A stretch of 64,000 nt of DNA from Anaerolineae bacterium. GTDB lineage: Bacteria > Chloroflexota > Anaerolineae > Aggregatilineales > Phototrophicaceae. Below are positions 1 through 64,000 of the stretch, piece after piece (position 1 is the first letter of the stretch; every line of letters starts with the position of its first letter). The stretch spans positions 744,001 to 808,000 of the forward strand of contig JALHQT010000001.1 of NCBI GenBank assembly GCA_022841825.1, read 5' to 3'. Below the pieces are notes generated by a model. The model ran no database searches, was not told where the DNA came from, and worked only from the letters and a program-made list of their open reading frames with translations. The position numbers were made by a program, and so were the translations under genes.

Positions 1-1002
1 CTCAGTCACCTGTGGAAAACGCTGGTGTATCCACTCCGCCGAGTGCTTGCTCGCCAGATCAAGCAGGACATTTTCGTAGCCGTGCTCCAGCATTTCGATG
101 TGAATGGCGCGTGCCACAACATCGCGCGGCGAGAGTTCCAGCAGGTCGGGTGAATGCTGCTCCATGAAGCGCCTGCCGTCAGGCGTCAGCAGGATAGCCC
201 CCTCGCCGCGTACCGCTTCGGTGATCAGCAAATTCGGTGCGCCGCGCACACTCAGCGAGGTCGGATGAAACTGCACATACTCGCAATTGGCAACGCGCAC
301 ATTCGCACGCCACGCCATCGCCAACCCGTCGCCGCGTGCGCCCTTGGGATTGGTCGTGTTTCGATAGATCTGCCCAAGTCCCCCGGTTGCGAGGATGGTG
401 TTGACGGCGAGAATTCGCTCGACCACCCCGGCATCGCGATCCAGCACGTAAGCTCCGTGACAGCGATATGGCTCATATGCGTCGAGCGGGTCGAGTGAAT
501 GATGTGGAAATGTGATCAGGTCGATGGCAGTATGGCGCTTGAGAAGCGTGACATTCGGGCGGCTTTCCAGCATCTGAAGCATTTGGCGTATGATGGCGTC
601 GCCTGTCTTGTCGCCCACATGAACGATACGGCGAACACTGTGTGCCGCCTCTAGTCCGTACTCAAGTTCGCCACCGGCTTTCACATCAAAGCGAACCCCG
701 CAGCGGTCGATCAGCACCTCACGCACCAGCCGGGGACCCTCATCCGCCAGCACACGCGCCGCCGCGGGAGAGCTGACCCCCGCGCCCGCGAACAAGACAT
801 CCTGCACCAGCAGTTCCGGGCTGTCGTCCAGACCGCGCGTCACGATTCCACCCTGTGCCCAGCTCGTACTGCCATCCAGCGCGTTGGTCGCGCGGGTCAG
901 TACTGTGACATGATGATGCGGATCGTCGCTCAGGCGCAGGGCAGCAGCAGCACCCGCGATGCCGCAGCCGATGATGAGGGTGGAAGTCTGCAAGTCTGCC
1001 AT
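1..1002 (-). CDS. nadB: L-aspartate oxidase NadB (N-terminal part, cut by window edge)
   Basis: The frame is open from an ATG at 1002 to the left edge, giving about 334 residues. The N-terminus contains the Rossmann FAD-binding motif LIIGCGIAGAAAALRL. Further on are STSWAQGGIV, an RNTTNPKGARGDGLAMAWRA segment and QFHPTSL, all typical of the succinate dehydrogenase/L-aspartate oxidase flavoprotein family. NadB oxidises L-aspartate to iminoaspartate with FAD, the first step of de novo NAD synthesis in the cytoplasm. It is the third gene of a nadC-nadA-nadB operon, 12 nt after nadA. Only the C-terminal helical region is missing, because of the window edge. Identification is firm. Confidence 0.93.
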   Translation of the reverse strand, partial: MADLQTSTLIIGCGIAGAAAALRLSDDPHHHVTVLTRATNALDGSTSWAQGGIVTRGLDDSPELLVQDVLFAGAGVSSPAAARVLADEGPRLVREVLIDRCGVRFDVKAGGELEYGLEAAHSVRRIVHVGDKTGDAIIRQMLQMLESRPNVTLLKRHTAIDLITFPHHSLDPLDAYEPYRCHGAYVLDRDAGVVERILAVNTILATGGLGQIYRNTTNPKGARGDGLAMAWRANVRVANCEYVQFHPTSLSVRGAPNLLITEAVRGEGAILLTPDGRRFMEQHSPDLLELSPRDVVARAIHIEMLEHGYENVLLDLASKHSAEWIHQRFPQVTE

Positions 1003-1014
1003 GGTGAGTACGGC

Positions 1015-2151
1015 TCAGTCGCCGAGAATGACCTTCTGGTTATCGGGGATAGCAAGCATGTTATTGAGCGCGACAAGCGCGTTTGCCTTGACGTCAGCAG
1101 GCACATGGATCTGGTTGACCACCTCGCCCGCAACCAATCGCTCCAGGACATTCGCCAGGTCGAGCGGCGTGATGCGGTACATCGTGCTGCACAGACAAGA
1201 GAACGGTGAAAGGAGCGTCACGAACTTGTCGGGGTTACGGTTCTTGATGCGGTTGACCAGATGCACTTCCGTCCCCACGGCAAACTTGCTACCAGCGGGT
1301 GCAGCATCGATCACCTTGACAATGTACGAGGTCGAACCCACCAGATCTGCCTTATCGACCACGTCCATCATGCATTCGGGATGGACGATCACCTGGACAT
1401 CATCATGGTTCTTGCGCCACAGATCGACGTGCTCCGGACGAAACTGCTGATGCACACTGCAATGCCCCTGCCAAAGGATGACACGCGCGTTCAGGATTTG
1501 CTCGTCCGTCAGTCCGCCGTAAGGCTTGAAGGGATTCCACAGCACCATTTCTTCAAGCGGAATGCCCATGCGCTTGCCTGTGTTGCGCCCAAGATGCTGA
1601 TCCGGGAAAAAGAAGACCTTCTCGCGGAGCGCGAACGCCCATTCCAGTGCGCCACGCGCATTCGAAGACGTGCATACAGTGCCGCCATACTGACCCACGA
1701 AACCCTTGAGATTTGCCGCGCTGTTCATGTACGTCACCGGCATAACGCGCTCTTCCGTCGCGCTCCCCAGGACTTCCTCCAATTCCGCCCAGGCAGTCAT
1801 CACCTGCTCCAGGTTCGCCATGTCCGCCATGCTGCATCCGGCGTTCATGTTTGGCAGGATCACGACCTGATCGTCGCGCCCCAGGATGACCGCGCTTTCC
1901 GCCATGAAATGCACACCTGCGAACACGATGTACTTCGCCTTCACGAGCGCGCCCTCTTTGCTGAGTTGGTAGCTGTCGCCCTGGATGTCGGCAAACTGCA
2001 CGACCTCATCGCGCTGATAGTGGTGCCCTAGGACGACGACATCGTCCCCAAGCGTCGCTCGCGCGCGCTTGATCCGTTCGACTGCCTCGACCTCCCGCTG
2101 CACGAGAGTCGGGTCTGCCGTGCGCTCCTCAATGGTTACTGCTGCGGACAT
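1015..2151 (-). CDS. nadA: Quinolinate synthase NadA
   Basis: NadA condenses iminoaspartate with dihydroxyacetone phosphate to quinolinate, using a [4Fe-4S] cluster. The 378-aa product has the LGHHYQRDEVVQFAD start motif, a YIVFAGVHFMAESA segment and cysteines at the expected cluster positions (NMNAGCSMADM, GTVCTSSNA, FSCLCSTM). HPECMMDV and the GTE.HLVNR region are also conserved. The frame can begin at a GTG at 2172 that overlaps the nadC stop. The ATG at 2151 is preferred because a GGCGGAGG ribosome site lies 9 nt before it. It is the middle gene of the nadCAB operon. Confidence 0.95.
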   Translation of the reverse strand: MSAAVTIEERTADPTLVQREVEAVERIKRARATLGDDVVVLGHHYQRDEVVQFADIQGDSYQLSKEGALVKAKYIVFAGVHFMAESAVILGRDDQVVILPNMNAGCSMADMANLEQVMTAWAELEEVLGSATEERVMPVTYMNSAANLKGFVGQYGGTVCTSSNARGALEWAFALREKVFFFPDQHLGRNTGKRMGIPLEEMVLWNPFKPYGGLTDEQILNARVILWQGHCSVHQQFRPEHVDLWRKNHDDVQVIVHPECMMDVVDKADLVGSTSYIVKVIDAAPAGSKFAVGTEVHLVNRIKNRNPDKFVTLLSPFSCLCSTMYRITPLDLANVLERLVAGEVVNQIHVPADVKANALVALNNMLAIPDNQKVILGD

Positions 2152-2168
2152 GTTGAGTATCCTCCGCC

Positions 2169-3014
2169 TCACTCTATGATCTTCATCGACAAGTCCAGGA
2201 CAGGCGCGCTGTGTGTAAGTGCGCCGACGCTGATGTAATCCACGCCCGTAGCCGCGACCGCCCCAACCCGCGCCAGCGACATGTTCCCGCTCGCTTCCAA
2301 CGGCGTGCGTCCTGCGGCTATCGCCACTGCCTCGCGCATCATCGCTTCATCCATGTTGTCGAGCATGATTCGCTCTACGTCGAGACTCAGTGCTTCGCGC
2401 AGCTCATCCAGGGTGCGAACCTCGACCTCAATCGGCAAGCCTGACGCGTTAGCGTCCGCGCGCACGCGGTTGACCGCCGCCGTGATGCCACCCGACGCAT
2501 CAACGTGGTTATCTTTAATCATCACCATGTCAAATAACCCCATGCGATGATTAACGCCGCCACCCACATGAACCGCGTATTTCTCCAGGGCGCGCCAACC
2601 AGGCGTTGTTTTACGTGTATCGAGGATGCGTGCCTGCGTCTCACTGACTGCCGCGACAAACAATGCGGTCAGCGTAGCAATTCCACTCAGATGCTGCAAG
2701 AAGTTGAGCGCCGTGCGCTCGCCTGTCAGCAGCGAACGCGCCGACCCCGTCAATTCCGCCACAACCACCCTGGGCACGACGTGTGCGCCATCTTCAACAT
2801 GGGTTTGGACGTAAACGTTTGGATCGACCTGCTGGAAGACCGCGCTTACCAGTGGAAGCCCTGCAACCACCCCAGGCGCTTTGGCGGTAATCCGGGCGAC
2901 AGCGGTCTGCGCCATTGGAATGGTAGCGAGGCTCGTCACGTCGCCGCGATCCCCTAAATCTTCCGCAAGCGCCATTTCGATCAGGCGATCCACTTGTGAG
3001 CCGAACTCTACCAC
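2169..3014 (-). CDS. nadC: Nicotinate-nucleotide pyrophosphorylase (quinolinate phosphoribosyltransferase)
   Basis: It converts quinolinate and PRPP to nicotinate mononucleotide and CO2. The 281-aa length is normal for the family. Visible motifs are ALAEDLGDRGDVTS at the N-terminus, LNFLQHLSGIATLT, ILDTRKTTPGWR (PRPP/quinolinate site), GGGVNHRMGLFDMVMIKDNH and the barrel end DYISVGALTHSAP. The start is a GTG with a weak ribosome site; a later ATG at codon 14 would remove conserved sequence. First gene of the nadCAB operon; nadA follows 17 nt downstream from its preferred start. Confidence 0.95.
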   Translation of the reverse strand: MVEFGSQVDRLIEMALAEDLGDRGDVTSLATIPMAQTAVARITAKAPGVVAGLPLVSAVFQQVDPNVYVQTHVEDGAHVVPRVVVAELTGSARSLLTGERTALNFLQHLSGIATLTALFVAAVSETQARILDTRKTTPGWRALEKYAVHVGGGVNHRMGLFDMVMIKDNHVDASGGITAAVNRVRADANASGLPIEVEVRTLDELREALSLDVERIMLDNMDEAMMREAVAIAAGRTPLEASGNMSLARVGAVAATGVDYISVGALTHSAPVLDLSMKIIE

Positions 3015-3050
3015 TTAGTGTACTTTCTACCCTAAGCCGACCGATAAATT

Positions 3051-3073
3051 GAGAGCGCGGGTCTCGCGCCCTC
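3051..3073 (-). terminator. Imperfect hairpin after the SDR gene
   Basis: GAGAGCGCG pairs with CGCGCCCTC with one mismatch and a 5-nt loop, in the 108-nt gap between the SDR stop and the nadC start. Read on the minus strand it is followed by AATTTAT rather than a clean T-run. It could end the upstream operon or lie in the nadC leader. Confidence 0.4.
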
Positions 3074-3122
3074 TTTAGAGACGTTTTTATGTTAAAGCCC
3101 AGCCGTACAGGTGTCAAGAACC

Positions 3123-3755
3123 TTAAAGGTCTGTCGCCCCAATTACCCCATTTTCATGGGTAGAGAGAATTGCCTCCGCGACCGAGCGAGGTGTTGCGGA
3201 ACCGGGCGGCAGCTTGAAGGGGACGTTCGCCCAGAAGCCTGTATCGACCGCGCCAGGGCGCACCAGGGTAAACTTGTGCTTGCGATTTTCCTTGGCGAGT
3301 ATCGCCATCATCGGTTGCAAAGCAGCCTTTGCCGCCGCGTATGCCCCAAAGCGCGGCAGACTGACTTTGTCCACCTGCGCCCCGATGGCGATGAAGTGAC
3401 CACCCTCCCGCAGCAGATTCAAGCTCGCTTTTGCGGCAAGAAACGCGCCGTTCAGATTGGCATCCATCACCGCCCGCCACTGTTCGGGGCTGCACTCGCC
3501 GATAGCTTGAGCCTGCATTAATCCCGCCGCGTAGACCACCAGATCGAGTTCATTCGCGGACTGCGCGACCGCCATTGCCACCGTGTCAAACGAGAACGGA
3601 TCGCCTGCCTCGAACGTAAGCCTGGTATCCACCCCCGCCGGGATACTGCCCTCGTGACGCGCAGCAGCATGGACACGCCAGCCACGTTCTTGCAGGAGTT
3701 GGGCGAGCGCAGACCCAATGCCGCCACTTGCGCCCCAGATGAGTGCATCTGCCAT
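3123..3755 (-). CDS. Short-chain dehydrogenase/reductase
   Basis: A 210-aa classical SDR. The N-terminal cofactor motif is IWGASGGIGSALA (TGxxxGxG type), followed by the NNAG-equivalent YAAGLMQA near residue 75 and an N-rich MDANLNGAF helix. The catalytic tyrosine-lysine pair is in FGAYAAAKAAL. VRPGAVDTGFW follows the active site as usual. The substrate is not deducible. It ends 2 nt before the next upstream gene's stop region begins (3758), so it is probably co-transcribed with the peroxiredoxin-like gene. Confidence 0.85.
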   Translation of the reverse strand: MADALIWGASGGIGSALAQLLQERGWRVHAAARHEGSIPAGVDTRLTFEAGDPFSFDTVAMAVAQSANELDLVVYAAGLMQAQAIGECSPEQWRAVMDANLNGAFLAAKASLNLLREGGHFIAIGAQVDKVSLPRFGAYAAAKAALQPMMAILAKENRKHKFTLVRPGAVDTGFWANVPFKLPPGSATPRSVAEAILSTHENGVIGATDL

Positions 3756-3757
3756 GG

Positions 3758-4315
3758 TTATGTGTTCGTCCTCATCCTGACTTGCGTCGCAGCTTCGAGA
3801 ATCACCTCATTTGAAGGATGATCGCTGACGTCCTTGCTATAGTACGCCCATGCGATATTGCCATCCCTGTCGACGATGAATGTCCCCGGCATCATCCGTA
3901 CATCGCCGTAAACCATCGCACCCTGATGCCCTTGCATCGCCGCCTTCGCGCCGTTCGCCACGACATTCAGAGACGCCAGTTGACCGAGCTTTCCCTGATT
4001 CAGCCCGTAAGTAAGATACGGCTCTGTCGTTTCATGGGTCAGGCACGTCAGGCTCGGCGCAAGCGAACCACAAAACTGCTGGTTATGCTTGGGCTGTCCC
4101 ATTGCGACCGCGATCATCTGAAGTGACGCGGCTTTGAACTCTTCGTTACCCTGCTCCAACTGAGCAAGCATCTGCCGACAGAAGATTCACCCAAAGTGAC
4201 GCAAAAACGTCACAATGGTAGGTCCTTGCTGCCACAGACTCGACAACACGACCGACTGCCCGGACTTATCCGTCAGGGTAAAGTCAGGCGCGGGCATTCC
4301 CACACTTAGCTGCAT
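3758..4315 (-). CDS. Peroxiredoxin-like (AhpC/TSA_2, SelU/PRXL2-type) protein with in-frame UGA; candidate selenoprotein
   Basis: Read from the ATG at 4315 (ribosome site GGAGG 5 nt upstream), the frame encodes MQLSVGMPAPDFTLTDKSG and then FLRHFG, a UGA at 4187-4189, and IFCRQMLAQL. It then stays open to 3758, about 185 residues if UGA is read through. Thioredoxin-fold peroxiredoxin-like proteins of this family have CxxC here (FLRxFGCxFCR), so the UGA replaces the first redox cysteine, giving UxxC. PRXL2/SelU relatives use selenocysteine at exactly this place in some eukaryotes. A hairpin follows the UGA (see next entry). Conventional gene calling would truncate the protein to the segment starting at 4171. 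The alternatives are a recent nonsense mutation or a sequence error, but no other damage is visible. Confidence 0.7.
4150..4189 (-). promoter_or_regulatory. SECIS-like hairpin directly after the UGA codon
   Basis: On the minus strand, 18 nt after the UGA (4187-4189), CTTGCTC (4168-4162) pairs with GAGCAGG (4156-4150). This gives a 7-bp stem with one G.U pair and an AGUUG loop. Bacterial SECIS elements are hairpins inside the coding region with a G/GU-containing apical loop roughly 16-37 nt after the UGA; here the loop starts 26 nt after it. The match is by structure and spacing only. Confidence 0.5.
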
Positions 4316-4363
4316 CCCATCCTCCATAACCTCATCAGCATACTACGACAGATCCATGCATCC

Positions 4364-5146
4364 TCACGCAGCCGCGCGTGCCGCCGAGTCGCGCCCCAGG
4401 AAAGTGCGCGCAGCGACCGCCAGCAGCCCCAGCGCCGCGACCAGCGCTGACGTCACGGCGATCATCTGGATATTCGGGTAGCGCAGGATGATGCCGACGA
4501 AAGCCCAAACAATGACCAGGAAGTACGGCAGATCGCGATTTAGATACGCAACAGTACCCGTGATAGCGCCCGCCACGACCAGCATGACAACGCCCCAGAT
4601 CTCCTGAGACAACCCAAGCCACAGTTCTCCGGCTCCCGGAAACAGCACATAGCTGGCGTTGGCGACATTCGCTACTGCCGCCCACGCAAAGTACACACTG
4701 AAGGGGACAAACACCGCCCAGATGTCGGCGGTCGTCGGCTTGACCTGCACGCGGCGGATGTTCACATAGATGATCCCAAGCGAGACGAGGAGCCAGACAA
4801 TCGGCACGGTGCTGACCGCGAACTGGAGGTTCTGGAACAGCAGCAGCCACAGCATGTTACCCAGGCTGCCGGCGACAAACCACCAGCCTACTGCGCGCAC
4901 GAACGGGTTACTGCGCTGGGCAGGCAGTGCCTGATAGATGGCGAAGGCGATCCAGCCGATGTAAATCACACCCCAGATGCTGAAAGTGATATTGGCTGGG
5001 AAAAACAGAATCGGCACACGGTTGGCAATATCGGCAGTAGTCGCCACGCCAATGGGCAGCGTCTGCGACAAGGCGTTGAACACGATCGTTACGACAGCAG
5101 CGATGATGTTCATGATGATAAGTAGTGTTGGGTTCTTCACGTCCAT
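4364..5146 (-). CDS. TspO/MBR-like tryptophan-rich membrane protein
   Basis: The product is about 260 aa with some seven hydrophobic segments. PANITFSIWGVIYIGWIAFA near the N-terminus and several conserved tryptophans (WAAVANVANASY, WLGLSQEIWGV) resemble the long tryptophan-rich sensory protein/TspO-related family. Members bind tetrapyrroles or sit in membranes with unclear roles. The frame opens at a GTG (5176) right after the hydrolase stop. The ATG at 5146 is preceded by AGGAAGGA and is preferred. Function beyond membrane location is not certain. Confidence 0.7.
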   Translation of the reverse strand: MDVKNPTLLIIMNIIAAVVTIVFNALSQTLPIGVATTADIANRVPILFFPANITFSIWGVIYIGWIAFAIYQALPAQRSNPFVRAVGWWFVAGSLGNMLWLLLFQNLQFAVSTVPIVWLLVSLGIIYVNIRRVQVKPTTADIWAVFVPFSVYFAWAAVANVANASYVLFPGAGELWLGLSQEIWGVVMLVVAGAITGTVAYLNRDLPYFLVIVWAFVGIILRYPNIQMIAVTSALVAALGLLAVAARTFLGRDSAARAAA

Positions 5147-5176
5147 TTCCTTCCTGAATTTGCCCGGAGCGCGCAC

Positions 5177-6148
5177 TCAACTTTGTGCAGCAGTATCCAG
5201 GTTGCTAATCCAATCCATCACATCCTGATTGAAGCGTTCGGGTGCCTCTTCCATTGGCAGATGACCCAGTGCCTCATAGATGACCAAGTCTGCGTTCGGC
5301 AGCGCAGCCTCCAATCGCTCTCCTGCGGCAAGCGGCACCCAGCTATCCGCAGCGCCCCAAATCAGCAGCGCAGGCATGGTGATTTCGGGCAGGCGCTCGA
5401 CCGGAAAGGTGTTGCGCGCCGAGTCGCGGATGATGCCAACGAACCCCTCATCCCAATTGCGAGTCGAAAGCACGCGTCCATAGCCTGCCTGGACTTCATC
5501 AGTAACCACGAAGTCGCTGCCATATGCCGAGCCAAGCAGCCCGTTGAAGCGTTCAGGCGTCAGCAGCAGCCGTGCGCCAATACGGAACCAGCGCGTGAAC
5601 GGCGGGAACATCAGGACGTCGCTCAGTCCACTGGGCGCGCCCCCCGCGCTGCCAACCGCCCCCGCGACATAAATCAGCCCATCGACCCTTTCAGGATAGT
5701 CGAGCGCAAAAAAGGAGATCACACCGCCCCCCGCACTGTGTCCCACCATGACGGCACTCTCGACGTTGAGCGCGTCCATAAGGCGCATCGCAAATTCTGC
5801 CTGTGCGGGCGCGGCAACGTCTGTCTCGACGCGCTTCTCGGTCAAGCCAAAGTTGGGTCGGTCATAGGCGATTACGCGATAGCCCGCGTCGGCGAGCGGT
5901 TGAATGTTGTCGCGCCACGAAACCGTCGAGCCGCCAAACCCGTGCAGCAGCATCAGAACCTGACCGTCCGCCGGTCCTGCTTCAATGTAATAGGTATCTA
6001 ACCCATCCACTTCGATAAAGCGCCCGTTTTCGTCCGCCAGCGTACGCGCATCCGCGCCAATTTCCGGCAGAGGAATCAGGAAAGGCAGGATAAAGATAAA
6101 GATGAATAGGAACAGCAGGATGCGCAGTACCCATCGTCCGAGTTTCAT
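5177..6148 (-). CDS. Membrane-anchored alpha/beta hydrolase
   Basis: 323 aa. A single N-terminal membrane helix (LRILLFLFIFIFILPFLIPL) is followed by the hydrolase fold. It has the oxyanion-hole sequence LLHGFGGSTVSW, the nucleophile elbow VGHSAGGG (Ser), the acid in WGAADSWVP and the histidine in ALGHLPMEEAP, so the triad is complete. Substrate unknown; homologues include esterases, haloalkane dehalogenase-like enzymes and C-C hydrolases. It is directly followed by the TspO-like gene. Confidence 0.85.
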   Translation of the reverse strand: MKLGRWVLRILLFLFIFIFILPFLIPLPEIGADARTLADENGRFIEVDGLDTYYIEAGPADGQVLMLLHGFGGSTVSWRDNIQPLADAGYRVIAYDRPNFGLTEKRVETDVAAPAQAEFAMRLMDALNVESAVMVGHSAGGGVISFFALDYPERVDGLIYVAGAVGSAGGAPSGLSDVLMFPPFTRWFRIGARLLLTPERFNGLLGSAYGSDFVVTDEVQAGYGRVLSTRNWDEGFVGIIRDSARNTFPVERLPEITMPALLIWGAADSWVPLAAGERLEAALPNADLVIYEALGHLPMEEAPERFNQDVMDWISNLDTAAQS

Positions 6149-6194
6149 AGTTCAGCCCACATTCTCGGCGCATTCCGCCGGATAGCACTGCTGC

Positions 6195-7607
6195 TCAAGA
6201 GCGAACCGCCTGGAAAGCCGCCAGCGTTCGCTCACGCGCCAAGGCATGATCGATCATCGGGCGCGGGTAACCTCGCGGGGGAATCGGCATTTCCCAGGGA
6301 GCGTGCAGGTACTGCTCAGGCACGTCACGCAGTTCTGGTACGAAATGTCGAATGTAGCGCCCGTCCGGATCACACTTGCGCGACTGACTGACAGGATTGA
6401 AGATGCGGAAATAAGGCTGCGCATCCGTCCCCGTGCCCGCCGTCCACTGCCACCCACCGTTGTTTGCCGCCGGGTCGCCATCAATCAGATGACGCATGAA
6501 GTGTAGCTCGCCCAATCGCCAATCGAGGAGTAAATCCTTGGTGAGAAAACTGGCGACGATCATCCGTGCGCGGTTGTGCATCCACCCGGTTTGGACCAAC
6601 TGGCGCATCGCAGCATCCACGATGGGGTACCCAGTCATGCCTGCTGCCCACGCAGCAAACTCTTCCGGTGCATGTCGCCATTCCAGCGCATCATATTCGC
6701 TCCGAAAGCTGCGCGTGAGTACATGCGGGAAGTGATACAGGATATGGTTGTAGAATTCGCGCCAGACGAGTTCGCTGATCCACGTCTCGACCGATGCGCG
6801 CACCTGCGCGCCTGCTTCCGCCTGCTGCCCGATAGCCATTGCCATCTCGTACGCCTGCCGAATCGACAGCATCCCCAAGCGCAGATATGGGGAAAGTGCG
6901 GAGGTGCTCTCCGCCTGTTCAAGCCAGGGCTGCGCAAACACGAGATCGCGCCGCTCTTTATACTCGCCTAAGCTCGTCTGTGCGAAACGTTCCAGCCGAG
7001 CCATCGCTGCTGCCTCACCCGCTGCCGGAAGGGCAAGCAGGGAAACGGGCCCAAGTTCTCTCGCCTCAGGCAGCACACCTTGCGCGACTCCTCCCAGATC
7101 GTGGAAGCGCCCGATTGCAGTCCGCGGTAGCACCTTGGGCAGCTCAAGCCATCGGCGTTTGAAAGGCGTGAAGACCGTGAGCGGCTTTCCTTCACCTGTC
7201 ATGACCATCCCTGGCGGATGCATGAGCAGATCGTGTTCCGAACGCACGCGCTCAACACCCAACGCCTCTGCGACACGCCGATCTCGACTACGCGCATAAG
7301 GTGAATAATCGGCGTTGAAGTACAAAGCAGTGGCGGCGCTCTGTTCCATTAAGGCGCGCAGGACAGTCACCGGCTCGCCATGCCGGATGACCAACCCAGA
7401 GCCACGGCGCGCAAGTTCGGACTGGAGATGACGCAGCCCCGCCAGGAGAAAGGCGGTACGTGACGCGCTGGCGCGCTCGCCCCGGTAAATCGCTGGATCA
7501 AAGATGAAGACCGGGACGACGGGCAGCCCGCTTTCCAGCGCGGCATTCAGCGCGCTGTTATCGTGCAGGCGGAGGTCACGTCTGAACCAATGGATCACTG
7601 CGGTCAT
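6195..7607 (-). CDS. phrB: Deoxyribodipyrimidine photolyase (cryptochrome/photolyase family)
   Basis: 470 aa. The N-terminus IHWFRRDLRLHDN is the antenna-chromophore domain. The FAD-binding C-terminal half has LVWREFYNHILYHFPHV, W.AGMTGYPIVDAAMRQL, GWMHNRARMIVASFLTKDLL and DGDPAANNGGWQWTAGTGTDAQPYFRIFNP, the hallmark of class I CPD photolyases. It repairs UV pyrimidine dimers with blue light. The ATG at 7607 overlaps the stop of the preceding gene (ATGA), so it is translationally coupled to the CrtI-like oxidoreductase. An upstream in-frame start would only add basic residues. Confidence 0.95.
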   Translation of the reverse strand: MTAVIHWFRRDLRLHDNSALNAALESGLPVVPVFIFDPAIYRGERASASRTAFLLAGLRHLQSELARRGSGLVIRHGEPVTVLRALMEQSAATALYFNADYSPYARSRDRRVAEALGVERVRSEHDLLMHPPGMVMTGEGKPLTVFTPFKRRWLELPKVLPRTAIGRFHDLGGVAQGVLPEARELGPVSLLALPAAGEAAAMARLERFAQTSLGEYKERRDLVFAQPWLEQAESTSALSPYLRLGMLSIRQAYEMAMAIGQQAEAGAQVRASVETWISELVWREFYNHILYHFPHVLTRSFRSEYDALEWRHAPEEFAAWAAGMTGYPIVDAAMRQLVQTGWMHNRARMIVASFLTKDLLLDWRLGELHFMRHLIDGDPAANNGGWQWTAGTGTDAQPYFRIFNPVSQSRKCDPDGRYIRHFVPELRDVPEQYLHAPWEMPIPPRGYPRPMIDHALARERTLAAFQAVRS

Positions 7608-9190
7608 ACCGAAACATCCTCTGACTCTACGGCTGCGGTTTCTGCGCGCCACACTCGACCCTGGGTCTCAGGAGTATCTGACAGCGGCTCGCACGCCCTG
7701 GCAGCCCCGATCTGGGCGAGCACATCTTCAGCGACCCGGATCGCGCCCAGCGACACGCCTGCGGTGGATTGCCCCGGAAACACCGAGTCACCGACCAAAC
7801 GCACGTTGACGACACCAACGTGCGGCGAGCGAGCGCTGAACAGCGATCCCTGTGGGAAACCGCCCACCATGCCCATATGACGATCTGTGTAAAACTGGTA
7901 GGTGACCGGAGTTCCCGGCAGGTGCAGCGCGATGTGTCGGCGAAAGCCAGGCAGAATTCGCTCGACGAGTTTCAGCATTTTGTCGCCATACTGCGCTTTG
8001 CGCGCTGCGTATGCCTCTTGATCGCGCTCGTGCAGCGACCACCACTGCGTCACCTCGCTGTGCGTCGTGATCGTCACTGCCCGGTGACCCTCCGGTGCTC
8101 TGCTGCGATCCCATCGGGGTGACACCGACATAAAGATGCTTCTGCCCTCCCCAAGCGGCTGATCAATCGTCTCCAGCACCTGATGATGATCGGGAAACCC
8201 GTCTGGAAATGCGTCATCAGAGACGCCCAGATGCAGCACAAAAGCGCCCGATCCAAACCGCCGCTGGCGCACCTCGTTGCGGAGCGATGGGGAGCTTTGC
8301 TCGCCCAGCAAGTCGTCGAGCGACCAGGGGGTAACATTCGCGACCACAAAATCCGCGTCAAACCGCTCGGACTGCCGCCGATGCTCACATTCCACGCCAA
8401 CTGCGCGTCCATCCGCCATCAGGATTCTCTTGACCCGCCGGCGGAAGAGAACCTGACCACCAAACGCTTCGACGGCATCAACCAGCGTCTGCGCAAGACC
8501 TCCGATCCCCCCCTCGACGTGGTAGACCCCCTGACGCGCAAGGTCAAGCGCGGTCGCGCTGTAAACCGCGTTTGCAGCTCGACTGGTCGTCTGTGCCGCG
8601 ATCAGAAGCTGCGCGTCAATGAAACGCACGAAAGCAGGGTCTCCTGCCAGCCCGCGCAGCCGCAGCCATTGATGCGTCGTCATGAGAGCAAACGGCGCAA
8701 TGCGCAGATCCTGGGGGAAATTGCGCAGCACCGTCGAGGCAAGCCATCCCGCCTCGCGCACATCTGTGGGAGGCCATGGCAAGCCTTGCCCACTCATCCG
8801 CCAACACAAATCTGCGAGCGCGGATTGCTCATCCCAGAAGTCCGCCGAGCCGGGGAACTTGCTCAGGACGTCCTGGTTGTCGCGGGTCAGCGAAACGCTG
8901 CGGTCAGGCAAGTGGACGACCCATGCCGGGTCATGTACCCGGACTGGGAAGGAGATTCCCAACCGCTGTTCGACCAACGCATGAGGACCCCCGGGTTGGA
9001 AACCGCCTACAACTGTGGCACCGGCTTCAAATCGATAGCCTTTGTGAAAAAAAGTGCCAGCACAACCGCCTGGATAGGTCTGAGCTTCCAGCACTGTGAC
9101 GGCGTGTCCCGCCTGCGCCAAGAGTGCGGCAGCAGTCAATCCACCGATTCCAGCGCCGATCACTACGACTTGTTTCCGCCCGGATGTCAT
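7604..9190 (-). CDS. CrtI/CrtISO-like FAD-dependent carotenoid desaturase or isomerase
   Basis: 528 aa. The N-terminal dinucleotide motif VVVIGAGIGGLTAAALLAQAGH is followed by VLEAQTYPGGCAGTF, and GG.GGLAQTLVDAVEAFGGQV in the middle. The C-terminal FAD motif is RLVGDSVFPGQSTAGVSLGAIRVAEDV. This is the phytoene desaturase/carotenoid isomerase superfamily. Coupling to a photolyase (4-nt overlap) suggests a light-protection operon. No other carotenoid gene is in the window, so the exact substrate is open. Confidence 0.8.
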   Translation of the reverse strand: MTSGRKQVVVIGAGIGGLTAAALLAQAGHAVTVLEAQTYPGGCAGTFFHKGYRFEAGATVVGGFQPGGPHALVEQRLGISFPVRVHDPAWVVHLPDRSVSLTRDNQDVLSKFPGSADFWDEQSALADLCWRMSGQGLPWPPTDVREAGWLASTVLRNFPQDLRIAPFALMTTHQWLRLRGLAGDPAFVRFIDAQLLIAAQTTSRAANAVYSATALDLARQGVYHVEGGIGGLAQTLVDAVEAFGGQVLFRRRVKRILMADGRAVGVECEHRRQSERFDADFVVANVTPWSLDDLLGEQSSPSLRNEVRQRRFGSGAFVLHLGVSDDAFPDGFPDHHQVLETIDQPLGEGRSIFMSVSPRWDRSRAPEGHRAVTITTHSEVTQWWSLHERDQEAYAARKAQYGDKMLKLVERILPGFRRHIALHLPGTPVTYQFYTDRHMGMVGGFPQGSLFSARSPHVGVVNVRLVGDSVFPGQSTAGVSLGAIRVAEDVLAQIGAARACEPLSDTPETQGRVWRAETAAVESEDVSV

Positions 9191-9304
9191 ATATTCGCAA
9201 TATTCAATACACAGTGAACGATGTACAAGAATTGTAACGCCATCGCACGCCGAATTGTGAACTCTCTCACAAGATGTTTAGCCGAGGTGCTCACGACAAA
9301 GCAA

Positions 9305-9326
9305 ACGAGACGCCAGAGCGTCTCGT
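9305..9326 (-). terminator. Perfect 9-bp stem hairpin after the 9355 gene
   Basis: ACGAGACGC (9305-9313), loop CAGA, GCGTCTCGT (9318-9326). On the minus strand it lies 28 nt after the stop of the small secreted protein and is followed by TTTGCTTTG. A likely Rho-independent terminator with a weak T-tract. Confidence 0.6.
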
Positions 9327-9354
9327 CGATTCTCAAACGAATGGCGCGGTGCGT

Positions 9355-9789
9355 TCAGGGCAGTGGCGCAAATGAGCAGTAGTATTCACTCACATTCAAC
9401 GCCGCAAAGTCACCTGCATCAAACCCAACGTACTGCAAATCGCGAAGTGCCCAGTCCGTAACGCGCACCTGATACCCTGGCATATCAGGGGGGCATCCGC
9501 CTGGAGTATCGTAAAACACGTACACGTACCGCGCGGTCTCCACGCCATCGAACACGCTGAACAACCCTCGGTCATCCGAGCTGATGCACAACTCCATCAG
9601 CGCCTCGTTGGTACGGCAGAGGGTATGCACCGGCTCGCGAGCAGCAGCAACCTCCGCACTTGTGGGCGCAGAGGCAACGGCGAGAGTGGCAGGGGTGTTG
9701 TTGGTAGCAGGGTTGGCAAAGATCGAAATCGCGGCAGTCAATCCGGCGATAAGGAGCAGCGCGCCAACGGTGATGATGACTGCCTTCAT
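9355..9789 (-). CDS. Small secreted or membrane-anchored protein of unknown function
   Basis: About 144 aa from the ATG at 9789, which has GGAGG 8 nt upstream; the longer frame to 9816 lacks this. The N-terminus MKAVIITVGALLLIAGLTAAISIF is a signal peptide or anchor, followed by an Ala/Thr/Pro-rich linker. The mature part contains four to five cysteines (HTLCRTNEALMELCISS, GGCPPDMPGY, EYYCSF) that could form disulfides outside the membrane. No family recognised. Confidence 0.7.
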   Translation of the reverse strand: MKAVIITVGALLLIAGLTAAISIFANPATNNTPATLAVASAPTSAEVAAAREPVHTLCRTNEALMELCISSDDRGLFSVFDGVETARYVYVFYDTPGGCPPDMPGYQVRVTDWALRDLQYVGFDAGDFAALNVSEYYCSFAPLP

Positions 9790-9917
9790 GGGAAATGCCT
9801 CCAACCACACAACCAAACGTCATGAGACTCATTGTGGTCGGCGTCCCTAACTGAATGCTAACGCTCAAGCCTATCGCGTATGAAAGGTGTATCAAGAACG
9901 TTCAGCAATGCGAAATT

Positions 9918-10415
9918 TCATGTAGAAGGGATCTTAACCATTCCAAATCGAGTTCGCAGGTGACGATACAAGAACAGGAAACGCAGCGGCAGTCCATCAA
10001 ACATCAACCGCGTCAACAGACCCGCAAGCCCGGGTTTATGTGCGATCTGTATCCGATCCCTCAGCTCGACGCCCCCGGGGACATCGGTGATCATGTGCTC
10101 GTGATACCAGTACGCGACAGGACCCTTAACCTGGAAATCCACAAAAGACGTGTCATTGATACCAGGCATGTGCTGGGCATGCCAACGAACCGGTATCGGA
10201 CCCATCCAAAGCGTGAACTCGACATCACCGCCGACGAGGTTCTCCAGGCGGTCGTGGTGTACCTGCACTAGAATAGGCGGCGGCGTCAAACGGCTGAACG
10301 CGCCAGGGGCTGCATGAAATGCAAAGCACTGCCTGGCAGTCCTGCCCCTGAATATCGAAACATGCTCAAAAAGCTTTGCATTGGCAGGGGCAGGCGGGGC
10401 ACTCGTAGTGAACAC
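9918..10415 (-). CDS. SRPBCC-fold (START-like) ligand-binding protein
   Basis: 165 aa. The sequence pattern, with an N-terminal F.HVSIFRGR.., central LVQVHHDRLENLVGGDVEFTLWMGPIPVRW, DTSFVDFQVKGPVAYWYHEHMITD and a C-terminal long helix GLLTRLMFDGLPLRFLFLYR, is that of Bet v1/polyketide-cyclase-like SRPBCC proteins. These bind hydrophobic ligands. No catalytic residue can be assigned. It stands alone between two unknown small genes. Confidence 0.65.
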   Translation of the reverse strand: MFTTSAPPAPANAKLFEHVSIFRGRTARQCFAFHAAPGAFSRLTPPPILVQVHHDRLENLVGGDVEFTLWMGPIPVRWHAQHMPGINDTSFVDFQVKGPVAYWYHEHMITDVPGGVELRDRIQIAHKPGLAGLLTRLMFDGLPLRFLFLYRHLRTRFGMVKIPST

Positions 10416-10515
10416 AGACTCATCCTCATTGATGTTGAACCCAACATCCTAAGCGTCCCGGAATGGTCTGAAGTTTGGATGAGTATGGCTTAAGCAACGC
10501 ACGAATGCAGCAGAA

Positions 10516-10926
10516 TCACACCTGTGCACTCTCTGGCTGCATATCATACTTCTGGATCAGCACCAGCGCCTCGCCAATGGTGCGCACAAAGTGCACCTTT
10601 TCGTGAAACTTCGCATACTGTTCGGGCGCGATCTTGCGCATGACCGACGTAATCGACTGAAAAAACAGATGCTGCCCCACAATGATATGAAGACCCTCGT
10701 ATTCCGGGACATACATGGCAATCCGGCTCAGTGTCGTGATGCCCGCGCGTGGAAACCGAGGCACAAACTGAAATACATAAATCAGATGGACGGTGCGACG
10801 CAGCACTGTCAGCATCTCACGTTGATTGCCGACGGTCTCCATATACTCATTCAGGCTGTGTTCGCCCTCAAAGGTCGTCAGCAGGATGCGCGGGTCATTA
10901 TTGAACCATTGTGTCGTTATCGCCAT
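10516..10926 (-). CDS. Conserved hypothetical protein, 136 aa
   Basis: A compact globular protein starting MAITTQWFNNDPRILLTTFEGEHSLNEYMETV, with alternating strands and helices (VHLIYVFQFVPRFP, LHIIVGQHLFFQSI). The pattern recalls SpoIIAA/STAS-like domains, but no signature is decisive. No catalytic motif seen. It is divergent from the 11150 gene, with a shared 223-bp promoter region. Confidence 0.6.
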   Translation of the reverse strand: MAITTQWFNNDPRILLTTFEGEHSLNEYMETVGNQREMLTVLRRTVHLIYVFQFVPRFPRAGITTLSRIAMYVPEYEGLHIIVGQHLFFQSITSVMRKIAPEQYAKFHEKVHFVRTIGEALVLIQKYDMQPESAQV

Positions 10927-11061
10927 ACGCCACCGTCTTCCCGGAATACTGGTGAGGATTTACGTAGCATTCGTTTTACATTTGTTTTAGGTTAGCGTGA
11001 AAATCATAAACCAACACTTAAGGTTTTGTGAAGTGTGGAAACGCATGGACTTTCGTGATGG

Positions 11062-11110
11062 TTGACACCTGGGCGATCTGCATACATTTCTCTCACAATC
11101 GCGCTACAAT
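11062..11110 (+). promoter_or_regulatory. Possible promoter of the CoA-ligase/acetyltransferase gene
   Basis: TTGACA at 11062-11067 is followed by TACATT at 11083-11088 (15-bp spacer, short). A second -10-like TACAAT lies at 11105-11110. Both are weak candidates in the divergent intergenic region. Confidence 0.3.
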
Positions 11111-11149
11111 CTGCGTAACATGCTCACGCAGCACAGGAGAGAGTCCCGA

Positions 11150-13882
11150 ATGCAGCCAATTCCCAACCCCAAGTCCCTCGAACGTTCCCAATACCCAGAT
11201 GGGTTGGACTCGATCTTCTCACCACGCAATGTCGCGGTCATCGGCGCTACTGACCGCCCCGGCAGCGTCGGAAGGACAATTCTCTGGAACCTGATCAGCA
11301 ACCCCTTTGGCGGGACGGTCTACCCGGTCAATCCGACGAAATCAGCCATCCTTGGCATTCGCGCGTACCCGGATATCCGGTCGCTGCCGGAAGTGCCCGA
11401 CCTGGTTGTCATTGTCACACCCGCAAAAACCGTACCCCCAATCATCAAGGACTGCGTCGAACTGGGAATTCCAGGGGCAATCATCATCTCGGCGGGGTTT
11501 AAGGAAGTTGGTGAGGAAGGTGTCGCGCTCGAGCGCCAGATTATGGAGTACGCGCGCCAGGGCGAAATGCGCATCATCGGACCCAACTGTCTTGGCGTCA
11601 TGAGTCCAGTGAGCGGTCTGAATGCCACCTTCGCGGGCGCGATGGCGCGCCCCGGCAATATCGCCTTTATCAGCCAGTCCGGTGCTCTCTTGACTGCCGT
11701 TCTGGATTGGAGCTTCCGGCAGAACGTCGGCTTCAGCGCCTTCGCCTCACTCGGCTCTATGCTCGACGTGGGATGGGGCGACCTGATCGACTATCTGGGG
11801 CGCGACCCCAAAACCAGCAGCATCGTCATCTACATGGAGACGGTTGGCGATGCGCGCAAATTTCTGAGTGCCGCGCGCGAAGTCGCTCTGCAAAAACCCA
11901 TTATTGTCATCAAACCAGGACGCACAGAAGCGGCAGCCCGCGCCGCCGCCTCTCATACCGGTTCTCTGGCGGGCAGCGATGGCGTGCTTGAAGCCGCGTT
12001 TCGCCGTTCGGGCGTACTGCGCGTCAATACCATCAGCGAAGTGTTCGAGCTGGCGGAAGTCCTCGGAAAGCAACCGCGTCCGCGTGGGAACCGCCTGACG
12101 ATCATCACCAATGCCGGTGGACCGGGCGTGCTGGCGACCGACGCGCTGATCGGCGGGGGCGGCGCGCTGGCGAATGTTAGTCCCGAAACAATGGGCAAAC
12201 TGAATGAATTTCTACCAGGCGCGTGGAGCCACAATAACCCCATCGACGTGCTGGGCGATGCCTCTCCCGAAATCTATGCGAAGGCGCTGGCGACCGCAGG
12301 CGATGACCCGGAAAGCGATGGGCTGTTTGTCATCCTCACCCCACAGGCAATGACGGACCCGACGCAAACGGCAGAAGCGCTGCGCCCCTATGCGAAAATC
12401 GAGGGTAAACCCGTGCTGGCGAGCTGGATGGGCGGCGCAGAAGTGCAGGCAGGCGTGGATATTCTCAACCGAGCGGGGATTCCAACATTTGAATTCCCCG
12501 ATGATGCTGCCAAAGCATTCAACTTCATGTGGCGTTACAGCGAAAACCTCAAGAGCCTGTATCAGACGCCGAGCCTTCCGGAAGACACCACCGGGCGAAC
12601 GCCCGACCGTGCACGAGTCGCAGCCATTATCGAAAATGCGCGGAGCGAAGGGCGTACCATCCTGACCGAATTCGAGTCGAAGGATGTGCTGCTTGCCTAT
12701 CACATCCCAACGGTGCCGACCAAAGTCGCCACGACGGTCGATGATGCGGTCGCCTTTGCCGATGAGATGGGCTACCCGGTCGTCATCAAGCTGCACAGCG
12801 AGACGATCACCCACAAGACAGATGTCGGCGGCGTGCAGCTCAATCTCAAGAACGCCGATGCCGTCCGCACCGCCTATCAGACAATCTTCGACTCGGTGAG
12901 CCGTGCCGCCAGCGCCGAAGACTTCGACGGCGTCGCCGTGCAGCCGATGGTCAAGCTCGACGGTTACGAACTCATCCTCGGCAGCTATGCCGACGCGCAG
13001 TTCGGACCGGTCATCCTCTTCGGGACAGGCGGTCAGCTCGTGGAAGTCTACAAAGACCGCGCTCTCGGATTGCCCCCGCTCAATACCACACTTGCACACC
13101 TGATGATCGAGCAGACCAAAATCTACGAGGCGCTCAAAGGGGTGCGCGGTCGTCCACCTGTTGATGTCGATGCGCTGGAAGAGATGATGGTTCTGTTCAG
13201 CCAGCTCGTGGTCGAACAACCCTATATTGCCGAGATCGATATCAACCCGCTGCTCACCAACCATGAGCGCATGATTGCACTCGATGCCCGCGTCGTACTC
13301 CATCCGAAAGAGGTCGATGTCAGAGACCTTCCGCGTCCTGCCATCCGTCCCTACCCGATTCAGTACGTCTATCCCTTGCAGCTCAAAGACGGCAGCACGG
13401 TCACACTGCGCCCGATCCGCCCTGAAGATGAACCCCTGATCGCCGCGTTCAACATCGGGCTTTCGGAGCGCTCGGTATACCTGCGCTACCTGCAGGCGCT
13501 CAATCTCAACCAGCGCACGCAGCATGAGCGGCTGGCGCGCCTGTGCTACATCGACTATGACCGGGAAATGGCGTTGGTGGTGGAGCGCGCTAACGAGCGG
13601 ACGGGTGGACCAGAAATCCTGGGCGTGGCGCGTTTCGCAAAGGCGCACAACCGCCCACGCGCGGAGTTCGCAATCATCGTCAGCGACCGCTTCCAGGGTC
13701 AGGGCATCGGGCGGCAGTTGATGGAGAAGCTGATCGAAGTTGCGCGGCGCGAAGACCTGGAGATCCTGAGCGGCGTTGTGCTGCCAGAGAACACCGAAAT
13801 GCTGCGTTTGATGGAAAAGCTCGGATTCGAAATGCAGCGTGCAGAAGGCGAGCAACTCGTCCGAGCAACGCTGGCGCTGTAG
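11150..13882 (+). CDS. Acyl-CoA synthetase (NDP-forming)/GNAT fusion, Pat-type protein acetyltransferase
   Basis: 910 aa from the ATG at 11150 (GGAGAG 9 nt upstream). Order: CoA-binding domain ([21 protein letters not shown]), succinyl-CoA-ligase-like domain with [15 protein letters not shown] and the histidine segment [15 protein letters not shown]-grasp domain (about 490-710; [28 protein letters not shown]), and a C-terminal GNAT domain (about 745-910; [33 protein letters not shown]). This is the architecture of Pat/PatZ protein lysine acetyltransferases, which inactivate AMP-forming acetyl-CoA synthetase. Acs lies 2.3 kb downstream. Whether the ligase half is catalytic cannot be told from sequence alone. 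Confidence 0.85.
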
Positions 13883-13895
13883 GTCAATGCAAGAA

Positions 13896-13922
13896 GACGG
13901 CGCGCTGCCTCAGTGCGCCGTC
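13896..13922. terminator. Bidirectional hairpin between convergent genes
   Basis: GACGGCGC (13896-13903) pairs with GCGCCGTC (13915-13922). It sits in the 50-bp gap between the stop of the CoA-ligase fusion and the stop of the convergent lipoprotein gene, so it can serve both. Confidence 0.6.
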
Positions 13923-13932
13923 CCTGTTGAGG

Positions 13933-14808
13933 CTACTGCCCCGCGACAACATTCCCGGCGCTGTCCACTACGCGCCCGCCCCCTGTCACATTCGCGTTGA
14001 CCTGCGGCGTGCCGCTGAACTGCACACTCCCACTGCCACTCATCGTCACGTCGAGCTGCTGCATCACGTTCACGAACGCCGCCAACGACCCGCCAATGTC
14101 GAGCTGCGCGCTACCCGCCATCAGGTCTGCCGCGCGAAACTCGCCGCTGCCCGGCGCAGTGAGCGTAAGGGATTCGACGTTGCCCAAAACATCAACCGTG
14201 CCGCTTCCGCCGATCGTGGCAAACATCTCAACTGCGGTCACCGCCGCGAAATCAACACGCCCTTGCCCCGTAATATTGACCGTGACCGATTGAGCGGTTA
14301 AGGGCTGGAGGATGATGTCGCCAGAACCCGTGAGATCGATCTGGAGCGTTTCGGTGACCAGCGAGCTAATGTTGACCACTCCAGCACCACTAAGCGTATA
14401 AGCGCGCAGAGTCGGTACCGTAATGCGCACCGTGATCGCGGAGGCATCCACAGTCGTGCCATCCGAAATGCGCAGGTCGAGCGTGTCATCGCTGACGGTG
14501 GATTGAATGAGGGCAAGGATCGTGGGATCTGCTTCGATCCGCACTGAAGCCTCCGCGCCCGCGCTGACAGATACATTGGCAGGCAGACTCTGTACGATAG
14601 CGCTAAACGATCCAACCGTCAGGGTGGGTCCCGATACCGCTGGAGCAGCAGTTGCTCCGCCGCTTAAAACACCCTCCATCGTCGGTGTCGCAACGTTCTG
14701 ATTGTCAAGGCTGGCGAGCGTGGGCAAATCCCCGGACGGCGCAGGTGCTTGCTGGCAGGCAGAAAAGCACAGAGCGCAGATAAGCATGAGGATAATAGTC
14801 GGCTTCAT
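13933..14808 (-). CDS. Lipoprotein with head-GIN (DUF2807) beta-helix domain
   Basis: 291 aa from the ATG at 14808 (GGGAGAG ribosome site). The signal peptide ends in a lipobox LCFSAC followed by a Pro/Ala-rich linker. The rest is built of repeated short strands such as RVDFAAVTAVEMFATIGGSGTVDVLG, LTLTAPGSGEFRAADL and LDVTMSGSGSVQFSG. The recurrent SGSG turns are typical of DUF2807 'head GIN' domains of surface adhesin-like proteins. It is probably anchored on the outer face of the membrane. Role unknown. Confidence 0.8.
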   Translation of the reverse strand: MKPTIILMLICALCFSACQQAPAPSGDLPTLASLDNQNVATPTMEGVLSGGATAAPAVSGPTLTVGSFSAIVQSLPANVSVSAGAEASVRIEADPTILALIQSTVSDDTLDLRISDGTTVDASAITVRITVPTLRAYTLSGAGVVNISSLVTETLQIDLTGSGDIILQPLTAQSVTVNITGQGRVDFAAVTAVEMFATIGGSGTVDVLGNVESLTLTAPGSGEFRAADLMAGSAQLDIGGSLAAFVNVMQQLDVTMSGSGSVQFSGTPQVNANVTGGGRVVDSAGNVVAGQ

Positions 14809-14898
14809 GACCCACTCTCCCAAATAAAAAGGGCAACGCCCTATTATGGCATCACCCTTTGCTTTTGCGCGTATGACCTCGGTCATGCAGGCAGACCG

Positions 14899-16008
14899 CT
14901 AACCAAAGCGCATCCTCATCTGCAAATGTCGCACTGCCGCTTCACGAGTCAGCATCCCGACAAGCTGATCATCCTGTTCCACAGGCAGCTGCTGAACGCG
15001 CGCCTCGTCCATCGCGCGAAGCGCCGCGATCAAATCCATATCCGCTCGCACGCGGAGCACGCGCTCCCAGGGAGTCATCACCTGTCGAGCGGCTGTGTAG
15101 CGCCATACATTGCGTGGCACACGCACCAGATCGTTTAGCGTCAGAATGCCCGCCAGTCGATCTTCATCGCGGATGACGAAGGCGCGTTCACCTGTGCGCA
15201 TGGCATACTGCTCAAGAACTTCCTGCAACGGCGTCAGCCCGTTGACCAGCGACCACCCACGCGACATGACATCGCTAACGCGCATACCGGTCAGCGTCTG
15301 CTGTACGCGAGACATCGTATAGGTCTGATCCGCCGCGTTCTTAAGGAACCAGCCAATGACGATCAGCCACAAGCCGTTGACGAACCCGCCGAGTAGGATT
15401 TCAAACGCTCCAAAACCGATGAAACCCCAGGCGACCCAACGCCCACCAGTCGCTGCAACCCGCGTCGCGCGATGTTGGTCGCCCGTACGCCACCAGACAA
15501 GCGCCTTTAGGACGCGACCACCGTCGAGCGGATAACCGGGGATGAGGTTGAAGAGCGCCAGCGACAGATTCACGCCAGCAAGCCAACCACCCATCACGCC
15601 GAGCAGTGTCGCGCCAAAGATCATCGAGACGATGGCGAAGAGCGCCGCCAGCACGAAGCTGACAAGCGGACCAGCCGCCGCGATACGGAACTCTTCGCCC
15701 GGCGTCCGGCTGTCCTGTTCGAGCTGCGCAACGCCGCCGAACATGAAGAGCGTGATGGCGCGCACGCGGATACCGCTGCGCTGCGCGGCGTAGGCGTGAC
15801 CGAGTTCATGCAGCAGCACCGAGCTGAAGAACAGCACGGCGGTCAATGCACCGACGACCAGCGCGATCACCCCGCTGATGCCAGGGAACGCCTGCGGGAA
15901 CAACCCAGCCGAGAGCGAAAACGTGATCAGAGCGAAAATCAGGAACCAACTGGCGTTCAAGCCAATTGGAATGCCCCATACCTGTCCGAGTTTGATGTCT
16001 GAGTTCAA
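14899..16008 (-). CDS. Site-2 protease-type M50 metallopeptidase with CBS domains
   Basis: 369 aa. Membrane segments surround the zinc motif VLLHELGHAYAA (HExxH near residue 67) and the third ligand in NLIPGYPLDGGRVLKAL. After the membrane core, two CBS domains follow (MRVSDVMSRGW.. and ARQVMTPWERVLRV..). This is the Rv2869/SpoIVFB-like family of intramembrane proteases whose activity may be tuned by nucleotide binding to CBS. It is divergently transcribed from acs. No obvious sigma/anti-sigma partner is adjacent. Confidence 0.9.
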   Translation of the reverse strand: MNSDIKLGQVWGIPIGLNASWFLIFALITFSLSAGLFPQAFPGISGVIALVVGALTAVLFFSSVLLHELGHAYAAQRSGIRVRAITLFMFGGVAQLEQDSRTPGEEFRIAAAGPLVSFVLAALFAIVSMIFGATLLGVMGGWLAGVNLSLALFNLIPGYPLDGGRVLKALVWWRTGDQHRATRVAATGGRWVAWGFIGFGAFEILLGGFVNGLWLIVIGWFLKNAADQTYTMSRVQQTLTGMRVSDVMSRGWSLVNGLTPLQEVLEQYAMRTGERAFVIRDEDRLAGILTLNDLVRVPRNVWRYTAARQVMTPWERVLRVRADMDLIAALRAMDEARVQQLPVEQDDQLVGMLTREAAVRHLQMRMRFG

Positions 16009-16111
16009 GATGCTTTACTGTGCCTCCAAAGACATGTTCCCATTAGACGCGCAAAATGTTAGATAAGTTATAGTTTTCGCCTCATTCGGGCGCGTTCCCC
16101 TACAAAGTGGG

Positions 16112-16149
16112 GGCTGGCTGATGCAAGTCTGCCAGCCACCTCGTATAAT
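16112..16149 (+). promoter_or_regulatory. acs promoter with operator-like inverted repeat
   Basis: A perfect TATAAT lies at 16144-16149, 48 bp before the acs start. GGCTGGC (16112-16118) and GCCAGCC (16131-16137) form an inverted repeat across the expected -35 position, where no good TTGACA is present. This suggests a promoter controlled by a dimeric regulator. Confidence 0.45.
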
Positions 16150-16197
16150 TCCGCCTCACCAAATTTTGATTGCGCGAACTGAGGAGCTTTTTTACAA

Positions 16198-18095
<1,898 letters not shown>

Positions 18096-18099
<4 letters not shown>

Positions 18100-18836
18100 C
18101 GCAGCGCATCACACGCCGGGAAGTCATGCTCGTCACGGGTCTCGCAGCGACGGTGTGCGCTGCGAGCGCCCTCGGCGTGGGCGGGCTGCTGCTCCTGCGC
18201 AGGCGGGCAGCACCCACGCCCACGCCGCAGCCCTCCGCGCCGCCAAGCCTTCCGCCCCAGCCGATCATCGTCCCGCGAGCGGCATGGGGCGCGCGCGATC
18301 CGGATCATGCGGCACCCAACGAGTACGGTTATGCCGAGTCCGCGCTTGACAGCAGTTGGTGGGTCTATCCAGGCGATCTCGCCGCGGTCTACAACACCGT
18401 CGTCATTCACCACACCGCGCACACCCAAGACACCGTGGAAACCATGCAGGACATCCAGAACCTGCACATAAACCGCAACGGCTGGGCGGATATTGGCTAT
18501 CATTACGGCATCGACGCCGACGGCAACATCTACGAGGGGCGCGACATTGGGGTGCGCGGCTCATCGGTCGGCGGATACAACACCGGACTGCTCGGCGTTG
18601 TGCTGATGGGCAACTTCGAGTTCGATCAGCCGATGGAAGCGCAAGTTGCCTCCGCACAGCTTCTCGTCAACTGGCTCGCCGCGCTGTATAGCCTCAGTCA
18701 CCTCGCCGGGCACAGCGAATTCAACAGCAACACTGTCTGCCCCGGCGAGAACATTGCCACGCAGCTTGACACTTTCGCCTCGAACGCAGGTTTACAGCGC
18801 GGTACAGGCGGATATGTCGCACCATCATTCGGGTAA
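18096..18836 (+). CDS. PGRP/amidase_2-type N-acetylmuramoyl-L-alanine amidase, exported
   Basis: 246 aa. The N-terminus has TRREVM followed by a hydrophobic stretch and an RRR stop, compatible with a Tat-like signal or membrane anchor. A Pro/Thr-rich linker follows, then the PGRP domain: IVPRAAWGAR, the zinc ligand in VVIHHTAH, catalytic tyrosine in GYHYGIDADGNIYEGRD, and the second and third ligands in LAGHSEFNSNTVCPGENI. It cleaves the MurNAc-L-Ala bond of peptidoglycan. It overlaps acs by 4 nt, so the two are co-translated. Confidence 0.88.
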
Positions 18837-18886
18837 TTGCGGCATAATCGCACTATCGTCACGTTCCACTGCCTGGAGATGTCCTC

Positions 18887-20347
18887 ATGATGCCCCCTAA
18901 CCACGCCAACACCACCACTATCGTCATCTTCGGCGCATCCGGCGACCTGACCAGCCGCAAACTTGTCCCCGCGCTCTACAACCTGCTGCGCAAAGGGCGA
19001 CTGCCTGCCCGCTGCAATATCGTCGGTTATGCGCGCCGTCCCTACAGCGATGAGGAGTTTCGCGCCCTCATGCGCGAGGCGGTCGAAAAGTCAGTCGGTC
19101 TGAATGAGCAGTGGGCAGAGTTCGAGTCCTGTCTGTGGTACATGCGCGGCGACCTGGACACGCCCGAAGACTACGCCGCGCTGCACGCACGTCTGCGCGA
19201 AATCGAAGGGGAACCCGCCAACCGCCTCTACTACCTGGCGACCGCCCCCAACTACTACGCTCCGATTGTCGAGCGCCTCGACGCGGAAGGGATGCACGAG
19301 GAAGAGGATGGCTGGCGGCGCATCGTGATCGAAAAGCCCTTCGGGTATGACCTCGGCAGCGCTCGCTCGCTTAACGACGCGGTACATAAGACCTTCCAGG
19401 AGAGCCAGATTTACCGCATCGATCACTACCTCGGCAAAGAAACCGTCCAGAACATCCTCTACTTCCGCTTTGCCAACGCCATCTTCGAGCCACTCTGGAA
19501 TCGTAATTACGTCGATAACGTCCAGATCACGGTCGCCGAACAGGTCGATGTCGAGCATCGCGGCGGCTACTACGATCAGGCGGGTGTGCTGCGCGACATG
19601 TTCCAGAACCACCTCCTCCAGCTCCTGACACTGACGGCGATGGAACCGCCGCCCTCGTTCGACGCGGATAAGCTGCGCGATGAAAAGGTCAAGGTGCTGG
19701 CGGCTCTGCGTCCAATCGCGGGAGCGGACATTCTACGCGCGCAGTATGACGGCTATCGGCAGGCTCCAGGCGTAGATCCTGCCTCCAGGACGCCCACTTA
19801 CGCGATGCTGCGACTGTTCATCGACAACTGGCGCTGGCAGGGCGTGCCATTCTATTTGCGCAGCGGCAAGGCGCTGAAGGCGAAGGCGAGCGAGATCGTC
19901 ATCGAGTTCCGCCGCCCACCGCACGTCATGTTCAACCTCGATAGCGTCAACATTAGCCGCCCGAACGCGCTTTCACTCTGCATCCAGCCGGATGAAGGGA
20001 TTCACCTCGCTTTCGAGACCAAAGTGCCGGATGGCGCGCGCGCGCTGAAACCGGTAGATCTGGAGTTCCATTACCGTGACGAGTTCACTGGCACAGCGCT
20101 GCCAGAGGCATACGAGCGCCTGTTGATGGATGCGATGCTGGGCGACGCGGCACTCTTCACACGCAGTGACGAGATCGAGATGGCGTGGATAAACATTGAC
20201 ACCATACACATGCACCTGAACGCATCAGACGCGCCGCCCATGCTGACCTACCCGCGCGGCAGTTGGGGTCCGGGAGAAGCTGACCGCTATCTGGCGCGGG
20301 ATGGGCGAGCATGGCGTATGGGCTGTATCCATGACGAGCAGCGTTAA
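18887..20347 (+). CDS. zwf: Glucose-6-phosphate 1-dehydrogenase
   Basis: 486 aa. NADP motif [19 protein letters not shown] at the N-terminus, [11 protein letters not shown], and the active-site [34 protein letters not shown] and [11 protein letters not shown] are conserved. It oxidises glucose-6-phosphate to 6-phosphogluconolactone, the first oxidative pentose phosphate step. The next gene is pgl, which hydrolyses the product. Start ATG preceded by GGAGAT. Confidence 0.97.
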
Positions 20348-20401
20348 CACCTGTTGCGACACATGTGACTATAGAATGAAACTATATCTGAGGTAATCAC
20401 T

Positions 20402-21229
20402 ATGCCAGACCTTCGCATCTATTCGACGGGGGCACTCGCCGCCCGCGCCATCGCCGACAGCTTTGTCAGCCTCGCTGAAGCCAGCATCGATGCGCGCGGG
20501 CGCTTCACCATCGCACTCAGTGGCGGGCAAACGCCGCGCCCGCTTTACACCATGCTGGCGACCCGCGAGTACAGCGATCAGGTCGATTGGTCACATGTCC
20601 ATGTCTTCTTCAGTGATGAGCGCTGTGTGCCACCAGAGCATCAAGACAGCAATTATCACATGGCACGCCTGGCGCTGCTTGATAATGTGCCGCTCCCCAT
20701 TTCGCACATCTATCGCATTCACGGCGAAACACCTCCTGAGCAGGCGGCAGTCGCTTACGAGCGAACGCTGCGCGAGTTCTTTGGACGACGAGAGTCAGGC
20801 GGCGGAGCGCGCTTCGATCTGGCGCTTCTCGGTGTGGGTACCGATGGGCATGTCGCCAGTCTCTTCCCGCATTCAGAGGCTTTGCTCGATGTCGAGCACT
20901 GGGTAACAGCAGTCCACGCCGAGCACCTGGATAGCTGGCGTGTGACCCTGACTCCTCAGGCACTCAACGCCGCGCAGAATGTCTATTTCTTTGTGACAGG
21001 GGACGAGAAGGCAGAGATCATTGGGCGCATTCACAGCCCAAACGAAGATGCCGAACCGCTGCCCGTCAACAGCATCCGACCGCGCTCAGGCAGTGTCCGT
21101 TGGTACGTCGATCAGGCAGCGGCAAAGCTGATCACCGGATCGATTGATTACATGGCGGCGAAACGTCCGCCGACGATCCAGAAACTGGGCGGACAGCCGT
21201 CCGACCAACTTTCAGACCAGGAGAGTTAG
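20402..21229 (+). CDS. pgl: 6-phosphogluconolactonase
   Basis: 275 aa. Motifs: FTIALSGGQTPRPLY, VHVFFSDERCVPPEHQDSNY and DLALLGVGTDGHVASLFPHS, with VTLTPQALNAA and VTGDEKAEII in the C-terminal half. Hydrolyses 6-phosphogluconolactone. Placed 54 bp after zwf with its own GAGG ribosome site. The last residues (SDQLSDQES) overlap the end of the convergent unknown gene by 4 bp. Confidence 0.95.
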   Translation: MPDLRIYSTGALAARAIADSFVSLAEASIDARGRFTIALSGGQTPRPLYTMLATREYSDQVDWSHVHVFFSDERCVPPEHQDSNYHMARLALLDNVPLPISHIYRIHGETPPEQAAVAYERTLREFFGRRESGGGARFDLALLGVGTDGHVASLFPHSEALLDVEHWVTAVHAEHLDSWRVTLTPQALNAAQNVYFFVTGDEKAEIIGRIHSPNEDAEPLPVNSIRPRSGSVRWYVDQAAAKLITGSIDYMAAKRPPTIQKLGGQPSDQLSDQES

Positions 21230-21846
21230 TCATCCCGCACCAGTTCGCCCCATTCAGCCACATAGCGCTCCAGGGCAACTGCGCTCTCGTCCCACAGGGC
21301 AGACATTTGTTCAGCATCGATCAAGAAGACCGCATTCTGTTTCCATGCCTTCACCGCCTGTCCGCGATGATCGATACCAACAGTCCCGACCACCCAGCGC
21401 TCGTAGCCTGCAATCCACCGCATACAGGACGCGCCAAGTTGGGCAGCACGCAGGCAGTCGGCGGGCGTCACAGCAAATCCACTCGTGTCTGGCGGCGCAA
21501 ACGACATAACAGACTCTCGCGGCAGCAGGCGAGGTTCAAATTCGTAGCGCTTCAGGTGCAGCGTGGCAAGCCCGTCCAGATGAAAGCCCACGTTACCGCC
21601 CCACAGCCGCAGAAGTCCACCGTCATCGAGGTTGATCGAGTAGGCGGTGCCCCCACACGACTTGTCCTGCCGATACTGGGTGAACCCATAGCGCAGCAGC
21701 AGGTTTCCCGCCTGGCGAATGTCGTATCCCCAGCACCAGAGCTGCTGATCGAACAGGCTGATCCCCAGGAGCTTCAGGGGCTTGATGGTATCACGCCACG
21801 CTTTGACCGCTGGAGCGAGCGGAGGAAGCAGTGTCTTCTTCGGCAT
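21226..21846 (-). CDS. Conserved hypothetical protein
   Basis: 206 aa from the ATG at 21846 (AGGTGG upstream), or five residues longer from a GTG at 21861. A soluble protein with W-rich segments (QQLWCWGYDIRQAGNLLLRYGF, SCMRWIAGYERWVVGTVG) and CGGTAYSINLDDGGLLRLWGGNVGF. No family recognised. It follows pfkA by about 15 bp on the same strand, so it is probably in the pfkA transcript. Confidence 0.65.
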   Translation of the reverse strand: MPKKTLLPPLAPAVKAWRDTIKPLKLLGISLFDQQLWCWGYDIRQAGNLLLRYGFTQYRQDKSCGGTAYSINLDDGGLLRLWGGNVGFHLDGLATLHLKRYEFEPRLLPRESVMSFAPPDTSGFAVTPADCLRAAQLGASCMRWIAGYERWVVGTVGIDHRGQAVKAWKQNAVFLIDAEQMSALWDESAVALERYVAEWGELVRDD

Positions 21847-21861
21847 CACGCAATCGACCAC

Positions 21862-22830
21862 CTATTTCGAAAGGATGTTTGCCAGTTCAAACAACTTAGG
21901 ATCAACACCTTTGGTGCGCCCCACGACTTCCGAATAGGGTGTTGCCGTCTCCCGCCCACGAATCATCCCCACGACACAACCATGTTCGCCACCCAGCAGG
22001 CGTTCGGCAGCGTTTGCCCCAAGCCTTGTTGCCAGCAGGCGATCATAGGCGGTAGGAGCACCTCCCCGCTGCACATGCCCAAGCGTCACAGCGCGAAGCT
22101 CGAAGCCGATTTCAGGATGTGTCCTGCAATAGGACATTAACTCGTCACAGCCATGCTTCGCGCCTTCTGCAACGACGATGATACCGTTCGTCTTTCCGCG
22201 CTCATACGACTGCTGCAGCTCGGCGACGACTTCTTCAGGCTTGGTTTCAATCTCTGGAATGACGGCACCTTCCGCGCCGCCCGCTATGGCTGCGTTCAAC
22301 GCCAGATAACCGCAATCACGTCCCATGACCTCAACCAGGAAAGCTCGCCGATGCGACGACGCCGTCACTTTCAGGCGGTCAATCCCCTCGAGTGCGATGT
22401 TGAGAGCAGTATCCACGCCAATCGTGATATCGGAGCCGATCAGGTCGTTATCAATCGTCGATGCGACGCCGATCACCGGGAAGCCCATGTCATTAAACGA
22501 GCTTGCCCCGGTTTGCGAGCCGTTCCCACCGATGACGACCAACCCTTCGATGCCAAGCGCCGAGAGATGCTCAAGCGCCTTCTGTCGCCCTTCAACCGTC
22601 CTGAATTCGGGCGCGCGGGCACTGCCCAGGAACGTACCGCCATGCTGCATGATGCCACCAACGTCGCGTAGTTCTAATGGGATTAGCGCATTGTCGATGA
22701 GACCATGATAGCCATGCTTGCTTCCATAGACTTTGGCTCCGCGCTCAATCGCCATGCGAGTCACCGCGCGAATCGCGGCATTCATCCCCGGAGCATCTCC
22801 GCCACTGGTCAGAACTGCAATCGCATTCAT
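21862..22830 (-). CDS. pfkA: 6-phosphofructokinase
   Basis: 322 aa, normal length. N-terminal IAVLTSGGDAPGMNAAIRAV, GGTFLGSAR, substrate loop STIDNDLIGSDITIGVDTAL, VEVMGRDCGYLA and LGHVQRGGAPTAYDR. It phosphorylates fructose-6-phosphate in glycolysis. The usual GGDGS nucleotide/Mg motif reads GGNGSQ here, so the Asp is Asn. Whether the donor is ATP or pyrophosphate cannot be decided from that alone. Confidence 0.93.
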   Translation of the reverse strand: MNAIAVLTSGGDAPGMNAAIRAVTRMAIERGAKVYGSKHGYHGLIDNALIPLELRDVGGIMQHGGTFLGSARAPEFRTVEGRQKALEHLSALGIEGLVVIGGNGSQTGASSFNDMGFPVIGVASTIDNDLIGSDITIGVDTALNIALEGIDRLKVTASSHRRAFLVEVMGRDCGYLALNAAIAGGAEGAVIPEIETKPEEVVAELQQSYERGKTNGIIVVAEGAKHGCDELMSYCRTHPEIGFELRAVTLGHVQRGGAPTAYDRLLATRLGANAAERLLGGEHGCVVGMIRGRETATPYSEVVGRTKGVDPKLFELANILSK

Positions 22831-22873
22831 TATCTACCCCTGTGACTCATCGCTGGTTCTTAGGATCGACCTT

Positions 22874-22920
22874 CACTGACGTGGGCTTTGCTCACGCCAC
22901 ACAAAACAGGTACGTCAGTG
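22874..22920. promoter_or_regulatory. Nested inverted repeats upstream of pfkA
   Basis: CACTGACGT (22874-22882) is repeated inverted as ACGTCAGTG (22912-22920). Inside, CGTGGGC (22880-22886) can pair with GCTCACG (22890-22896) around a TTT loop. The block lies between the end of the transglutaminase gene and the pfkA start, so it may be an operator for pfkA or a terminator for the upstream operon. Confidence 0.4.
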
Positions 22921-22995
22921 TCAGTCATTGTACCTCCCTGTGTGCCACAGCCCAACACGCTTAACGAGCCGATCACAGTCAAGGCAGGGGCGAGA

Positions 22996-23940
22996 TCATT
23001 GCTGCTGCTGCATCTGACGCATGTCCGAATTGTCCACTCGCCAGGGGTCAGTCACCGGCGCTTCCAGCTCTTCGGAGGGCGGAGGCACATCAAGCTGAGA
23101 GACCTTAACCTCGACCTGAAGCTTGCTGTCAGCACTTCCGCTGAAGACTCCGCGTGTCGGCGTAACATCGCTGTATTCACGCCCAATTGCTACGCGGATA
23201 TGCCGACCATCGCCGAGCATGTTGTTGGTTGGGTCTAAACCGACCCATCCCAGCCCCGGCAGTAAAACTTCTACCCAGGCATGGGTTGCATCCGGCGTCG
23301 AGCGTTCCTCGCCATTCCGCTGATGAAACAGATAGCCACTGACGTAACGCGCGGGAATACCCAACTCGCGCACGATTGCCAGCATGATATGACTGAAATC
23401 CTGGCACACCCCTTCCCCATTGGAGAGTGCGTCATCGATATGCGAATCGACCTCAGTGCTTTGGGGGACATACCGGAACGACTCAAAGATCGAGCGTTTG
23501 ACGTGGCGGATCACCGTCAGCGGATCATCCCGCCGCCGCGCATCAATGCTCGCCATGAACTCGCGCAGATGCTGACTTGGCATGGTCAGATTTCCCGGTA
23601 GCAGCATGTCATAAGCATCGGTCGTGCGCGCAAGAAAATCGATCTCGTCCCAGGCATCGTTTGGAAGGCGTTCCGGAAGTTTGGGCGGCGGATGGACTTC
23701 GACAATGGCTTCAGCCGTGATCGCGAGCTGCGTATGGTGACCAGGGATGTCAAAATAGTGGACAATATTCCCGGCAGACTCGACATACTTGTACGTGCGC
23801 GCCTGCGGCGAAATCGCCAACTCAAAGCGCAAACAGCGTTGATTGCCGTCGCTGCGTGGATTCATGCGCACTTCGGTGATGCTCTCCGAAACAGGCACGG
23901 AATACTTGTATCGCGTGCGATGCGTGATCGAATAGTACAT
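22996..23940 (-). CDS. Transglutaminase-like cysteine peptidase
   Basis: 314 aa. The N-terminal beta domain YYSITHRTRYKYSVPVSESITEVRM is the bacterial transglutaminase N domain. The catalytic core contains GEGVCQDFSHIMLAIVRELGIPARYVSGY (Cys), DATHAWVEVLLPG (His) and GWVGLDPTNN (Asp). This type is regularly found with alpha-E and circularly permuted ATP-grasp proteins, as here; together they are thought to make and process a peptide-like product. Last gene of the three-gene operon. Confidence 0.9.
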   Translation of the reverse strand: MYYSITHRTRYKYSVPVSESITEVRMNPRSDGNQRCLRFELAISPQARTYKYVESAGNIVHYFDIPGHHTQLAITAEAIVEVHPPPKLPERLPNDAWDEIDFLARTTDAYDMLLPGNLTMPSQHLREFMASIDARRRDDPLTVIRHVKRSIFESFRYVPQSTEVDSHIDDALSNGEGVCQDFSHIMLAIVRELGIPARYVSGYLFHQRNGEERSTPDATHAWVEVLLPGLGWVGLDPTNNMLGDGRHIRVAIGREYSDVTPTRGVFSGSADSKLQVEVKVSQLDVPPPSEELEAPVTDPWRVDNSDMRQMQQQQ

Positions 23941-23967
23941 GCTGCGTCACAATTCAGATGATTTGGC

Positions 23968-24927
23968 TCAGTCCGCGAATTCGTTATCGAACGGGTAGAC
24001 AACATATGCACGATAAATGGCGTCATGGATGAGTTCGCATTGTCGCATGAGATCCGCTAAGAACCCGTGTAAGCCGCTCTCAAACACCTCGTCCACCAAC
24101 CCATAATCGACCATTGCGGTCAGTCGCCCTGCCAGTCGATTCGGTGTGCGGGCGCGGCGGCTCTTCGATTCCTCGGCGATAGACAATAGTGCCCCCTGCA
24201 CGCGATTGAGCGAAAACGCAATCGAATGGGGGAACTCACGATTGAGTAGAAGGAAATCCGCGATCCGGTCGGGCTGCAAATCTGCCATGAACACCTTACA
24301 GTAAGCCTCAAATGCTGTGCAGCTCTTGAGCAGACCGATCCACTCGACAAACTCGCCTTCAAATGCGCTGGTGTGCCGCCGAAACGCCGCATAATGAACG
24401 TCAAGAAGCTGCGCGACAGACGCAGCACGCTCCAGGAACCGCCCAACCTGGATGAATTGGTACGACTCGTTATAGTTCATGGTGGAGTCGGTGATGCCCT
24501 GGAAGAGATGAATACCATTCTTGACCGATACAAAGAACTCATGCGGCTGCGCCTCCCAGACTGCGTCGATCCGCGCATCCTTAATGTGGAAGTACAGCCA
24601 ATTCACCTGCTCCCACATTTCCGAGCTGATGTGCTCCCGTAGCTGCCGCGCGTTCATGCGCGCCGACGAAACGCAGTTGACGATGCTGTTGGAATTGCGG
24701 GTGTCAAACGTCAGCAGGTCGGTCATGCGATAGGCGTCAAACTGACCATCCAGTGGCAGCGGCACATGAAGACTTTGCAGCAGACGCCCCCATCGCTGTG
24801 TGCTGCTTTCGGGCGAGAGATCAAGCATCAGATGAATCTGAACGTCGATGAGCCGAGCAACATGCTCTGCACGTTCCAGGTAACGACTCAGCCAGTATAG
24901 GCTGTCAGCAACACGCGATAACATCAT
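23968..24927 (-). CDS. Alpha-E domain protein (DUF403)
   Basis: 319 aa, all-helical. The start MLSRVADSLYWLSRYLERAEHVARLIDV is the family signature, and NARQLREHISSEMWEQVNWLYF and FLERAASVAQLLDVHY follow. It is always paired with the permuted ATP-grasp ligase and a transglutaminase-like protein in known genomes. Biochemical role not established. 13 bp downstream of the ATP-grasp gene. Confidence 0.9.
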   Translation of the reverse strand: MMLSRVADSLYWLSRYLERAEHVARLIDVQIHLMLDLSPESSTQRWGRLLQSLHVPLPLDGQFDAYRMTDLLTFDTRNSNSIVNCVSSARMNARQLREHISSEMWEQVNWLYFHIKDARIDAVWEAQPHEFFVSVKNGIHLFQGITDSTMNYNESYQFIQVGRFLERAASVAQLLDVHYAAFRRHTSAFEGEFVEWIGLLKSCTAFEAYCKVFMADLQPDRIADFLLLNREFPHSIAFSLNRVQGALLSIAEESKSRRARTPNRLAGRLTAMVDYGLVDEVFESGLHGFLADLMRQCELIHDAIYRAYVVYPFDNEFAD

Positions 24928-24940
24928 GATAGACTCACAG

Positions 24941-26401
24941 TCATTGCAGCACCCAGGTGTCCTTGCTGCCCCCTCCTTGCGACGAGTTCACCACAAGCGA
25001 GCCACGCTTGAGCGCGACGCGAGTCAATCCGCCCGGAACGATCGTGATGTCATCGACATGCGGACCACTACACAGTATGTACGGTCGCAAGTCGACATGG
25101 CGCGGATCGACTTCTCCATCGATGTAACAGGGCGCCGTCGATAGCGCGATGGTCGGCTGCGCAATGTAGTTGCGCGGGTTCGACAAGATGCGCTCGCGGA
25201 AAACAGCGCGTTCCACCGCACTCGATTGTGGACCGATCAGCATCCCGTAGCCGCCGCTCTCGCCGACGGCTTTCACGACCAGACGGTCGAGGTTCTCCAA
25301 CACGTGGTCTCGCTCGTGATCATTCGAGCATAGATACGTCTCAACGTTTTGGAGGATGGCGTCTTCCCCCAGGTAATATCGGATGATCGCAGGCACAAAG
25401 GCATAGATCGCTTTGTCGTCCGCAATCCCTGTGCCCAGGCTGTTCGCCAGAGCGACATTACCAGCGCGATAGACGTTCAGCAGCCCCGGCACGCCCAACG
25501 TCGAGTCCGGTCGAAAGGCGAGCGGATCGATGAAATCATCGTCGATCCGGCGATATATGACGTCCACCCGCTGCATCCCCGCCGTGGTGCGCATGTAGAG
25601 TACCTGCCCGTGCACCAGTAGGTCACGCCCCTCCACCAACGTAATGCCCATCTGCCGCGCCAAAAAAGCGTGCTCGTAATAGGCACTGTTAAACACGCCA
25701 GGAGTCAGCAGCACAATAACTGGCTCTGGGCGTGGGGAAAGTGCGCGCAGGGTCGTCAGAAGCGTTTGTCCATAATGGTCGATTGAACGCACACCTACCG
25801 CGCTGAAGAGGCGCGGAAAGACCTGCTTCATCACACTCCGGTTGGCGAGCATATACGATACCCCGCTTGGGACACGCAGGTTATCCTCCAGCACGGCGAA
25901 ACTACCGTCGGGCATTCGAATGAGGTCGGTCCCTGTGACAGAAACATACACATCTCGAGGGACATTGATCCCCCGCATCTTCTGGCGAAAGTGCTTACAG
26001 GAATAGACCAGATCGCGCGGGACAACATTGTCGTTAAGCACTTGCCCATCATGGTAAATGTCGCGAATGAACAGGTTTAACGCGGCGATGCGCTGCTTAA
26101 GCCCCCGTTCGAGGATGTCCCACTCGTTCGCGCTGATGATGCGCGGCAGGAGGTCATACGGGAAGATGCGCTCTGTCCCTTCGTCTTCACCATACACAGT
26201 GAACGTAATGCCCTGGTGGAGAAAGGATAGATCCGCCTTAAGCTGACGCTCCGTCAGCTCGCCTTCCTTCATCTCAAGGAGACGGTGGTAAAGCTCGGCA
26301 TAGGGTTCACGGGCGGACAAGCCGGGCGTGAACATTTCGTCAAAGGCAATATCGACCCGGTAGTCGTTGAATGGGGGTTGAAGCACCGATGATGACGACA
26401 T
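24941..26401 (-). CDS. Circularly permuted type 2 ATP-grasp protein
   Basis: 486 aa. Conserved blocks: [70 protein letters not shown] and [32 protein letters not shown] forms the ATP-grasp core. It is predicted to form amide bonds in an uncharacterised peptide pathway with the two downstream genes. First gene of the operon. Confidence 0.9.
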
Positions 26402-26745
26402 AAGTCACTCTATTCGATTCCGTACGAACTCTCTGCAAGTTCGACAGGCACTTTGTTGAGAATGACTTTAACAAATATCGAATCTCGGAAGCAACTGGTG
26501 ATGTGCACCAAAGACAAGGCGCTACAGATGGTGACACTGATACAGAGGATTTTCGCAGAGATAGGAGGATGGGAGGTACAGGAGGCGCACACGAAGTGCG
26601 CCGCTACGGGATTGAGCGGCGCACTCCACAAATGTTTCAACGGATGGCATTCATGCCGGCCCTACGGGATCGTGGTGTAGGGATGAAATGCCCTAAGGGT
26701 GCGCCATTGTTGGCGTCCGTGCCGCGATTTACTTCAACCCTCGAC
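26402..26745. repeat. Intergenic block of short palindromic hairpins, no gene
   Basis: 344 bp without a credible gene. It contains GGCGCAC/GTGCGCC (26584-26602), GGCAT/ATGCC (26646-26657) and CCCTAC/GTAGGG (26660-26682), followed by CCCTAAGGG. These resemble the dispersed palindromic units of Chloroflexota intergenic regions, such as the one at 60676. It may also end the desaturase transcript. Confidence 0.5.
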
Positions 26746-27780
26746 TTAGGAACGTGCCTGCGGCTCCTCAGTCTTGTGATAGCCAATCATCTTATGGCGA
26801 TCTTCATCCCAAACACGGACAAACAGAGACTTGAGACTCGTCTTGAGCGTCAACGGTTCCACGCGCTGGAACAGTTCATCGCTGCGATAGCAGTCCTCAA
26901 GCTTGTAGTTTGGAATACGCGGGCTAAGGTGATGGATGTGGTGAAATCCGATGTTGCCGCTGAACCACTGAAGGATGCGCGGCAGCTTGTAATACGAACT
27001 GCCATAGAGAGACGCCTGGGCGAAATCCCAGTTTTCGTGGTGTTCCCAGTAGGTATTCTCGTACTGGTGCTGGACGTAGAACAGCCACACGCCCATCGTT
27101 GTCGCAACCAGCAGAACTGGAAGCTGCACCGCCACATACGACCAGAAACCAATCGTGAACGACATGGCAATGACAATCGCCAGCAGCGCCAGAGATGTCA
27201 GGTGAACACTCTGCTTTTCGCGCGGCGTCGCGGCAGCGTGAGATGCCGGCAAGCGCTGGATAATGACGAAGTCGACAATCGGACCAATGCCGAACATCAC
27301 AATCGGGTTGCGATAGATGCGGTAGCCAAGCTGCTGCCAGCGCGGCAGCTTTTCGTATTCTTCGATAGTCAGCGTCCAGATGTCGCCGACTCCCCGGCGG
27401 TCAAGATCACCACTGGTCGCATGATGGATCGCATGAGTCTGCCGCCAGTTATAGTAGGGCGTAAAAACCACGATGCCGGTCAGTAACCCTGTCAGATCGT
27501 TTGCCCAGCGCGCTTTGAAGAATGAGCCATGACAGGCATCATGAAAGATGATGAAGATGCGCACTGCAAACATGCCTGCCAGTGCAGCAAATGCGAGTGT
27601 CAGCAAGTAGGAGACACCCAGACTCACGTACGCAAGGTACCACAGGACGAAGAATGGGCAGACGGAATTCACGAGCTGCCACAAACTCAGGCGCAGGTCA
27701 GATTTCTGAAATGGGGCGACGGCTCTTCGCCAGATAGCGGTCTCGATACGGGGGAACCGTTCAGCAGCGTCAGCGGTCAC
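26746..27780 (-). CDS. Membrane fatty acid desaturase
   Basis: 344 aa with four or so membrane helices and the three histidine boxes: HDACHGSFF, HAIHHATSGD and HHIHHLSP. These bind the di-iron centre of acyl-lipid/acyl-CoA desaturases. It introduces a double bond into membrane fatty acids. It is the last host gene before the integrated element. Substrate position cannot be deduced. Confidence 0.9.
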   Translation of the reverse strand: MTADAAERFPRIETAIWRRAVAPFQKSDLRLSLWQLVNSVCPFFVLWYLAYVSLGVSYLLTLAFAALAGMFAVRIFIIFHDACHGSFFKARWANDLTGLLTGIVVFTPYYNWRQTHAIHHATSGDLDRRGVGDIWTLTIEEYEKLPRWQQLGYRIYRNPIVMFGIGPIVDFVIIQRLPASHAAATPREKQSVHLTSLALLAIVIAMSFTIGFWSYVAVQLPVLLVATTMGVWLFYVQHQYENTYWEHHENWDFAQASLYGSSYYKLPRILQWFSGNIGFHHIHHLSPRIPNYKLEDCYRSDELFQRVEPLTLKTSLKSLFVRVWDEDRHKMIGYHKTEEPQARS

Positions 27781-27926
27781 ATGAACTCCTAGAGTATATC
27801 AACGCCTCTATTATGCCACCTGCGGCGGCAAATGTGCATCCCCGAACCTCTGTCCGCAGCGGTAACCTGTCCATCTTTATAACGATACACTCAGGGACTC
27901 TGGGCAACCAGTCTCCAGACTCAGTC

Positions 27927-27955
27927 TTGACATCACAAAGGGGGATTACTATACT
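27927..27955 (+). promoter_or_regulatory. Promoter of tRNA-Asp
   Basis: TTGACA at 27927-27932, a 17-bp spacer and TATACT at 27950-27955. The expected start is about 6 nt before the mature tRNA 5' end. A near-consensus housekeeping promoter. Confidence 0.85.
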
Positions 27956-27967
27956 GCCAACACATCA

Positions 27968-28040
27968 GGAGCTGTGGTGTAGTGGTTAACATATTGCCCT
28001 GTCAAGGCAAAGATCGCGGGTTCGAAACCCGTCAGCTCCG
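27968..28040 (+). tRNA. tRNA-Asp (anticodon GTC)
   Basis: 73 nt cloverleaf. Acceptor GGAGCTG pairs with CAGCTCC and the discriminator is G. The anticodon stem is TTGCC/GGCAA around the loop CTGTCAA with GTC at positions 34-36. The T arm is GCGGG TTCGAAA CCCGT. CCA is not encoded. The 3' 13 nt are supplied by the integrated element. The original terminator is now 30.7 kb away at 58781. Confidence 0.97.
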
Positions 28041-29686
28041 CTCCAGCTACTTACAGCGCTCTTAATGCCTTTGGCAGCGAGCGTTTGCGTCAAAGCGTCC
28101 CTTATTTCAGGGGACGCTTTTTCGTTTTCCCCTAGAACTAGCGCGAAATTGCCATGCAGCACAAGCGCAATCACTGTGCCATCATGAACAAAGACCCGCT
28201 CTACAATCTTGGCGATGAGTTGGCGTCTGGCTTCCGCTGGATTATCCTGTGTTTCACAACTGTAATAGTAGGTTAGAAAATTGTATAACAGGTCGTGAGC
28301 AGTGTTTACCTCGTCATAATCCAATGGAACCAAAGCCTCCATTTCAAGATTGAGTTGCTCTCGTTTGCTCAAGTACACATCCCTCTCCAGTAACCCGTTT
28401 TCCCAAGAGAAGTCGATCCGGTCAATGATTTGCCGTATCTCCGCCATGCGCTTGTGAGCAGTCTCGTGTTCAGCCTTAGCTTGGATGGCAGCCTCAACAC
28501 GCTCTTGAAAGTTGGATGGAATGCTTAAGGTGGCAAGGATAGATACTACCTGGTCATTGAGGACATCTTCGGGGATCTGGGGCTGCCCGCACGACTCATA
28601 CCCGCGCTCTGCGGTGAGACAGCGGTAGTACGCCCGTAGATTATCTTTATGCCAGTACACGCGCATCTTCCCGTAATTGTCATCGAATAACCCAAACGGC
28701 TTATTTGCCAGACAATGAGCGCAGTACACTCGGTCACGAAGAATGTAGGTGCGGACAGTGGCAGGCACATGCTTGACACGTACCATTGTCGCCCGCACCT
28801 CCTGGCACTTCGCAAAAAGCGTATCCGTGATAATGGGGCGATGTTTGCCTTCGAACCACTCGCGACGGTTGCGATACCCCTTTCGCCGTTGCCCAAGACC
28901 GCCATCGTAGATAGTCTCTGAGTGCGATACACGCCCTGTATACACTTGGTTTTGCAGAATATGGCGGACGGTTTCTTTGTCGATTGGCTTGACATCTGCA
29001 CGGGTTTTCTGGACTTCGGGCTGATCCATCAACCACGAGGCTATATCGGCATCGCTGTAGCCGCCGCCAGAGTACAACCGAAAAGCACGTCTGACGATTG
29101 CAGCTAGTCGTGGTTGAATGTGCAATCCTTCAGCTAACCCATCTTTGGCTTCTTCTTTTGTCACAAGCGTGTAGCCGATGGGAGCGGTACTTCCGTTGAA
29201 ATCACCGCGCTCCGCCCTGGCACGCTTGGCGCGTTTGGTATCGATGCTTAAGTTCTTGGAATAGAAGGCGGAGAAGACTGCCAGCATTTGCTCCATCATT
29301 GCCGTATATGGGGAGTTGTCATCGTCTTCGCTAAAACCTTCAACACAGAACAACTTGACACCATACTCACGTCGCAACAGTAGTTTGACAACAACTGTCT
29401 GGTCGTGATCGCGCATAAGGCGGTCAAACTTCCAAAACATGACCGCATCTACTTTCTTGGCTGCGGTAAACGCTCGCAAGTCGTTCAAGCCTGTGCGGTC
29501 TAGAGACCAACCGGATTGAGCATCATCTGAGAATTCGGCAATGAGCACCCCACCCCGCTTGGCGATTTCCGCCCGACAACATTTGAGCTGGTCTTCAATG
29601 CTCAACTCGTTTTGCATCTCAGTGGAATAACGAGCATAGCTGGCAAACCGCAAACGCTGATTCGTTTGAGCATCAACACTGGTCAT
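27986..29686 (-). CDS. Large serine recombinase (integrase), C-terminus reading into tRNA
   Basis: 566 aa from the ATG at 29686, which overlaps the upstream stop (ATGA) and has GGAG 8 nt before it; a GTG at 29695 is too close to that site. Catalytic serine in SYARYSTEMQ (about residue 21), then FWKFDRLMRDHDQ, the recombinase domain (APIGYTLVTKEEAKDG), a zinc ribbon (VYCAHCLANKPFG ... YYRCLTAERGYESCG) and a coiled coil near residues 425-475. The last 17 residues (GFRTRDLCLDRAIC) are antisense tRNA-Asp sequence beyond the att core. In the excised circle the frame would instead continue into 58752-58534 (see that entry). It catalyses integration and excision of the element. Confidence 0.93.
   Translation of the reverse strand: MTSVDAQTNQRLRFASYARYSTEMQNELSIEDQLKCCRAEIAKRGGVLIAEFSDDAQSGWSLDRTGLNDLRAFTAAKKVDAVMFWKFDRLMRDHDQTVVVKLLLRREYGVKLFCVEGFSEDDDNSPYTAMMEQMLAVFSAFYSKNLSIDTKRAKRARAERGDFNGSTAPIGYTLVTKEEAKDGLAEGLHIQPRLAAIVRRAFRLYSGGGYSDADIASWLMDQPEVQKTRADVKPIDKETVRHILQNQVYTGRVSHSETIYDGGLGQRRKGYRNRREWFEGKHRPIITDTLFAKCQEVRATMVRVKHVPATVRTYILRDRVYCAHCLANKPFGLFDDNYGKMRVYWHKDNLRAYYRCLTAERGYESCGQPQIPEDVLNDQVVSILATLSIPSNFQERVEAAIQAKAEHETAHKRMAEIRQIIDRIDFSWENGLLERDVYLSKREQLNLEMEALVPLDYDEVNTAHDLLYNFLTYYYSCETQDNPAEARRQLIAKIVERVFVHDGTVIALVLHGNFALVLGENEKASPEIRDALTQTLAAKGIKSAVSSWSGADGFRTRDLCLDRAIC
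28028..28040. other. Left attachment site core
   Basis: CCCGTCAGCTCCG, the tRNA-Asp 3' end, is repeated exactly at 58753-58765. The flanks differ on both sides. It marks the left junction of the element inside the tRNA gene. Confidence 0.9.
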
Positions 29687-29913
29687 GCTATACACTCCTT
29701 CTGTTTCTTTGTCTTTACAACAGTAGGCAGTGGTTGAATTGGAAGCGAAGTAGGTACGGTAATCAACACACCACTTGGATAGGGCTTGAATCTTTTGTTC
29801 TCAAGTTTGAGCGGTTGGTCAAGTCTGGTGACTTTCCCTCCTTTGAACTGATACGTAGGCATAAATGAAAAGCCGCCAACTACTGAAACAGCAATTGACG
29901 GCTTAAATGGCAA
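29683..29913 (-). CDS. Small protein translationally coupled to the recombinase
   Basis: 76 aa, basic C-terminus (VVKTKKQKECIA). Its TGA overlaps the recombinase ATG. It contains GGFSFMPTYQFKGGKVTRLDQPL and several prolines. No family recognised. The coupling suggests a role in recombination, for example directionality or recombinase dosage, but this is inference only. Confidence 0.5.
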   Translation of the reverse strand: MPFKPSIAVSVVGGFSFMPTYQFKGGKVTRLDQPLKLENKRFKPYPSGVLITVPTSLPIQPLPTVVKTKKQKECIA

Positions 29914-29965
29914 ACGATAGAGTCCACCTCAGCCACCAAGCTGCCGAAATCAGCGTGGTTGGTTA

Positions 29966-30006
29966 GCCCGTTCTCGGTGTTTCCAGCACCGGGCGCGGGC
30001 GTTTTT
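29966..30006 (+). terminator. Plus-strand terminator-like hairpin upstream of the recombinase gene
   Basis: GCCCG (29966-29970) pairs with CGGGC (29996-30000) and CGGTG (29975-29979) with CACCG (29987-29991), followed by GTTTTTATG. On the plus strand there is no gene to end, except transcripts entering from the tRNA-Asp promoter antisense to the recombinase gene. Confidence 0.45.
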
Positions 30007-30355
30007 ATGTGATTTGTAATTGACTATATGACAGATTATAGGTCTGGGTCAAGTTACGGCTTCGATACTTTGCAGCGTTGCCTTTGGGGAAGTAGCGCGG
30101 GGTTGGTGGAAGAATGCCCCATAGCGCGTGTAAGACGGTCAGAAACCGGGTTAATCTTGGATAATCGAGGATTGCCCGCAGGTAGCGCTTTTCCTCGTCT
30201 CCCAGGCGGTTACTGTAGGCTGTCTGCACAGCCGTCAAGTGCTTTTTGCCAGCCCATTGGATAAGTTTGTTCAAGTCGTCTCGACGGTTGAGAATGCGGA
30301 TGATAACGGGCGTGGCGTTGGTGGCGTCGGCAAATGAATATAAGACTCTCTGCAT
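30005..30355 (-). CDS. Hypothetical protein, 116 aa
   Basis: Basic and partly helical (DDLNKLIQWAGKKHLTAVQTAY, GDEEKRYLRAILDYPRLTRFLTVLHALWG). No known motif. It lies between the putative defence operon and the recombinase on the same strand, 53 bp after the TrlF-like gene. May be real, but codon evidence is modest. Confidence 0.45.
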   Translation of the reverse strand: MQRVLYSFADATNATPVIIRILNRRDDLNKLIQWAGKKHLTAVQTAYSNRLGDEEKRYLRAILDYPRLTRFLTVLHALWGILPPTPRYFPKGNAAKYRSRNLTQTYNLSYSQLQIT

Positions 30356-30408
30356 ATTGTTATGAGTCTATCAAAGTGGCTATACCAGAGTCAACCAGTC
30401 CTGAAAGA

Positions 30409-33048
30409 TCAATCGAGTACATCATAAAACTTGTTTATGCGTTGACGAATGGCTTCTTTACCACCTTCAAGGTATTTGATCAGCAACGACGAAACGTCCT
30501 TATCTTCAATTCCCCCTACTTGCGAGACTTGGGCGTTTGTCGCATTACCTTCCAAAACAATCGCTAAATCCATGTCAGCAGAGACTGACATGTTCGAGTT
30601 ATGAGTTGCGAAAATGAATTGCCTCTTGTCTTTTGATTTCCTAAGGATTTGCGCAATATCGCTGTATATCATCGAAGTGTCTAACGCATCTTCTGGTTGA
30701 TCATAGATGACAGGGCGAGTATCGTCGGTGAGCGCCAGCAGAATTATCACGGTGAACTTCTGCCCTGTCGAGAGTTCGTGCAATTGTCTGTATTCACCAT
30801 CGTTACGCCTTAAGCTAATCACCGTCGTATCTTCGACCTCGACTTCCTCAAGTTCATAAAGCAGAGAAAGGTCTTCACCAAACTTATCAATGATGTTCTT
30901 TACAATGGTTTCCGATAGTTGTGTAGCTCTGGCGATGTGGTCCCATTCTTCTAGGCGAATGTGTTTAGCAAATTGTCTCGGTGTAAATTCTGACTTCGTC
31001 AATGCTTCTACAGCAGTGCGTGGTATCTTGTTTCCTCTTATCTTCTCGTTAAGCCAGTTTTGGTACTGTTCCCGACTCTTTCCTTGCACAACAGATACAA
31101 TTACCCGACGCTCAAGAATCTCGGTCATAGATTGTGCTTGCTTTTTGCGTCTCGCAAAAATCATTGCATACTGAGTCTCGATCGTATTGAGCAACTTCTC
31201 GCGCTCATGATGAAGTGTAGCTTTATCTTTCTGCTCGGATTTGGCACGCCTAATATGCGAGTCAACGTTTATCAGCCGTTGCTTCTTTTTTTCAAGTTTA
31301 GACTGCAACTCGCCAGCCTCAACACTTGGTTGTTGCCTCATGAATTCCTTATAAGCTTTATCATGTGTATTGTAACTTTCAGTCCATCGAGATGGTCGTT
31401 GCCTGATCCTTTCTACAAGGTCACTCAGTCGTTCGCTTGCGAGGTTCTTTAGTTCATCTATGATTTCCCTCGCTTCGTTGGCTAGCGACTGAACGCCTTC
31501 CAATTCACTTTCATTACCTAAGCCTGTAACTGGCAGCTCACGTTCTATTTCGTGAAATAATTGCGCCTCCAAGTTCTTGACCAGTCCATCGCGGAGGTTC
31601 TCAATGCCAGCTCTTGTCGCTTTAAGATAGTTCAATTCATCCTGCCATTTTGGATGCTCAAGGAGGATAGGTTGTTGTTGTGCCTCTTGGATACGCTGCA
31701 AACTAACTTCAATCTGTTGAATCTCAACAGAGAGGTTTCTCTGTTCCATTTCATGAATTGCCAAGTTAGCTAACGATGCATCGAGAGCGGTCAAGCTCTG
31801 AGAGTTCTTGCGTAGTTTTTGCCTCAATTCTGCTATCTCTCGACGCAACCCAGTCAAATCTAGGTGCCGGTCAATCAGTTCGAGTTGCTTGATAGCATCT
31901 CGAGCAATACTCATGCCCTCCCCTTGGCTATAAGCGAGTATTGAAAAGAAATTGTTTATTCCCTGGAACCCAAACTCCTCGGTTGAGCCATTTAGCAGAA
32001 TACGTTCGACGTGAATCGGGTTTTCCTCTCCGTCATAAGTTCGAGAAATTCTATATTTTTCACCATCTTCATGGTGAATAACGACTGTGACCTCCCCGCC
32101 GTATCCTAACAACTTGGCAAGTTTCCCCGCGCAATCGTCTTGAATCGCCCTAACAGTTGATTGGTTATCAAGTGCAAATCTCAAGAATTCTAATAGTGCG
32201 GATTTTCCAACTCCTTGACCACCGACAATGCAATTCAGTCCTGGATTGAAATCAATGGTTGTACCCTGGAAGAACCCGCGTGAAATCTCAAGTTTCTCTA
32301 TCCAAGTGCGACTGACAGACTCTATAGGCTCTCCTGGCAAACGAATTCGGATCATTGGGTCTTTCAACGCCATCTTTAGTCCAGAAACGTTTACTTGGGC
32401 AAGCTTTACCCAAGACGATTTTGTTCCTATCTGGCTTAAAGAATGCGCATCTGAGAACTGGAGACATGCCTTAGACGTTGTGTATAAGCGACCATTTTCA
32501 TATTCGGCTTTTAGGTTACTATCCAACACTTCGAGGCCATGTATGTTGAGACTACAAAATGTGTTTTGTTTAGTGAGCCCGTTTGACAAATCATGTAGAA
32601 AGCCTTTATCACCATCTACATGCGCCGCGATTGCGACACCTCCATAATCGCTAACGACATCGGCTACCTGTATCATGGTTTGAGAGGATTGTGCATCGCG
32701 CCGACCAAATTCGCTCTCAGAGCCTATTCCACAACGACCGAGCAGATTCGAGATGTCATTGCCGCATCGAGAAACGTCAAGTATGGCGAGCATATGTCCA
32801 TCATTCGTAGATATTTCAACACCAGGAAACACCACTAAGTTGGTACCCTTTGCTGCTGACATAACCGCGTCCACAAATGCGTAGTGGTTGTGGTCAGTGA
32901 TTGCAATAGCATCTAGCTCCGAAGCTATTGCCGCCTTAACAATATCTTCAGCAGTAGCGTGTTTGTCCCTGAAGTCATACGATGCTGGGGTGTGAATGTG
33001 CAGATCTATTTTGCGGAAATGACCACCTGGAAGTGTTGGGATAGGCAT
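30409..33048 (-). CDS. PHP-domain/SMC-like ATPase (TrlF-type)
   Basis: 879 aa. Residues 10-205 form a PHP phosphoesterase domain with a complete metal site: DLHIHT (15-20), TDHNHY (51-56), PGVEIS with Glu78, AAHVDGDKG (His143) and SDAH (199-202). Residues from about 250 form a Rad50/SMC-like ABC ATPase: Walker A IVGGQGVGKSALLEF (274-288), a long coiled-coil middle (about 390-640), an ABC-signature-like ELSTGQKF and Walker B VIYDQPEDALDTS. TrlF-type proteins are predicted nuclease-ATPases found in accessory islands. Last gene of a four-gene operon with HerA, NurA-like and methylase genes; 81 bp after the methylase. Probably a DNA-end or foreign-DNA sensing effector. Confidence 0.85.
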   Translation of the reverse strand: MPIPTLPGGHFRKIDLHIHTPASYDFRDKHATAEDIVKAAIASELDAIAITDHNHYAFVDAVMSAAKGTNLVVFPGVEISTNDGHMLAILDVSRCGNDISNLLGRCGIGSESEFGRRDAQSSQTMIQVADVVSDYGGVAIAAHVDGDKGFLHDLSNGLTKQNTFCSLNIHGLEVLDSNLKAEYENGRLYTTSKACLQFSDAHSLSQIGTKSSWVKLAQVNVSGLKMALKDPMIRIRLPGEPIESVSRTWIEKLEISRGFFQGTTIDFNPGLNCIVGGQGVGKSALLEFLRFALDNQSTVRAIQDDCAGKLAKLLGYGGEVTVVIHHEDGEKYRISRTYDGEENPIHVERILLNGSTEEFGFQGINNFFSILAYSQGEGMSIARDAIKQLELIDRHLDLTGLRREIAELRQKLRKNSQSLTALDASLANLAIHEMEQRNLSVEIQQIEVSLQRIQEAQQQPILLEHPKWQDELNYLKATRAGIENLRDGLVKNLEAQLFHEIERELPVTGLGNESELEGVQSLANEAREIIDELKNLASERLSDLVERIRQRPSRWTESYNTHDKAYKEFMRQQPSVEAGELQSKLEKKKQRLINVDSHIRRAKSEQKDKATLHHEREKLLNTIETQYAMIFARRKKQAQSMTEILERRVIVSVVQGKSREQYQNWLNEKIRGNKIPRTAVEALTKSEFTPRQFAKHIRLEEWDHIARATQLSETIVKNIIDKFGEDLSLLYELEEVEVEDTTVISLRRNDGEYRQLHELSTGQKFTVIILLALTDDTRPVIYDQPEDALDTSMIYSDIAQILRKSKDKRQFIFATHNSNMSVSADMDLAIVLEGNATNAQVSQVGGIEDKDVSSLLIKYLEGGKEAIRQRINKFYDVLD

Positions 33049-33129
33049 AGTGATTAGCTCATTGTTACTCAGATTCGTAGTTTAGCACCGATAAAAAACA
33101 ACTTGCGGTCAAGTGCAATCTTTCGCATG

Positions 33130-34182
33130 TTAATAGGCTATGAAAAGCAATTCATTCGTCAAGTTCTTGCTGAGTGCGTACTGATGTTCGACTGCATGAA
33201 CTTCTACGTTCTTTCTTAGCCCAACCAGTAGTTCGATTATCTCATTTCGGCTGGGAACTCCATCACTTTGATAGGACAACACCATCGTGTTCGTATGAAA
33301 ACGGGAAAACAGTGCTTCAAAGGAATCAATGATTTTGTTCCGTGAAGCAAAAGCGTCAATCGCATCCAAACTGACCATCGGCTTGTGTTGTTTGCTCCTG
33401 TTTATCCGTGTTGGCCATCCTTTGTAGTCGGATAGCCCTTCCAAAAAATGGTAGAAGTCGAGATAGTCTGTCCCGCGTCCTTTTTCTTTCGAAACATACG
33501 GGGGATCGAGATACACTAGATCTACTCCATTTGGCGCTGACAAAGCGTTTTGACCGCCAATTACACAGTTCTCTCGTCCGTTGTCAAAAACAGCGTTGTT
33601 ATACTCCTTAACGAACTGGTGCATTAGAAAGGGAAATGGTTTATCCCATGTTGTTTTATTTCCAAACGTGCGCTCGACCGCTGCTGTGCGCATGTAGTAA
33701 TTCGCACGATGAAACAAATTGTAAGGTCGTTTAGATAGGCAGGACTGAAAAAGTGCCGCCAGAACTATGGCACGTTTGTACTCATCATCAAGCAACATTG
33801 AAATGTTGCTTACTACTCGATCAAGGAACGCGTTCTCCTCCTGGGTGAAAAAGACATCATCAAATTCAGATTGAATGAAGTCGGGATATGGAGGATTGTG
33901 CTCTGTGAGGACAAGCGTTAGCTCATCATTTGAAACACGTACACCCTTGTTTTCAACCACAGCCTTACCAATGATTTGATTGAAAAGCAAAAGATCGTTG
34001 TAGTGAACTTTTTTTGCGTTCAACTTGAACAGTAAACTGACACTTGCAGTACCGCCAAAAACATCCAAAACACTGTCAAAATTGATTGGCTTAAGGTGAT
34101 GCCACAACCAGGGAAGCAAGCGTCGCTTACTACCAGAATAACGTGTTGATGGATAAGCAAAATTCTCTGGTAAATTGCCCAC
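33130..34182 (-). CDS. D12-class (Dam/DpnM-type) adenine-N6 DNA methyltransferase
   Basis: 350 aa. TRYSGSKRRLLPWL (motif X, 13-26), VLDVFGGTASVSLLF (SAM motif I, 38-52) and DLVYLDPPYVSKEKG (catalytic DPPY at 226-229) in the alpha-class order. It methylates adenine in a DNA target not deducible from sequence. GTG start 6 bp after the NurA-like stop. In this operon it could label self DNA so the HerA/NurA/TrlF machinery spares it. Confidence 0.9.
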   Translation of the reverse strand: MGNLPENFAYPSTRYSGSKRRLLPWLWHHLKPINFDSVLDVFGGTASVSLLFKLNAKKVHYNDLLLFNQIIGKAVVENKGVRVSNDELTLVLTEHNPPYPDFIQSEFDDVFFTQEENAFLDRVVSNISMLLDDEYKRAIVLAALFQSCLSKRPYNLFHRANYYMRTAAVERTFGNKTTWDKPFPFLMHQFVKEYNNAVFDNGRENCVIGGQNALSAPNGVDLVYLDPPYVSKEKGRGTDYLDFYHFLEGLSDYKGWPTRINRSKQHKPMVSLDAIDAFASRNKIIDSFEALFSRFHTNTMVLSYQSDGVPSRNEIIELLVGLRKNVEVHAVEHQYALSKNLTNELLFIAY

Positions 34183-34188
34183 TAGACA

Positions 34189-35796
34189 TTACTTCAGTGA
34201 CTGCTTGCGTCGGATGAACTCTGCCAGTGTTCGCTGACGATAATCTAACGCCAACTCACTCCCAACTTGCTTACTGACATTGTGAGCAACTAAAATAGGG
34301 GTTGGAACTAAGGTTGTGATTGGTTCTTCTAGTCCCCAAAGATGGTCTTCATCGACATCAAATGTTGCCGACCTTAGGGCACTTAGCAACTTCAATACGT
34401 CGCGTCCAAGCGCTGACTCCGTGTATCCATGTAAAGACGAAACCTCAACTGCATATTCATAGCGTGGAAGAAACTGCTCAGCAGTTCTCGCATGACCGAC
34501 GAAGAACATTACTACTCCAAGATTCAGGGCTTTCTCGGCAATGTCGCGTGCTGTGATGCTTCTATTGTGGAAGCTTTTGCCTAATCGTTCTAGATCGTTC
34601 GCATACTGCTTGCGTGTGCGACGATTTAGGTTTGATGTCGTCTCGAACCTCCGAAGGATAGGTGTAGTAATCAACACACGATTGAAGGTTTTCGCCGAAA
34701 ACTCTTGGCTCGGCAGCAAATGACGCATCAGTTCGGTGTCAGAAATAGTCTTCCCAGTGGGGTTCCATTTCTTGCTCCCCATTACCTTGGTGATGTACCA
34801 ATTGACTAGGGTGCTATATATTTTTAGCTCAACATGTTTTGAAACGCCGCAGAATATCACTCCTGTATTACGCGCAGTCTCACAACTCGATACCATGCGA
34901 AGAATTGCTTCTCTTGTAAGCTGTCCATGTCGGTTATCAAGCGTACAATTCATCAACTTGTCTTGAGGGAATATACGCCCATCTCGAAAGTGGACGTCAG
35001 GTGTTGCGGTAATTCCCCCATGTTTGAAGATGAAGGTCTCTTCGACGAAGAACTGCCCCACATCCATTGCTGACTTTGCTGACCATTCATAATCTCCTTC
35101 GTCCATAGCAGCATAATCTGCGGGCCCAAGTATGACCCAATCTTCATAATCCCGAAGCCCTTTAGGTACTGCTATGTTCGCCCATGTTGGTTTTGGGGCT
35201 ATATGTTCCTTAATCACACCACCAGCGTTATTCACGATTGCGGGACTAGCCCATACGTGATTCGTTGGCACACTCAACTTCAGCCGATGTTGACTAGCAT
35301 CACAAGCGCTTATTCTGAGCGGAAACTCTGTGCCCCAAAGTTCACTATGTGGTGGAACATAAATTTCCTCAAGAAAGTATCGACCAAACACTGTTTGATA
35401 AATGTGGTCTTCAATGGCTTTCCAATCTGGCTTGCCAGTGACACGAAGAAGTCCCTTTCCCTCAGAACTTAGTCTCAAATCCTCCTGCCAGATACCTAAT
35501 CCTGCAAGAGCTATGTCATTTATCTGTTGAGCAATTCGATATTGCTCTCGCGTATCTGCGCCTTCCAGTTCAACCATCAAATCCTGAAGAAAATGCAGGT
35601 ACAGTTGCCGAGGATCCTCTTGCTGAAGGTGATTCCGAGCCTCAGCAAGAATATTAGGTTGTTCCTCCAGCAGATCCGCTTCGAGCATATAGTCAACAGT
35701 TTGCTCGAAGGCTGTATAGCGGGTTTCAGCTTGGAGACGGGTCAGGATTTCGGTGAAGTCAGCTTCTTCAGAGTTTATCCCGTTCTCGTTTGCCAT
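34189..35796 (-). CDS. NurA-domain nuclease partner of HerA
   Basis: 535 aa. The C-terminal two-thirds carry NurA-like blocks: an acidic first motif RISACDASQHR (about residue 175), DVHFRDGRIFPQDKL with Asp-Gly, TREAILRMVSSCE and VIFCGVSKHVELK, matching the order of NurA 5'-3' exonucleases. The N-terminal 150 residues are helical and specific to this protein. HerA and NurA form a DNA-resecting motor-nuclease complex in archaea. The ATG lies inside the HerA-like gene (22-bp overlap), strongly supporting a complex. Assignment rests on motifs and context. Confidence 0.7.
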   Translation of the reverse strand: MANENGINSEEADFTEILTRLQAETRYTAFEQTVDYMLEADLLEEQPNILAEARNHLQQEDPRQLYLHFLQDLMVELEGADTREQYRIAQQINDIALAGLGIWQEDLRLSSEGKGLLRVTGKPDWKAIEDHIYQTVFGRYFLEEIYVPPHSELWGTEFPLRISACDASQHRLKLSVPTNHVWASPAIVNNAGGVIKEHIAPKPTWANIAVPKGLRDYEDWVILGPADYAAMDEGDYEWSAKSAMDVGQFFVEETFIFKHGGITATPDVHFRDGRIFPQDKLMNCTLDNRHGQLTREAILRMVSSCETARNTGVIFCGVSKHVELKIYSTLVNWYITKVMGSKKWNPTGKTISDTELMRHLLPSQEFSAKTFNRVLITTPILRRFETTSNLNRRTRKQYANDLERLGKSFHNRSITARDIAEKALNLGVVMFFVGHARTAEQFLPRYEYAVEVSSLHGYTESALGRDVLKLLSALRSATFDVDEDHLWGLEEPITTLVPTPILVAHNVSKQVGSELALDYRQRTLAEFIRRKQSLK

Positions 35797-37334
35797 TTTT
35801 CTTTGACCTCAGAAAATATGTCCGGTGTTTGTCCACCTGATTTAGTCTTACGATCTGACCGAATGCGGATTGGGATTGCGTGTTTGACTGTTTCATAAGT
35901 TCCAGACAGCAAACAGCTTCCGACAGGCATCTTGGGTAGCCGTTGTAGCATATCGTCGGTTGCATCTGCTCTCACCCCGCGAATGGAGTCCAGTTGGTCT
36001 GGCTCAAGAGCGAAGATAAGCCTTGTATTACATTGTCGAATTGTCTTTTTGTCGATGTCGACAGGGCTTTGCGTAATCAGCATCATCGAGATGCCGTAGT
36101 GCCGCCCAATGCGTACACCTTCGCGAATTACCTGTTTACAGGCACTATCTTCACCTTCAGGCACCAATAAATGAGCCTCATCTAGGACTGCAATATATGG
36201 AGGTATTTTGCCACTCTTTCGTAATCCCTGTACCTCGCGAAGTGTGGCTCCAACAATTAACTGTAGTTGTCCTTGGTCTAGCTGGTTACAATCGATATTT
36301 ACAATAGGGGTTCGCCCATCGTGATGCTCCCAAGACAGCAGATCTTCCCAGTTTGTTTGTTCACCGAGAAAGTTGTGGCGTGAAATCGAGGTATAGGTAC
36401 GTGATGTTGCTAGTCTGAGACTGTTCGCGTTGACTTGAAGAGTAGGTGCATCTTTCTCCATCTCGCCAATGAGTTCATCTAACCCAAACTCGAGTCTCAG
36501 ACCTTGCATAATCTCACGCTTGAGGCGCAGGAATGTAAATGCCAATAGGTCGTATCCTACGGTGCCACGGAGCGTAGGCACTAAATCCAGCATTTCCGCC
36601 TCAGTCAGAGACGAAAGTCGGACTGTATAGTCTGTACCCGGCTTCAGAACTGCGCCTTTCCCACCTAACCCAAATGCAACACCTGAGTACTCATCTTGGG
36701 AGTCGAGGATAATGATGGGAATTCCTAGACGATTAATCTCCTCTAATAGAATACTTACTGAATACGACTTACCACTTCCAGTGGTACCGCCTACAAAAAT
36801 ATGTCGTTGAATCGCTTTTGGATTGAGCAATACGTTGTTCACAATGGCACTTCCACCTTGTGGCGCTTGAACTGTCGTGACATGAGTAGTGCCCAAACAA
36901 ATCGAAGTTGCTCCATCGGTTTGAAATCCCATCGCTTTTGCCACAGTATCGTCAGTAAGCAAGAACACATCTTGTCCTGCAATAGGCATGTCTGACGGCT
37001 GTTCAATCGTCAAGTTGTCTCCTGACAAGACTGCTTCCTCAACAATGTCAACAGCATATATGCGATAAATGGTCGTAGAAAACTCTTCGCCGGGATAATC
37101 AGGTTCGATGTCGAGAGTTTCACGAACCTTTGCACGCATTGGACTTTCGTGAGGGTTTACTTCCAAGGCAGCAGAAACTCGCCCCAAGAGTGCCTTATCT
37201 TGCGAAACATAGGTTCCCACCAATGTTCCAGGATATACGTACTCATACGCATTGGCTTTGAAGCTAAATTTGTCAAATGAGGGCGACGAGTCATCTGCTA
37301 TGACCGACCCAACAACACGAATAGCTATGTTCAT
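35775..37334 (-). CDS. HerA-like hexameric DNA-pumping ATPase
   Basis: 519 aa. An N-terminal HAS-barrel-like beta domain (1-150) precedes the FtsK/HerA ATPase: Walker A FVGGTTGSGKSYSVSILLEE (about 182-201), IIILDSQDEYSG, Walker B IAVLDEAHLLVPEG, GRHYGISMMLITQSPVDIDK (sensor) and the arginine segment CNTRLIFALEPDQLDSIRGV. The ATG at 37334 is used; the TTG two codons earlier is less likely. First gene of the operon; overlaps the NurA-like gene. HerA motors feed DNA to their partner nuclease and are common in anti-phage systems. Confidence 0.9.
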   Translation of the reverse strand: MNIAIRVVGSVIADDSSPSFDKFSFKANAYEYVYPGTLVGTYVSQDKALLGRVSAALEVNPHESPMRAKVRETLDIEPDYPGEEFSTTIYRIYAVDIVEEAVLSGDNLTIEQPSDMPIAGQDVFLLTDDTVAKAMGFQTDGATSICLGTTHVTTVQAPQGGSAIVNNVLLNPKAIQRHIFVGGTTGSGKSYSVSILLEEINRLGIPIIILDSQDEYSGVAFGLGGKGAVLKPGTDYTVRLSSLTEAEMLDLVPTLRGTVGYDLLAFTFLRLKREIMQGLRLEFGLDELIGEMEKDAPTLQVNANSLRLATSRTYTSISRHNFLGEQTNWEDLLSWEHHDGRTPIVNIDCNQLDQGQLQLIVGATLREVQGLRKSGKIPPYIAVLDEAHLLVPEGEDSACKQVIREGVRIGRHYGISMMLITQSPVDIDKKTIRQCNTRLIFALEPDQLDSIRGVRADATDDMLQRLPKMPVGSCLLSGTYETVKHAIPIRIRSDRKTKSGGQTPDIFSEVKEKWQTRTG

Positions 37335-37396
37335 ACTCAAAGACCCAATTACTCGTTAGAACAACAAGATGGAAGATTTGAAGGCAATCCTGACTA

Positions 37397-37423
37397 AGTA
37401 TACCCTCTATTATCGTAATGCAA
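37397..37423 (-). promoter_or_regulatory. Possible promoter of the HerA-NurA-methylase-TrlF operon
   Basis: On the minus strand TTGCAT (37423-37418), a 15-bp spacer and TATACT (37402-37397), 63 bp before the HerA start. The spacer is short. It is the best match in the 250-bp gap (37335-37585), which holds no gene. Confidence 0.4.
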
Positions 37424-37585
37424 CACGAAAGTAACAGAATATAGGTTCTTTGCACCGGGTTGGTCATAGCTTTTCAGTGCGCGCGGAACCAATAACACAG
37501 AGCCTTTGAATGCACAACTCATCTGTCTGCTCTCTTTCACACAAAGACATCGATAAACACAGATTGTCACGGGAACCTAAATTGG

Positions 37586-38182
37586 CTAGCGACTTAATCC
37601 GTGCCTTTCTATGTATCGGCTCAAATTTGCCGTCGTCGTTCCATACCGCTTTGCAATGAATACTTGCGTACTCCCATTTGCAAGCAGCGCCTTTATCTCC
37701 GGCACATGAGCGTCCAACTTACTCTTACCGATGCCTCTCGGTCTCCCCAGTGGTTTGCCCGCTCGTCGTCTGGCGGCGAGAGCTTCCTTCGTTCTCTGGC
37801 TTATAAGATCCCGCTCAATCTCAGAAGCAATGGCAAACGCCATGGCTACAACTTTAGATTGAATGGAGTTGTCGAGTTGCCAATTGCCTTTGATGGCGCA
37901 GATGTTCAGTTGCTTCTGCACCGCTAGCGACAGAATCTCCATGCATTCCAGCATGGACCGTCCCAGCCGAGATAATTCACTGACAATGAGCGTATCGCCC
38001 GCCTTCGCGTTCTCAATGACGGCTCCAAGTTTGCGGCTACGCCAGTTTATTCGCCCCGACACATGCTCCTCCACCCACTGGACTTGCCCCAAGCCCTTTT
38101 CGTTGGCAAGTTTGAGAATATCGAACTTGTTCTTTTCGAGGTCTTGATCGTTGGTGGATACGCGCAAATAGGCGATGGTCAT
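37586..38182 (-). CDS. Small serine recombinase (resolvase/invertase family)
   Basis: 198 aa. Catalytic serine in IAYLRVSTNDQ (residue 9), GDTLIVSELSRLGRS, AIASEIERDLISQRTKEALAARR and a C-terminal helix-turn-helix (IKALLANGSTQVFIAKRYGTTTANLSRYI). It resolves or inverts DNA at short sites. Palindromic sequences lie just upstream (38245-38277). It is separate from the large serine integrase and may act on cointegrates or multimers of the element. Confidence 0.92.
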   Translation of the reverse strand: MTIAYLRVSTNDQDLEKNKFDILKLANEKGLGQVQWVEEHVSGRINWRSRKLGAVIENAKAGDTLIVSELSRLGRSMLECMEILSLAVQKQLNICAIKGNWQLDNSIQSKVVAMAFAIASEIERDLISQRTKEALAARRRAGKPLGRPRGIGKSKLDAHVPEIKALLANGSTQVFIAKRYGTTTANLSRYIERHGLSR

Positions 38183-38244
38183 AGGTGATTAAGTGAAAAC
38201 CCATTGGAGTATAGGTTTCATTGTCATCATAACAGACCATTTCG

Positions 38245-38277
38245 ATTGACTGTCAATATACTAAAAACGGTCGTTTT
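38245..38277. repeat. Palindromes upstream of the small recombinase (possible res/crossover sites)
   Basis: ATTGAC-T-GTCAAT (38245-38257) and AAAACG-GT-CGTTTT (38264-38277), 63-95 bp before the recombinase start. Resolvases bind palindromic subsites next to their own gene and autoregulate there. This is suggestive only. Confidence 0.4.
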
Positions 38278-38282
38278 CGTAT

Positions 38283-38335
38283 AACACTGTGGGCACATAC
38301 CTGTCGAAGTTGTGTGCGTATGTGCCCACGGTGTT
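38283..38335 (-). terminator. Long inverted repeat after the M23 protein gene
   Basis: AACACTGTGGGCACATAC (38283-38300) and GTATGTGCCCACGGTGTT (38318-38335) form an 18-bp stem with one mismatch and a 17-nt loop, 10 bp after the stop of the secreted protein. Likely a terminator; its unusual length also allows a recombinase-site role. Confidence 0.55.
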
Positions 38336-38345
38336 GATTGGTGCA

Positions 38346-41300
38346 TTAGTAGTTAGGAGAGTTGAACACCTTGATACTCAAGACATCCACCGTGAAGGGG
38401 GTTTCTGACCAGAATCTGGATCTGACTGCTGTAACAGGTTGGCTTAAGTCCAGCCAACCCGTTCCATCAACTCTACGGAATACTGACAGGGGTGCCTCAA
38501 TTTGTTGGACGCCGGAACTGCAGTTGGTTCCATAATTCGACAAGCTGATGAGCAACCAATCATTATTCTGCTCAAAGATGATCCCTGAGGCATCACCTCC
38601 ACTGGCACACAGACCATGCAGGTCGTAGAGAACCCGAACGGTATCCATACCGACGAGGATATTGGCAGGTAGTGCTCGTGATGCCTGTGAATCCCCTGAT
38701 TGAGCAGACAAGAACCACGGACTGCTTAACAGCTCGATCTCAACTACGCTGGTTGCTGTTGGGGTGGAAATAGCTGTTGGAACTGGGGTTGTCGTCGGCG
38801 TGTTGGTTGGCATCGCCGTCGCCGTATGGGTGGCAGTAGCGGTACTGGTCGGTGTTGGGGTAATGGTAGAGCTTTGACCTCCTGTTGGGTAGAGTTGCGA
38901 CATGGGTATGAGCTGACTGGCTTGGGAAGGGCTGCTCCAGCCCAAGTATATGACTGCCTGCCCACCCTGTTCGTAGAACTCAAGGGTCAATGGGTACTCC
39001 ACTCCTGCGCTCAGACTAATGCTGGCACAGTCGGTGGTGGTGCCGTGTGCCGTCCAGTTGTTGACCAACTGAACGTTGTTGACCCAGAGTCTTGCTCCAT
39101 CATCTGAAGCGGTACAGAACTGATAGGTCTCGGTGTAGCGCGGCTCCACAAAGCCACTCCACCGGACTGAGAAGTTGTCTGAGCCAACGGCAGCGTTAAA
39201 ACTGCCACTGGTATCAAAGGCAACTTGAGCGTCAGTTCTAACACTGAGCGGTAATCCTGACAGGCTGATGTTACCGAAGTAACTCCCTGTCAGACCATTA
39301 CCAGAGCTGTTGACCGTTCCCCCACTGTTCTGAGTAGCTGTAGGGGTTGGCGTGGGTGTAGCGGTTGCTCCTGGTGTGACTGTGGCAGTAGGAGTACTGG
39401 TGGGCGTTGGCGTGGTCACAGTTGTAGCCATGCCATACACCTCTAACTCAATGAGGCGCACATGCCCGTTAATTGGGGCATAGAAGCGAACACGGTTGGT
39501 GACGACTGCAGAGGTAAAGATAATCTGGACATCGGGACTGGTATTGCCGGTACGATAGCTGCCGGGGATGTCATACCAGTTGATGCCATCTGACCACTGC
39601 AACACGAACGTGGGAATGGGGTCTTGAATGGTGGTGCCATTAAACCAGCCGGATTTGACCACCGCTCGGTTAAGTTGGAATGTGCCACTTAAGGGAATTT
39701 CCGCCCAATGCGGACCATTGGTATTGGCTGACAACCAGCGATTGGGATTGCCTGTTAAGCCATCAACCGCAAAAGCTCCCACATAGGTTTGGTGAACTGA
39801 GTCCACACTCACCGGTCGTTGGAACACCACGTTCAGTTCTGAAACAGCACTGGTGCTTGTGGCAGTTGCCGTGGGTGTGTGGGTGGCGGTTGGTGTTCGA
39901 GTCGGCGTGTTGGTTGGCATCGCCGTCGCCGTTGGTGGTGGAATGGTTTGCCAAGGCCGTGACGGTAAGCCATTCAACGCGGGTGCTTGAAGTGATCCTT
40001 GCGGATCGGCAAATGCCGTGTTGATGACTGGCAAGCTCACGGTGGTCGGAGCAAAGGCTGCGTTGTAGGAGATGGTGACGTTCGTAGCATCAGCGAACTG
40101 GATGCTACTGGCAACATAGCTACCCCGATGGAACATGCCAGTACTTTCGATGAAGACATTGCCATTGGCGTACATCAAACCCAAGAATTCTGAGGCCGTG
40201 CCACGGAGCATGATGTCGCCAGTCGCATACAACACGACGCCATTGCTAGGATCGTTGTTGTTAAAGCTACTGATGGTCGGATCCATAAGGATATGACCAT
40301 TAACGACAAAGGTGACATCACCGGTGATATTGACGATATACATCTCCAAATTGCCTTGGACGCAGATGGTGCCGATCATGGTTTGACCGACGGTATCCAT
40401 CCGCAAGCCATTGGGATGGACTTGATCACAGCGACTCCAGTAGTAGTTGAGCGGATAGCTCAAGCGACTGACGATTGGCTGGTTGAGGTTAACCGTACCG
40501 ATAGTGGTGTTGACGTTGTTGGCAGCAAAGGTGAAGCTGTTACCTACAATGTCAAGCTCGCCAGTGTGAGCGACATCGGTGTTACCGGCTAAGGTCACCG
40601 GTCCACCTGAGTAAATATCGCCAGCTATGGCAGTATCGGTGGTGTTGTTGATGTGAAACCCAGAGCCACTGCTACTGAAGATGACGTAGCGGTTGATAAT
40701 GATTGGTCCCGAATCAAGTGGTTCGGTCTCAACATTACCTGCTACATCGACTGAGCGACAGAAGAACTGGTGAACGCCGTTACCAGATACTACAAACTGG
40801 AGCGGTGACACAGTCCAAGAAACCTGGTTGTCACTGCTGCAACTGGTGGACTCGACCCCTGACAGATTGTCGGTGGGGGTGAGATTAATGGTAACGTTGT
40901 CTCGGAAGATGCCATTGATGTCGCGCGGTCCAATTGCCGTAGCTGAGGTGTCCGGTGGCGTCTGGTCTATCTTGATTTGGACGGTCTTGATGTCTTCACT
41001 GTTGCCACTACTGTCCACTGAGTAGTAGGTGACGGTGTAGATACCGTCGGTGCTGAGAGTGAACGAAGTGCCTTCGGTGAAGTTCGCGTTATTGATTTGG
41101 TAGTAGGTGTGAGCTACGCCTACGTTGTCGGTTGCCGACAAAGTGACAGTGACGGGACCTCTGTACCAACCGTTGTTGCCCGTCAGTCCGGAGAGAGAGA
41201 CGGTGGTGGTGGGAGCGATGATGTCCGTGAGTTCGAAGGTTTCTTCGTAGTAAGCGGCTCCATCCCAGCTTAGTCCTGCTGAGGTAAGGGAGTACTCCAC

Positions 41301-42602
41301 ACGTACCGTGTAGTTACCGATGGGGATATTTGTTAGGTCTTCCACATGGGTAAACGTTGACTCATACGTTTCGTACAAGACTCGCCCTTCAAGCAGAACC
41401 CTATGACGGTTGTATTCGGGAGTGTCCATAACGCTAGAGTAAATTTCTAGCGTGTTCGTTCGAACAGTTCGGTAGAACTCAATAAGCCAAGCAGGCTTGG
41501 GGACTCCACCAACTCCAATACTTATCGCCCCAACTTGGTGACCTATTGAATCGGGGCACGTTGCGTTGATTACTTGTACACGACTGACCATGTTGGTTCC
41601 ATTGCTGGCGGTAAATGAACCACCAACATTCTGAATTTGGAATCTTGGATCCCAGCCGATCTTCACTGAACTGTTCAGATAGCGATCGACATCTAAATTC
41701 CACATGTCATTTTGATGACAATATGCTAGGTCGTTGTTATCAGCATTCCCATACAGCCAAAAATTCAAGCTGTCTTCAGCTGATATTGATCTCAGTCTAT
41801 TGTCAGCTCCTACTGTTGCCAAATCCAGACTCTGCCCGTTGTAGAGTGGCCCAAAGATGATATTCCCTTGGCAGTTTGGTGCATCGAACCCCCAAACGCC
41901 AGCAAACGACATGTTGTAGAACTCCCTACAATTGTTATAGGAAAGCTCTGGAAAAATCTTGGGGGGATGGGCATATCCGTCAATGGGTTTTGGCGGGTTA
42001 ACACAGAACTGTTTGCCGTTGTCATCAACACCGTCGCCATTAGCATCATCTGGATCCCATTCAATACCAGCCAACTGGTCTCTGATATCAATCGGAGTGG
42101 CATCGTAGCTACCCGGCATCTGAACATGGTAGTGCAAATGCGGCACGTCGTTACCTGTTTTTCCTGACTGAGCAATTAGTTGTCCTTGCTCGACATGGCC
42201 ACTGGTTATATACAATAGCGAAAGATGTGCCAACCAATGTTGGCGGTTGCTTCCATCCTCATTCAACCGTATGGTCAAGCCATAACCGGAACTGTCATAT
42301 TGTGCATAAGAGATTGTGCCACTCACTGGAGCGTAGATGGGAGTGCCTTCAGGCATTCCAAAATCAATTGCATAGTGAGCACTGTTCCTATGTTCTGGAT
42401 GCTCAAAGCTACCTCCGGCACAAGCATCAGTGATTGGGTATTTCACTTCAGTGAATTGGTCGTTGTTAGGATTGTAGTGATTCCTTGGTGCCATCGGCAA
42501 CCTAGGAACTTGTGCGGCTGTGACTGAGTCAACTGATACACTTAATACTATAAGTATGAACACAGCCAAAAGGGACATTGGCACCAACCTTCTTGTGCAC
42601 AT
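38346..42602 (-). CDS. Large secreted multidomain protein with M23 peptidase, discoidin-like and PA14 domains
   Basis: 1418 aa. Signal peptide 1-30. M23 LytM-type domain about 50-175 with zinc residues in HYAIDF (H76, D80) and HLHYH (155-159). A Ca-loop DPDDANGDGVDDNG at 183-196. Two Ig/OmpL47-like repeats about 462-638 (TDNVGVAHTYYQINN, SSGNSEDIKTVQIKID; TPTDNLSGVES). A bactofilin/DUF7305-like beta solenoid about 640-855. An F5/8C-like domain about 925-1056 (AVDGLTGNPNRWLSAN). PA14 about 1102-1240 (DDGARLWVNN). A carbohydrate-binding-like C-terminus 1288-1418. The joints are Thr/Pro-rich TPTATATP linkers. GGAG lies 8 nt before the ATG. Cargo gene probably acting on cell walls or surfaces. 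Confidence 0.85.
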   Translation of the reverse strand: MCTRRLVPMSLLAVFILIVLSVSVDSVTAAQVPRLPMAPRNHYNPNNDQFTEVKYPITDACAGGSFEHPEHRNSAHYAIDFGMPEGTPIYAPVSGTISYAQYDSSGYGLTIRLNEDGSNRQHWLAHLSLLYITSGHVEQGQLIAQSGKTGNDVPHLHYHVQMPGSYDATPIDIRDQLAGIEWDPDDANGDGVDDNGKQFCVNPPKPIDGYAHPPKIFPELSYNNCREFYNMSFAGVWGFDAPNCQGNIIFGPLYNGQSLDLATVGADNRLRSISAEDSLNFWLYGNADNNDLAYCHQNDMWNLDVDRYLNSSVKIGWDPRFQIQNVGGSFTASNGTNMVSRVQVINATCPDSIGHQVGAISIGVGGVPKPAWLIEFYRTVRTNTLEIYSSVMDTPEYNRHRVLLEGRVLYETYESTFTHVEDLTNIPIGNYTVRVEYSLTSAGLSWDGAAYYEETFELTDIIAPTTTVSLSGLTGNNGWYRGPVTVTLSATDNVGVAHTYYQINNANFTEGTSFTLSTDGIYTVTYYSVDSSGNSEDIKTVQIKIDQTPPDTSATAIGPRDINGIFRDNVTINLTPTDNLSGVESTSCSSDNQVSWTVSPLQFVVSGNGVHQFFCRSVDVAGNVETEPLDSGPIIINRYVIFSSSGSGFHINNTTDTAIAGDIYSGGPVTLAGNTDVAHTGELDIVGNSFTFAANNVNTTIGTVNLNQPIVSRLSYPLNYYWSRCDQVHPNGLRMDTVGQTMIGTICVQGNLEMYIVNITGDVTFVVNGHILMDPTISSFNNNDPSNGVVLYATGDIMLRGTASEFLGLMYANGNVFIESTGMFHRGSYVASSIQFADATNVTISYNAAFAPTTVSLPVINTAFADPQGSLQAPALNGLPSRPWQTIPPPTATAMPTNTPTRTPTATHTPTATATSTSAVSELNVVFQRPVSVDSVHQTYVGAFAVDGLTGNPNRWLSANTNGPHWAEIPLSGTFQLNRAVVKSGWFNGTTIQDPIPTFVLQWSDGINWYDIPGSYRTGNTSPDVQIIFTSAVVTNRVRFYAPINGHVRLIELEVYGMATTVTTPTPTSTPTATVTPGATATPTPTPTATQNSGGTVNSSGNGLTGSYFGNISLSGLPLSVRTDAQVAFDTSGSFNAAVGSDNFSVRWSGFVEPRYTETYQFCTASDDGARLWVNNVQLVNNWTAHGTTTDCASISLSAGVEYPLTLEFYEQGGQAVIYLGWSSPSQASQLIPMSQLYPTGGQSSTITPTPTSTATATHTATAMPTNTPTTTPVPTAISTPTATSVVEIELLSSPWFLSAQSGDSQASRALPANILVGMDTVRVLYDLHGLCASGGDASGIIFEQNNDWLLISLSNYGTNCSSGVQQIEAPLSVFRRVDGTGWLDLSQPVTAVRSRFWSETPFTVDVLSIKVFNSPNY

Positions 42603-42965
42603 CTACAAATCTCCTTGAGAATATTACGAGAATCGGAATTGGAGATACGCGTAACCTAGTAATCCATTAAGGAAGTTAATGCGTATACCGGCGGGGGAAC
42701 TTGGTTCGCGCATGTGTGACATCGAATTACCAACGAATGGTGGATTGGGGTGCGTTGCACCAGGCTTGCTCCGCTGTGTCCTCCCGCACTGACTCATTTC
42801 GTTCTTATCTTGGACTATCAGGTATGATCACAGGCATATGGTACACTTCTCTTAGCTGCAAAATGCCTTGTCTTTGTCTGTCTTCCAGATGAACCCCCAA
42901 CGCTATTTCAGCTTCTACTAGATGCTAAAAAAACAGAAGGAACAGGTTTGGTCAGCGGGCACGAA
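42603..42965. other. Intergenic region without a recognised gene
   Basis: 363 bp between two minus-strand genes. It holds the ribosome site of the 1418-aa gene and presumably its promoter. Short open frames here have no ribosome site or protein-like composition. I see no clear repeat. Confidence 0.5.
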
Positions 42966-43721
42966 CTAAGTACCGATTACTTCGATACTTTCAATCATTG
43001 AGTTAAAAATATCACTGCTTTCCTGAATTAACTTCTTGTCAGAGGTATAAAACATTACTGTAAGATTGTAATAGTGATTTTTGTTGACTTCAAACCAATA
43101 GCTATGGGTGTGCCTGAAATCGCTCTCTACATCCGGATCATCAGTAAGGTCAAATAACAACCAGCGGTAATGTGGATTGGTATTCCTTTTCGTAACTCTA
43201 GCTATTGAATTGTCAAACTTAACAATGTCGCCTATCTCTTTTTCAAATAATTGTTCAGTAAATAGAGATGTCGTACCCATATCTCTTAAGTCAAATTTGG
43301 CGTGGTTAATTTCAAGCGATACTCCTTCTGATAAGTTTATTGAATGACCTGGAGCGTATACCCAGTACATTCTGTTAGCATAATGCAAGTACCGTAGTCT
43401 ATTCTCAGGGAACTTTATCCGGAACCTATGGGTATAATTTGTATAAACGCCATCTTTTACTTCATCAACAACCTCAAATTGGGGTACTCTTGATAAGGAA
43501 GGGCTCGATGTTTCACCGTCAGTTCGAGGTGGCAGTGTTGATAGACTATTTAGGTTGTTCTCGAATTGGCCCTTTGAGCTTGTGGAACTATTCATCCTTC
43601 CACTTGACTGCAAGGCATTTTTGACTGTAGGCGAAATTATCTGGGTAAGCCATAGGGTGGCCATGATGGCAACGAGTACGAAAGCAAGCCGTTTAGCAGA
43701 GCGCATTATTTCTTCGCACAT
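42966..43721 (-). CDS. Membrane-anchored extracytoplasmic protein of unknown function
   Basis: 251 aa. One N-terminal membrane helix (LAFVLVAIMATLWLTQII), a Ser/Asn-rich linker to about residue 80, then a globular domain with aromatic-rich strands (NYTHRFRIKFPENRLRYLHYANRMYWVYAP, HTHSYWFEVNKNHYYNLTVMFYTS). The C-terminal half resembles the layout of PsbP/LpqN-like proteins, but no signature is certain. Upstream of the M23 protein gene on the same strand, possibly functionally linked. Confidence 0.65.
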   Translation of the reverse strand: MCEEIMRSAKRLAFVLVAIMATLWLTQIISPTVKNALQSSGRMNSSTSSKGQFENNLNSLSTLPPRTDGETSSPSLSRVPQFEVVDEVKDGVYTNYTHRFRIKFPENRLRYLHYANRMYWVYAPGHSINLSEGVSLEINHAKFDLRDMGTTSLFTEQLFEKEIGDIVKFDNSIARVTKRNTNPHYRWLLFDLTDDPDVESDFRHTHSYWFEVNKNHYYNLTVMFYTSDKKLIQESSDIFNSMIESIEVIGT

Positions 43722-43975
43722 ATGTTTCGTATTATACCTCCTGCTTGAATACCCTGAGGTTAGCTGAATCGGCAGATCTGGATCCGCATTTCGTTGAGAT
43801 TTCCCTCATCTCGTCCACAATCCTAGAAGACCTTCTAACAGGCTAATGGAAATTCTGGTCATAGGTCAAGGAAGCCTGGACGATACTCACTACCAGTTTT
43901 CCGGCAGTTATTGTCATAATTCTTGGCATCTGACAATCGCTTTTCTAAACACGCTTGTTTGCATAGGGAGGAAAC

Positions 43976-44854
43976 ATGGGAAACACAGAGTTTGGCAAGT
44001 TTGTCCGACAGCTCAGAGAACATCGGATGACCTATTGGCATAGCTGGTCACGCAAGTTTTTGGCAGATAAATCCGACCTCGATGAAAAGCAGATTGGTCG
44101 CATTGAAAATGGTGAAGTGGCTGATCTTAAGCGCTTTCTTGAGCCACTAGCAAAGGCACTGGATCTAAGTGAACTGCAAAAAGCTGAGTTTTACGCACGA
44201 GCAGGGTATTCATACCAGCTAAAGTTCAAGCAAGCAGACCTTGACTTCATCGTTAGTTTACTTGGACAAATTGACCTACCTGCCTCCGCGAGAACGCCGC
44301 TATGGGACTTCGTAGCCTTCAATGAGTATCACAGAGTTATGTGGGGCTACACGGATGAAGCCATCAACATATTGCGTGACGGCGAACTGGGATCAAATCT
44401 ATTACGTGTGTACTTCGATGAAGAAATCAGAAAGCACCAAAGTGTGGTACGAACGTCAAATGAACTGATTCGCGCGCTATCGATTTTCCGAACGGTGTCA
44501 TTTCCCTATGTAACCTCGACCCGCTATGAGCAGATCGTTCGATGTATGATGGAAACGTATCCCACTTTCGGACAGCTATGGCGAGAAATTGAACAGCATC
44601 CCAATTCCAATATTGAAGGATACGATATTCTCAACCGACTTCCCACCAATAAGGTGGAGCACAAAGACTATGGAGAGGTCGAATTTATGGCTTTGCGTGT
44701 TCCTCAACGATACGTGGGTGAAGGTGTAGACATCTCTGTGTACGTTCCCCTATCAGATCCTGCCAATCAAGGTGCCTTTGGGAGAATGCGAGAGGACATT
44801 CTGAAAAGCGAAGAGAAGAATAAAGTACACGTCTTCACACACCACCCGCTGTAA
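43976..44854 (+). CDS. XRE-family regulator with MmyB-like ligand-binding domain
   Basis: 292 aa. Helix-turn-helix at about 8-75 (FGKFVRQLREHRM... SDLDEKQIGRIENGEVADLKRFLEPLAKALDLSE). The remainder matches the MmyB-like domain arrangement (NEYHRVMWGYTD, LRVYFDEEIRK, RYEQIVRCMMETYPTFGQLWREIE). GGAGG lies 7 nt before the ATG. It is the only plus-strand gene in this part besides the tiny frame at 46485, and may control the adjacent small genes or element maintenance. Confidence 0.85.
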   Translation: MGNTEFGKFVRQLREHRMTYWHSWSRKFLADKSDLDEKQIGRIENGEVADLKRFLEPLAKALDLSELQKAEFYARAGYSYQLKFKQADLDFIVSLLGQIDLPASARTPLWDFVAFNEYHRVMWGYTDEAINILRDGELGSNLLRVYFDEEIRKHQSVVRTSNELIRALSIFRTVSFPYVTSTRYEQIVRCMMETYPTFGQLWREIEQHPNSNIEGYDILNRLPTNKVEHKDYGEVEFMALRVPQRYVGEGVDISVYVPLSDPANQGAFGRMREDILKSEEKNKVHVFTHHPL

Positions 44855-44888
44855 GTTGCTCAGTCACTCTGTTCCAGGGTGTAGCAAG

Positions 44889-45029
44889 GTCAAGGGCTTG
44901 GTTTCGTTGAGGCATGAGCGAAGCGGCACAAGCCGGAGCCGAAACGAAACTGCCGACAGGCACCCTTGACGGCGCGGGGCAACAACGCACGCTTGAATGC
45001 CTTCGGTTGAAACCCTTGTTTCAACCGAA
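44889..45029. ncRNA. Strongly structured non-coding block, candidate structured RNA
   Basis: GTCAAGGG (44889-44896) pairs with CCCTTGAC (44963-44970). Nested inside, GTTTCGTT (44901-44908) pairs with AACGAAAC (44943-44950), enclosing GGC...GCC (44911-44940). Then TTCGGTTGAAAC (45002-45013) and GTTTCAACCGAA (45018-45029) form a perfect 12-bp stem with a CCTT loop. No gene overlaps. The strand is undetermined. The distal hairpin may also end the 45062 operon. Confidence 0.45.
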
Positions 45030-45061
45030 CTGCCCTCGCGGCGAGCGATGAGTTCTTTATT

Positions 45062-45334
45062 TCAGTCCCGGTCAAGTATCCGCTCTGCCAGCCGCTCCCA
45101 GTCAACCTGAGAAAGCATGTTTTGCATCAGGTCGCTATACAAGTCCCCACTCCCCTCTACTGGATTGAGAGCCTCAAAATAGGCTTCCAGCCACTCTGAT
45201 AAGTCGTCAGAGTTTTCGAGTGATACGCCAATCTGTTGAAATCGCCACAGGAGTTCTTCGGAGTTATCCAACCACACACTCACCTGCCACGTTGCGAAGT
45301 TACGAAAGCCGTTGTAACCCTCCCGCTCACTCAT
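45062..45334 (-). CDS. Small W-rich protein, paralogue of 51446 and 51812
   Basis: 90 aa. N-terminal YNGFRNFATWQVSVWLDN corresponds to YNGWTNRETWLVSLWIDN in the 51812 gene and LKNRETWYVALWLDN in the 51446 gene. All three share a C-terminal Asp-Trp block (SQVDWERLAERI). Proteins with this YNGWxNxxTW motif occur in phages and plasmids; function unknown. It overlaps the end of the 45327 gene by 8 bp and closes that operon. Confidence 0.7.
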   Translation of the reverse strand: MSEREGYNGFRNFATWQVSVWLDNSEELLWRFQQIGVSLENSDDLSEWLEAYFEALNPVEGSGDLYSDLMQNMLSQVDWERLAERILDRD

Positions 45335-45509
45335 CCTGCCCTTGTTCGGTGAGACTGCTCAAGTCCTCTTCGATGTACCCTAACGCCTCATAGAGTTGGT
45401 CAAGCTGTGCCAGCCGTTCAATCGGGTTCTCGTTGGCGTCTGCTCGCTCAATTGCACCGCGTATAGCGTCTGCATCTAATTCAAGCCTCTCTCGCTCAGG
45501 GATAGCCAT
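45327..45509 (-). CDS. Small acidic coiled-coil protein
   Basis: 60 aa, helical and acidic (RERLELDADAIRGAIERADANENPIERLAQLDQLYEALGYIEEDLSSL). Overlaps the next gene by 8 bp and follows the 45528 gene by 18 bp. No family recognised. Confidence 0.6.
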   Translation of the reverse strand: MAIPERERLELDADAIRGAIERADANENPIERLAQLDQLYEALGYIEEDLSSLTEQGQDE

Positions 45510-45527
45510 ATATTCGCCGAGTGTTGA

Positions 45528-46241
45528 TTAGTAATGATTACCTCGTAAACGCTCCAATCGATTTCTCAGATGCATTCGTGAGGTCGGATAGTGGCTGGCA
45601 TGATTGGTTGTAGCCCGCCGTCGCCGCGCTCCGGCTGTGGTTGATGTCTGGCGTGGGGTAGTGATGGTCTGAGGCTGTGACTGCCCTGCCATCGTCAGCA
45701 ACTTAGTGATGGTCGTCTGTTCAACACCTGCGCTCTGTGCGTGAAGGGTGGCTATCGCCAAACAGACTGCTTGAGACTTGAGCACATCCGGTGTGGCGGC
45801 TACCGTCTGCGACATATCCAGACAAATGGCATAGAGTTCTTCTGTGGCTGCTGTGAGTCTCTCCTCAAGAGACAAGAGTTCAGTTGCGGTCTCGTCGTCC
45901 TCTCCTTCTATATCGGTCGGCTCATTGTCTGGCGTACCCGTCTCTTCAGGGAACATGGGCATAAGCAGTGATTGCTCGGCGTGGATGCGCTCTCGTTCGA
46001 TTTCCTCGTCGGTTCGGGTATCCTCCAGTTGAAGGCGTAACGTCTCTATCGTCGTGTCGCCGTCCCACTCCATCTTGGGATGTGCTGTTCCATCAAGCTC
46101 AATAAGGTCTCCTCGACCTGGGAACATAGGGGTTTGAGTAGGCAGAGTGGCACGTTTATCGAGTTTCTTCTGTCTAGGCGTGCGTGTATCAACCGACTCG
46201 CCCGTAAACATATCCACTTGTTTTGCCGTCTCGTGGGACAT
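45528..46241 (-). CDS. Hypothetical accessory protein of the element
   Basis: 237 aa from the ATG at 46241 (AGGA about 8 nt upstream); a longer frame to 46391 adds an atypical proline-rich start. Features: KQVDMFTGESVDTRTPRQKKLDKR, acidic middle (EETGTPDNEPTDIEGEDDETATELLSL), a helical segment with ATPDVLKSQAVCLAIATLHAQ and a basic Arg-rich tail (GARRRRATTNHA). The layout suggests a nucleic-acid or partner-binding adaptor, but function is unknown. Confidence 0.6.
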   Translation of the reverse strand: MSHETAKQVDMFTGESVDTRTPRQKKLDKRATLPTQTPMFPGRGDLIELDGTAHPKMEWDGDTTIETLRLQLEDTRTDEEIERERIHAEQSLLMPMFPEETGTPDNEPTDIEGEDDETATELLSLEERLTAATEELYAICLDMSQTVAATPDVLKSQAVCLAIATLHAQSAGVEQTTITKLLTMAGQSQPQTITTPRQTSTTAGARRRRATTNHASHYPTSRMHLRNRLERLRGNHY

Positions 46242-46484
46242 GCCGCATCCTAGCACACGCGGCGGGTACGCATCAAATACCCACAAAACAGGATGGATAA
46301 GCGGCGGGTACGGACACCCGCCCACGCTTGGAGCGTCGTAGAAATAACCAGAAGGAGAGATAAAAACGGACTCTTCTGAGAAAACGGTCATATACTTGGA
46401 GATGCAGACCCTTGGAATGACCCCCGGAAACAGCTACTCGCTAAAGACGAGTAGTTGAATCTGATGAAAGGAGGTCATCCAAAC

Positions 46485-46598
46485 ATGACATGTTCAGTTT
46501 GGCATTGGGTTGGTGGAACCCTGACACTGGTCGTAGTCGTGGTCACAATCGTATTTGCGACCGTCGCTATCCTCACAGTCCGAAGGATTCACCTCTAA
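46485..46598 (+). CDS. 37-aa single-helix membrane peptide
   Basis: ATG at 46485 is preceded by a near-perfect ribosome site AAAGGAGGT 8 nt upstream. The peptide is MTCSVWHWVGG, a long Val/Ile/Leu/Thr helix (about residues 12-32) and a basic end VRRIHL. A CTACTCG/CGAGTAG hairpin (about 46434-46454) precedes it, and GGAGTTCT/AGAACTCC follows. Possible small holin-like, toxin or regulator peptide. Too short for routine gene calling. Confidence 0.55.
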   Translation: MTCSVWHWVGGTLTLVVVVVTIVFATVAILTVRRIHL

Positions 46599-46950
46599 CC
46601 CCAGCGGAGTTCTATAACTTCTGTTGTCAGAACTCCTGAATCATAGGCAGTCCATCGCCCCCGTGCGGTGGCTGTCTTCGTGAGTTGTTCAAAGGGTCTG
46701 CGGGTTATTGAATATATTCTATCATCCCCGTTTCCCTACTTACCAAATACACCGCTCTTTTGTAGGATGAGCTGTACGGTGGCTCAACATGCGCTTAAAG
46801 ACACAAAGCGTGTGGAGCGTGTACGTGCTCGTGGGTAGAGACTGTACGCTGTTCCTGCCTGGAGTACCCACCCCAGGTTAACAACACAAATTCTTTTCGG
46901 GGACTGAGGCACCTTGTCAGGTTGGGCGGGGTGCGGATATTGCGCCCCGT
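46599..46950. other. Non-coding region with inverted repeats
   Basis: No gene seen. It contains GTGGGTA ... TACCCAC with an overlapping CCTGG ... CCAGG near 46830-46877. GGCGGGGTGC (46925-46934) pairs with GCGCCCCGTC (46942-46951) exactly at the stop of the replication-relaxation gene, as a terminator-like hairpin without T-run. Confidence 0.4.
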
Positions 46951-47829
46951 CTAATCGCGTTTCGGGGATAGGAAAGCTATCTCGTCCTCACCTCCGGCTA
47001 TCCGCCATATCGGTTCAGTAAACACTTTCTCCGTAGTGACATCTCGAATGTGTGCAAACCAAAACCGTCTGCCAATACCACCGACCTGACGGGTGACGTT
47101 GCGCAGACTCTCGACTCTGGTACTGACATCCGCATCCACGATTGTCAGCACCCGGAACCCCTGTGCGCTGTAGCGCTTGGAGTAGAGACCGCTCTTGTAG
47201 TAGGCAACGTATGCCTCTACCTTCTTGGCAAAGTCAGACAGTTGGCTGGTGGCTCTATCCAATTCAATGAAGCAGTGACTCGTACCAATCTCAGGGACGA
47301 ACAATTTGAAGTAGCCATCGGGAATCAGCGACACGGGGTGCTTACTGCTCCCAATTTTCACCCGGTCGTAATCGCTCTTGAGGCGATTGTCAGTAATCCA
47401 CTGCTCCAGGTTGTAGCCTAACCCTCTGCTGGCTCGTTCAATCGAGAGGTGTACCTCAGAGAGCGATAGGGTGTGCTGAAGGAATAGCGGTGACAACCCC
47501 TTGTTGAGAATGCCGGACTGTTCCTCTACTCCCATTCGCCGCAGCAGTACCTTGCCGAACTTATCGAGGATATAGAGTGCCGGACTAGAACCAAATGAAG
47601 TGAGAGGCAGAAACTCCCGGTCGATATAGTAGGCATAGTACATCCGCTGCAACAGGTGTTGTACCGTCGGGCGGGTGAGGTTCAGTAACCGCCCTAGCTG
47701 GTCTTGCGAGAGCAGCCCGTACTCGTAAATGAGCTGCACCACCCGTTTGACATTCTCGGTCTCGCGGGTGGCGATTGGAGTTGCAGGGCGCTCGTTCGGG
47801 CGAGCACGTCGCTCACTCGAAGCCTTCAT
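46951..47829 (-). CDS. Replication-relaxation family protein
   Basis: 292 aa from the ATG at 47829 (AAGGAAG 5 nt upstream), inside the end of the ATPase gene (17-bp overlap). A winged-helix N-terminus (LIYEYGLLSQDQLGRLLNLTRPTVQHLLQRMYYAYYIDRE) is followed by HTLSLSEVHLSIERASRG, LIPDGYFKLFV and HCFIELDRATSQLSDFAKKVEAYVAYYKSG. The E/D..K pattern is reminiscent of the restriction-like folds of Replic_Relax (PF13814) proteins. These accompany TraG/VirD4-like ATPases on Gram-positive and related plasmids and may act on origin DNA. Confidence 0.85.
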   Translation of the reverse strand: MKASSERRARPNERPATPIATRETENVKRVVQLIYEYGLLSQDQLGRLLNLTRPTVQHLLQRMYYAYYIDREFLPLTSFGSSPALYILDKFGKVLLRRMGVEEQSGILNKGLSPLFLQHTLSLSEVHLSIERASRGLGYNLEQWITDNRLKSDYDRVKIGSSKHPVSLIPDGYFKLFVPEIGTSHCFIELDRATSQLSDFAKKVEAYVAYYKSGLYSKRYSAQGFRVLTIVDADVSTRVESLRNVTRQVGGIGRRFWFAHIRDVTTEKVFTEPIWRIAGGEDEIAFLSPKRD

Positions 47830-50527
47830 ACCCACTTCCTTGAGTGTGTACGACACCCTCCCCTGGCTCTGGTGTTTGACCCGCACAATCTGCGTAGCGT
47901 GTATCGATGGCATTGAGGACTTCATCATAACCGGGCAAGCCCCAGACCTCAACACACTTGGCGCGCAGGTAGTCTTCTCGCTCTGGATTCTGGGTGCCAT
48001 GTCCTGGCGGGGGCAAAGTTTCCACGGTAAAGGCGTCTTGCCGCTTGCCATCGGCATCCAGCATCGACACTGCTGCTGTGTACTTGCCCAAATTCAGCAG
48101 GTCAGTCTTGGTGATGGTGGGCTGTAGATAGGGCAACATGGTCGCGGCGTCATCGCTGCCGATTTCAAACGCCATCAGTGTCGAGACATTCCCCTCAATT
48201 GCCTTGAAGGTGTCTCCGAACAGTTGATGGAAGTACTGGTTTGCCAGCACCAACCCCACGCCAAAACTGCGCAGTTGCGAGAGCATCCGGGGTAGTGAGG
48301 TATCGACAAACTCCTGCGCCTCATCGACGTAGACCATAAATGGCGGTTTGGTGATGGTCTTTTGCCGGGCGGCATAGTCGATACGAGAGAGGATTGCAGC
48401 ACCCAAGAAGTACCGTTCTTCCTGGTCGATGGTGTCCCGTTCATCTCCCAGAGAAATCAGGATGATTTTGTTACTACCCATGAGTTTGCCGAAGTTCAAG
48501 CGCAGAGGGTGACAGGTCATGGCGCGCAGGCGGTTGTTGAGGATAAACCGCTCCAGTCGCCATTCCAGCGGCTCGGTCAGGCTTGCCTGTGCTCCGATAG
48601 TCTTGCTATCAAACTTGCTCCAGAAGTTTGCTACCACGCTCGATTTGATGGTGGGGATAAGGCGGGCGCGGTACGCCTCGTCAAACAGCAGGCAATGGAC
48701 ATCATGGATGGTCGGTCTCTCCACCCCATAGACTGCCATCAGTGCCATCTTCAAGGTGGCTGCCATCTTCTTCTCGGCAAAGTCCCGTTCCGATAAGTTC
48801 AGGAGTGAGACTAGTCGCTGCGCTGCTCCTTCGGTCTGGTCATCATCCAGTCCAGTCACAAACAAGTTAAACGGCGGCGGGATGAACTTGCCGTTCACCT
48901 TGTTAGACACGTCCAATATCAGGACATCCGCTTCCCGCTCCGGTGGGATAGAGTGCTGCAAAATGTCGGACACCAACGCGCCTTTGGGGTCAATCACACA
49001 CACGCCCCGTCCTGCGGCAATATCCTGATGAACCATCGTATGCAGGAGTGCCGACTTGCCCCGGTTAGTCTTGCCGATGATGGTGGTGTGTGCCGTTCGG
49101 TCGGTCGGGGGCAGATACACATCGGTGGCTTTGGGACCGTTCCGGTTTGTACCGATACGCACGCCGCCCTGCCCCATATTGAGATTACGCGGAATGGGGG
49201 CATGAACTCCGGTGTATCCGAGTACCTCTTTTGAGAAGCCACTGTGTGGCAAATGCCAGAACGCTGACAATTCATCGACGGTGAAATTGAATACATGAGG
49301 AGATACCAAATCGGGGTCATTTGGGTTCTTGGGGAACAAGTCTTCGAGGTATCCGGCGGGCTGCTTGAGCCACCAATCTTCCTGGCGAATAAGGGGTATG
49401 AGTGGCGAGGTATACCCCCGGTCAATCCGAATTTCCGTGCTTTCTAAGCCGCTCATTGCCCCGTAGCGGTGTTCTAAAGCACTCAAACGCTCCTTAGTCG
49501 GACTATCCATCGTCAGCGACAGAATGCACTGTGCAAGCGGCTGCGTGAGTTTCTCCAAAAAGTGTTTAGTCTCAGCGTCTGTGTAGAGCTGTACCCGCTG
49601 ACCTCTCAGCAACTCGTTGCGTATCCCATTGACGACACTCGCGCCCAGTGCTGCCCCTAGCGATTCTTGCCAGTTTCGAGCGGAGAAACCACCTGCGTTC
49701 TGATATCTATAGCCCGCCTCATGTGCTGATACGGTCAAGACACGTTGAATTTCTTTCTCGTCTGGAATAGTGAGTCCAAACAAGGTGATGGTAAAGGTCA
49801 GCGTCTCACCGTTCTCAAGCTCTGTGAGAGCGCGTGTGAGAACCACAAGCGGATCTTCGCGGCGTGCCTCATCAACGGTGATGGCACGGTCAAAATAACG
49901 CACTAGCTTCGGTTTGAAAATATGGTACTTGCGATACAGTGTCGCCGTTATCTTTGGCTCGACCAGTTGGGTAACGGTAGCGCCAGGATAGTAACTGCCA
50001 ACCAATTCGGTCAGTTCATCGGTAGTCAGCATATCGCCTGTTCGTGGGATATGGGTCACTTGCCAAGTGACACCCTTACTTGTCCCGACCAACGAGAATT
50101 GTAGTAAGCCCCCTTCAGCTTTAGCAATAAGAGTCCGCATTAGCCCTGTCACCTGGGTGACACTTATCTTGTCGGGTAAGGGCGTGGAAATCTGATAGGT
50201 CGGCAATTCCAGTGGCTCGTCATCAATCGGTTCTGCAACCTCTTGAGTTGGAATTGGAGGTGCAATCAGCCGACTCTCGGCTGCTCGTTGTAGCGCATCA
50301 GCGCGTGTTGCCTGCTCGGCTGCTTTTTGACTGTCCCGGAACTGCTGTATCCATCCACGACGCCATGCAAACCACAACCCAGCTACGACCAGCCAGATTA
50401 GATAGCCGAATAGGATATTTCCACCACGCCCCGCTCCTGAGACAATCATGAAGAATGAACCGATTACCAGCCATAACAGAATGAAATCCAAACATCCAAA
50501 ACCTGTGCCATAGCGCTTCGGTATCAT
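47813..50527 (-). CDS. VirD4/TraG-like conjugation ATPase (DUF87 superfamily)
   Basis: 904 aa. Two membrane helices at the N-terminus (LDFILLWLVIGSFFMIV, FGYLIWLVVAGLWFAW), a large middle domain, then the motor: Walker A TTIIGKTNRGKSALLHTM (about 480-497), GVCVIDPKGALVSDIL and Walker B PPFMVYVDEAQEFVD (about 735). FGVGLVLANQYFHQL and a C-terminal MLPYLQPTITKTDLLNLGKYTAAV follow. It should pump DNA through the membrane during transfer. Coupled to the replication-relaxation gene. Confidence 0.88.
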   Translation of the reverse strand: MIPKRYGTGFGCLDFILLWLVIGSFFMIVSGAGRGGNILFGYLIWLVVAGLWFAWRRGWIQQFRDSQKAAEQATRADALQRAAESRLIAPPIPTQEVAEPIDDEPLELPTYQISTPLPDKISVTQVTGLMRTLIAKAEGGLLQFSLVGTSKGVTWQVTHIPRTGDMLTTDELTELVGSYYPGATVTQLVEPKITATLYRKYHIFKPKLVRYFDRAITVDEARREDPLVVLTRALTELENGETLTFTITLFGLTIPDEKEIQRVLTVSAHEAGYRYQNAGGFSARNWQESLGAALGASVVNGIRNELLRGQRVQLYTDAETKHFLEKLTQPLAQCILSLTMDSPTKERLSALEHRYGAMSGLESTEIRIDRGYTSPLIPLIRQEDWWLKQPAGYLEDLFPKNPNDPDLVSPHVFNFTVDELSAFWHLPHSGFSKEVLGYTGVHAPIPRNLNMGQGGVRIGTNRNGPKATDVYLPPTDRTAHTTIIGKTNRGKSALLHTMVHQDIAAGRGVCVIDPKGALVSDILQHSIPPEREADVLILDVSNKVNGKFIPPPFNLFVTGLDDDQTEGAAQRLVSLLNLSERDFAEKKMAATLKMALMAVYGVERPTIHDVHCLLFDEAYRARLIPTIKSSVVANFWSKFDSKTIGAQASLTEPLEWRLERFILNNRLRAMTCHPLRLNFGKLMGSNKIILISLGDERDTIDQEERYFLGAAILSRIDYAARQKTITKPPFMVYVDEAQEFVDTSLPRMLSQLRSFGVGLVLANQYFHQLFGDTFKAIEGNVSTLMAFEIGSDDAATMLPYLQPTITKTDLLNLGKYTAAVSMLDADGKRQDAFTVETLPPPGHGTQNPEREDYLRAKCVEVWGLPGYDEVLNAIDTRYADCAGQTPEPGEGVVHTQGSGYEGFE

Positions 50528-50708
50528 CGCAATATCCCCCTTAAAACAAAAAGAGGACGCTTGAGACTACTATGTGGCTGCTAAGTGCGCCCAGAATGCT
50601 GGCTTACGGAATATCTTGAGGGATTCAAGGCTAAAGTCGGAAGTGATAGATATACCCTGGTACTGTGATAAGTATCATAAATATAGGTGGTAAAAAGTTT
50701 GCTATTTC

Positions 50709-51134
50709 CTAGCTGGTACCTAAATATGACTCGATAAACTGGCGAGGTGTCACAATCCGGATACCTTGGAACTCGGTAAGTGGCAGAAGATGGCGAGAAT
50801 CTCCAGTGACGATGACATCTGCTTCTCCATCAGAAGCACATGCCAGAATAGCGTTATCAGTCAAATCAGATGAAACGGACGGGTACGTTCTTTCGGGGAC
50901 AACTTGAGTGTGTTGCAACCAATAACTGATAAACTCGGATATGGTCGCGTCTGTATGCCGTAAGTACCGCTGAAGGTGGGGGCGGTGTAAGATGCGACCC
51001 AATTCAGCAACCTGTGTTTTGGAAGTGAGAAGGGTAATTCTGCCCATTGAACCTGCCAGGAGAATTAGTCCTGGCGGGGATTGCGGTTTTATTGCTCCAG
51101 ACACGAACACATTCGTGTCAATCACGACCCGCAC
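50709..51134 (-). CDS. PIN-domain toxin (COG1569-type)
   Basis: 141 aa from a GTG at 51134, which gives the canonical start MRVVIDTNVFVSG. Acidic active-site residues: Asp in VVIDTN, Glu in VAELGRIL, Asp in DLTDNAILACA and Asp in VIVTGDSRHLL. PIN toxins are Mg-dependent RNases. The start lies inside the upstream antitoxin gene (17-bp overlap), the standard arrangement of a type II toxin-antitoxin operon. Confidence 0.85.
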   Translation of the reverse strand: MRVVIDTNVFVSGAIKPQSPPGLILLAGSMGRITLLTSKTQVAELGRILHRPHLQRYLRHTDATISEFISYWLQHTQVVPERTYPSVSSDLTDNAILACASDGEADVIVTGDSRHLLPLTEFQGIRIVTPRQFIESYLGTS

Positions 51135-51429
51135 GAACCTCCTCAATGGCTTGAGAGATAGCTTGGTCTAGCTCTTCGTCGGTGGCACCAGAGGCTTCAA
51201 CGTTTCGCCATCCCTCTTCAAGAATGGCGCGGAATTTCCTCCCTGCTTCTTGTTTCAATTTCTCCAACTGCTCTAACTCAGACAGGGAGATGACGACCAC
51301 CTGTGCCTTCCCATCGCTTGAGGCAATAGCCACTCGTTCTTTGCGCACGCCAACACGTTGGAGTAACTCGGTTACTCTGGAACCCAGCTCGTTGGCGCTG
51401 ATGATAGTGGCTGTTGAGGTATATGACAT
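51118..51429 (-). CDS. Phd/YefM-like antitoxin paired with the PIN toxin
   Basis: 103 aa from the ATG at 51429. The N-terminus TIISANELGSRVTELLQRVGVRKERVAIASSDGKAQVVVISLSELEQLEKL is the Phd/YefM DNA-binding fold (residue blocks for operator binding and dimerisation). The C-terminal tail (WRNVEASGATDEELDQAISQAIEEV) should wrap the toxin. It presumably represses the operon. Confidence 0.8.
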   Translation of the reverse strand: MSYTSTATIISANELGSRVTELLQRVGVRKERVAIASSDGKAQVVVISLSELEQLEKLKQEAGRKFRAILEEGWRNVEASGATDEELDQAISQAIEEVRAGRD

Positions 51430-51445
51430 AACCACCCGAATTATA

Positions 51446-51730
51446 TCATTCCTCCTCCTTCAATCCTCTCTGTTCCTTCACAGCCTGAGCTAGTTCATCC
51501 CAATCGATACGGTCTAGACCAGCACTGATTAAGTCGGCAAAGAGTGTGATTGAGTTTGCCAAGGGGTTGGCTTTTTCAACAAACTTGCGAAGGTCTTTTG
51601 CGGCTTCACGAGGGGACGACGCCTCCTCAACCACCTCCCAGGCGCTATAGTAAGTGTATCTGTCGTTGTCTAACCAGAGAGCAACATACCATGTCTCTCT
51701 GTTCTTCAAGCCCATGTACTTTTCTTTCAT
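51446..51730 (-). CDS. Small W-rich protein, second paralogue
   Basis: 94 aa. MGLKNRETWYVALWLDNDRYTYYSAWEVVEE, then AANPLANSITLFADLISAGLDRIDWDELAQAV, aligning with the 45062 and 51812 proteins through the NRETW...LWLDN and (D/V)DW blocks. A start at codon 6 is possible. Function unknown. Confidence 0.7.
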   Translation of the reverse strand: MKEKYMGLKNRETWYVALWLDNDRYTYYSAWEVVEEASSPREAAKDLRKFVEKANPLANSITLFADLISAGLDRIDWDELAQAVKEQRGLKEEE

Positions 51731-51811
51731 AATAAATTGATATAATTTCTAATTGTTACGTTCAATCGCGTGTTACACACCGGCAGACAAAAACAATAAC
51801 CTCATCTTGCA

Positions 51812-52075
51812 TCACTCCTCTCGATAAGTTTTCACAATTTCATACCAGTCAACCTTGCTAAGGCTGTCACAGAGTAAATTCGCATATACTGTTGCAGAAC
51901 TGCACAAAGGATTGTCTTCTTCAATCATCTCCTGAAGATACTCAACTACTTTATGGTTGCTCTTTTCTTCAGCAACCAACTCGCGAACGGTCTGATATAG
52001 GCTGTACTCGTTATCTATCCAGAGACTCACCAGCCACGTCTCTCGATTAGTCCAGCCGTTATACGTATCTGACAT
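51812..52075 (-). CDS. Small W-rich protein, third paralogue
   Basis: 87 aa from the ATG at 52075 (the frame opens at 52108). MSDTYNGWTNRETWLVSLWIDNEYSLYQTV, then EEDNPLCSSATVYANLLCDSLSKVDWYEIV. Best match to the phage/plasmid YNGWxNxxTW family. It is divergent from the orphan antitoxin across the TGTACA operators, so it may be under the same repressor. Confidence 0.72.
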   Translation of the reverse strand: MSDTYNGWTNRETWLVSLWIDNEYSLYQTVRELVAEEKSNHKVVEYLQEMIEEDNPLCSSATVYANLLCDSLSKVDWYEIVKTYREE

Positions 52076-52096
52076 AATGGCAATGTAATAATTCTT

Positions 52097-52152
52097 AATT
52101 GTGTACATTATAGCTCATGTGTACACAATTGTAAATAGTATTAATTGTGTAC
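52097..52152. promoter_or_regulatory. Three TGTACA-type operator boxes
   Basis: AATTGTGTACA (52097-52107), its inverse TGTACACAATT (52120-52130) and a third AATTGTGTAC (52143-52152). YefM/Phd antitoxins are known to bind palindromes with a TGTACA core, and the adjacent plus-strand gene encodes such a protein. A likely autoregulatory operator between divergent genes. Confidence 0.65.
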
Positions 52153-52180
52153 TTAAGTCCATTATGAGATACTGCTGGAT

Positions 52181-52396
52181 ATGACACCTGTCACCATCCG
52201 AGAGGCACGCAAGCAATTCACCGAACTGATAAATCAGGTCTACTACGGCAAGCAACAGATACGCATTGCCCGCCGCTCCAAAGTCATGGTGCGCCTAGTC
52301 AGTGAGGACTTTATGCAACGCCTTGATGAGCTACTTGAAACTGATGAAGTTCTCCGCGAGAAACTGACCGGGGATAAAACACCCGACCGGAACTAA
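52181..52396 (+). CDS. Orphan Phd/YefM-type antitoxin
   Basis: 71 aa: TPVTIREARKQFTELINQVYYGKQQIRIARRSKVMVRLVSEDFMQRLDELLE. The N-terminal strand-helix pattern is that of YefM/Phd repressors. No toxin gene follows; the next 590 bp are non-coding. It may regulate the divergent small gene or protect against a chromosomal toxin. Confidence 0.7.
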   Translation: MTPVTIREARKQFTELINQVYYGKQQIRIARRSKVMVRLVSEDFMQRLDELLETDEVLREKLTGDKTPDRN

Positions 52397-52991
52397 CTCC
52401 CCTGCTCCACCAACTTTGGGGCTTTAGTCATCCGAGATGTCTTCTTGTTCTTCTGTCGCCGTAGGCGACGTTCAATCGAGCGCCGCAGGCGCTTCCCTTT
52501 CCCACACCACCGCTGTGCTTTGCACGGCTACCCCCGACATAGGGGCGTGCCAGGCCGCCCATCGGGGCGGGATTGGCGCGCGCCGCCCGCCGATGTCCCG
52601 AAGGGACGAGGGAACTGCCGTTCCAAGGTGTGAGAGACCGTCGTGCCTGTGCATCAGCTCAATTCTCTAAATTGAATGATGCTGGAAAGACAGGAACGAG
52701 CAGCGGGGGCGGGGGTAGCCGTGCAAAAATGGGCAACGACCACATTTTTGCACGGCGGTGGTGGTGGCGCGCCGAGTGCGGGTTACCGAGGACAAAATCG
52801 CTGAATCTGCCCGTATTTCGGGCAGAATGAGGCGGTTTGTTCGGTGACCCACCGAGTAGCGACACATCATGAGGGCTTGTTGCGCACGCAACGTATTCAA
52901 GAGAAGTACAGTTGTGGTAACTGTAGATGGAACTGTAGTTATAAGGCGTGGAAGTACAAATAATCTGCGCGTTTCCGCGCAAGAAAGGTGT
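52397..52991. other. GC-rich palindrome cluster, candidate origin (oriT or oriV)
   Basis: 595 bp with no credible gene. GCACGGCTACCCCCG (52522-52536) recurs inverted as CGGGGGTAGCCGTGC (52710-52724), 15 bp exact. CCGTGCAAAAATG (52719-52731) and CATTTTTGCACGG (52743-52755) form a second perfect 13-bp inverted repeat sharing bases with the first. GCGCCGCAGGCGC lies near 52481. Position directly downstream of the Rep gene fits an origin of transfer or replication. Confidence 0.55.
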
Positions 52992-53750
52992 TCACTTTGG
53001 AGGCGATTTATCCAATTCTGACTGTGCCATTGCGGTAAACAAAGCACCCCTGTTGCGAACTTTGTCGTCGTGCTTCATCTCCGATAGCAACGCAAACACA
53101 CGATGCTCTGGGAGTGCATCGGCAAGTCGAGCGAAGTTACCTCGGCTGTGTGTATCCCCCGTCTGACGTTCGATCTCAGAAACAAGGTAATCGACATGCT
53201 CTTTTGGCTTTTGCCATTTTTTCTTCTCAACGCTATCAACGTTGTTTTTCAAACTTGTAATACTGTTTATTGTTGGTGGTAAAGTTTCTTTACCGGGGCG
53301 TGGTAAAGAAGTTTGACCTCCCCCGGGTAAAGTTTCTTTACCTCCCCCCGCTTCCGATTGTGGTCTCACAATCTCCTGAACTGGCTCACTGTCACTGAGC
53401 AGTCGCAAGCTGTACGAACTCGGCATGTCGCCATGTTTGTCGTTACTGCGCCGCTGTCGCAGAATTACGCCCCGCTCTTCTAGCGAACGCAGGGCACTGA
53501 GCAAGGTCGGCTTACTCAAGCCTGCTCCCCTATCGAGGACTGACCCATCCTTGCGCTGAATACCACGAAGCATCTGATTGAGCGAGATCGTGTCCTGAGC
53601 GCGCTTAAATCCATATGTGCGGCGAATGATGTACAGCACAACCTTTAGCTCTGCGCCACTCAGTTCAGTCATCAATTCATCAAAAAGCTGATCGGGGACA
53701 GGTGTGGTGTTGGGTGTGACAAAACCGCGAAACTGCGGGTCGGATCTCAT
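52992..53750 (-). CDS. Winged-helix replication initiator-like protein
   Basis: 252 aa from the ATG at 53750. A longer frame to 53918 would translate the iteron repeats and is rejected. The core LSGAELKVVLYIIRRTYGFKRAQDTISLNQML ... LSKPTLLSALRSLEERGVILRQ is the winged-helix fold of phage O-type and plasmid Rep proteins. A linker and the C-terminal helical part follow (DYLVSEIERQTGDTHSRGNFARLADALPEHRVF). Iterons immediately upstream support a replication-initiation role. Last gene of the AAA-RHH-Rep operon. Confidence 0.75.
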   Translation of the reverse strand: MRSDPQFRGFVTPNTTPVPDQLFDELMTELSGAELKVVLYIIRRTYGFKRAQDTISLNQMLRGIQRKDGSVLDRGAGLSKPTLLSALRSLEERGVILRQRRSNDKHGDMPSSYSLRLLSDSEPVQEIVRPQSEAGGGKETLPGGGQTSLPRPGKETLPPTINSITSLKNNVDSVEKKKWQKPKEHVDYLVSEIERQTGDTHSRGNFARLADALPEHRVFALLSEMKHDDKVRNRGALFTAMAQSELDKSPPK

Positions 53751-53801
53751 AGCTACATTTACACCACATGCAAAAAGGCTTGTCAAATCCGTCTTTTTGT
53801 G

Positions 53802-53909
53802 CGTTCGGATTTCCGAACGGAAGTTCGTTCGGAGATGCGGATTTCCGTTCGAACGCGCGAACGAAGTACCGTTCGTATTTCCGTTCGGTCGTTCGGAAAA
53901 TCGTTCGGA
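53802..53909. repeat. Iteron cluster A upstream of Rep
   Basis: At least seven copies of CGTTCGG/CCGAACG or close variants in 108 bp. They include the palindrome CGTTCGGA-TT-TCCGAACG (53802-53819) and tandem CGTTCGG units at 53883-53909. It lies between the RHH stop and the Rep start, as expected for iterons that bind Rep or a repressor. Confidence 0.7.
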
Positions 53910-53927
53910 TTGACACAAAATAGGGGA

Positions 53928-54230
53928 CTACTTCTTACGGTTTTGGAGATATTGATCAAGCGCGGCGCGAGCCATATCTGATAACGTGACTTTCTCGCCG
54001 CGATCTTCGGCTTCGCGCTTTAACTGTTGAAGTCGGAAAATCTGGTCATCGTAGAACTCAAAGCTATAACGACGACTTCGGCGGCGGATGGGAAGTGATT
54101 GAGACGTTCGATCTTCCGAACGGATTTCCGTTCGTTCGGTTTTCCGTTCGTTCGCCACCTCTTGAGGCTGCGCAGACGGGGTTGAAGGAGAAACAGGCTT
54201 ACTTTGGAGAAGCGTGCTATAAGTGCCCAT
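53928..54230 (-). CDS. Ribbon-helix-helix DNA-binding protein
   Basis: 100 aa. The C-terminal half RRSRRYSFEFYDDQIFRLQQLKREAEDRGEKVTLSDMARAALDQYLQNRKK is a CopG/ParG-type ribbon-helix-helix. The N-terminal half is low-complexity; part of it (ERKTERTEIRSEDRTS) is encoded by iteron cluster B. ATG overlaps the AAA gene stop (TAATG). Candidate partition or copy-control protein binding the iterons. Confidence 0.8.
   Translation of the reverse strand: MGTYSTLLQSKPVSPSTPSAQPQEVANERKTERTEIRSEDRTSQSLPIRRRSRRYSFEFYDDQIFRLQQLKREAEDRGEKVTLSDMARAALDQYLQNRKK
54105..54154. repeat. Iteron cluster B inside the RHH gene
   Basis: TTTCCGTTCGTTCG at 54125-54138 and again at 54141-54154 (16-bp period), preceded by CGTTCG and TTCCGAACGGA. 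Same unit as cluster A, but located within coding sequence for residues 27-43 of the RHH protein. Confidence 0.65.
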
Positions 54231-55036
54231 TAGATGTGTTCGGCGGTCATCTCGGCGGCTGCCGAAGCGACTGTACTTCGATCTACTACTTTGCGACCTT
54301 CGACGGCAGTCTTGATGAGGGCTTCGTTGGCAAGCTTCACGATGGGACGGGGGACGCCTCCGGTAATTCGGAAGATTTCAGCTAATGACTCATCGTCAAA
54401 CGGGAGCTCCTTGCCTCCGGCGACCGTCCAGCGGAACTGCATCATATCGCGCGTCTGCTGCAAGTCGAACGGCTTGAGCTTGGCAATGGTCATACGGCTC
54501 TTGAGAGACTCCAGCCGCTCCAGCCTCGGCTGTAGCTCCGGCTGGGCGAAGAGAGCAATCTGCACCAGAAATTGCGTGTTGGTGCTGAAATTGAACAGGT
54601 GTTGAATCAAGAGAAGCATATCCCGCGTCATGTTCTGTGCCTCATCGATGAGAAGAACACACGAAATGCCGTCTTGGAACTGCTGAACCAGAAAGTCCTG
54701 GAAGTTCTTGAGCGAGCGCGCATACGCGCGGTCGGTCTTGACCTCAAACTCATCCATCACAAAGCGGAGAAATGCATTTGTCGAGGTCAACTTGGGGGAA
54801 GGGACAAAGACGACTTTCTTGGTTGCGTCTTGAGAGAACTCATCCGCAATCCGACGGGCAATCGTGGTCTTGCCTGTGCCGACCTGCGCCAGGAGGTAGA
54901 TTGGTCCCGCGCTCTGGCTCACGTAGTAGACGATTTTCTGCTTGGCTTCCTGGTGCTGTTCCGAATACCACAAAAAACGGGGATCGGGTGTGACCCGAAA
55001 AGGAATCTCTGCCAACTCGAAATATTCTGCGTACAT
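54230..55036 (-). CDS. ExeA/TnsC-like AAA ATPase
   Basis: 268 aa from the ATG at 55036. YFELAEIPFRVTPDPRFLWYSEQHQEA is the ExeA-family N-terminus. Walker A is LLAQVGTGKTTIARRI, Walker B CVLLIDEAQNM, followed by a sensor region (LVQIALFAQPELQPRLERLESLKSRM) and a C-terminal lid (ITGGVPRPIVKLANEAL). Such ATPases serve as DNA-transposition or partition regulators. As first gene of the AAA-RHH-Rep operon, a ParA-like or replication-helper role is likely. No ribosome site is visible; the promoter geometry suggests a leaderless mRNA. Confidence 0.8.
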   Translation of the reverse strand: MYAEYFELAEIPFRVTPDPRFLWYSEQHQEAKQKIVYYVSQSAGPIYLLAQVGTGKTTIARRIADEFSQDATKKVVFVPSPKLTSTNAFLRFVMDEFEVKTDRAYARSLKNFQDFLVQQFQDGISCVLLIDEAQNMTRDMLLLIQHLFNFSTNTQFLVQIALFAQPELQPRLERLESLKSRMTIAKLKPFDLQQTRDMMQFRWTVAGGKELPFDDESLAEIFRITGGVPRPIVKLANEALIKTAVEGRKVVDRSTVASAAAEMTAEHI

Positions 55037-55043
55037 AAAAACA

Positions 55044-55072
55044 ATATGACAGATGGAGCAAGTTAATGTCAA
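55044..55072 (-). promoter_or_regulatory. Promoter of the AAA-RHH-Rep operon
   Basis: On the minus strand TTGACA (55072-55067), a 17-bp spacer and TCATAT (55049-55044). Transcription would start at or next to the A of the ATG at 55036, implying leaderless translation. Confidence 0.6.
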
Positions 55073-55193
55073 TAGTTGCACGAAGTACAGACCAAAAAGT
55101 CAACAGAACTGTGCTTAGATTTGCTTAGGGTTTCGGTATGTATGTCTTCAGACATGTAAGAAATGGCACAATGTGCTTTAACAAATCAAGAAA

Positions 55194-55217
55194 GAGGGGA
55201 TAGTCAACCATCCCCTC
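55194..55217 (-). terminator. Hairpin terminator after the 55340 gene
   Basis: GAGGGGAT (55194-55201), loop of 8 nt, ATCCCCTC (55210-55217). On the minus strand it is followed by TTTCTTG. It lies downstream of the 55340 gene and its possible frameshifted tail, which stops at 55234. Confidence 0.65.
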
Positions 55218-55339
55218 AAAACCAATCTATCGCCTAATCCGAACATACCCATGTCAAGCTTGGACTAGCTACTTCCAAGTTATTGCGACTTCGGCATTCA
55301 AAACGACGAACCTCGCCATGTCTTGGCTCAAGCAAAACA

Positions 55340-56068
55340 CTACCAAGAGTTGGAATTGTGGTGAATTGAAGCGTGTCCAGAGCTATGGCTACCGCTATCA
55401 CTCTTGAAGCATGCCCGCGAGCAGCTCTTTTCACACCACTTCATGCCATCTATACCATCCGTGAGGGTTTTCCATGTCCAAAACGTTTCGATGATATTTG
55501 GCTGTGCGACTGTACTTCGCAACGCAACATTGCAATGGAGGCTCCTGCCATTGCAGTGTTCAAGGAGAACCTCATCTTCTCCAATTTCCAGACTATCATG
55601 GATGACACCAAGTCCGAAGCGAGAGTGACCACTGAAGGTGGTCAACACCTGCTCAAATTGCTTGAGAAATCCTGCGTCCGACTCTTGCACCGCCTCAATA
55701 CCAGGGAAATCTACCATACTAACGTATTCAAGCCCAACCATATCTTGACCATCTAGAGACTCACGCGCTAGAAAGCGAATGTTTATTGGCACCACCGAGG
55801 TGAAGTCAATTGAGGACTTCTGGATAGGGCGCGTAGTGACCATTCGCATCTCTCGCGAAGGTTCTTCGAGAAAAATCTCGCTATCGTCAACAGCGAAGTG
55901 ATAATGGAGAAGAGTAACTCCAAATCGATGATTGAATCCGTACTCAGCGATCAAATTGCCAAGCATTCCTAAGCACTGATCTTCACTCTCAGTCAAAGTT
56001 CCAGTGTTGTTGTTATCGATGTCCGGCAAATCAACATAATCAGCGGACAGATGTGGGCGAATATCCAT
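55340..56068 (-). CDS. Unknown protein with an internal duplication; possibly frameshifted
   Basis: 242 aa from the ATG at 56068 (AAAGGAAC upstream); the frame to 56263 overlaps the neighbour and is not used. Two similar halves: HRFGVTLLHYHFAVDDSEIFLEE and HSRFGLGVIHDSLEIGEDEVLLEH, each followed by a basic strand. The last 30 residues are Ser/His-rich and atypical. A second frame (55434 to 55234) starting VKRAARGHASRVIAVAIA and ending LTWVCSD looks more protein-like and stops just before the terminator, so a frameshift near 55435 is possible. No family recognised. Confidence 0.55.
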   Translation of the reverse strand: MDIRPHLSADYVDLPDIDNNNTGTLTESEDQCLGMLGNLIAEYGFNHRFGVTLLHYHFAVDDSEIFLEEPSREMRMVTTRPIQKSSIDFTSVVPINIRFLARESLDGQDMVGLEYVSMVDFPGIEAVQESDAGFLKQFEQVLTTFSGHSRFGLGVIHDSLEIGEDEVLLEHCNGRSLHCNVALRSTVAQPNIIETFWTWKTLTDGIDGMKWCEKSCSRACFKSDSGSHSSGHASIHHNSNSW

Positions 56069-56169
56069 TTCAAGTTCCTTTACGTGGTCTAACAATACGG
56101 TTATCTGCAAGGGCCCTGTTATCCCAAAACAGCCCTCAAACGACTTATTGAACTGGAGCTGCGGTCCAC

Positions 56170-56427
56170 TTACCAGCGGTGACCCTGCCAGCACTGATGA
56201 ACTCCGGTATGGAATGACTCTAGCTGGCAAGATCCGCCACACTTTGGGCACATCCTGCCACAACAGTTGTGGCTCAACCGATCCTTCTCTCCCTCCGATA
56301 GACTAATACCCCATCCTGGGAAGCTAAGAATCGCCTCCAAGGCTAAGCGCGGCACTGAAGCACACTGATTTCCTACTCCATCTACTTTTTCAGCGTTAAC
56401 GACTTGGTCACTTGAAAACACTTTCAT
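56170..56427 (-). CDS. Small Cys-rich (zinc-ribbon-like) protein
   Basis: 85 aa from the ATG at 56427 (GAGGAG upstream). The C-terminus CCGRMCPKCGGSCQLES, then VHQCWQGHRW, resembles a zinc ribbon whose fourth ligand (usual CWQCGHRW) is missing. It could bind zinc with other ligands (CC pair, His) or be a processed peptide. Divergent from the TPR regulator, with a 193-bp shared promoter region. Confidence 0.55.
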   Translation of the reverse strand: MKVFSSDQVVNAEKVDGVGNQCASVPRLALEAILSFPGWGISLSEGEKDRLSHNCCGRMCPKCGGSCQLESFHTGVHQCWQGHRW

Positions 56428-56620
56428 TGCACTCATCTCCTCATACGCCTCATGCGTGTCGAGCGACATCGCTGCCTACAAGATACGACTTTAAGGAGCC
56501 TCGTACGATTCATTGCTGCGGTGTTTTCCGTCAATAAGGTGTCAAGAAATTGGGCACGGGACTAATATCTTGCTTAAGATTGGGAGGTAAGATGAAATCA
56601 AAAGTGGAGGATTGTCGATC

Positions 56621-58000
56621 ATGAAGGCAATTGATCTCTTTGGCTTTGGTATGCGACTAACCAATCTAATGGATAACCCGATAAGTGGTGAGCGAATTTC
56701 TGCATTGAAGTTACAGGAAATGACGCACATCAACCGAGAGAAAATTGGACGTTTCCGTACAGGAGACATATATCCTACCCTTGATGAAGTGCAATCTATT
56801 GCAGATGCACTGAGTATCCCAGTAGAGTACTTGCTAGGGTTGGGAGGTATTCAGTCGATTGACCTTGAGCACCGAACCTCAGGCTATTGGTTGGGCTTTC
56901 TTGAAGGTGCCTTGCGGCGTCGGCGAGGCGACATTGGAGAGGACATAGACTTGGTTTACTGGGCAAGTCTCATTGGTCAGGATGCTGAAGGACTAAGAGA
57001 AATTGACCATAACTGGGAGCGAATTAAAAGCTTTTTGGGTGATCTAGACGGAAACAATAATTCTGAAGCATATGTCCACACTGCCGCACTTCTTTCACAC
57101 TATCTGACAAATCGGATTCGCCATGAAGAACGTTTGGAAATAGCTTCGACAGCCTACAAACATGCAAAATCATTGGAGGAGAAATGTCAAGATGACCCAG
57201 AACATGGGATTATCTGGCGAATTACAAAGCTAATTTTCTTGGTTGATGGAGTGTCGTGGACGTACTTGGAGCTAGGAAATCCTAACGAGGCATCGAGACA
57301 ACTACATAAGTGTCTTTACGAAATCAATGAGATAGAACAAGTACATCGACGCGTGCCTGCCTATAGATTTCAGCACAAGTCGATAAGAAGGCTAAAAGCC
57401 ATCACGAAGATCTTCCTTGCTCGGGCGAAATGGGAAATCCAACATGGACCCAAATATGGTAAGCCCAACAAATTTGATGTGCCGCAAGTTCTTACAGAAA
57501 TAGACGAAAACACATTGCAGAATGATGCGATAGTACGAGGACGTTATTGTACCGTTTTGGCAGAAATTGCGATCACAAATGGTCAGCCATTGCGCGCACT
57601 CGAACTCCTGAATCAAGCGCAAAGCGCCCAAATAGAAGCGCACGAAGGTTTTTTCGGTACGCAAGTAACTCGCGCACTAGTTTATCTCAAACTTGCAAGT
57701 CAAGTTGAAGATCCCATCCCACAGATTATGAACGCCCAACAATGCTTGACAGAGATTTCACATTCGTCTCCACCCATCGACTATCGATGGGCAGAATTTG
57801 CCAATCTAAGGATAGAGCGGCACATGCTTGCTGACAAAAAGTTACTTATGCAACGCGCAAAACTGCTTCGTGAGAAGTTGATGTCTGGAGGATACGACAT
57901 CACGCTAAAGGCTAGAGTTGGTCAAACTACAAAACACAATCTGCTGCGCGATATCGAGTGCCTAATCAAGGAACTTAGCACGGAGGATGACGCAAAGTAA
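56621..58000 (+). CDS. XRE-type regulator with C-terminal TPR-like repeats
   Basis: 459 aa from the ATG at 56621 (GGAGG 10 nt upstream). Helix-turn-helix about 5-70 (FGMRLTNLMDNPISGERISALKLQEMTHINREKIGRFRTGDIYPTLDEVQSIADALSIP). The rest is helical with TPR-like pairs (LEIASTAYKHAKSLEEKC, EASRQLHKCLYEINEIEQ, PLRALELLNQAQSAQIEA). Such layout resembles RRNPP peptide-sensing regulators. Probably controls the divergent small gene and the right end of the element. Confidence 0.75.
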   Translation: MKAIDLFGFGMRLTNLMDNPISGERISALKLQEMTHINREKIGRFRTGDIYPTLDEVQSIADALSIPVEYLLGLGGIQSIDLEHRTSGYWLGFLEGALRRRRGDIGEDIDLVYWASLIGQDAEGLREIDHNWERIKSFLGDLDGNNNSEAYVHTAALLSHYLTNRIRHEERLEIASTAYKHAKSLEEKCQDDPEHGIIWRITKLIFLVDGVSWTYLELGNPNEASRQLHKCLYEINEIEQVHRRVPAYRFQHKSIRRLKAITKIFLARAKWEIQHGPKYGKPNKFDVPQVLTEIDENTLQNDAIVRGRYCTVLAEIAITNGQPLRALELLNQAQSAQIEAHEGFFGTQVTRALVYLKLASQVEDPIPQIMNAQQCLTEISHSSPPIDYRWAEFANLRIERHMLADKKLLMQRAKLLREKLMSGGYDITLKARVGQTTKHNLLRDIECLIKELSTEDDAK

Positions 58001-58427
58001 CATGCTGTAAGTTCCTGGTTAACCTACCCTTATAGCAAGTACATGTTCCAAGAGTCCCTGTGTAAGTGATAAGCAAGACTACATCAACATCGTCATCGTT
58101 AGCAATCACCATTCGGTTTTGTCCGGGCGACCAACCTAGATTAATGACGAATTCCGTAAACGCTATCACGGCTATTTCGAGAACGAGTTCGGCTAACAAA
58201 TCCTCGTTGTCTATGACCGTGAGACGAGAGAGGTAACGCTGTGGATGAGAGATGTGGGATGTAACGAACATTAGAAAGTGAGAGACGGGAAAGTTCATCA
58301 ATATCAAGGAAACGGAAACAGTCGAGAGGAAACACGCTTTCCAATGATTGCTGGCGTGTGATATACATATTTCCAAATATGCAGACTGTCGCCACGAAAC
58401 AAGAAGGGGACACGATAGTGTCCCCAA
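57975..58427 (-). CDS. Doubtful minus-strand frame
   Basis: 150 codons; the 3' 26 bp overlap the end of the TPR regulator gene. The segment AVIAFTEFVINLGWSPGQNRMVIANDDDVDVVLLITYTGTLGTC reads like protein, but the N-terminal half does not, and it begins inside a hairpin. Possibly a gene remnant starting near 58301. Confidence 0.25.
   Translation of the reverse strand: MGTLSCPLLVSWRQSAYLEICISHASNHWKACFLSTVSVSLILMNFPVSHFLMFVTSHISHPQRYLSRLTVIDNEDLLAELVLEIAVIAFTEFVINLGWSPGQNRMVIANDDDVDVVLLITYTGTLGTCTCYKGRLTRNLQHVTLRHPPC
58406..58425 (-). terminator. Perfect hairpin, likely terminator of the recombinase gene in the circular form
   Basis: GGGGACAC (58406-58413), loop GATA, GTGTCCCC (58418-58425), followed on the minus strand by TTCTTGTTTC. 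In the integrated state no minus-strand gene leads into it. In the excised circle the recombinase frame would end at 58534, 109 bp before it. Confidence 0.65.
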
Positions 58428-58533
58428 AACGAGATACTCAGCTTATTCCAACCTATCCTCGTCAAACGTGGGCTACCTACTTTCGGCTACTGCACCAACG
58501 AAGGTTACAACATAGTGCAAGGTCATCATTGCG

Positions 58534-58765
58534 TCACCAAGCTGCACACTGGTGGGACAAAACACTCCAGTCAAACTCTGGTGTCGGATTAGAGGGCAAT
58601 TCAACCCTTGCTTGCCCATCTACCTGGATGACAGGTAAAGCACGCTCAAGTTGAACTCGCGGGTGGTTCTTGATGGCTTGTATCACTCGCGCTATGGTTC
58701 CTCGATATTCGTTCTGAGGAGACAACAGTGCGTAGCTAGTACGCGACCGACCCCCGTCAGCTCCG
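58534..58765 (-). other. Detached in-frame C-terminal tail of the large serine recombinase
   Basis: Read on the minus strand from the att core, the recombinase frame GGA-GCT-GAC-GGG continues with GGRSRTSYALLSPQNEYRG, then TIARVIQAIKNHPRVQLERA and further to a stop at 58534, about 73 open codons past the core. The phase is exact: 58764 is a codon start, as is 28039. Excision would join the two parts into one frame. No ribosome site precedes it here, so it is not an independent gene. Confidence 0.65.
58753..58765. other. Right attachment site core
   Basis: CCCGTCAGCTCCG, identical to 28028-28040. To its right comes the original downstream region of tRNA-Asp, with its terminator. It marks the right junction of the element. 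Confidence 0.9.
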
Positions 58766-58780
58766 TCTAGAAAGCATTAA

Positions 58781-58810
58781 GCGCCGCATAATTTTCATGC
58801 GGCGCTTTTT
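58781..58810 (+). terminator. Original terminator of tRNA-Asp, displaced by integration
   Basis: GCGCCGCAT (58781-58789) pairs with ATGCGGCGC (58797-58805), then TTTTT. A classic Rho-independent terminator 16 bp after the att core. Without the element it would directly follow the tRNA. Confidence 0.9.
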
Positions 58811-58969
58811 ATTCCTTTATTCACTTCTTTTCACCCTCTAACCAAATGCTCATTCACTTTTTTGCATCACACCTAATGTGCGATAGAATTTTGCAACGCA
58901 AGCGTCCAGCCTTGAAAAAGGATGGGGCGCCACGAGTATTTACTCAGTTCGTTAGGGAGAATTTGGCTT

Positions 58970-60658
58970 ATGAAGCACTTGAAGAAGACCCTTGGCTTGG
59001 CGATGATCATCGTCCTTGCGCTCGGGCTTGCGCTCGCCCCTGTGGCTGCGCAGGACGGCTCCACCCTGACCGTCGGCTTCGCGCAGGAACCGGATAACAT
59101 GAACGGTTTCTACAGCAGCATGGCGTTCGCACAGTGGGCAAACGACCTCGTGCAGGCGAGCCTGTACGACATTTCCGACACCCTCGAAAATGTTCCCGTG
59201 CTGATCGAAGAAATTCCGTCGGTCGAAAACGGTGGCATCAACGAAGACTTCACACAGTATACCATCACCATCAAGGAAGGGCTGCTCTGGAGCGACGGGA
59301 CGCCCCTGACCGCTGCAGACTTCGTCTTCACCTATCAAATGGTCGAAGATCCCGCCAACAACATGCTTCAGGGCGGTTCCATTCGTGATGCGCTGGAAAG
59401 TGTCGAGCAGGTTGACGAAACCACCTTCACACTGACTTTCAACGCACCCAAGCCGTTCCCGGAAGACGTGATCGGCTCGCCTGGTCTGTCGACCATTCTG
59501 CCCGCGCACATCTTCCAGCCCATTTATGAGGCAGAGGGCAGCATCGAATTCGCGCCCGCCAACCAGGATCCGACTGTTTTCAGCGGTCCCTACGTCCTCA
59601 GCGAGTGGCGTCGCGGCGAGTCGATGACATTCACCGCCAACCCCAACTACGCTCTGGGCACCCCCGCGATTGGCACCGTCGTCATCCGCTTCTTCCCGGA
59701 TACCGACACCCAGTACGCCGCCCTCCAGGCAGGTCAGCTTGATTTCGTCCCCAACGTCAGCGAAGGCGATAAACCGCGTATCGCTGGTTTTGAGGGTGTC
59801 TCGCAGGTGACGGTCTTCGGTGGTTACATCGAAAGCCTGTGGCTCAACGTCCGTAGCGAAGAGTTCCCACGCGCAGGTCACCCGGCGCTCCAGGATGTCC
59901 TCGTTCGTCAGGCGATCCGCGCCGCGCTCGATCGTCAGGCGATCAGCGACCAGCTCCTGGCTGGCACCGTCAGCCCGACGGACAGCATTTACGCCGGTTC
60001 GCCGTTCGAGAATCCCGATCTTGGCGTCACCGCGCACGACCCGGCAGCCGCAGCAGCCCTCCTTGACGAAGCCGGTTGGGTCGACAGCAATGGCGATGGC
60101 ACGCGCGATAAGGACGGCGTCGAACTTGTCCTGCGCTACAGCAGCACGACGGCTGGCTGGCGTAACAACATCCAGGCAGTCATCCAGCAGCAGCTCGCCG
60201 CGGTTGGCATCGGCACCATCCTTGAGGCATACCCCGCCAGCGAATTCTTCGCCTCCTGGAGCGACAGCGGCATCAACGCTCTCGGCGAATACGACATCGC
60301 CCAGTATGCGAACAACACTGCGCTGACCAACCCCGCCAATGTCACCGTTATCGAATCGTTGAGCTGCGCCCAGCGCGTCAACGAAGCGAACCCAGGTGGT
60401 CAGAATCAGACCGGCTTCTGCAGCGAAGAGATGGACGCAGCAGGGCTGATCACCCAGACCTCCCTCGATCCCGAAGAACGCCTTGCGGCTGCCTTCACCA
60501 TCCAGGAGATCATGCGTGACAACGCCCCGCTCGTGAACCTGTTCGCGCGCGGCGACAACTACGCCTACGTGACCGCCCGCTTTGCGGAAGCGCCTGTCGT
60601 CGGTTCCGGTGTCGGCAACCAGTGGTTCGACATCATGAACTGGCAGTTGGCAAACTAG
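58970..60658 (+). CDS. Oligopeptide-type ABC transporter substrate-binding protein (SBP_bac_5)
   Basis: 562 aa from the ATG at 58970 (AGGGAG upstream). Signal peptide MKHLKKTLGLAMIIVLALGLALAPVAAQ. The mature part has LTVGFAQEPDNMN, YTITIKEGLLWSDGTPLTAADFVFTYQ, GPYVLSEWRRGESMTFTANPNYALG and VRQAIRAALDRQAISDQLLAG, all standard for family 5 binding proteins. It captures peptides or similar solutes outside the membrane and hands them to the permeases encoded next. Confidence 0.93.
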   Translation: MKHLKKTLGLAMIIVLALGLALAPVAAQDGSTLTVGFAQEPDNMNGFYSSMAFAQWANDLVQASLYDISDTLENVPVLIEEIPSVENGGINEDFTQYTITIKEGLLWSDGTPLTAADFVFTYQMVEDPANNMLQGGSIRDALESVEQVDETTFTLTFNAPKPFPEDVIGSPGLSTILPAHIFQPIYEAEGSIEFAPANQDPTVFSGPYVLSEWRRGESMTFTANPNYALGTPAIGTVVIRFFPDTDTQYAALQAGQLDFVPNVSEGDKPRIAGFEGVSQVTVFGGYIESLWLNVRSEEFPRAGHPALQDVLVRQAIRAALDRQAISDQLLAGTVSPTDSIYAGSPFENPDLGVTAHDPAAAAALLDEAGWVDSNGDGTRDKDGVELVLRYSSTTAGWRNNIQAVIQQQLAAVGIGTILEAYPASEFFASWSDSGINALGEYDIAQYANNTALTNPANVTVIESLSCAQRVNEANPGGQNQTGFCSEEMDAAGLITQTSLDPEERLAAAFTIQEIMRDNAPLVNLFARGDNYAYVTARFAEAPVVGSGVGNQWFDIMNWQLAN

Positions 60659-60675
60659 TTCAAGCAATGCCGATT

Positions 60676-60704
60676 GTAGAGACGGGTGTAATGCCCGTCT
60701 CTAC
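60676..60704. repeat. GTAGAGACGGG palindrome
   Basis: GTAGAGACGGG-T pairs with GCCCGTCTCTAC around a 5-nt loop. This kind of intergenic palindrome is dispersed in Chloroflexota and cyanobacterial genomes. It sits between binding-protein and permease genes and may tune their relative mRNA levels. Confidence 0.75.
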
Positions 60705-60734
60705 TGCTTATTCCGATAACAGCGAGTGCAAGTC

Positions 60735-61754
60735 ATGACCCAATACATCATCCGCCGCGTTCTTCAGTCAATTCCCCTTCTGATTATCCTCAGCTTTGTG
60801 CTGTTCGCCTTCACAAACGCACTCGGTGACCCGCTGGCGATCTTCGCAGAGTCTCGCAATCGCCCGACGCAGGCGGAACGCGAAATGCTCATTCGCCGCC
60901 TGGGTCTGGATCGTCCGCTCACCGAACAGTATCTCGTCTGGATGATCGGCAACGACTGGATGCTGGTGGACGTGCGCGGCGATGGTTCGGTTATGGAACC
61001 GGGCACACGCGAAGGTGTTCTGCGCGGCGATCTCGGCTTGTCGTTCGTCACACGCCAACCCGCCTGGACGCGCATCGAGGAGCGGCTCCCTGCAACGCTC
61101 ACGCTCATGATCCCATCCTATCTCATCACGCTTGTCCTCGCCGTCGCCATCGGCGTCTACTCGTCGCTACGACCCTATTCACTCCTCGACAATACGATCA
61201 CGGGGCTGTCCTTTTTCTTCTTCTCAATGCCTATCTTTTTCATCGCATTGATGACCATCTACTTATTTGCCGTCCAATTCCCGCAATGGGGGTTGCCCGG
61301 TCTACCCATCGGCGGCACGGGTGATGGCAGCCTGGGCGATCTGATACTCCATATGCTGATGCCCGTTTTCTGCCTCGTCGCCATCCAGCTCGCCGGCTAT
61401 GTGCGCTTCATACGTTCTTCGATGCTCGATGTACTCAATCAGGATTACATCCGCACCGCCAATGCCAAAGGGCTTTCCGGGCGCACTGTCGTCCAGCGCC
61501 ACGCCTTCAAGAACGCCGCGCTTCCGCTCGTCACTTTAGTCGGACTTGATCTGCCCTTCCTGCTGGCTGGAGCAGTCGTCACCGAGCGCATTTTCGCCTG
61601 GCCCGGTATGGGCCGGCTGTTCATCGAAAGCTTCGAGCGTGCTGATGTCACGGTCATGATGGCGATCCTGATGCTGCTCTGCGTCATGGTCGTCGTCTTC
61701 CAGCTTCTCACGGATATTGTCTATACGTGGTTCGATCCACGCATCCGCTACTAG
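60735..61754 (+). CDS. ABC transporter permease, DppB/OppB type
   Basis: 339 aa from the ATG at 60735. Six membrane helices (RRVLQSIPLLIILSFVLFAF ...), a long periplasmic loop, and the EAA loop near the C-terminus (QDYIRTANAKGLSGRTVVQRHAFKNAALPLVT). Partner of the next permease. No gene for the two ATPase subunits appears before the window ends. Confidence 0.93.
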   Translation: MTQYIIRRVLQSIPLLIILSFVLFAFTNALGDPLAIFAESRNRPTQAEREMLIRRLGLDRPLTEQYLVWMIGNDWMLVDVRGDGSVMEPGTREGVLRGDLGLSFVTRQPAWTRIEERLPATLTLMIPSYLITLVLAVAIGVYSSLRPYSLLDNTITGLSFFFFSMPIFFIALMTIYLFAVQFPQWGLPGLPIGGTGDGSLGDLILHMLMPVFCLVAIQLAGYVRFIRSSMLDVLNQDYIRTANAKGLSGRTVVQRHAFKNAALPLVTLVGLDLPFLLAGAVVTERIFAWPGMGRLFIESFERADVTVMMAILMLLCVMVVVFQLLTDIVYTWFDPRIRY

Positions 61755-61773
61755 TGGAACAAAGGTAAGCGCC

Positions 61774-62733
61774 ATGAGTACGATCAACGAAGCCCAACCC
61801 ATAACGGCGATCCCGAAGCTCCAGCAGCGGGAGTACGTCAAAGGTACGTCAAATCTCTCGCGCAGTCTGGCACGCCTGCGCCATCACAGGATGGCAATCA
61901 TCGGCGCAGCGCTACTTGTCTTTGTTTTCCTCTTCACCGTAATCGGCTCATTCATCATCCCGGAACCTGTGTCCCGCTACAATGACCCGGCGCGCGCGCT
62001 GCTCGACCCATCGCTCGAACATCCTTTCGGCACCGATGTCATCGGGCGCGACCTGCTGGCGCGCGTCATCTATGGTGGGCAGATCTCGCTCTTCATCGGC
62101 ATCACGGCGGTGATCGTGCAGATGCTGGTCGGGACGATCATTGGCGTCGCAGCAGGCTATCTCGGCGGCTGGATCGACGCAGTGCTGATGCGGCTGACCG
62201 AAGCGATGCTGAGTATTCCGAGCCTCTTCCTCTCGCTCATCGCCCTGCGTATCTTCTCTGACCCAACAGAGTTTCCCGATTTCCAGTTCATGGGTCGTGC
62301 CTACAGCGCCACCATGATCGTCATCATCTTCGTGATCGGGCTGACAAGCTGGATGCGCGTCGCCCGCATCGTGCGCTCAGTCGTCCTATCAGTCAAAGAG
62401 CAGGAGTACGTCACCGCTGCGCACGCGATTGGCGCAGGCAGCCTGCGAACAGTACTCGTGCATATCGTGCCCAACTGCTTCGCACCGATGATTGTGTCCG
62501 CAACGCTCGGTGTTGCTGCCGCCATTCTGCTGGAAGCGTATCTCGGTTTCCTGGGATTGGGCGTGCGCGCGCCTACCCCCACCTGGGGCAACATCATGGG
62601 GCAGGCAAACAGTTATCTGAACGAATGGTATTTTTGGTTCTTCCCGGCGCTCTTCATCATGCTCACCACCCTGGGGATCAACTTCCTGGGCGATGGGCTG
62701 CGAGATGCGTTCGATCCGAAGTCGCTACGTTAA
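61774..62733 (+). CDS. ABC transporter permease, DppC/OppC type
   Basis: 319 aa from the ATG at 61774 (AAAGGTAAG upstream). Cytoplasmic N-terminus, then MAIIGAALLVFVFLFTVIGSFI, HPFGTDVIGRDLLARVIYGGQISLFIG, the EAA loop KEQEYVTAAHAIGAGSLRTVLVHIVPN and FLGLGVRAPTPTWGNIMGQA. Forms the heterodimeric channel with the preceding permease. Confidence 0.93.
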   Translation: MSTINEAQPITAIPKLQQREYVKGTSNLSRSLARLRHHRMAIIGAALLVFVFLFTVIGSFIIPEPVSRYNDPARALLDPSLEHPFGTDVIGRDLLARVIYGGQISLFIGITAVIVQMLVGTIIGVAAGYLGGWIDAVLMRLTEAMLSIPSLFLSLIALRIFSDPTEFPDFQFMGRAYSATMIVIIFVIGLTSWMRVARIVRSVVLSVKEQEYVTAAHAIGAGSLRTVLVHIVPNCFAPMIVSATLGVAAAILLEAYLGFLGLGVRAPTPTWGNIMGQANSYLNEWYFWFFPALFIMLTTLGINFLGDGLRDAFDPKSLR

Positions 62734-62744
62734 GAAGGAACATC

Positions 62745-63944
62745 ATGGTTGATTTCTCGATCCAGCTCGAAAAGATCGCTCAGGCAGTCGGAATCCTCCA
62801 GGAACAAAACGTTGACGCCTGGATGACCTTCGTCCGCGAAACCGAACACAATGCCGATCCTGCCCTTCCGTTGGTGTCGCCCTCCAACGTAACCTGGCAC
62901 ACCGCGCTGATCATCACAAAGCAGGGCTACAAAGTCGCCATAGCCGGTCGCTATGAAGTCGTCAACTTTCAGCGCATGGGCATTTGGGATGAGGTCATCT
63001 CCTACGACCAAAGCATCCAACCCGCCCTGCTTGAAGTGCTCAACCGACTGAAGCCCAGGCAGATCGCCGTCAATTACTCTGAAAGCGACACTGCGGCAGA
63101 TGGTCTATCGCACGGCATGTATCTCACTTTGCAGCGCTACCTCGCCGGGACATCGTTCGAGATGATTTCCGCCGAGGACATCCTCAACCCGCTGCGTGGG
63201 CGCAAGACCCCTGGCGAAATCGCCCGCATCCGGGCTGCGGTCGCCCTCACCGACGACATCATCAACCGCATCACTGCGTATCTGAAGCCGGGTCAGACCG
63301 AGCTGGAAATCGCAAACTTCATCCATGCGGAGTACAAAAAAGAAGGCGTCATCCCCTCGTGGGACCCTGGTCACTGCCCATCCGTCACCTGCGGACCTGA
63401 CTCCCCCGTCGGGCATGTTTCACCCTCCAGCACATTCGTCGCCAAAGCAGGGCAGCTTGTTCGCATTGACCAGGGCGTTATCCTCAACGATTACATCTCC
63501 GATATTCAGCGCGTTTGGTACCTACAGCCGCCCGGCGAGAGCGACATTCCGCAGCCGATCCTCCATGCTTTCGACTCGGTTCGTGCCGCGATCATGGCAG
63601 CCGCCGCTGTGCTCAAGCCAGGAGTCGAGGGCTGGGTCGTCGATGACGCCGCCCGCAAGACCATCGTCGCGGCAGGCTATCCGGAATACCAGCACGCCGT
63701 CGGGCACATGATTGGGCGCACCGTTCACGATGGCGCGACATTACTCGGTCCACGTTGGGAGCGCTACGGGCGAACACCATACGGTATCGTCGAAGCGGGC
63801 AACTGTTTCACACTCGAACTCGGCGTGCAGATTCCCGTTTACGGTCTCGTCAGCCTTGAGGAAGACGTCCTGGTGACCGAAACAGGCGTCGAGTGGCTGG
63901 GTCATGTTCAAACTGAAGTGATTGTCGTGCCCACTGCGTCATGA
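62745..63944 (+). CDS. M24-family Xaa-Pro-type aminopeptidase
   Basis: 399 aa from the ATG at 62745 (AAGGAAC upstream). Creatinase-like N domain followed by the pita-bread fold. Metal ligands appear in RIDQGVILNDYISDIQRVWY (two Asp), HAVGHMIGRTVHDG (His), NCFTLELGV (Glu) and SLEEDVLVTETG (Glu). It releases N-terminal residues next to proline. Directly after the peptide permeases, suggesting intracellular use of imported peptides. Confidence 0.9.
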   Translation: MVDFSIQLEKIAQAVGILQEQNVDAWMTFVRETEHNADPALPLVSPSNVTWHTALIITKQGYKVAIAGRYEVVNFQRMGIWDEVISYDQSIQPALLEVLNRLKPRQIAVNYSESDTAADGLSHGMYLTLQRYLAGTSFEMISAEDILNPLRGRKTPGEIARIRAAVALTDDIINRITAYLKPGQTELEIANFIHAEYKKEGVIPSWDPGHCPSVTCGPDSPVGHVSPSSTFVAKAGQLVRIDQGVILNDYISDIQRVWYLQPPGESDIPQPILHAFDSVRAAIMAAAAVLKPGVEGWVVDDAARKTIVAAGYPEYQHAVGHMIGRTVHDGATLLGPRWERYGRTPYGIVEAGNCFTLELGVQIPVYGLVSLEEDVLVTETGVEWLGHVQTEVIVVPTAS

Positions 63945-64000
63945 ATCGGATCGCGGCAATTGTATTCCTGGTCGTCTTCGGGCTGCTCGTCGCTACTCCT
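63941..64000 (+). CDS. Start of a membrane or secreted protein (cut by window edge)
   Basis: ATG at 63941 overlaps the peptidase stop (ATGA). The 20 visible residues, MNRIAAIVFLVVFGLLVATP, form a signal peptide or membrane helix. Nothing more can be said. Confidence 0.6.
   Translation, partial: MNRIAAIVFLVVFGLLVATP

Follow-up and report, generated by a model that had tools for sequence, protein, structure and literature searches.

A predicted SelL-related UxxC selenoprotein with a conserved SECIS-like hairpin in an Anaerolineae genome

The locus and its coding sequence

The DNA analyzed here (the window) is a stretch of 64,000 nucleotides from an Anaerolineae bacterium (GenBank assembly GCA_022841825.1, contig JALHQT010000001.1, positions 744,001 to 808,000), for which an earlier sequence-only reading had proposed a candidate selenoprotein. 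The gene in question is on the minus strand, a point absent from that reading, and a plus-strand reading of 3758-4315 was rejected because its translation differs from the protein described. It belongs to a same-strand run of genes for a CrtD-like desaturase, a photolyase, an alpha/beta hydrolase, a Trp-rich membrane protein, the predicted selenoprotein and a short-chain dehydrogenase. The features are listed below; homologue counts refer to 25 related loci (16 UGA and 9 Cys forms) with at most about 1.5 kb of flank.

3123-3755, minus strand: short-chain dehydrogenase gene, two bases downstream of the predicted selenoprotein gene; homologue in 6 of 25 related loci
3758-4315, minus strand: coding sequence of a 185-residue SelL-related peroxiredoxin-like predicted selenoprotein, UGA read as Sec (translation, NF040769 and Pfam matches)
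4150-4168, minus strand: SECIS-like hairpin CUUGCUC-AGUUG-GAGCAGG, starting 18 nt 3' of the UGA; 6 bp of the stem are conserved, with compensatory changes
4178-4180, minus strand: Cys46 codon, second UxxC position (translation, alignment)
4187-4189, minus strand: the in-frame UGA (residue 43), which opens the UxxC redox motif (translation; TGA or TGT/TGC in homologues)
4321-4325, minus strand: Shine-Dalgarno-like GGAGG, five bases ahead of the ATG (sequence)
4364-5176, minus strand: upstream gene for a Trp-rich membrane protein, TspO-like by eye only; homologue in 11 of 25 related loci
5177-6148, minus strand: gene for an alpha/beta hydrolase, with homologues at 9 of 25 related loci (one a weak match)
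6195-7652, minus strand: gene for a DNA photolyase, with homologues at 2 of 25 related loci
7604-9190, minus strand: gene for a CrtD-like carotenoid desaturase (score below the NCBIfam cut-off), with homologues at 3 of 25 related loci, of which two are short matches

The coding sequence begins with ATG at 4315, and its TAA stop codon ends at 3758. Translation of the minus strand confirms two points of the sequence-only reading, namely that a UGA at 4187-4189 takes the place of the first redox cysteine (residue 43) and that the reading frame is otherwise intact. This is the one UGA in the frame, it falls within FLRHFG-U-IFCR, and the frame is open on either side of it.

Family assignment and predicted fold

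The translated protein matched the NCBIfam model for SelL-related redox proteins, NF040769, over residues 8-175 with 140.1 bits (cut-off 120), and a six-frame search with the same model gave the gene 131.2 bits. It carries the motif by which the family is recognized, a Sec/Cys pair two residues apart after LRHxG (FLRHFG-U-IFC), and we saw no difference that would exclude the gene from membership. Three Pfam families scored over their cut-offs: AhpC-TSA (PF00578) and Redoxin scored higher, and AhpC-TSA_2 (PF13911) came third with 32.2 bits against a gathering score of 27, covering residues 55-161, downstream of the UxxC motif. An AlphaFold2 model built from a 43-row alignment, in which UGA was read as Cys and the window copy and locus L020 contribute an identical protein, had a mean pLDDT of 94.7 and a pTM of 0.91. 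When this model was compared with the PDB by Foldseek, a C44S/C47S structure of human prostamide/PGF synthase ranked first (E 6.1e-11, TM 0.72 by query), followed by peroxiredoxins. The human enzyme (PDB 9us9, 9usa), also known as PRXL2B, was also the best match in a sequence search of solved structures (E 1.2e-05), and its C44 and C47 align with residues 43 and 46; the human protein has Cys, and identity in the structural match is 22 %. The proposed kinship with PRXL2/SelU therefore holds, given that PF13911 is over its cut-off and the human synthase is the best solved match. Judged from sequence, SelL-related redox protein (NF040769) is the closer family name.

Conservation within the 43-row alignment also bears on how the locus is to be read. 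The list of open reading frames made with the standard code contains the downstream part alone, 3758-4171, a 137-residue frame without the active site, so an ordinary gene search cuts the gene down to this fragment. Its presence as a separate frame, with an ATG just past the UxxC motif, would suit a reading in which the short protein is the functional product and a short peptide encoded upstream terminates at the UGA. However, such a product would have neither the redox motif nor the initial strands seen in the model, and the only invariant columns of the alignment are R39, site 43 and C46, with P10, F37, L38, H40 and G42 nearly so; we consider this reading very unlikely.

Proteins of this kind are already in print, and the gene is a further member. 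The selenoprotein listings in two reviews (PMC13188914, PMC9312934) include, as predicted selenoproteins, a Prx-like thiol:disulfide oxidoreductase with PF00578 and UxxC or UxxU motifs, the same domain and motif as here. PMC13188914 names neither NF040769 nor SelL, and we liken its listing to this family by domain and motif. Prx-like UxxC families are also listed, and SelL named, in an ocean survey (PMC2398784). Titles and abstracts returned by our literature search on selenoproteins held none on the SelL-related family in this lineage, which does not show absence from print. What is new here is this member, a hairpin conserved within the order, repeated exchange of Sec and Cys, and the gene neighborhood.

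The nearest known systems differ in their active sites. Classical peroxiredoxins (AhpE, Bcp) have the fold and PF00578 in common with the gene, but their active-site motif is PxxxTxxC/U (PMC13188914), whereas the protein has FLRHFG-U-xxC without PxxxT. SelL proper (UxxU) is alike in the position of the motif but needs two Sec residues. With Cys46 at the second position of the motif in this protein, a selenenylsulfide would be expected rather than the diselenide of SelL. Members of NF040769 with UxxC, UxxU and CxxC were all found within the same phylum.

Evidence for probable decoding of the UGA as selenocysteine

Relatives were collected by searching with the protein in 61 near genomes and 154 genomes of the order (30 with matches of E 1e-15 or better), and with NF040769 in 301 genomes of the phylum, among them our own (21 scored over the cut-off, and 30 loci were fetched). 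The site could be read as UGA in 33 fetched loci, two of them UxxU (L089, L096), and as Cys in 27; these counts cover fetched loci, and matches without a fetched locus are not included. Left out of the counts were L095 (the same gene as L020), L042 (site not covered), L124 from genome G394 (the contig ends within the gene and the match covers it only from residue 46 on, so the site is missing), the weak matches L035, L037, L041 and L046 (Cys at the site within other motifs, e.g. RFAACPYCN) and L038 (no match on realignment), and loci of other families (L036, L039, L040, L043-L045, L047-L049). A further 31 loci from a contig search were not used; they showed thioredoxin-, Bcp- or Tpx-like motifs by eye, and L072 aligned too little. 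Our own genome also has a distant Cys paralog (L128, G000:C2:903000-904600), with FRFAACPYCN where the gene has FLRHFGUIFCR.

The sequence-only reading had proposed aligning Cys-containing homologs and searching the genome for selA, selB, selD and tRNA-Sec. In the alignment, the Cys of the 27 Cys forms falls against the UGA. A single change from TGT or TGC to TGA in a gene that once had Cys, whether by nonsense mutation or assembly error, would suffice to produce the same codon, and the assembly is in 21 contigs. However, 16 close homologs from other genomes, at 40-55 % identity, have UGA at this very codon with the frame open on both sides, and the hairpin is kept in homologs, making a pseudogene or sequencing error extremely improbable. 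On a tree built from 31 Sec rows and 16 Cys rows (L089, L034 and 11 Cys forms were not among them), the label changed 9 times, with at least 8 of these changes forced by well-supported branches.

All parts of the machinery were detected in the 5.9-Mb genome (21 contigs, 95.67 % complete), and their absence, which would have spoken against a selenoprotein, was thus not observed. The genome has selA (544.8 bits, curated cut-off 267.9), selB (327.5 bits, cut-off 242.25), selD (371.5 bits, cut-off 125) and a tRNA-Sec of 74.7 bits, also called by ARAGORN as tRNA-SeC with anticodon tca. Its selD has an in-frame UGA of its own, in AGUAGKLG, so the predicted selenoprotein gene is probably not the only one in the genome. 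The best stem of the kind searched for was 5 bp in this selD, with no 6-bp stem.

We also examined the distribution of the machinery across the order. The 30 genomes with a good match (E 1e-15 or better) comprise 19 with the UGA form, 10 with the Cys form, and G394, whose gene is cut by the contig end. A tRNA-Sec of at least 60 bits, a line chosen after inspecting the scores, occurred in all 19 UGA-form genomes and in one of the 10 Cys-form genomes (G451), and also in G394. Two genomes with weaker matches fit this pattern as well, with 73 bits in G060 (L034, UGA) and a best score of 50.6 bits in G037 (L033, Cys). Matches of about 45-52 bits were seen in many genomes, including our own, with or without a strong match, and three genomes outside the set (G005, G015, G044) scored 56-60 bits. 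selA exceeded its cut-off in 16 of the 19 UGA-form genomes and in 2 of the 10 Cys-form genomes (G379, G451); an alternative table with G037 in and G451 out gives 1 of 10. The UGA-form genomes without selA over the cut-off were G001, G448 and G378 (97, 95 and 69 % complete), and selB was over its cut-off in G001 and G448, not in G378. On the tree, Sec form and selA went in the same direction in 2.7 of 5 independent pairs and in the opposite direction in none (p 0.25; five pairs cannot reach significance). The Cys-form genome G379 (L122) has selA and selB over the cut-offs and no tRNA-Sec match at E 1e-9; its assembly is 80 % complete.

The sequence-only reading had also described a 7-bp stem-loop with an AGUUG loop, beginning 18 nt 3' of the UGA, and it is indeed present at 4168-4150. 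The bSECIS consensus calls for a loop of 3-14 nt in which one of the first two bases is G, located 16-37 nt from the UGA, and the AGUUG loop, which begins 25 nt after the UGA, conforms to it. As a single sequence the hairpin is unremarkable: three stretches folded no better than their shuffles (z-scores -0.18, -0.58 and -0.94), and stems of at least 7 bp at this spacing follow 17 of the 2416 TGA triplets on both strands of the window. We therefore relied on comparison of homologs, and it is conservation that lifts the hairpin above chance. The outermost (seventh) pair is present in this sequence alone among 15, leaving a conserved stem of 6 bp.

Each relative was scored by its longest uninterrupted stem with a loop of 3-6 nt, a G in the first two loop bases and a loop start 24-26 nt after the codon, a position fixed after the hairpin of the window had been seen. 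Stems of at least 6 bp at this spacing occurred in 29 of 33 UGA forms versus none of 27 Cys forms. All 16 close UGA forms had such a stem, against 0.25 expected from synonymous-codon shuffles, as did 10 of the 13 distant ones, against 0.74 expected, although for several of the latter the stem was not rare among shuffles (p up to 0.31). The UGA forms L114, L127 and L089 had stems of 6, 7 and 7 bp, and the four that fell below 6 bp were L081, L083 and L034 (5 bp each) and L096 (3 bp). Among Cys forms the count was 0 of 16 (shuffles predict 0.27 for nine and 0.03 for seven) and 0 of a further 11. The synonymous shuffles covered 45 rows; L089, L114, L127, L034 and 11 Cys forms were scored separately, the last two groups later because the initial patterns had missed them. 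When loops of up to 14 nt and a wider spacing were allowed, two of the three Cys forms tried, L031 and L032, also reached at least 6 bp, and the third, L028, had none above 4 bp. Because UGA and Cys forms are not cleanly told apart in this way, the fixed-spacing counts were used.

The stem also covaries. In an alignment of the 16 close UGA forms, 15 of them distinct, 83.8 % of the cells are paired, compared to 32-47 % when the partner is slid by one to three columns. Of five measures, the covariation score, the cells paired and the cells changed on both sides were each reached by 0 of 500 shuffles; two were weaker, with pairs changed on both sides reached by 26 of 500 and further pair types by 13 of 500. 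One stem pair occurs as UA in seven sequences, AU in four, GU in three and UG in one. The relatedness of the sequences was handled by contrasting independent Sec/Cys pairs on the tree, and among 8 such pairs the hairpin accompanied Sec in an average of 7.5 and never ran counter to it (median sign-test p 0.0078).

Two observations concern stems elsewhere. The Cys form L028 (G042, without selA or a strong tRNA-Sec match) has a GCTTTCC/GGAAAGC stem, with a loop of 7 nt, close to where the hairpin would lie, and its sister L114 (G448) is a UGA form; the L028 stem may be a SECIS relic. Separately, related genomes contain a second peroxiredoxin-like family whose motif NRGFxU-P-x-CR includes an in-frame TGA (L036, L039, L040, L043, L044, L045, L048), and the stem TGGCGC-AGTT-GCGCCA was present at the same spacing in all seven loci read. 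From its sequence, this may be another selenoprotein family of the order. L047 and L049 have an in-frame TGA in other motifs, without this stem.

Bacterial UGA readthrough and reassignment do occur, so the codon might be decoded as an ordinary amino acid, through a reassigned code or leaky readthrough, instead of as Sec. However, 6 of 8 genes in the same cluster end in TGA, and UGA is thus a normal stop there. In addition, family members have a stop or Cys at the site in pattern-free alignments, which alone are independent on site identity since the pattern-based reading accepted only C, U, S and T, and tRNA-Sec and the hairpin accompany the UGA form. This alternative is therefore highly improbable.

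Proposed mechanism and possible role

Taken together, the machinery, the aligned Cys homologs, the covarying hairpin and the way tRNA-Sec follows the UGA form support the original candidate. The codon, machinery, hairpin with its covariation, Sec/Cys exchange and predicted fold were computed here, and on this basis the gene very probably encodes a SelL-related peroxiredoxin-like UxxC selenoprotein in which UGA 43 is decoded as Sec through SelB and the hairpin, with Sec43 and Cys46 as the redox pair. For Sec insertion, catalytic cycle, substrate and reductant we draw on known Sec decoding and on CxxC redox enzymes. SelB with Sec-tRNA(Sec) would bind the hairpin just 3' of the UGA, and selenocysteine would be delivered at codon 43 in place of termination. 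In the model, residue 43 sits just ahead of the first active-site helix and could be the attacking selenolate. By analogy, it would reduce a peroxide or an oxidized thiol, Cys46 would resolve it as a selenenylsulfide, and a thioredoxin-type reductant would reset the pair.

The neighborhood is partly conserved. In addition to the genes listed above, the two that follow the short-chain dehydrogenase gene are taken, from their sequences alone, for nadC and nadA, and a nadC homolog was found in 1 of 25 related loci. The 22 distant loci gave a single weak match, to the short-chain dehydrogenase. The Trp-rich membrane protein (4364-5176; 11 Trp in 270 residues) had no Pfam, NCBIfam or PDB sequence match, and for this reason its TspO-like label is by eye. 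In Rhodobacter capsulatus, photo-oxidative stress is described as inducing a crtIB-tspO operon and raising photolyase transcripts, and singlet oxygen as able to yield endo- and hydroperoxides (PMC7074977). The presence of photolyase and carotenoid-desaturase genes hints at a role in photo-oxidative stress, a fair guess and no more. The nearest solved relative, human prostamide/PGF synthase, acts on a lipid endoperoxide, a type of product that singlet oxygen can yield. From this substrate and the neighboring genes one may speculate, with rather low confidence, that the protein is a Sec-dependent endoperoxide or hydroperoxide reductase in a photo-oxidative stress module.

The order holds UGA and Cys forms together and thus provides a good natural comparison for studying the loss of Sec, since the Cys forms have lost the hairpin from its place and 9 of the 10 Cys-form genomes are without a strong tRNA-Sec match. 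The neighborhood suggests a role that can be tested for a family which the two reviews cited above list only as a predicted redox protein. If the reductase reading is true, it would give the SelL-related family a concrete role.
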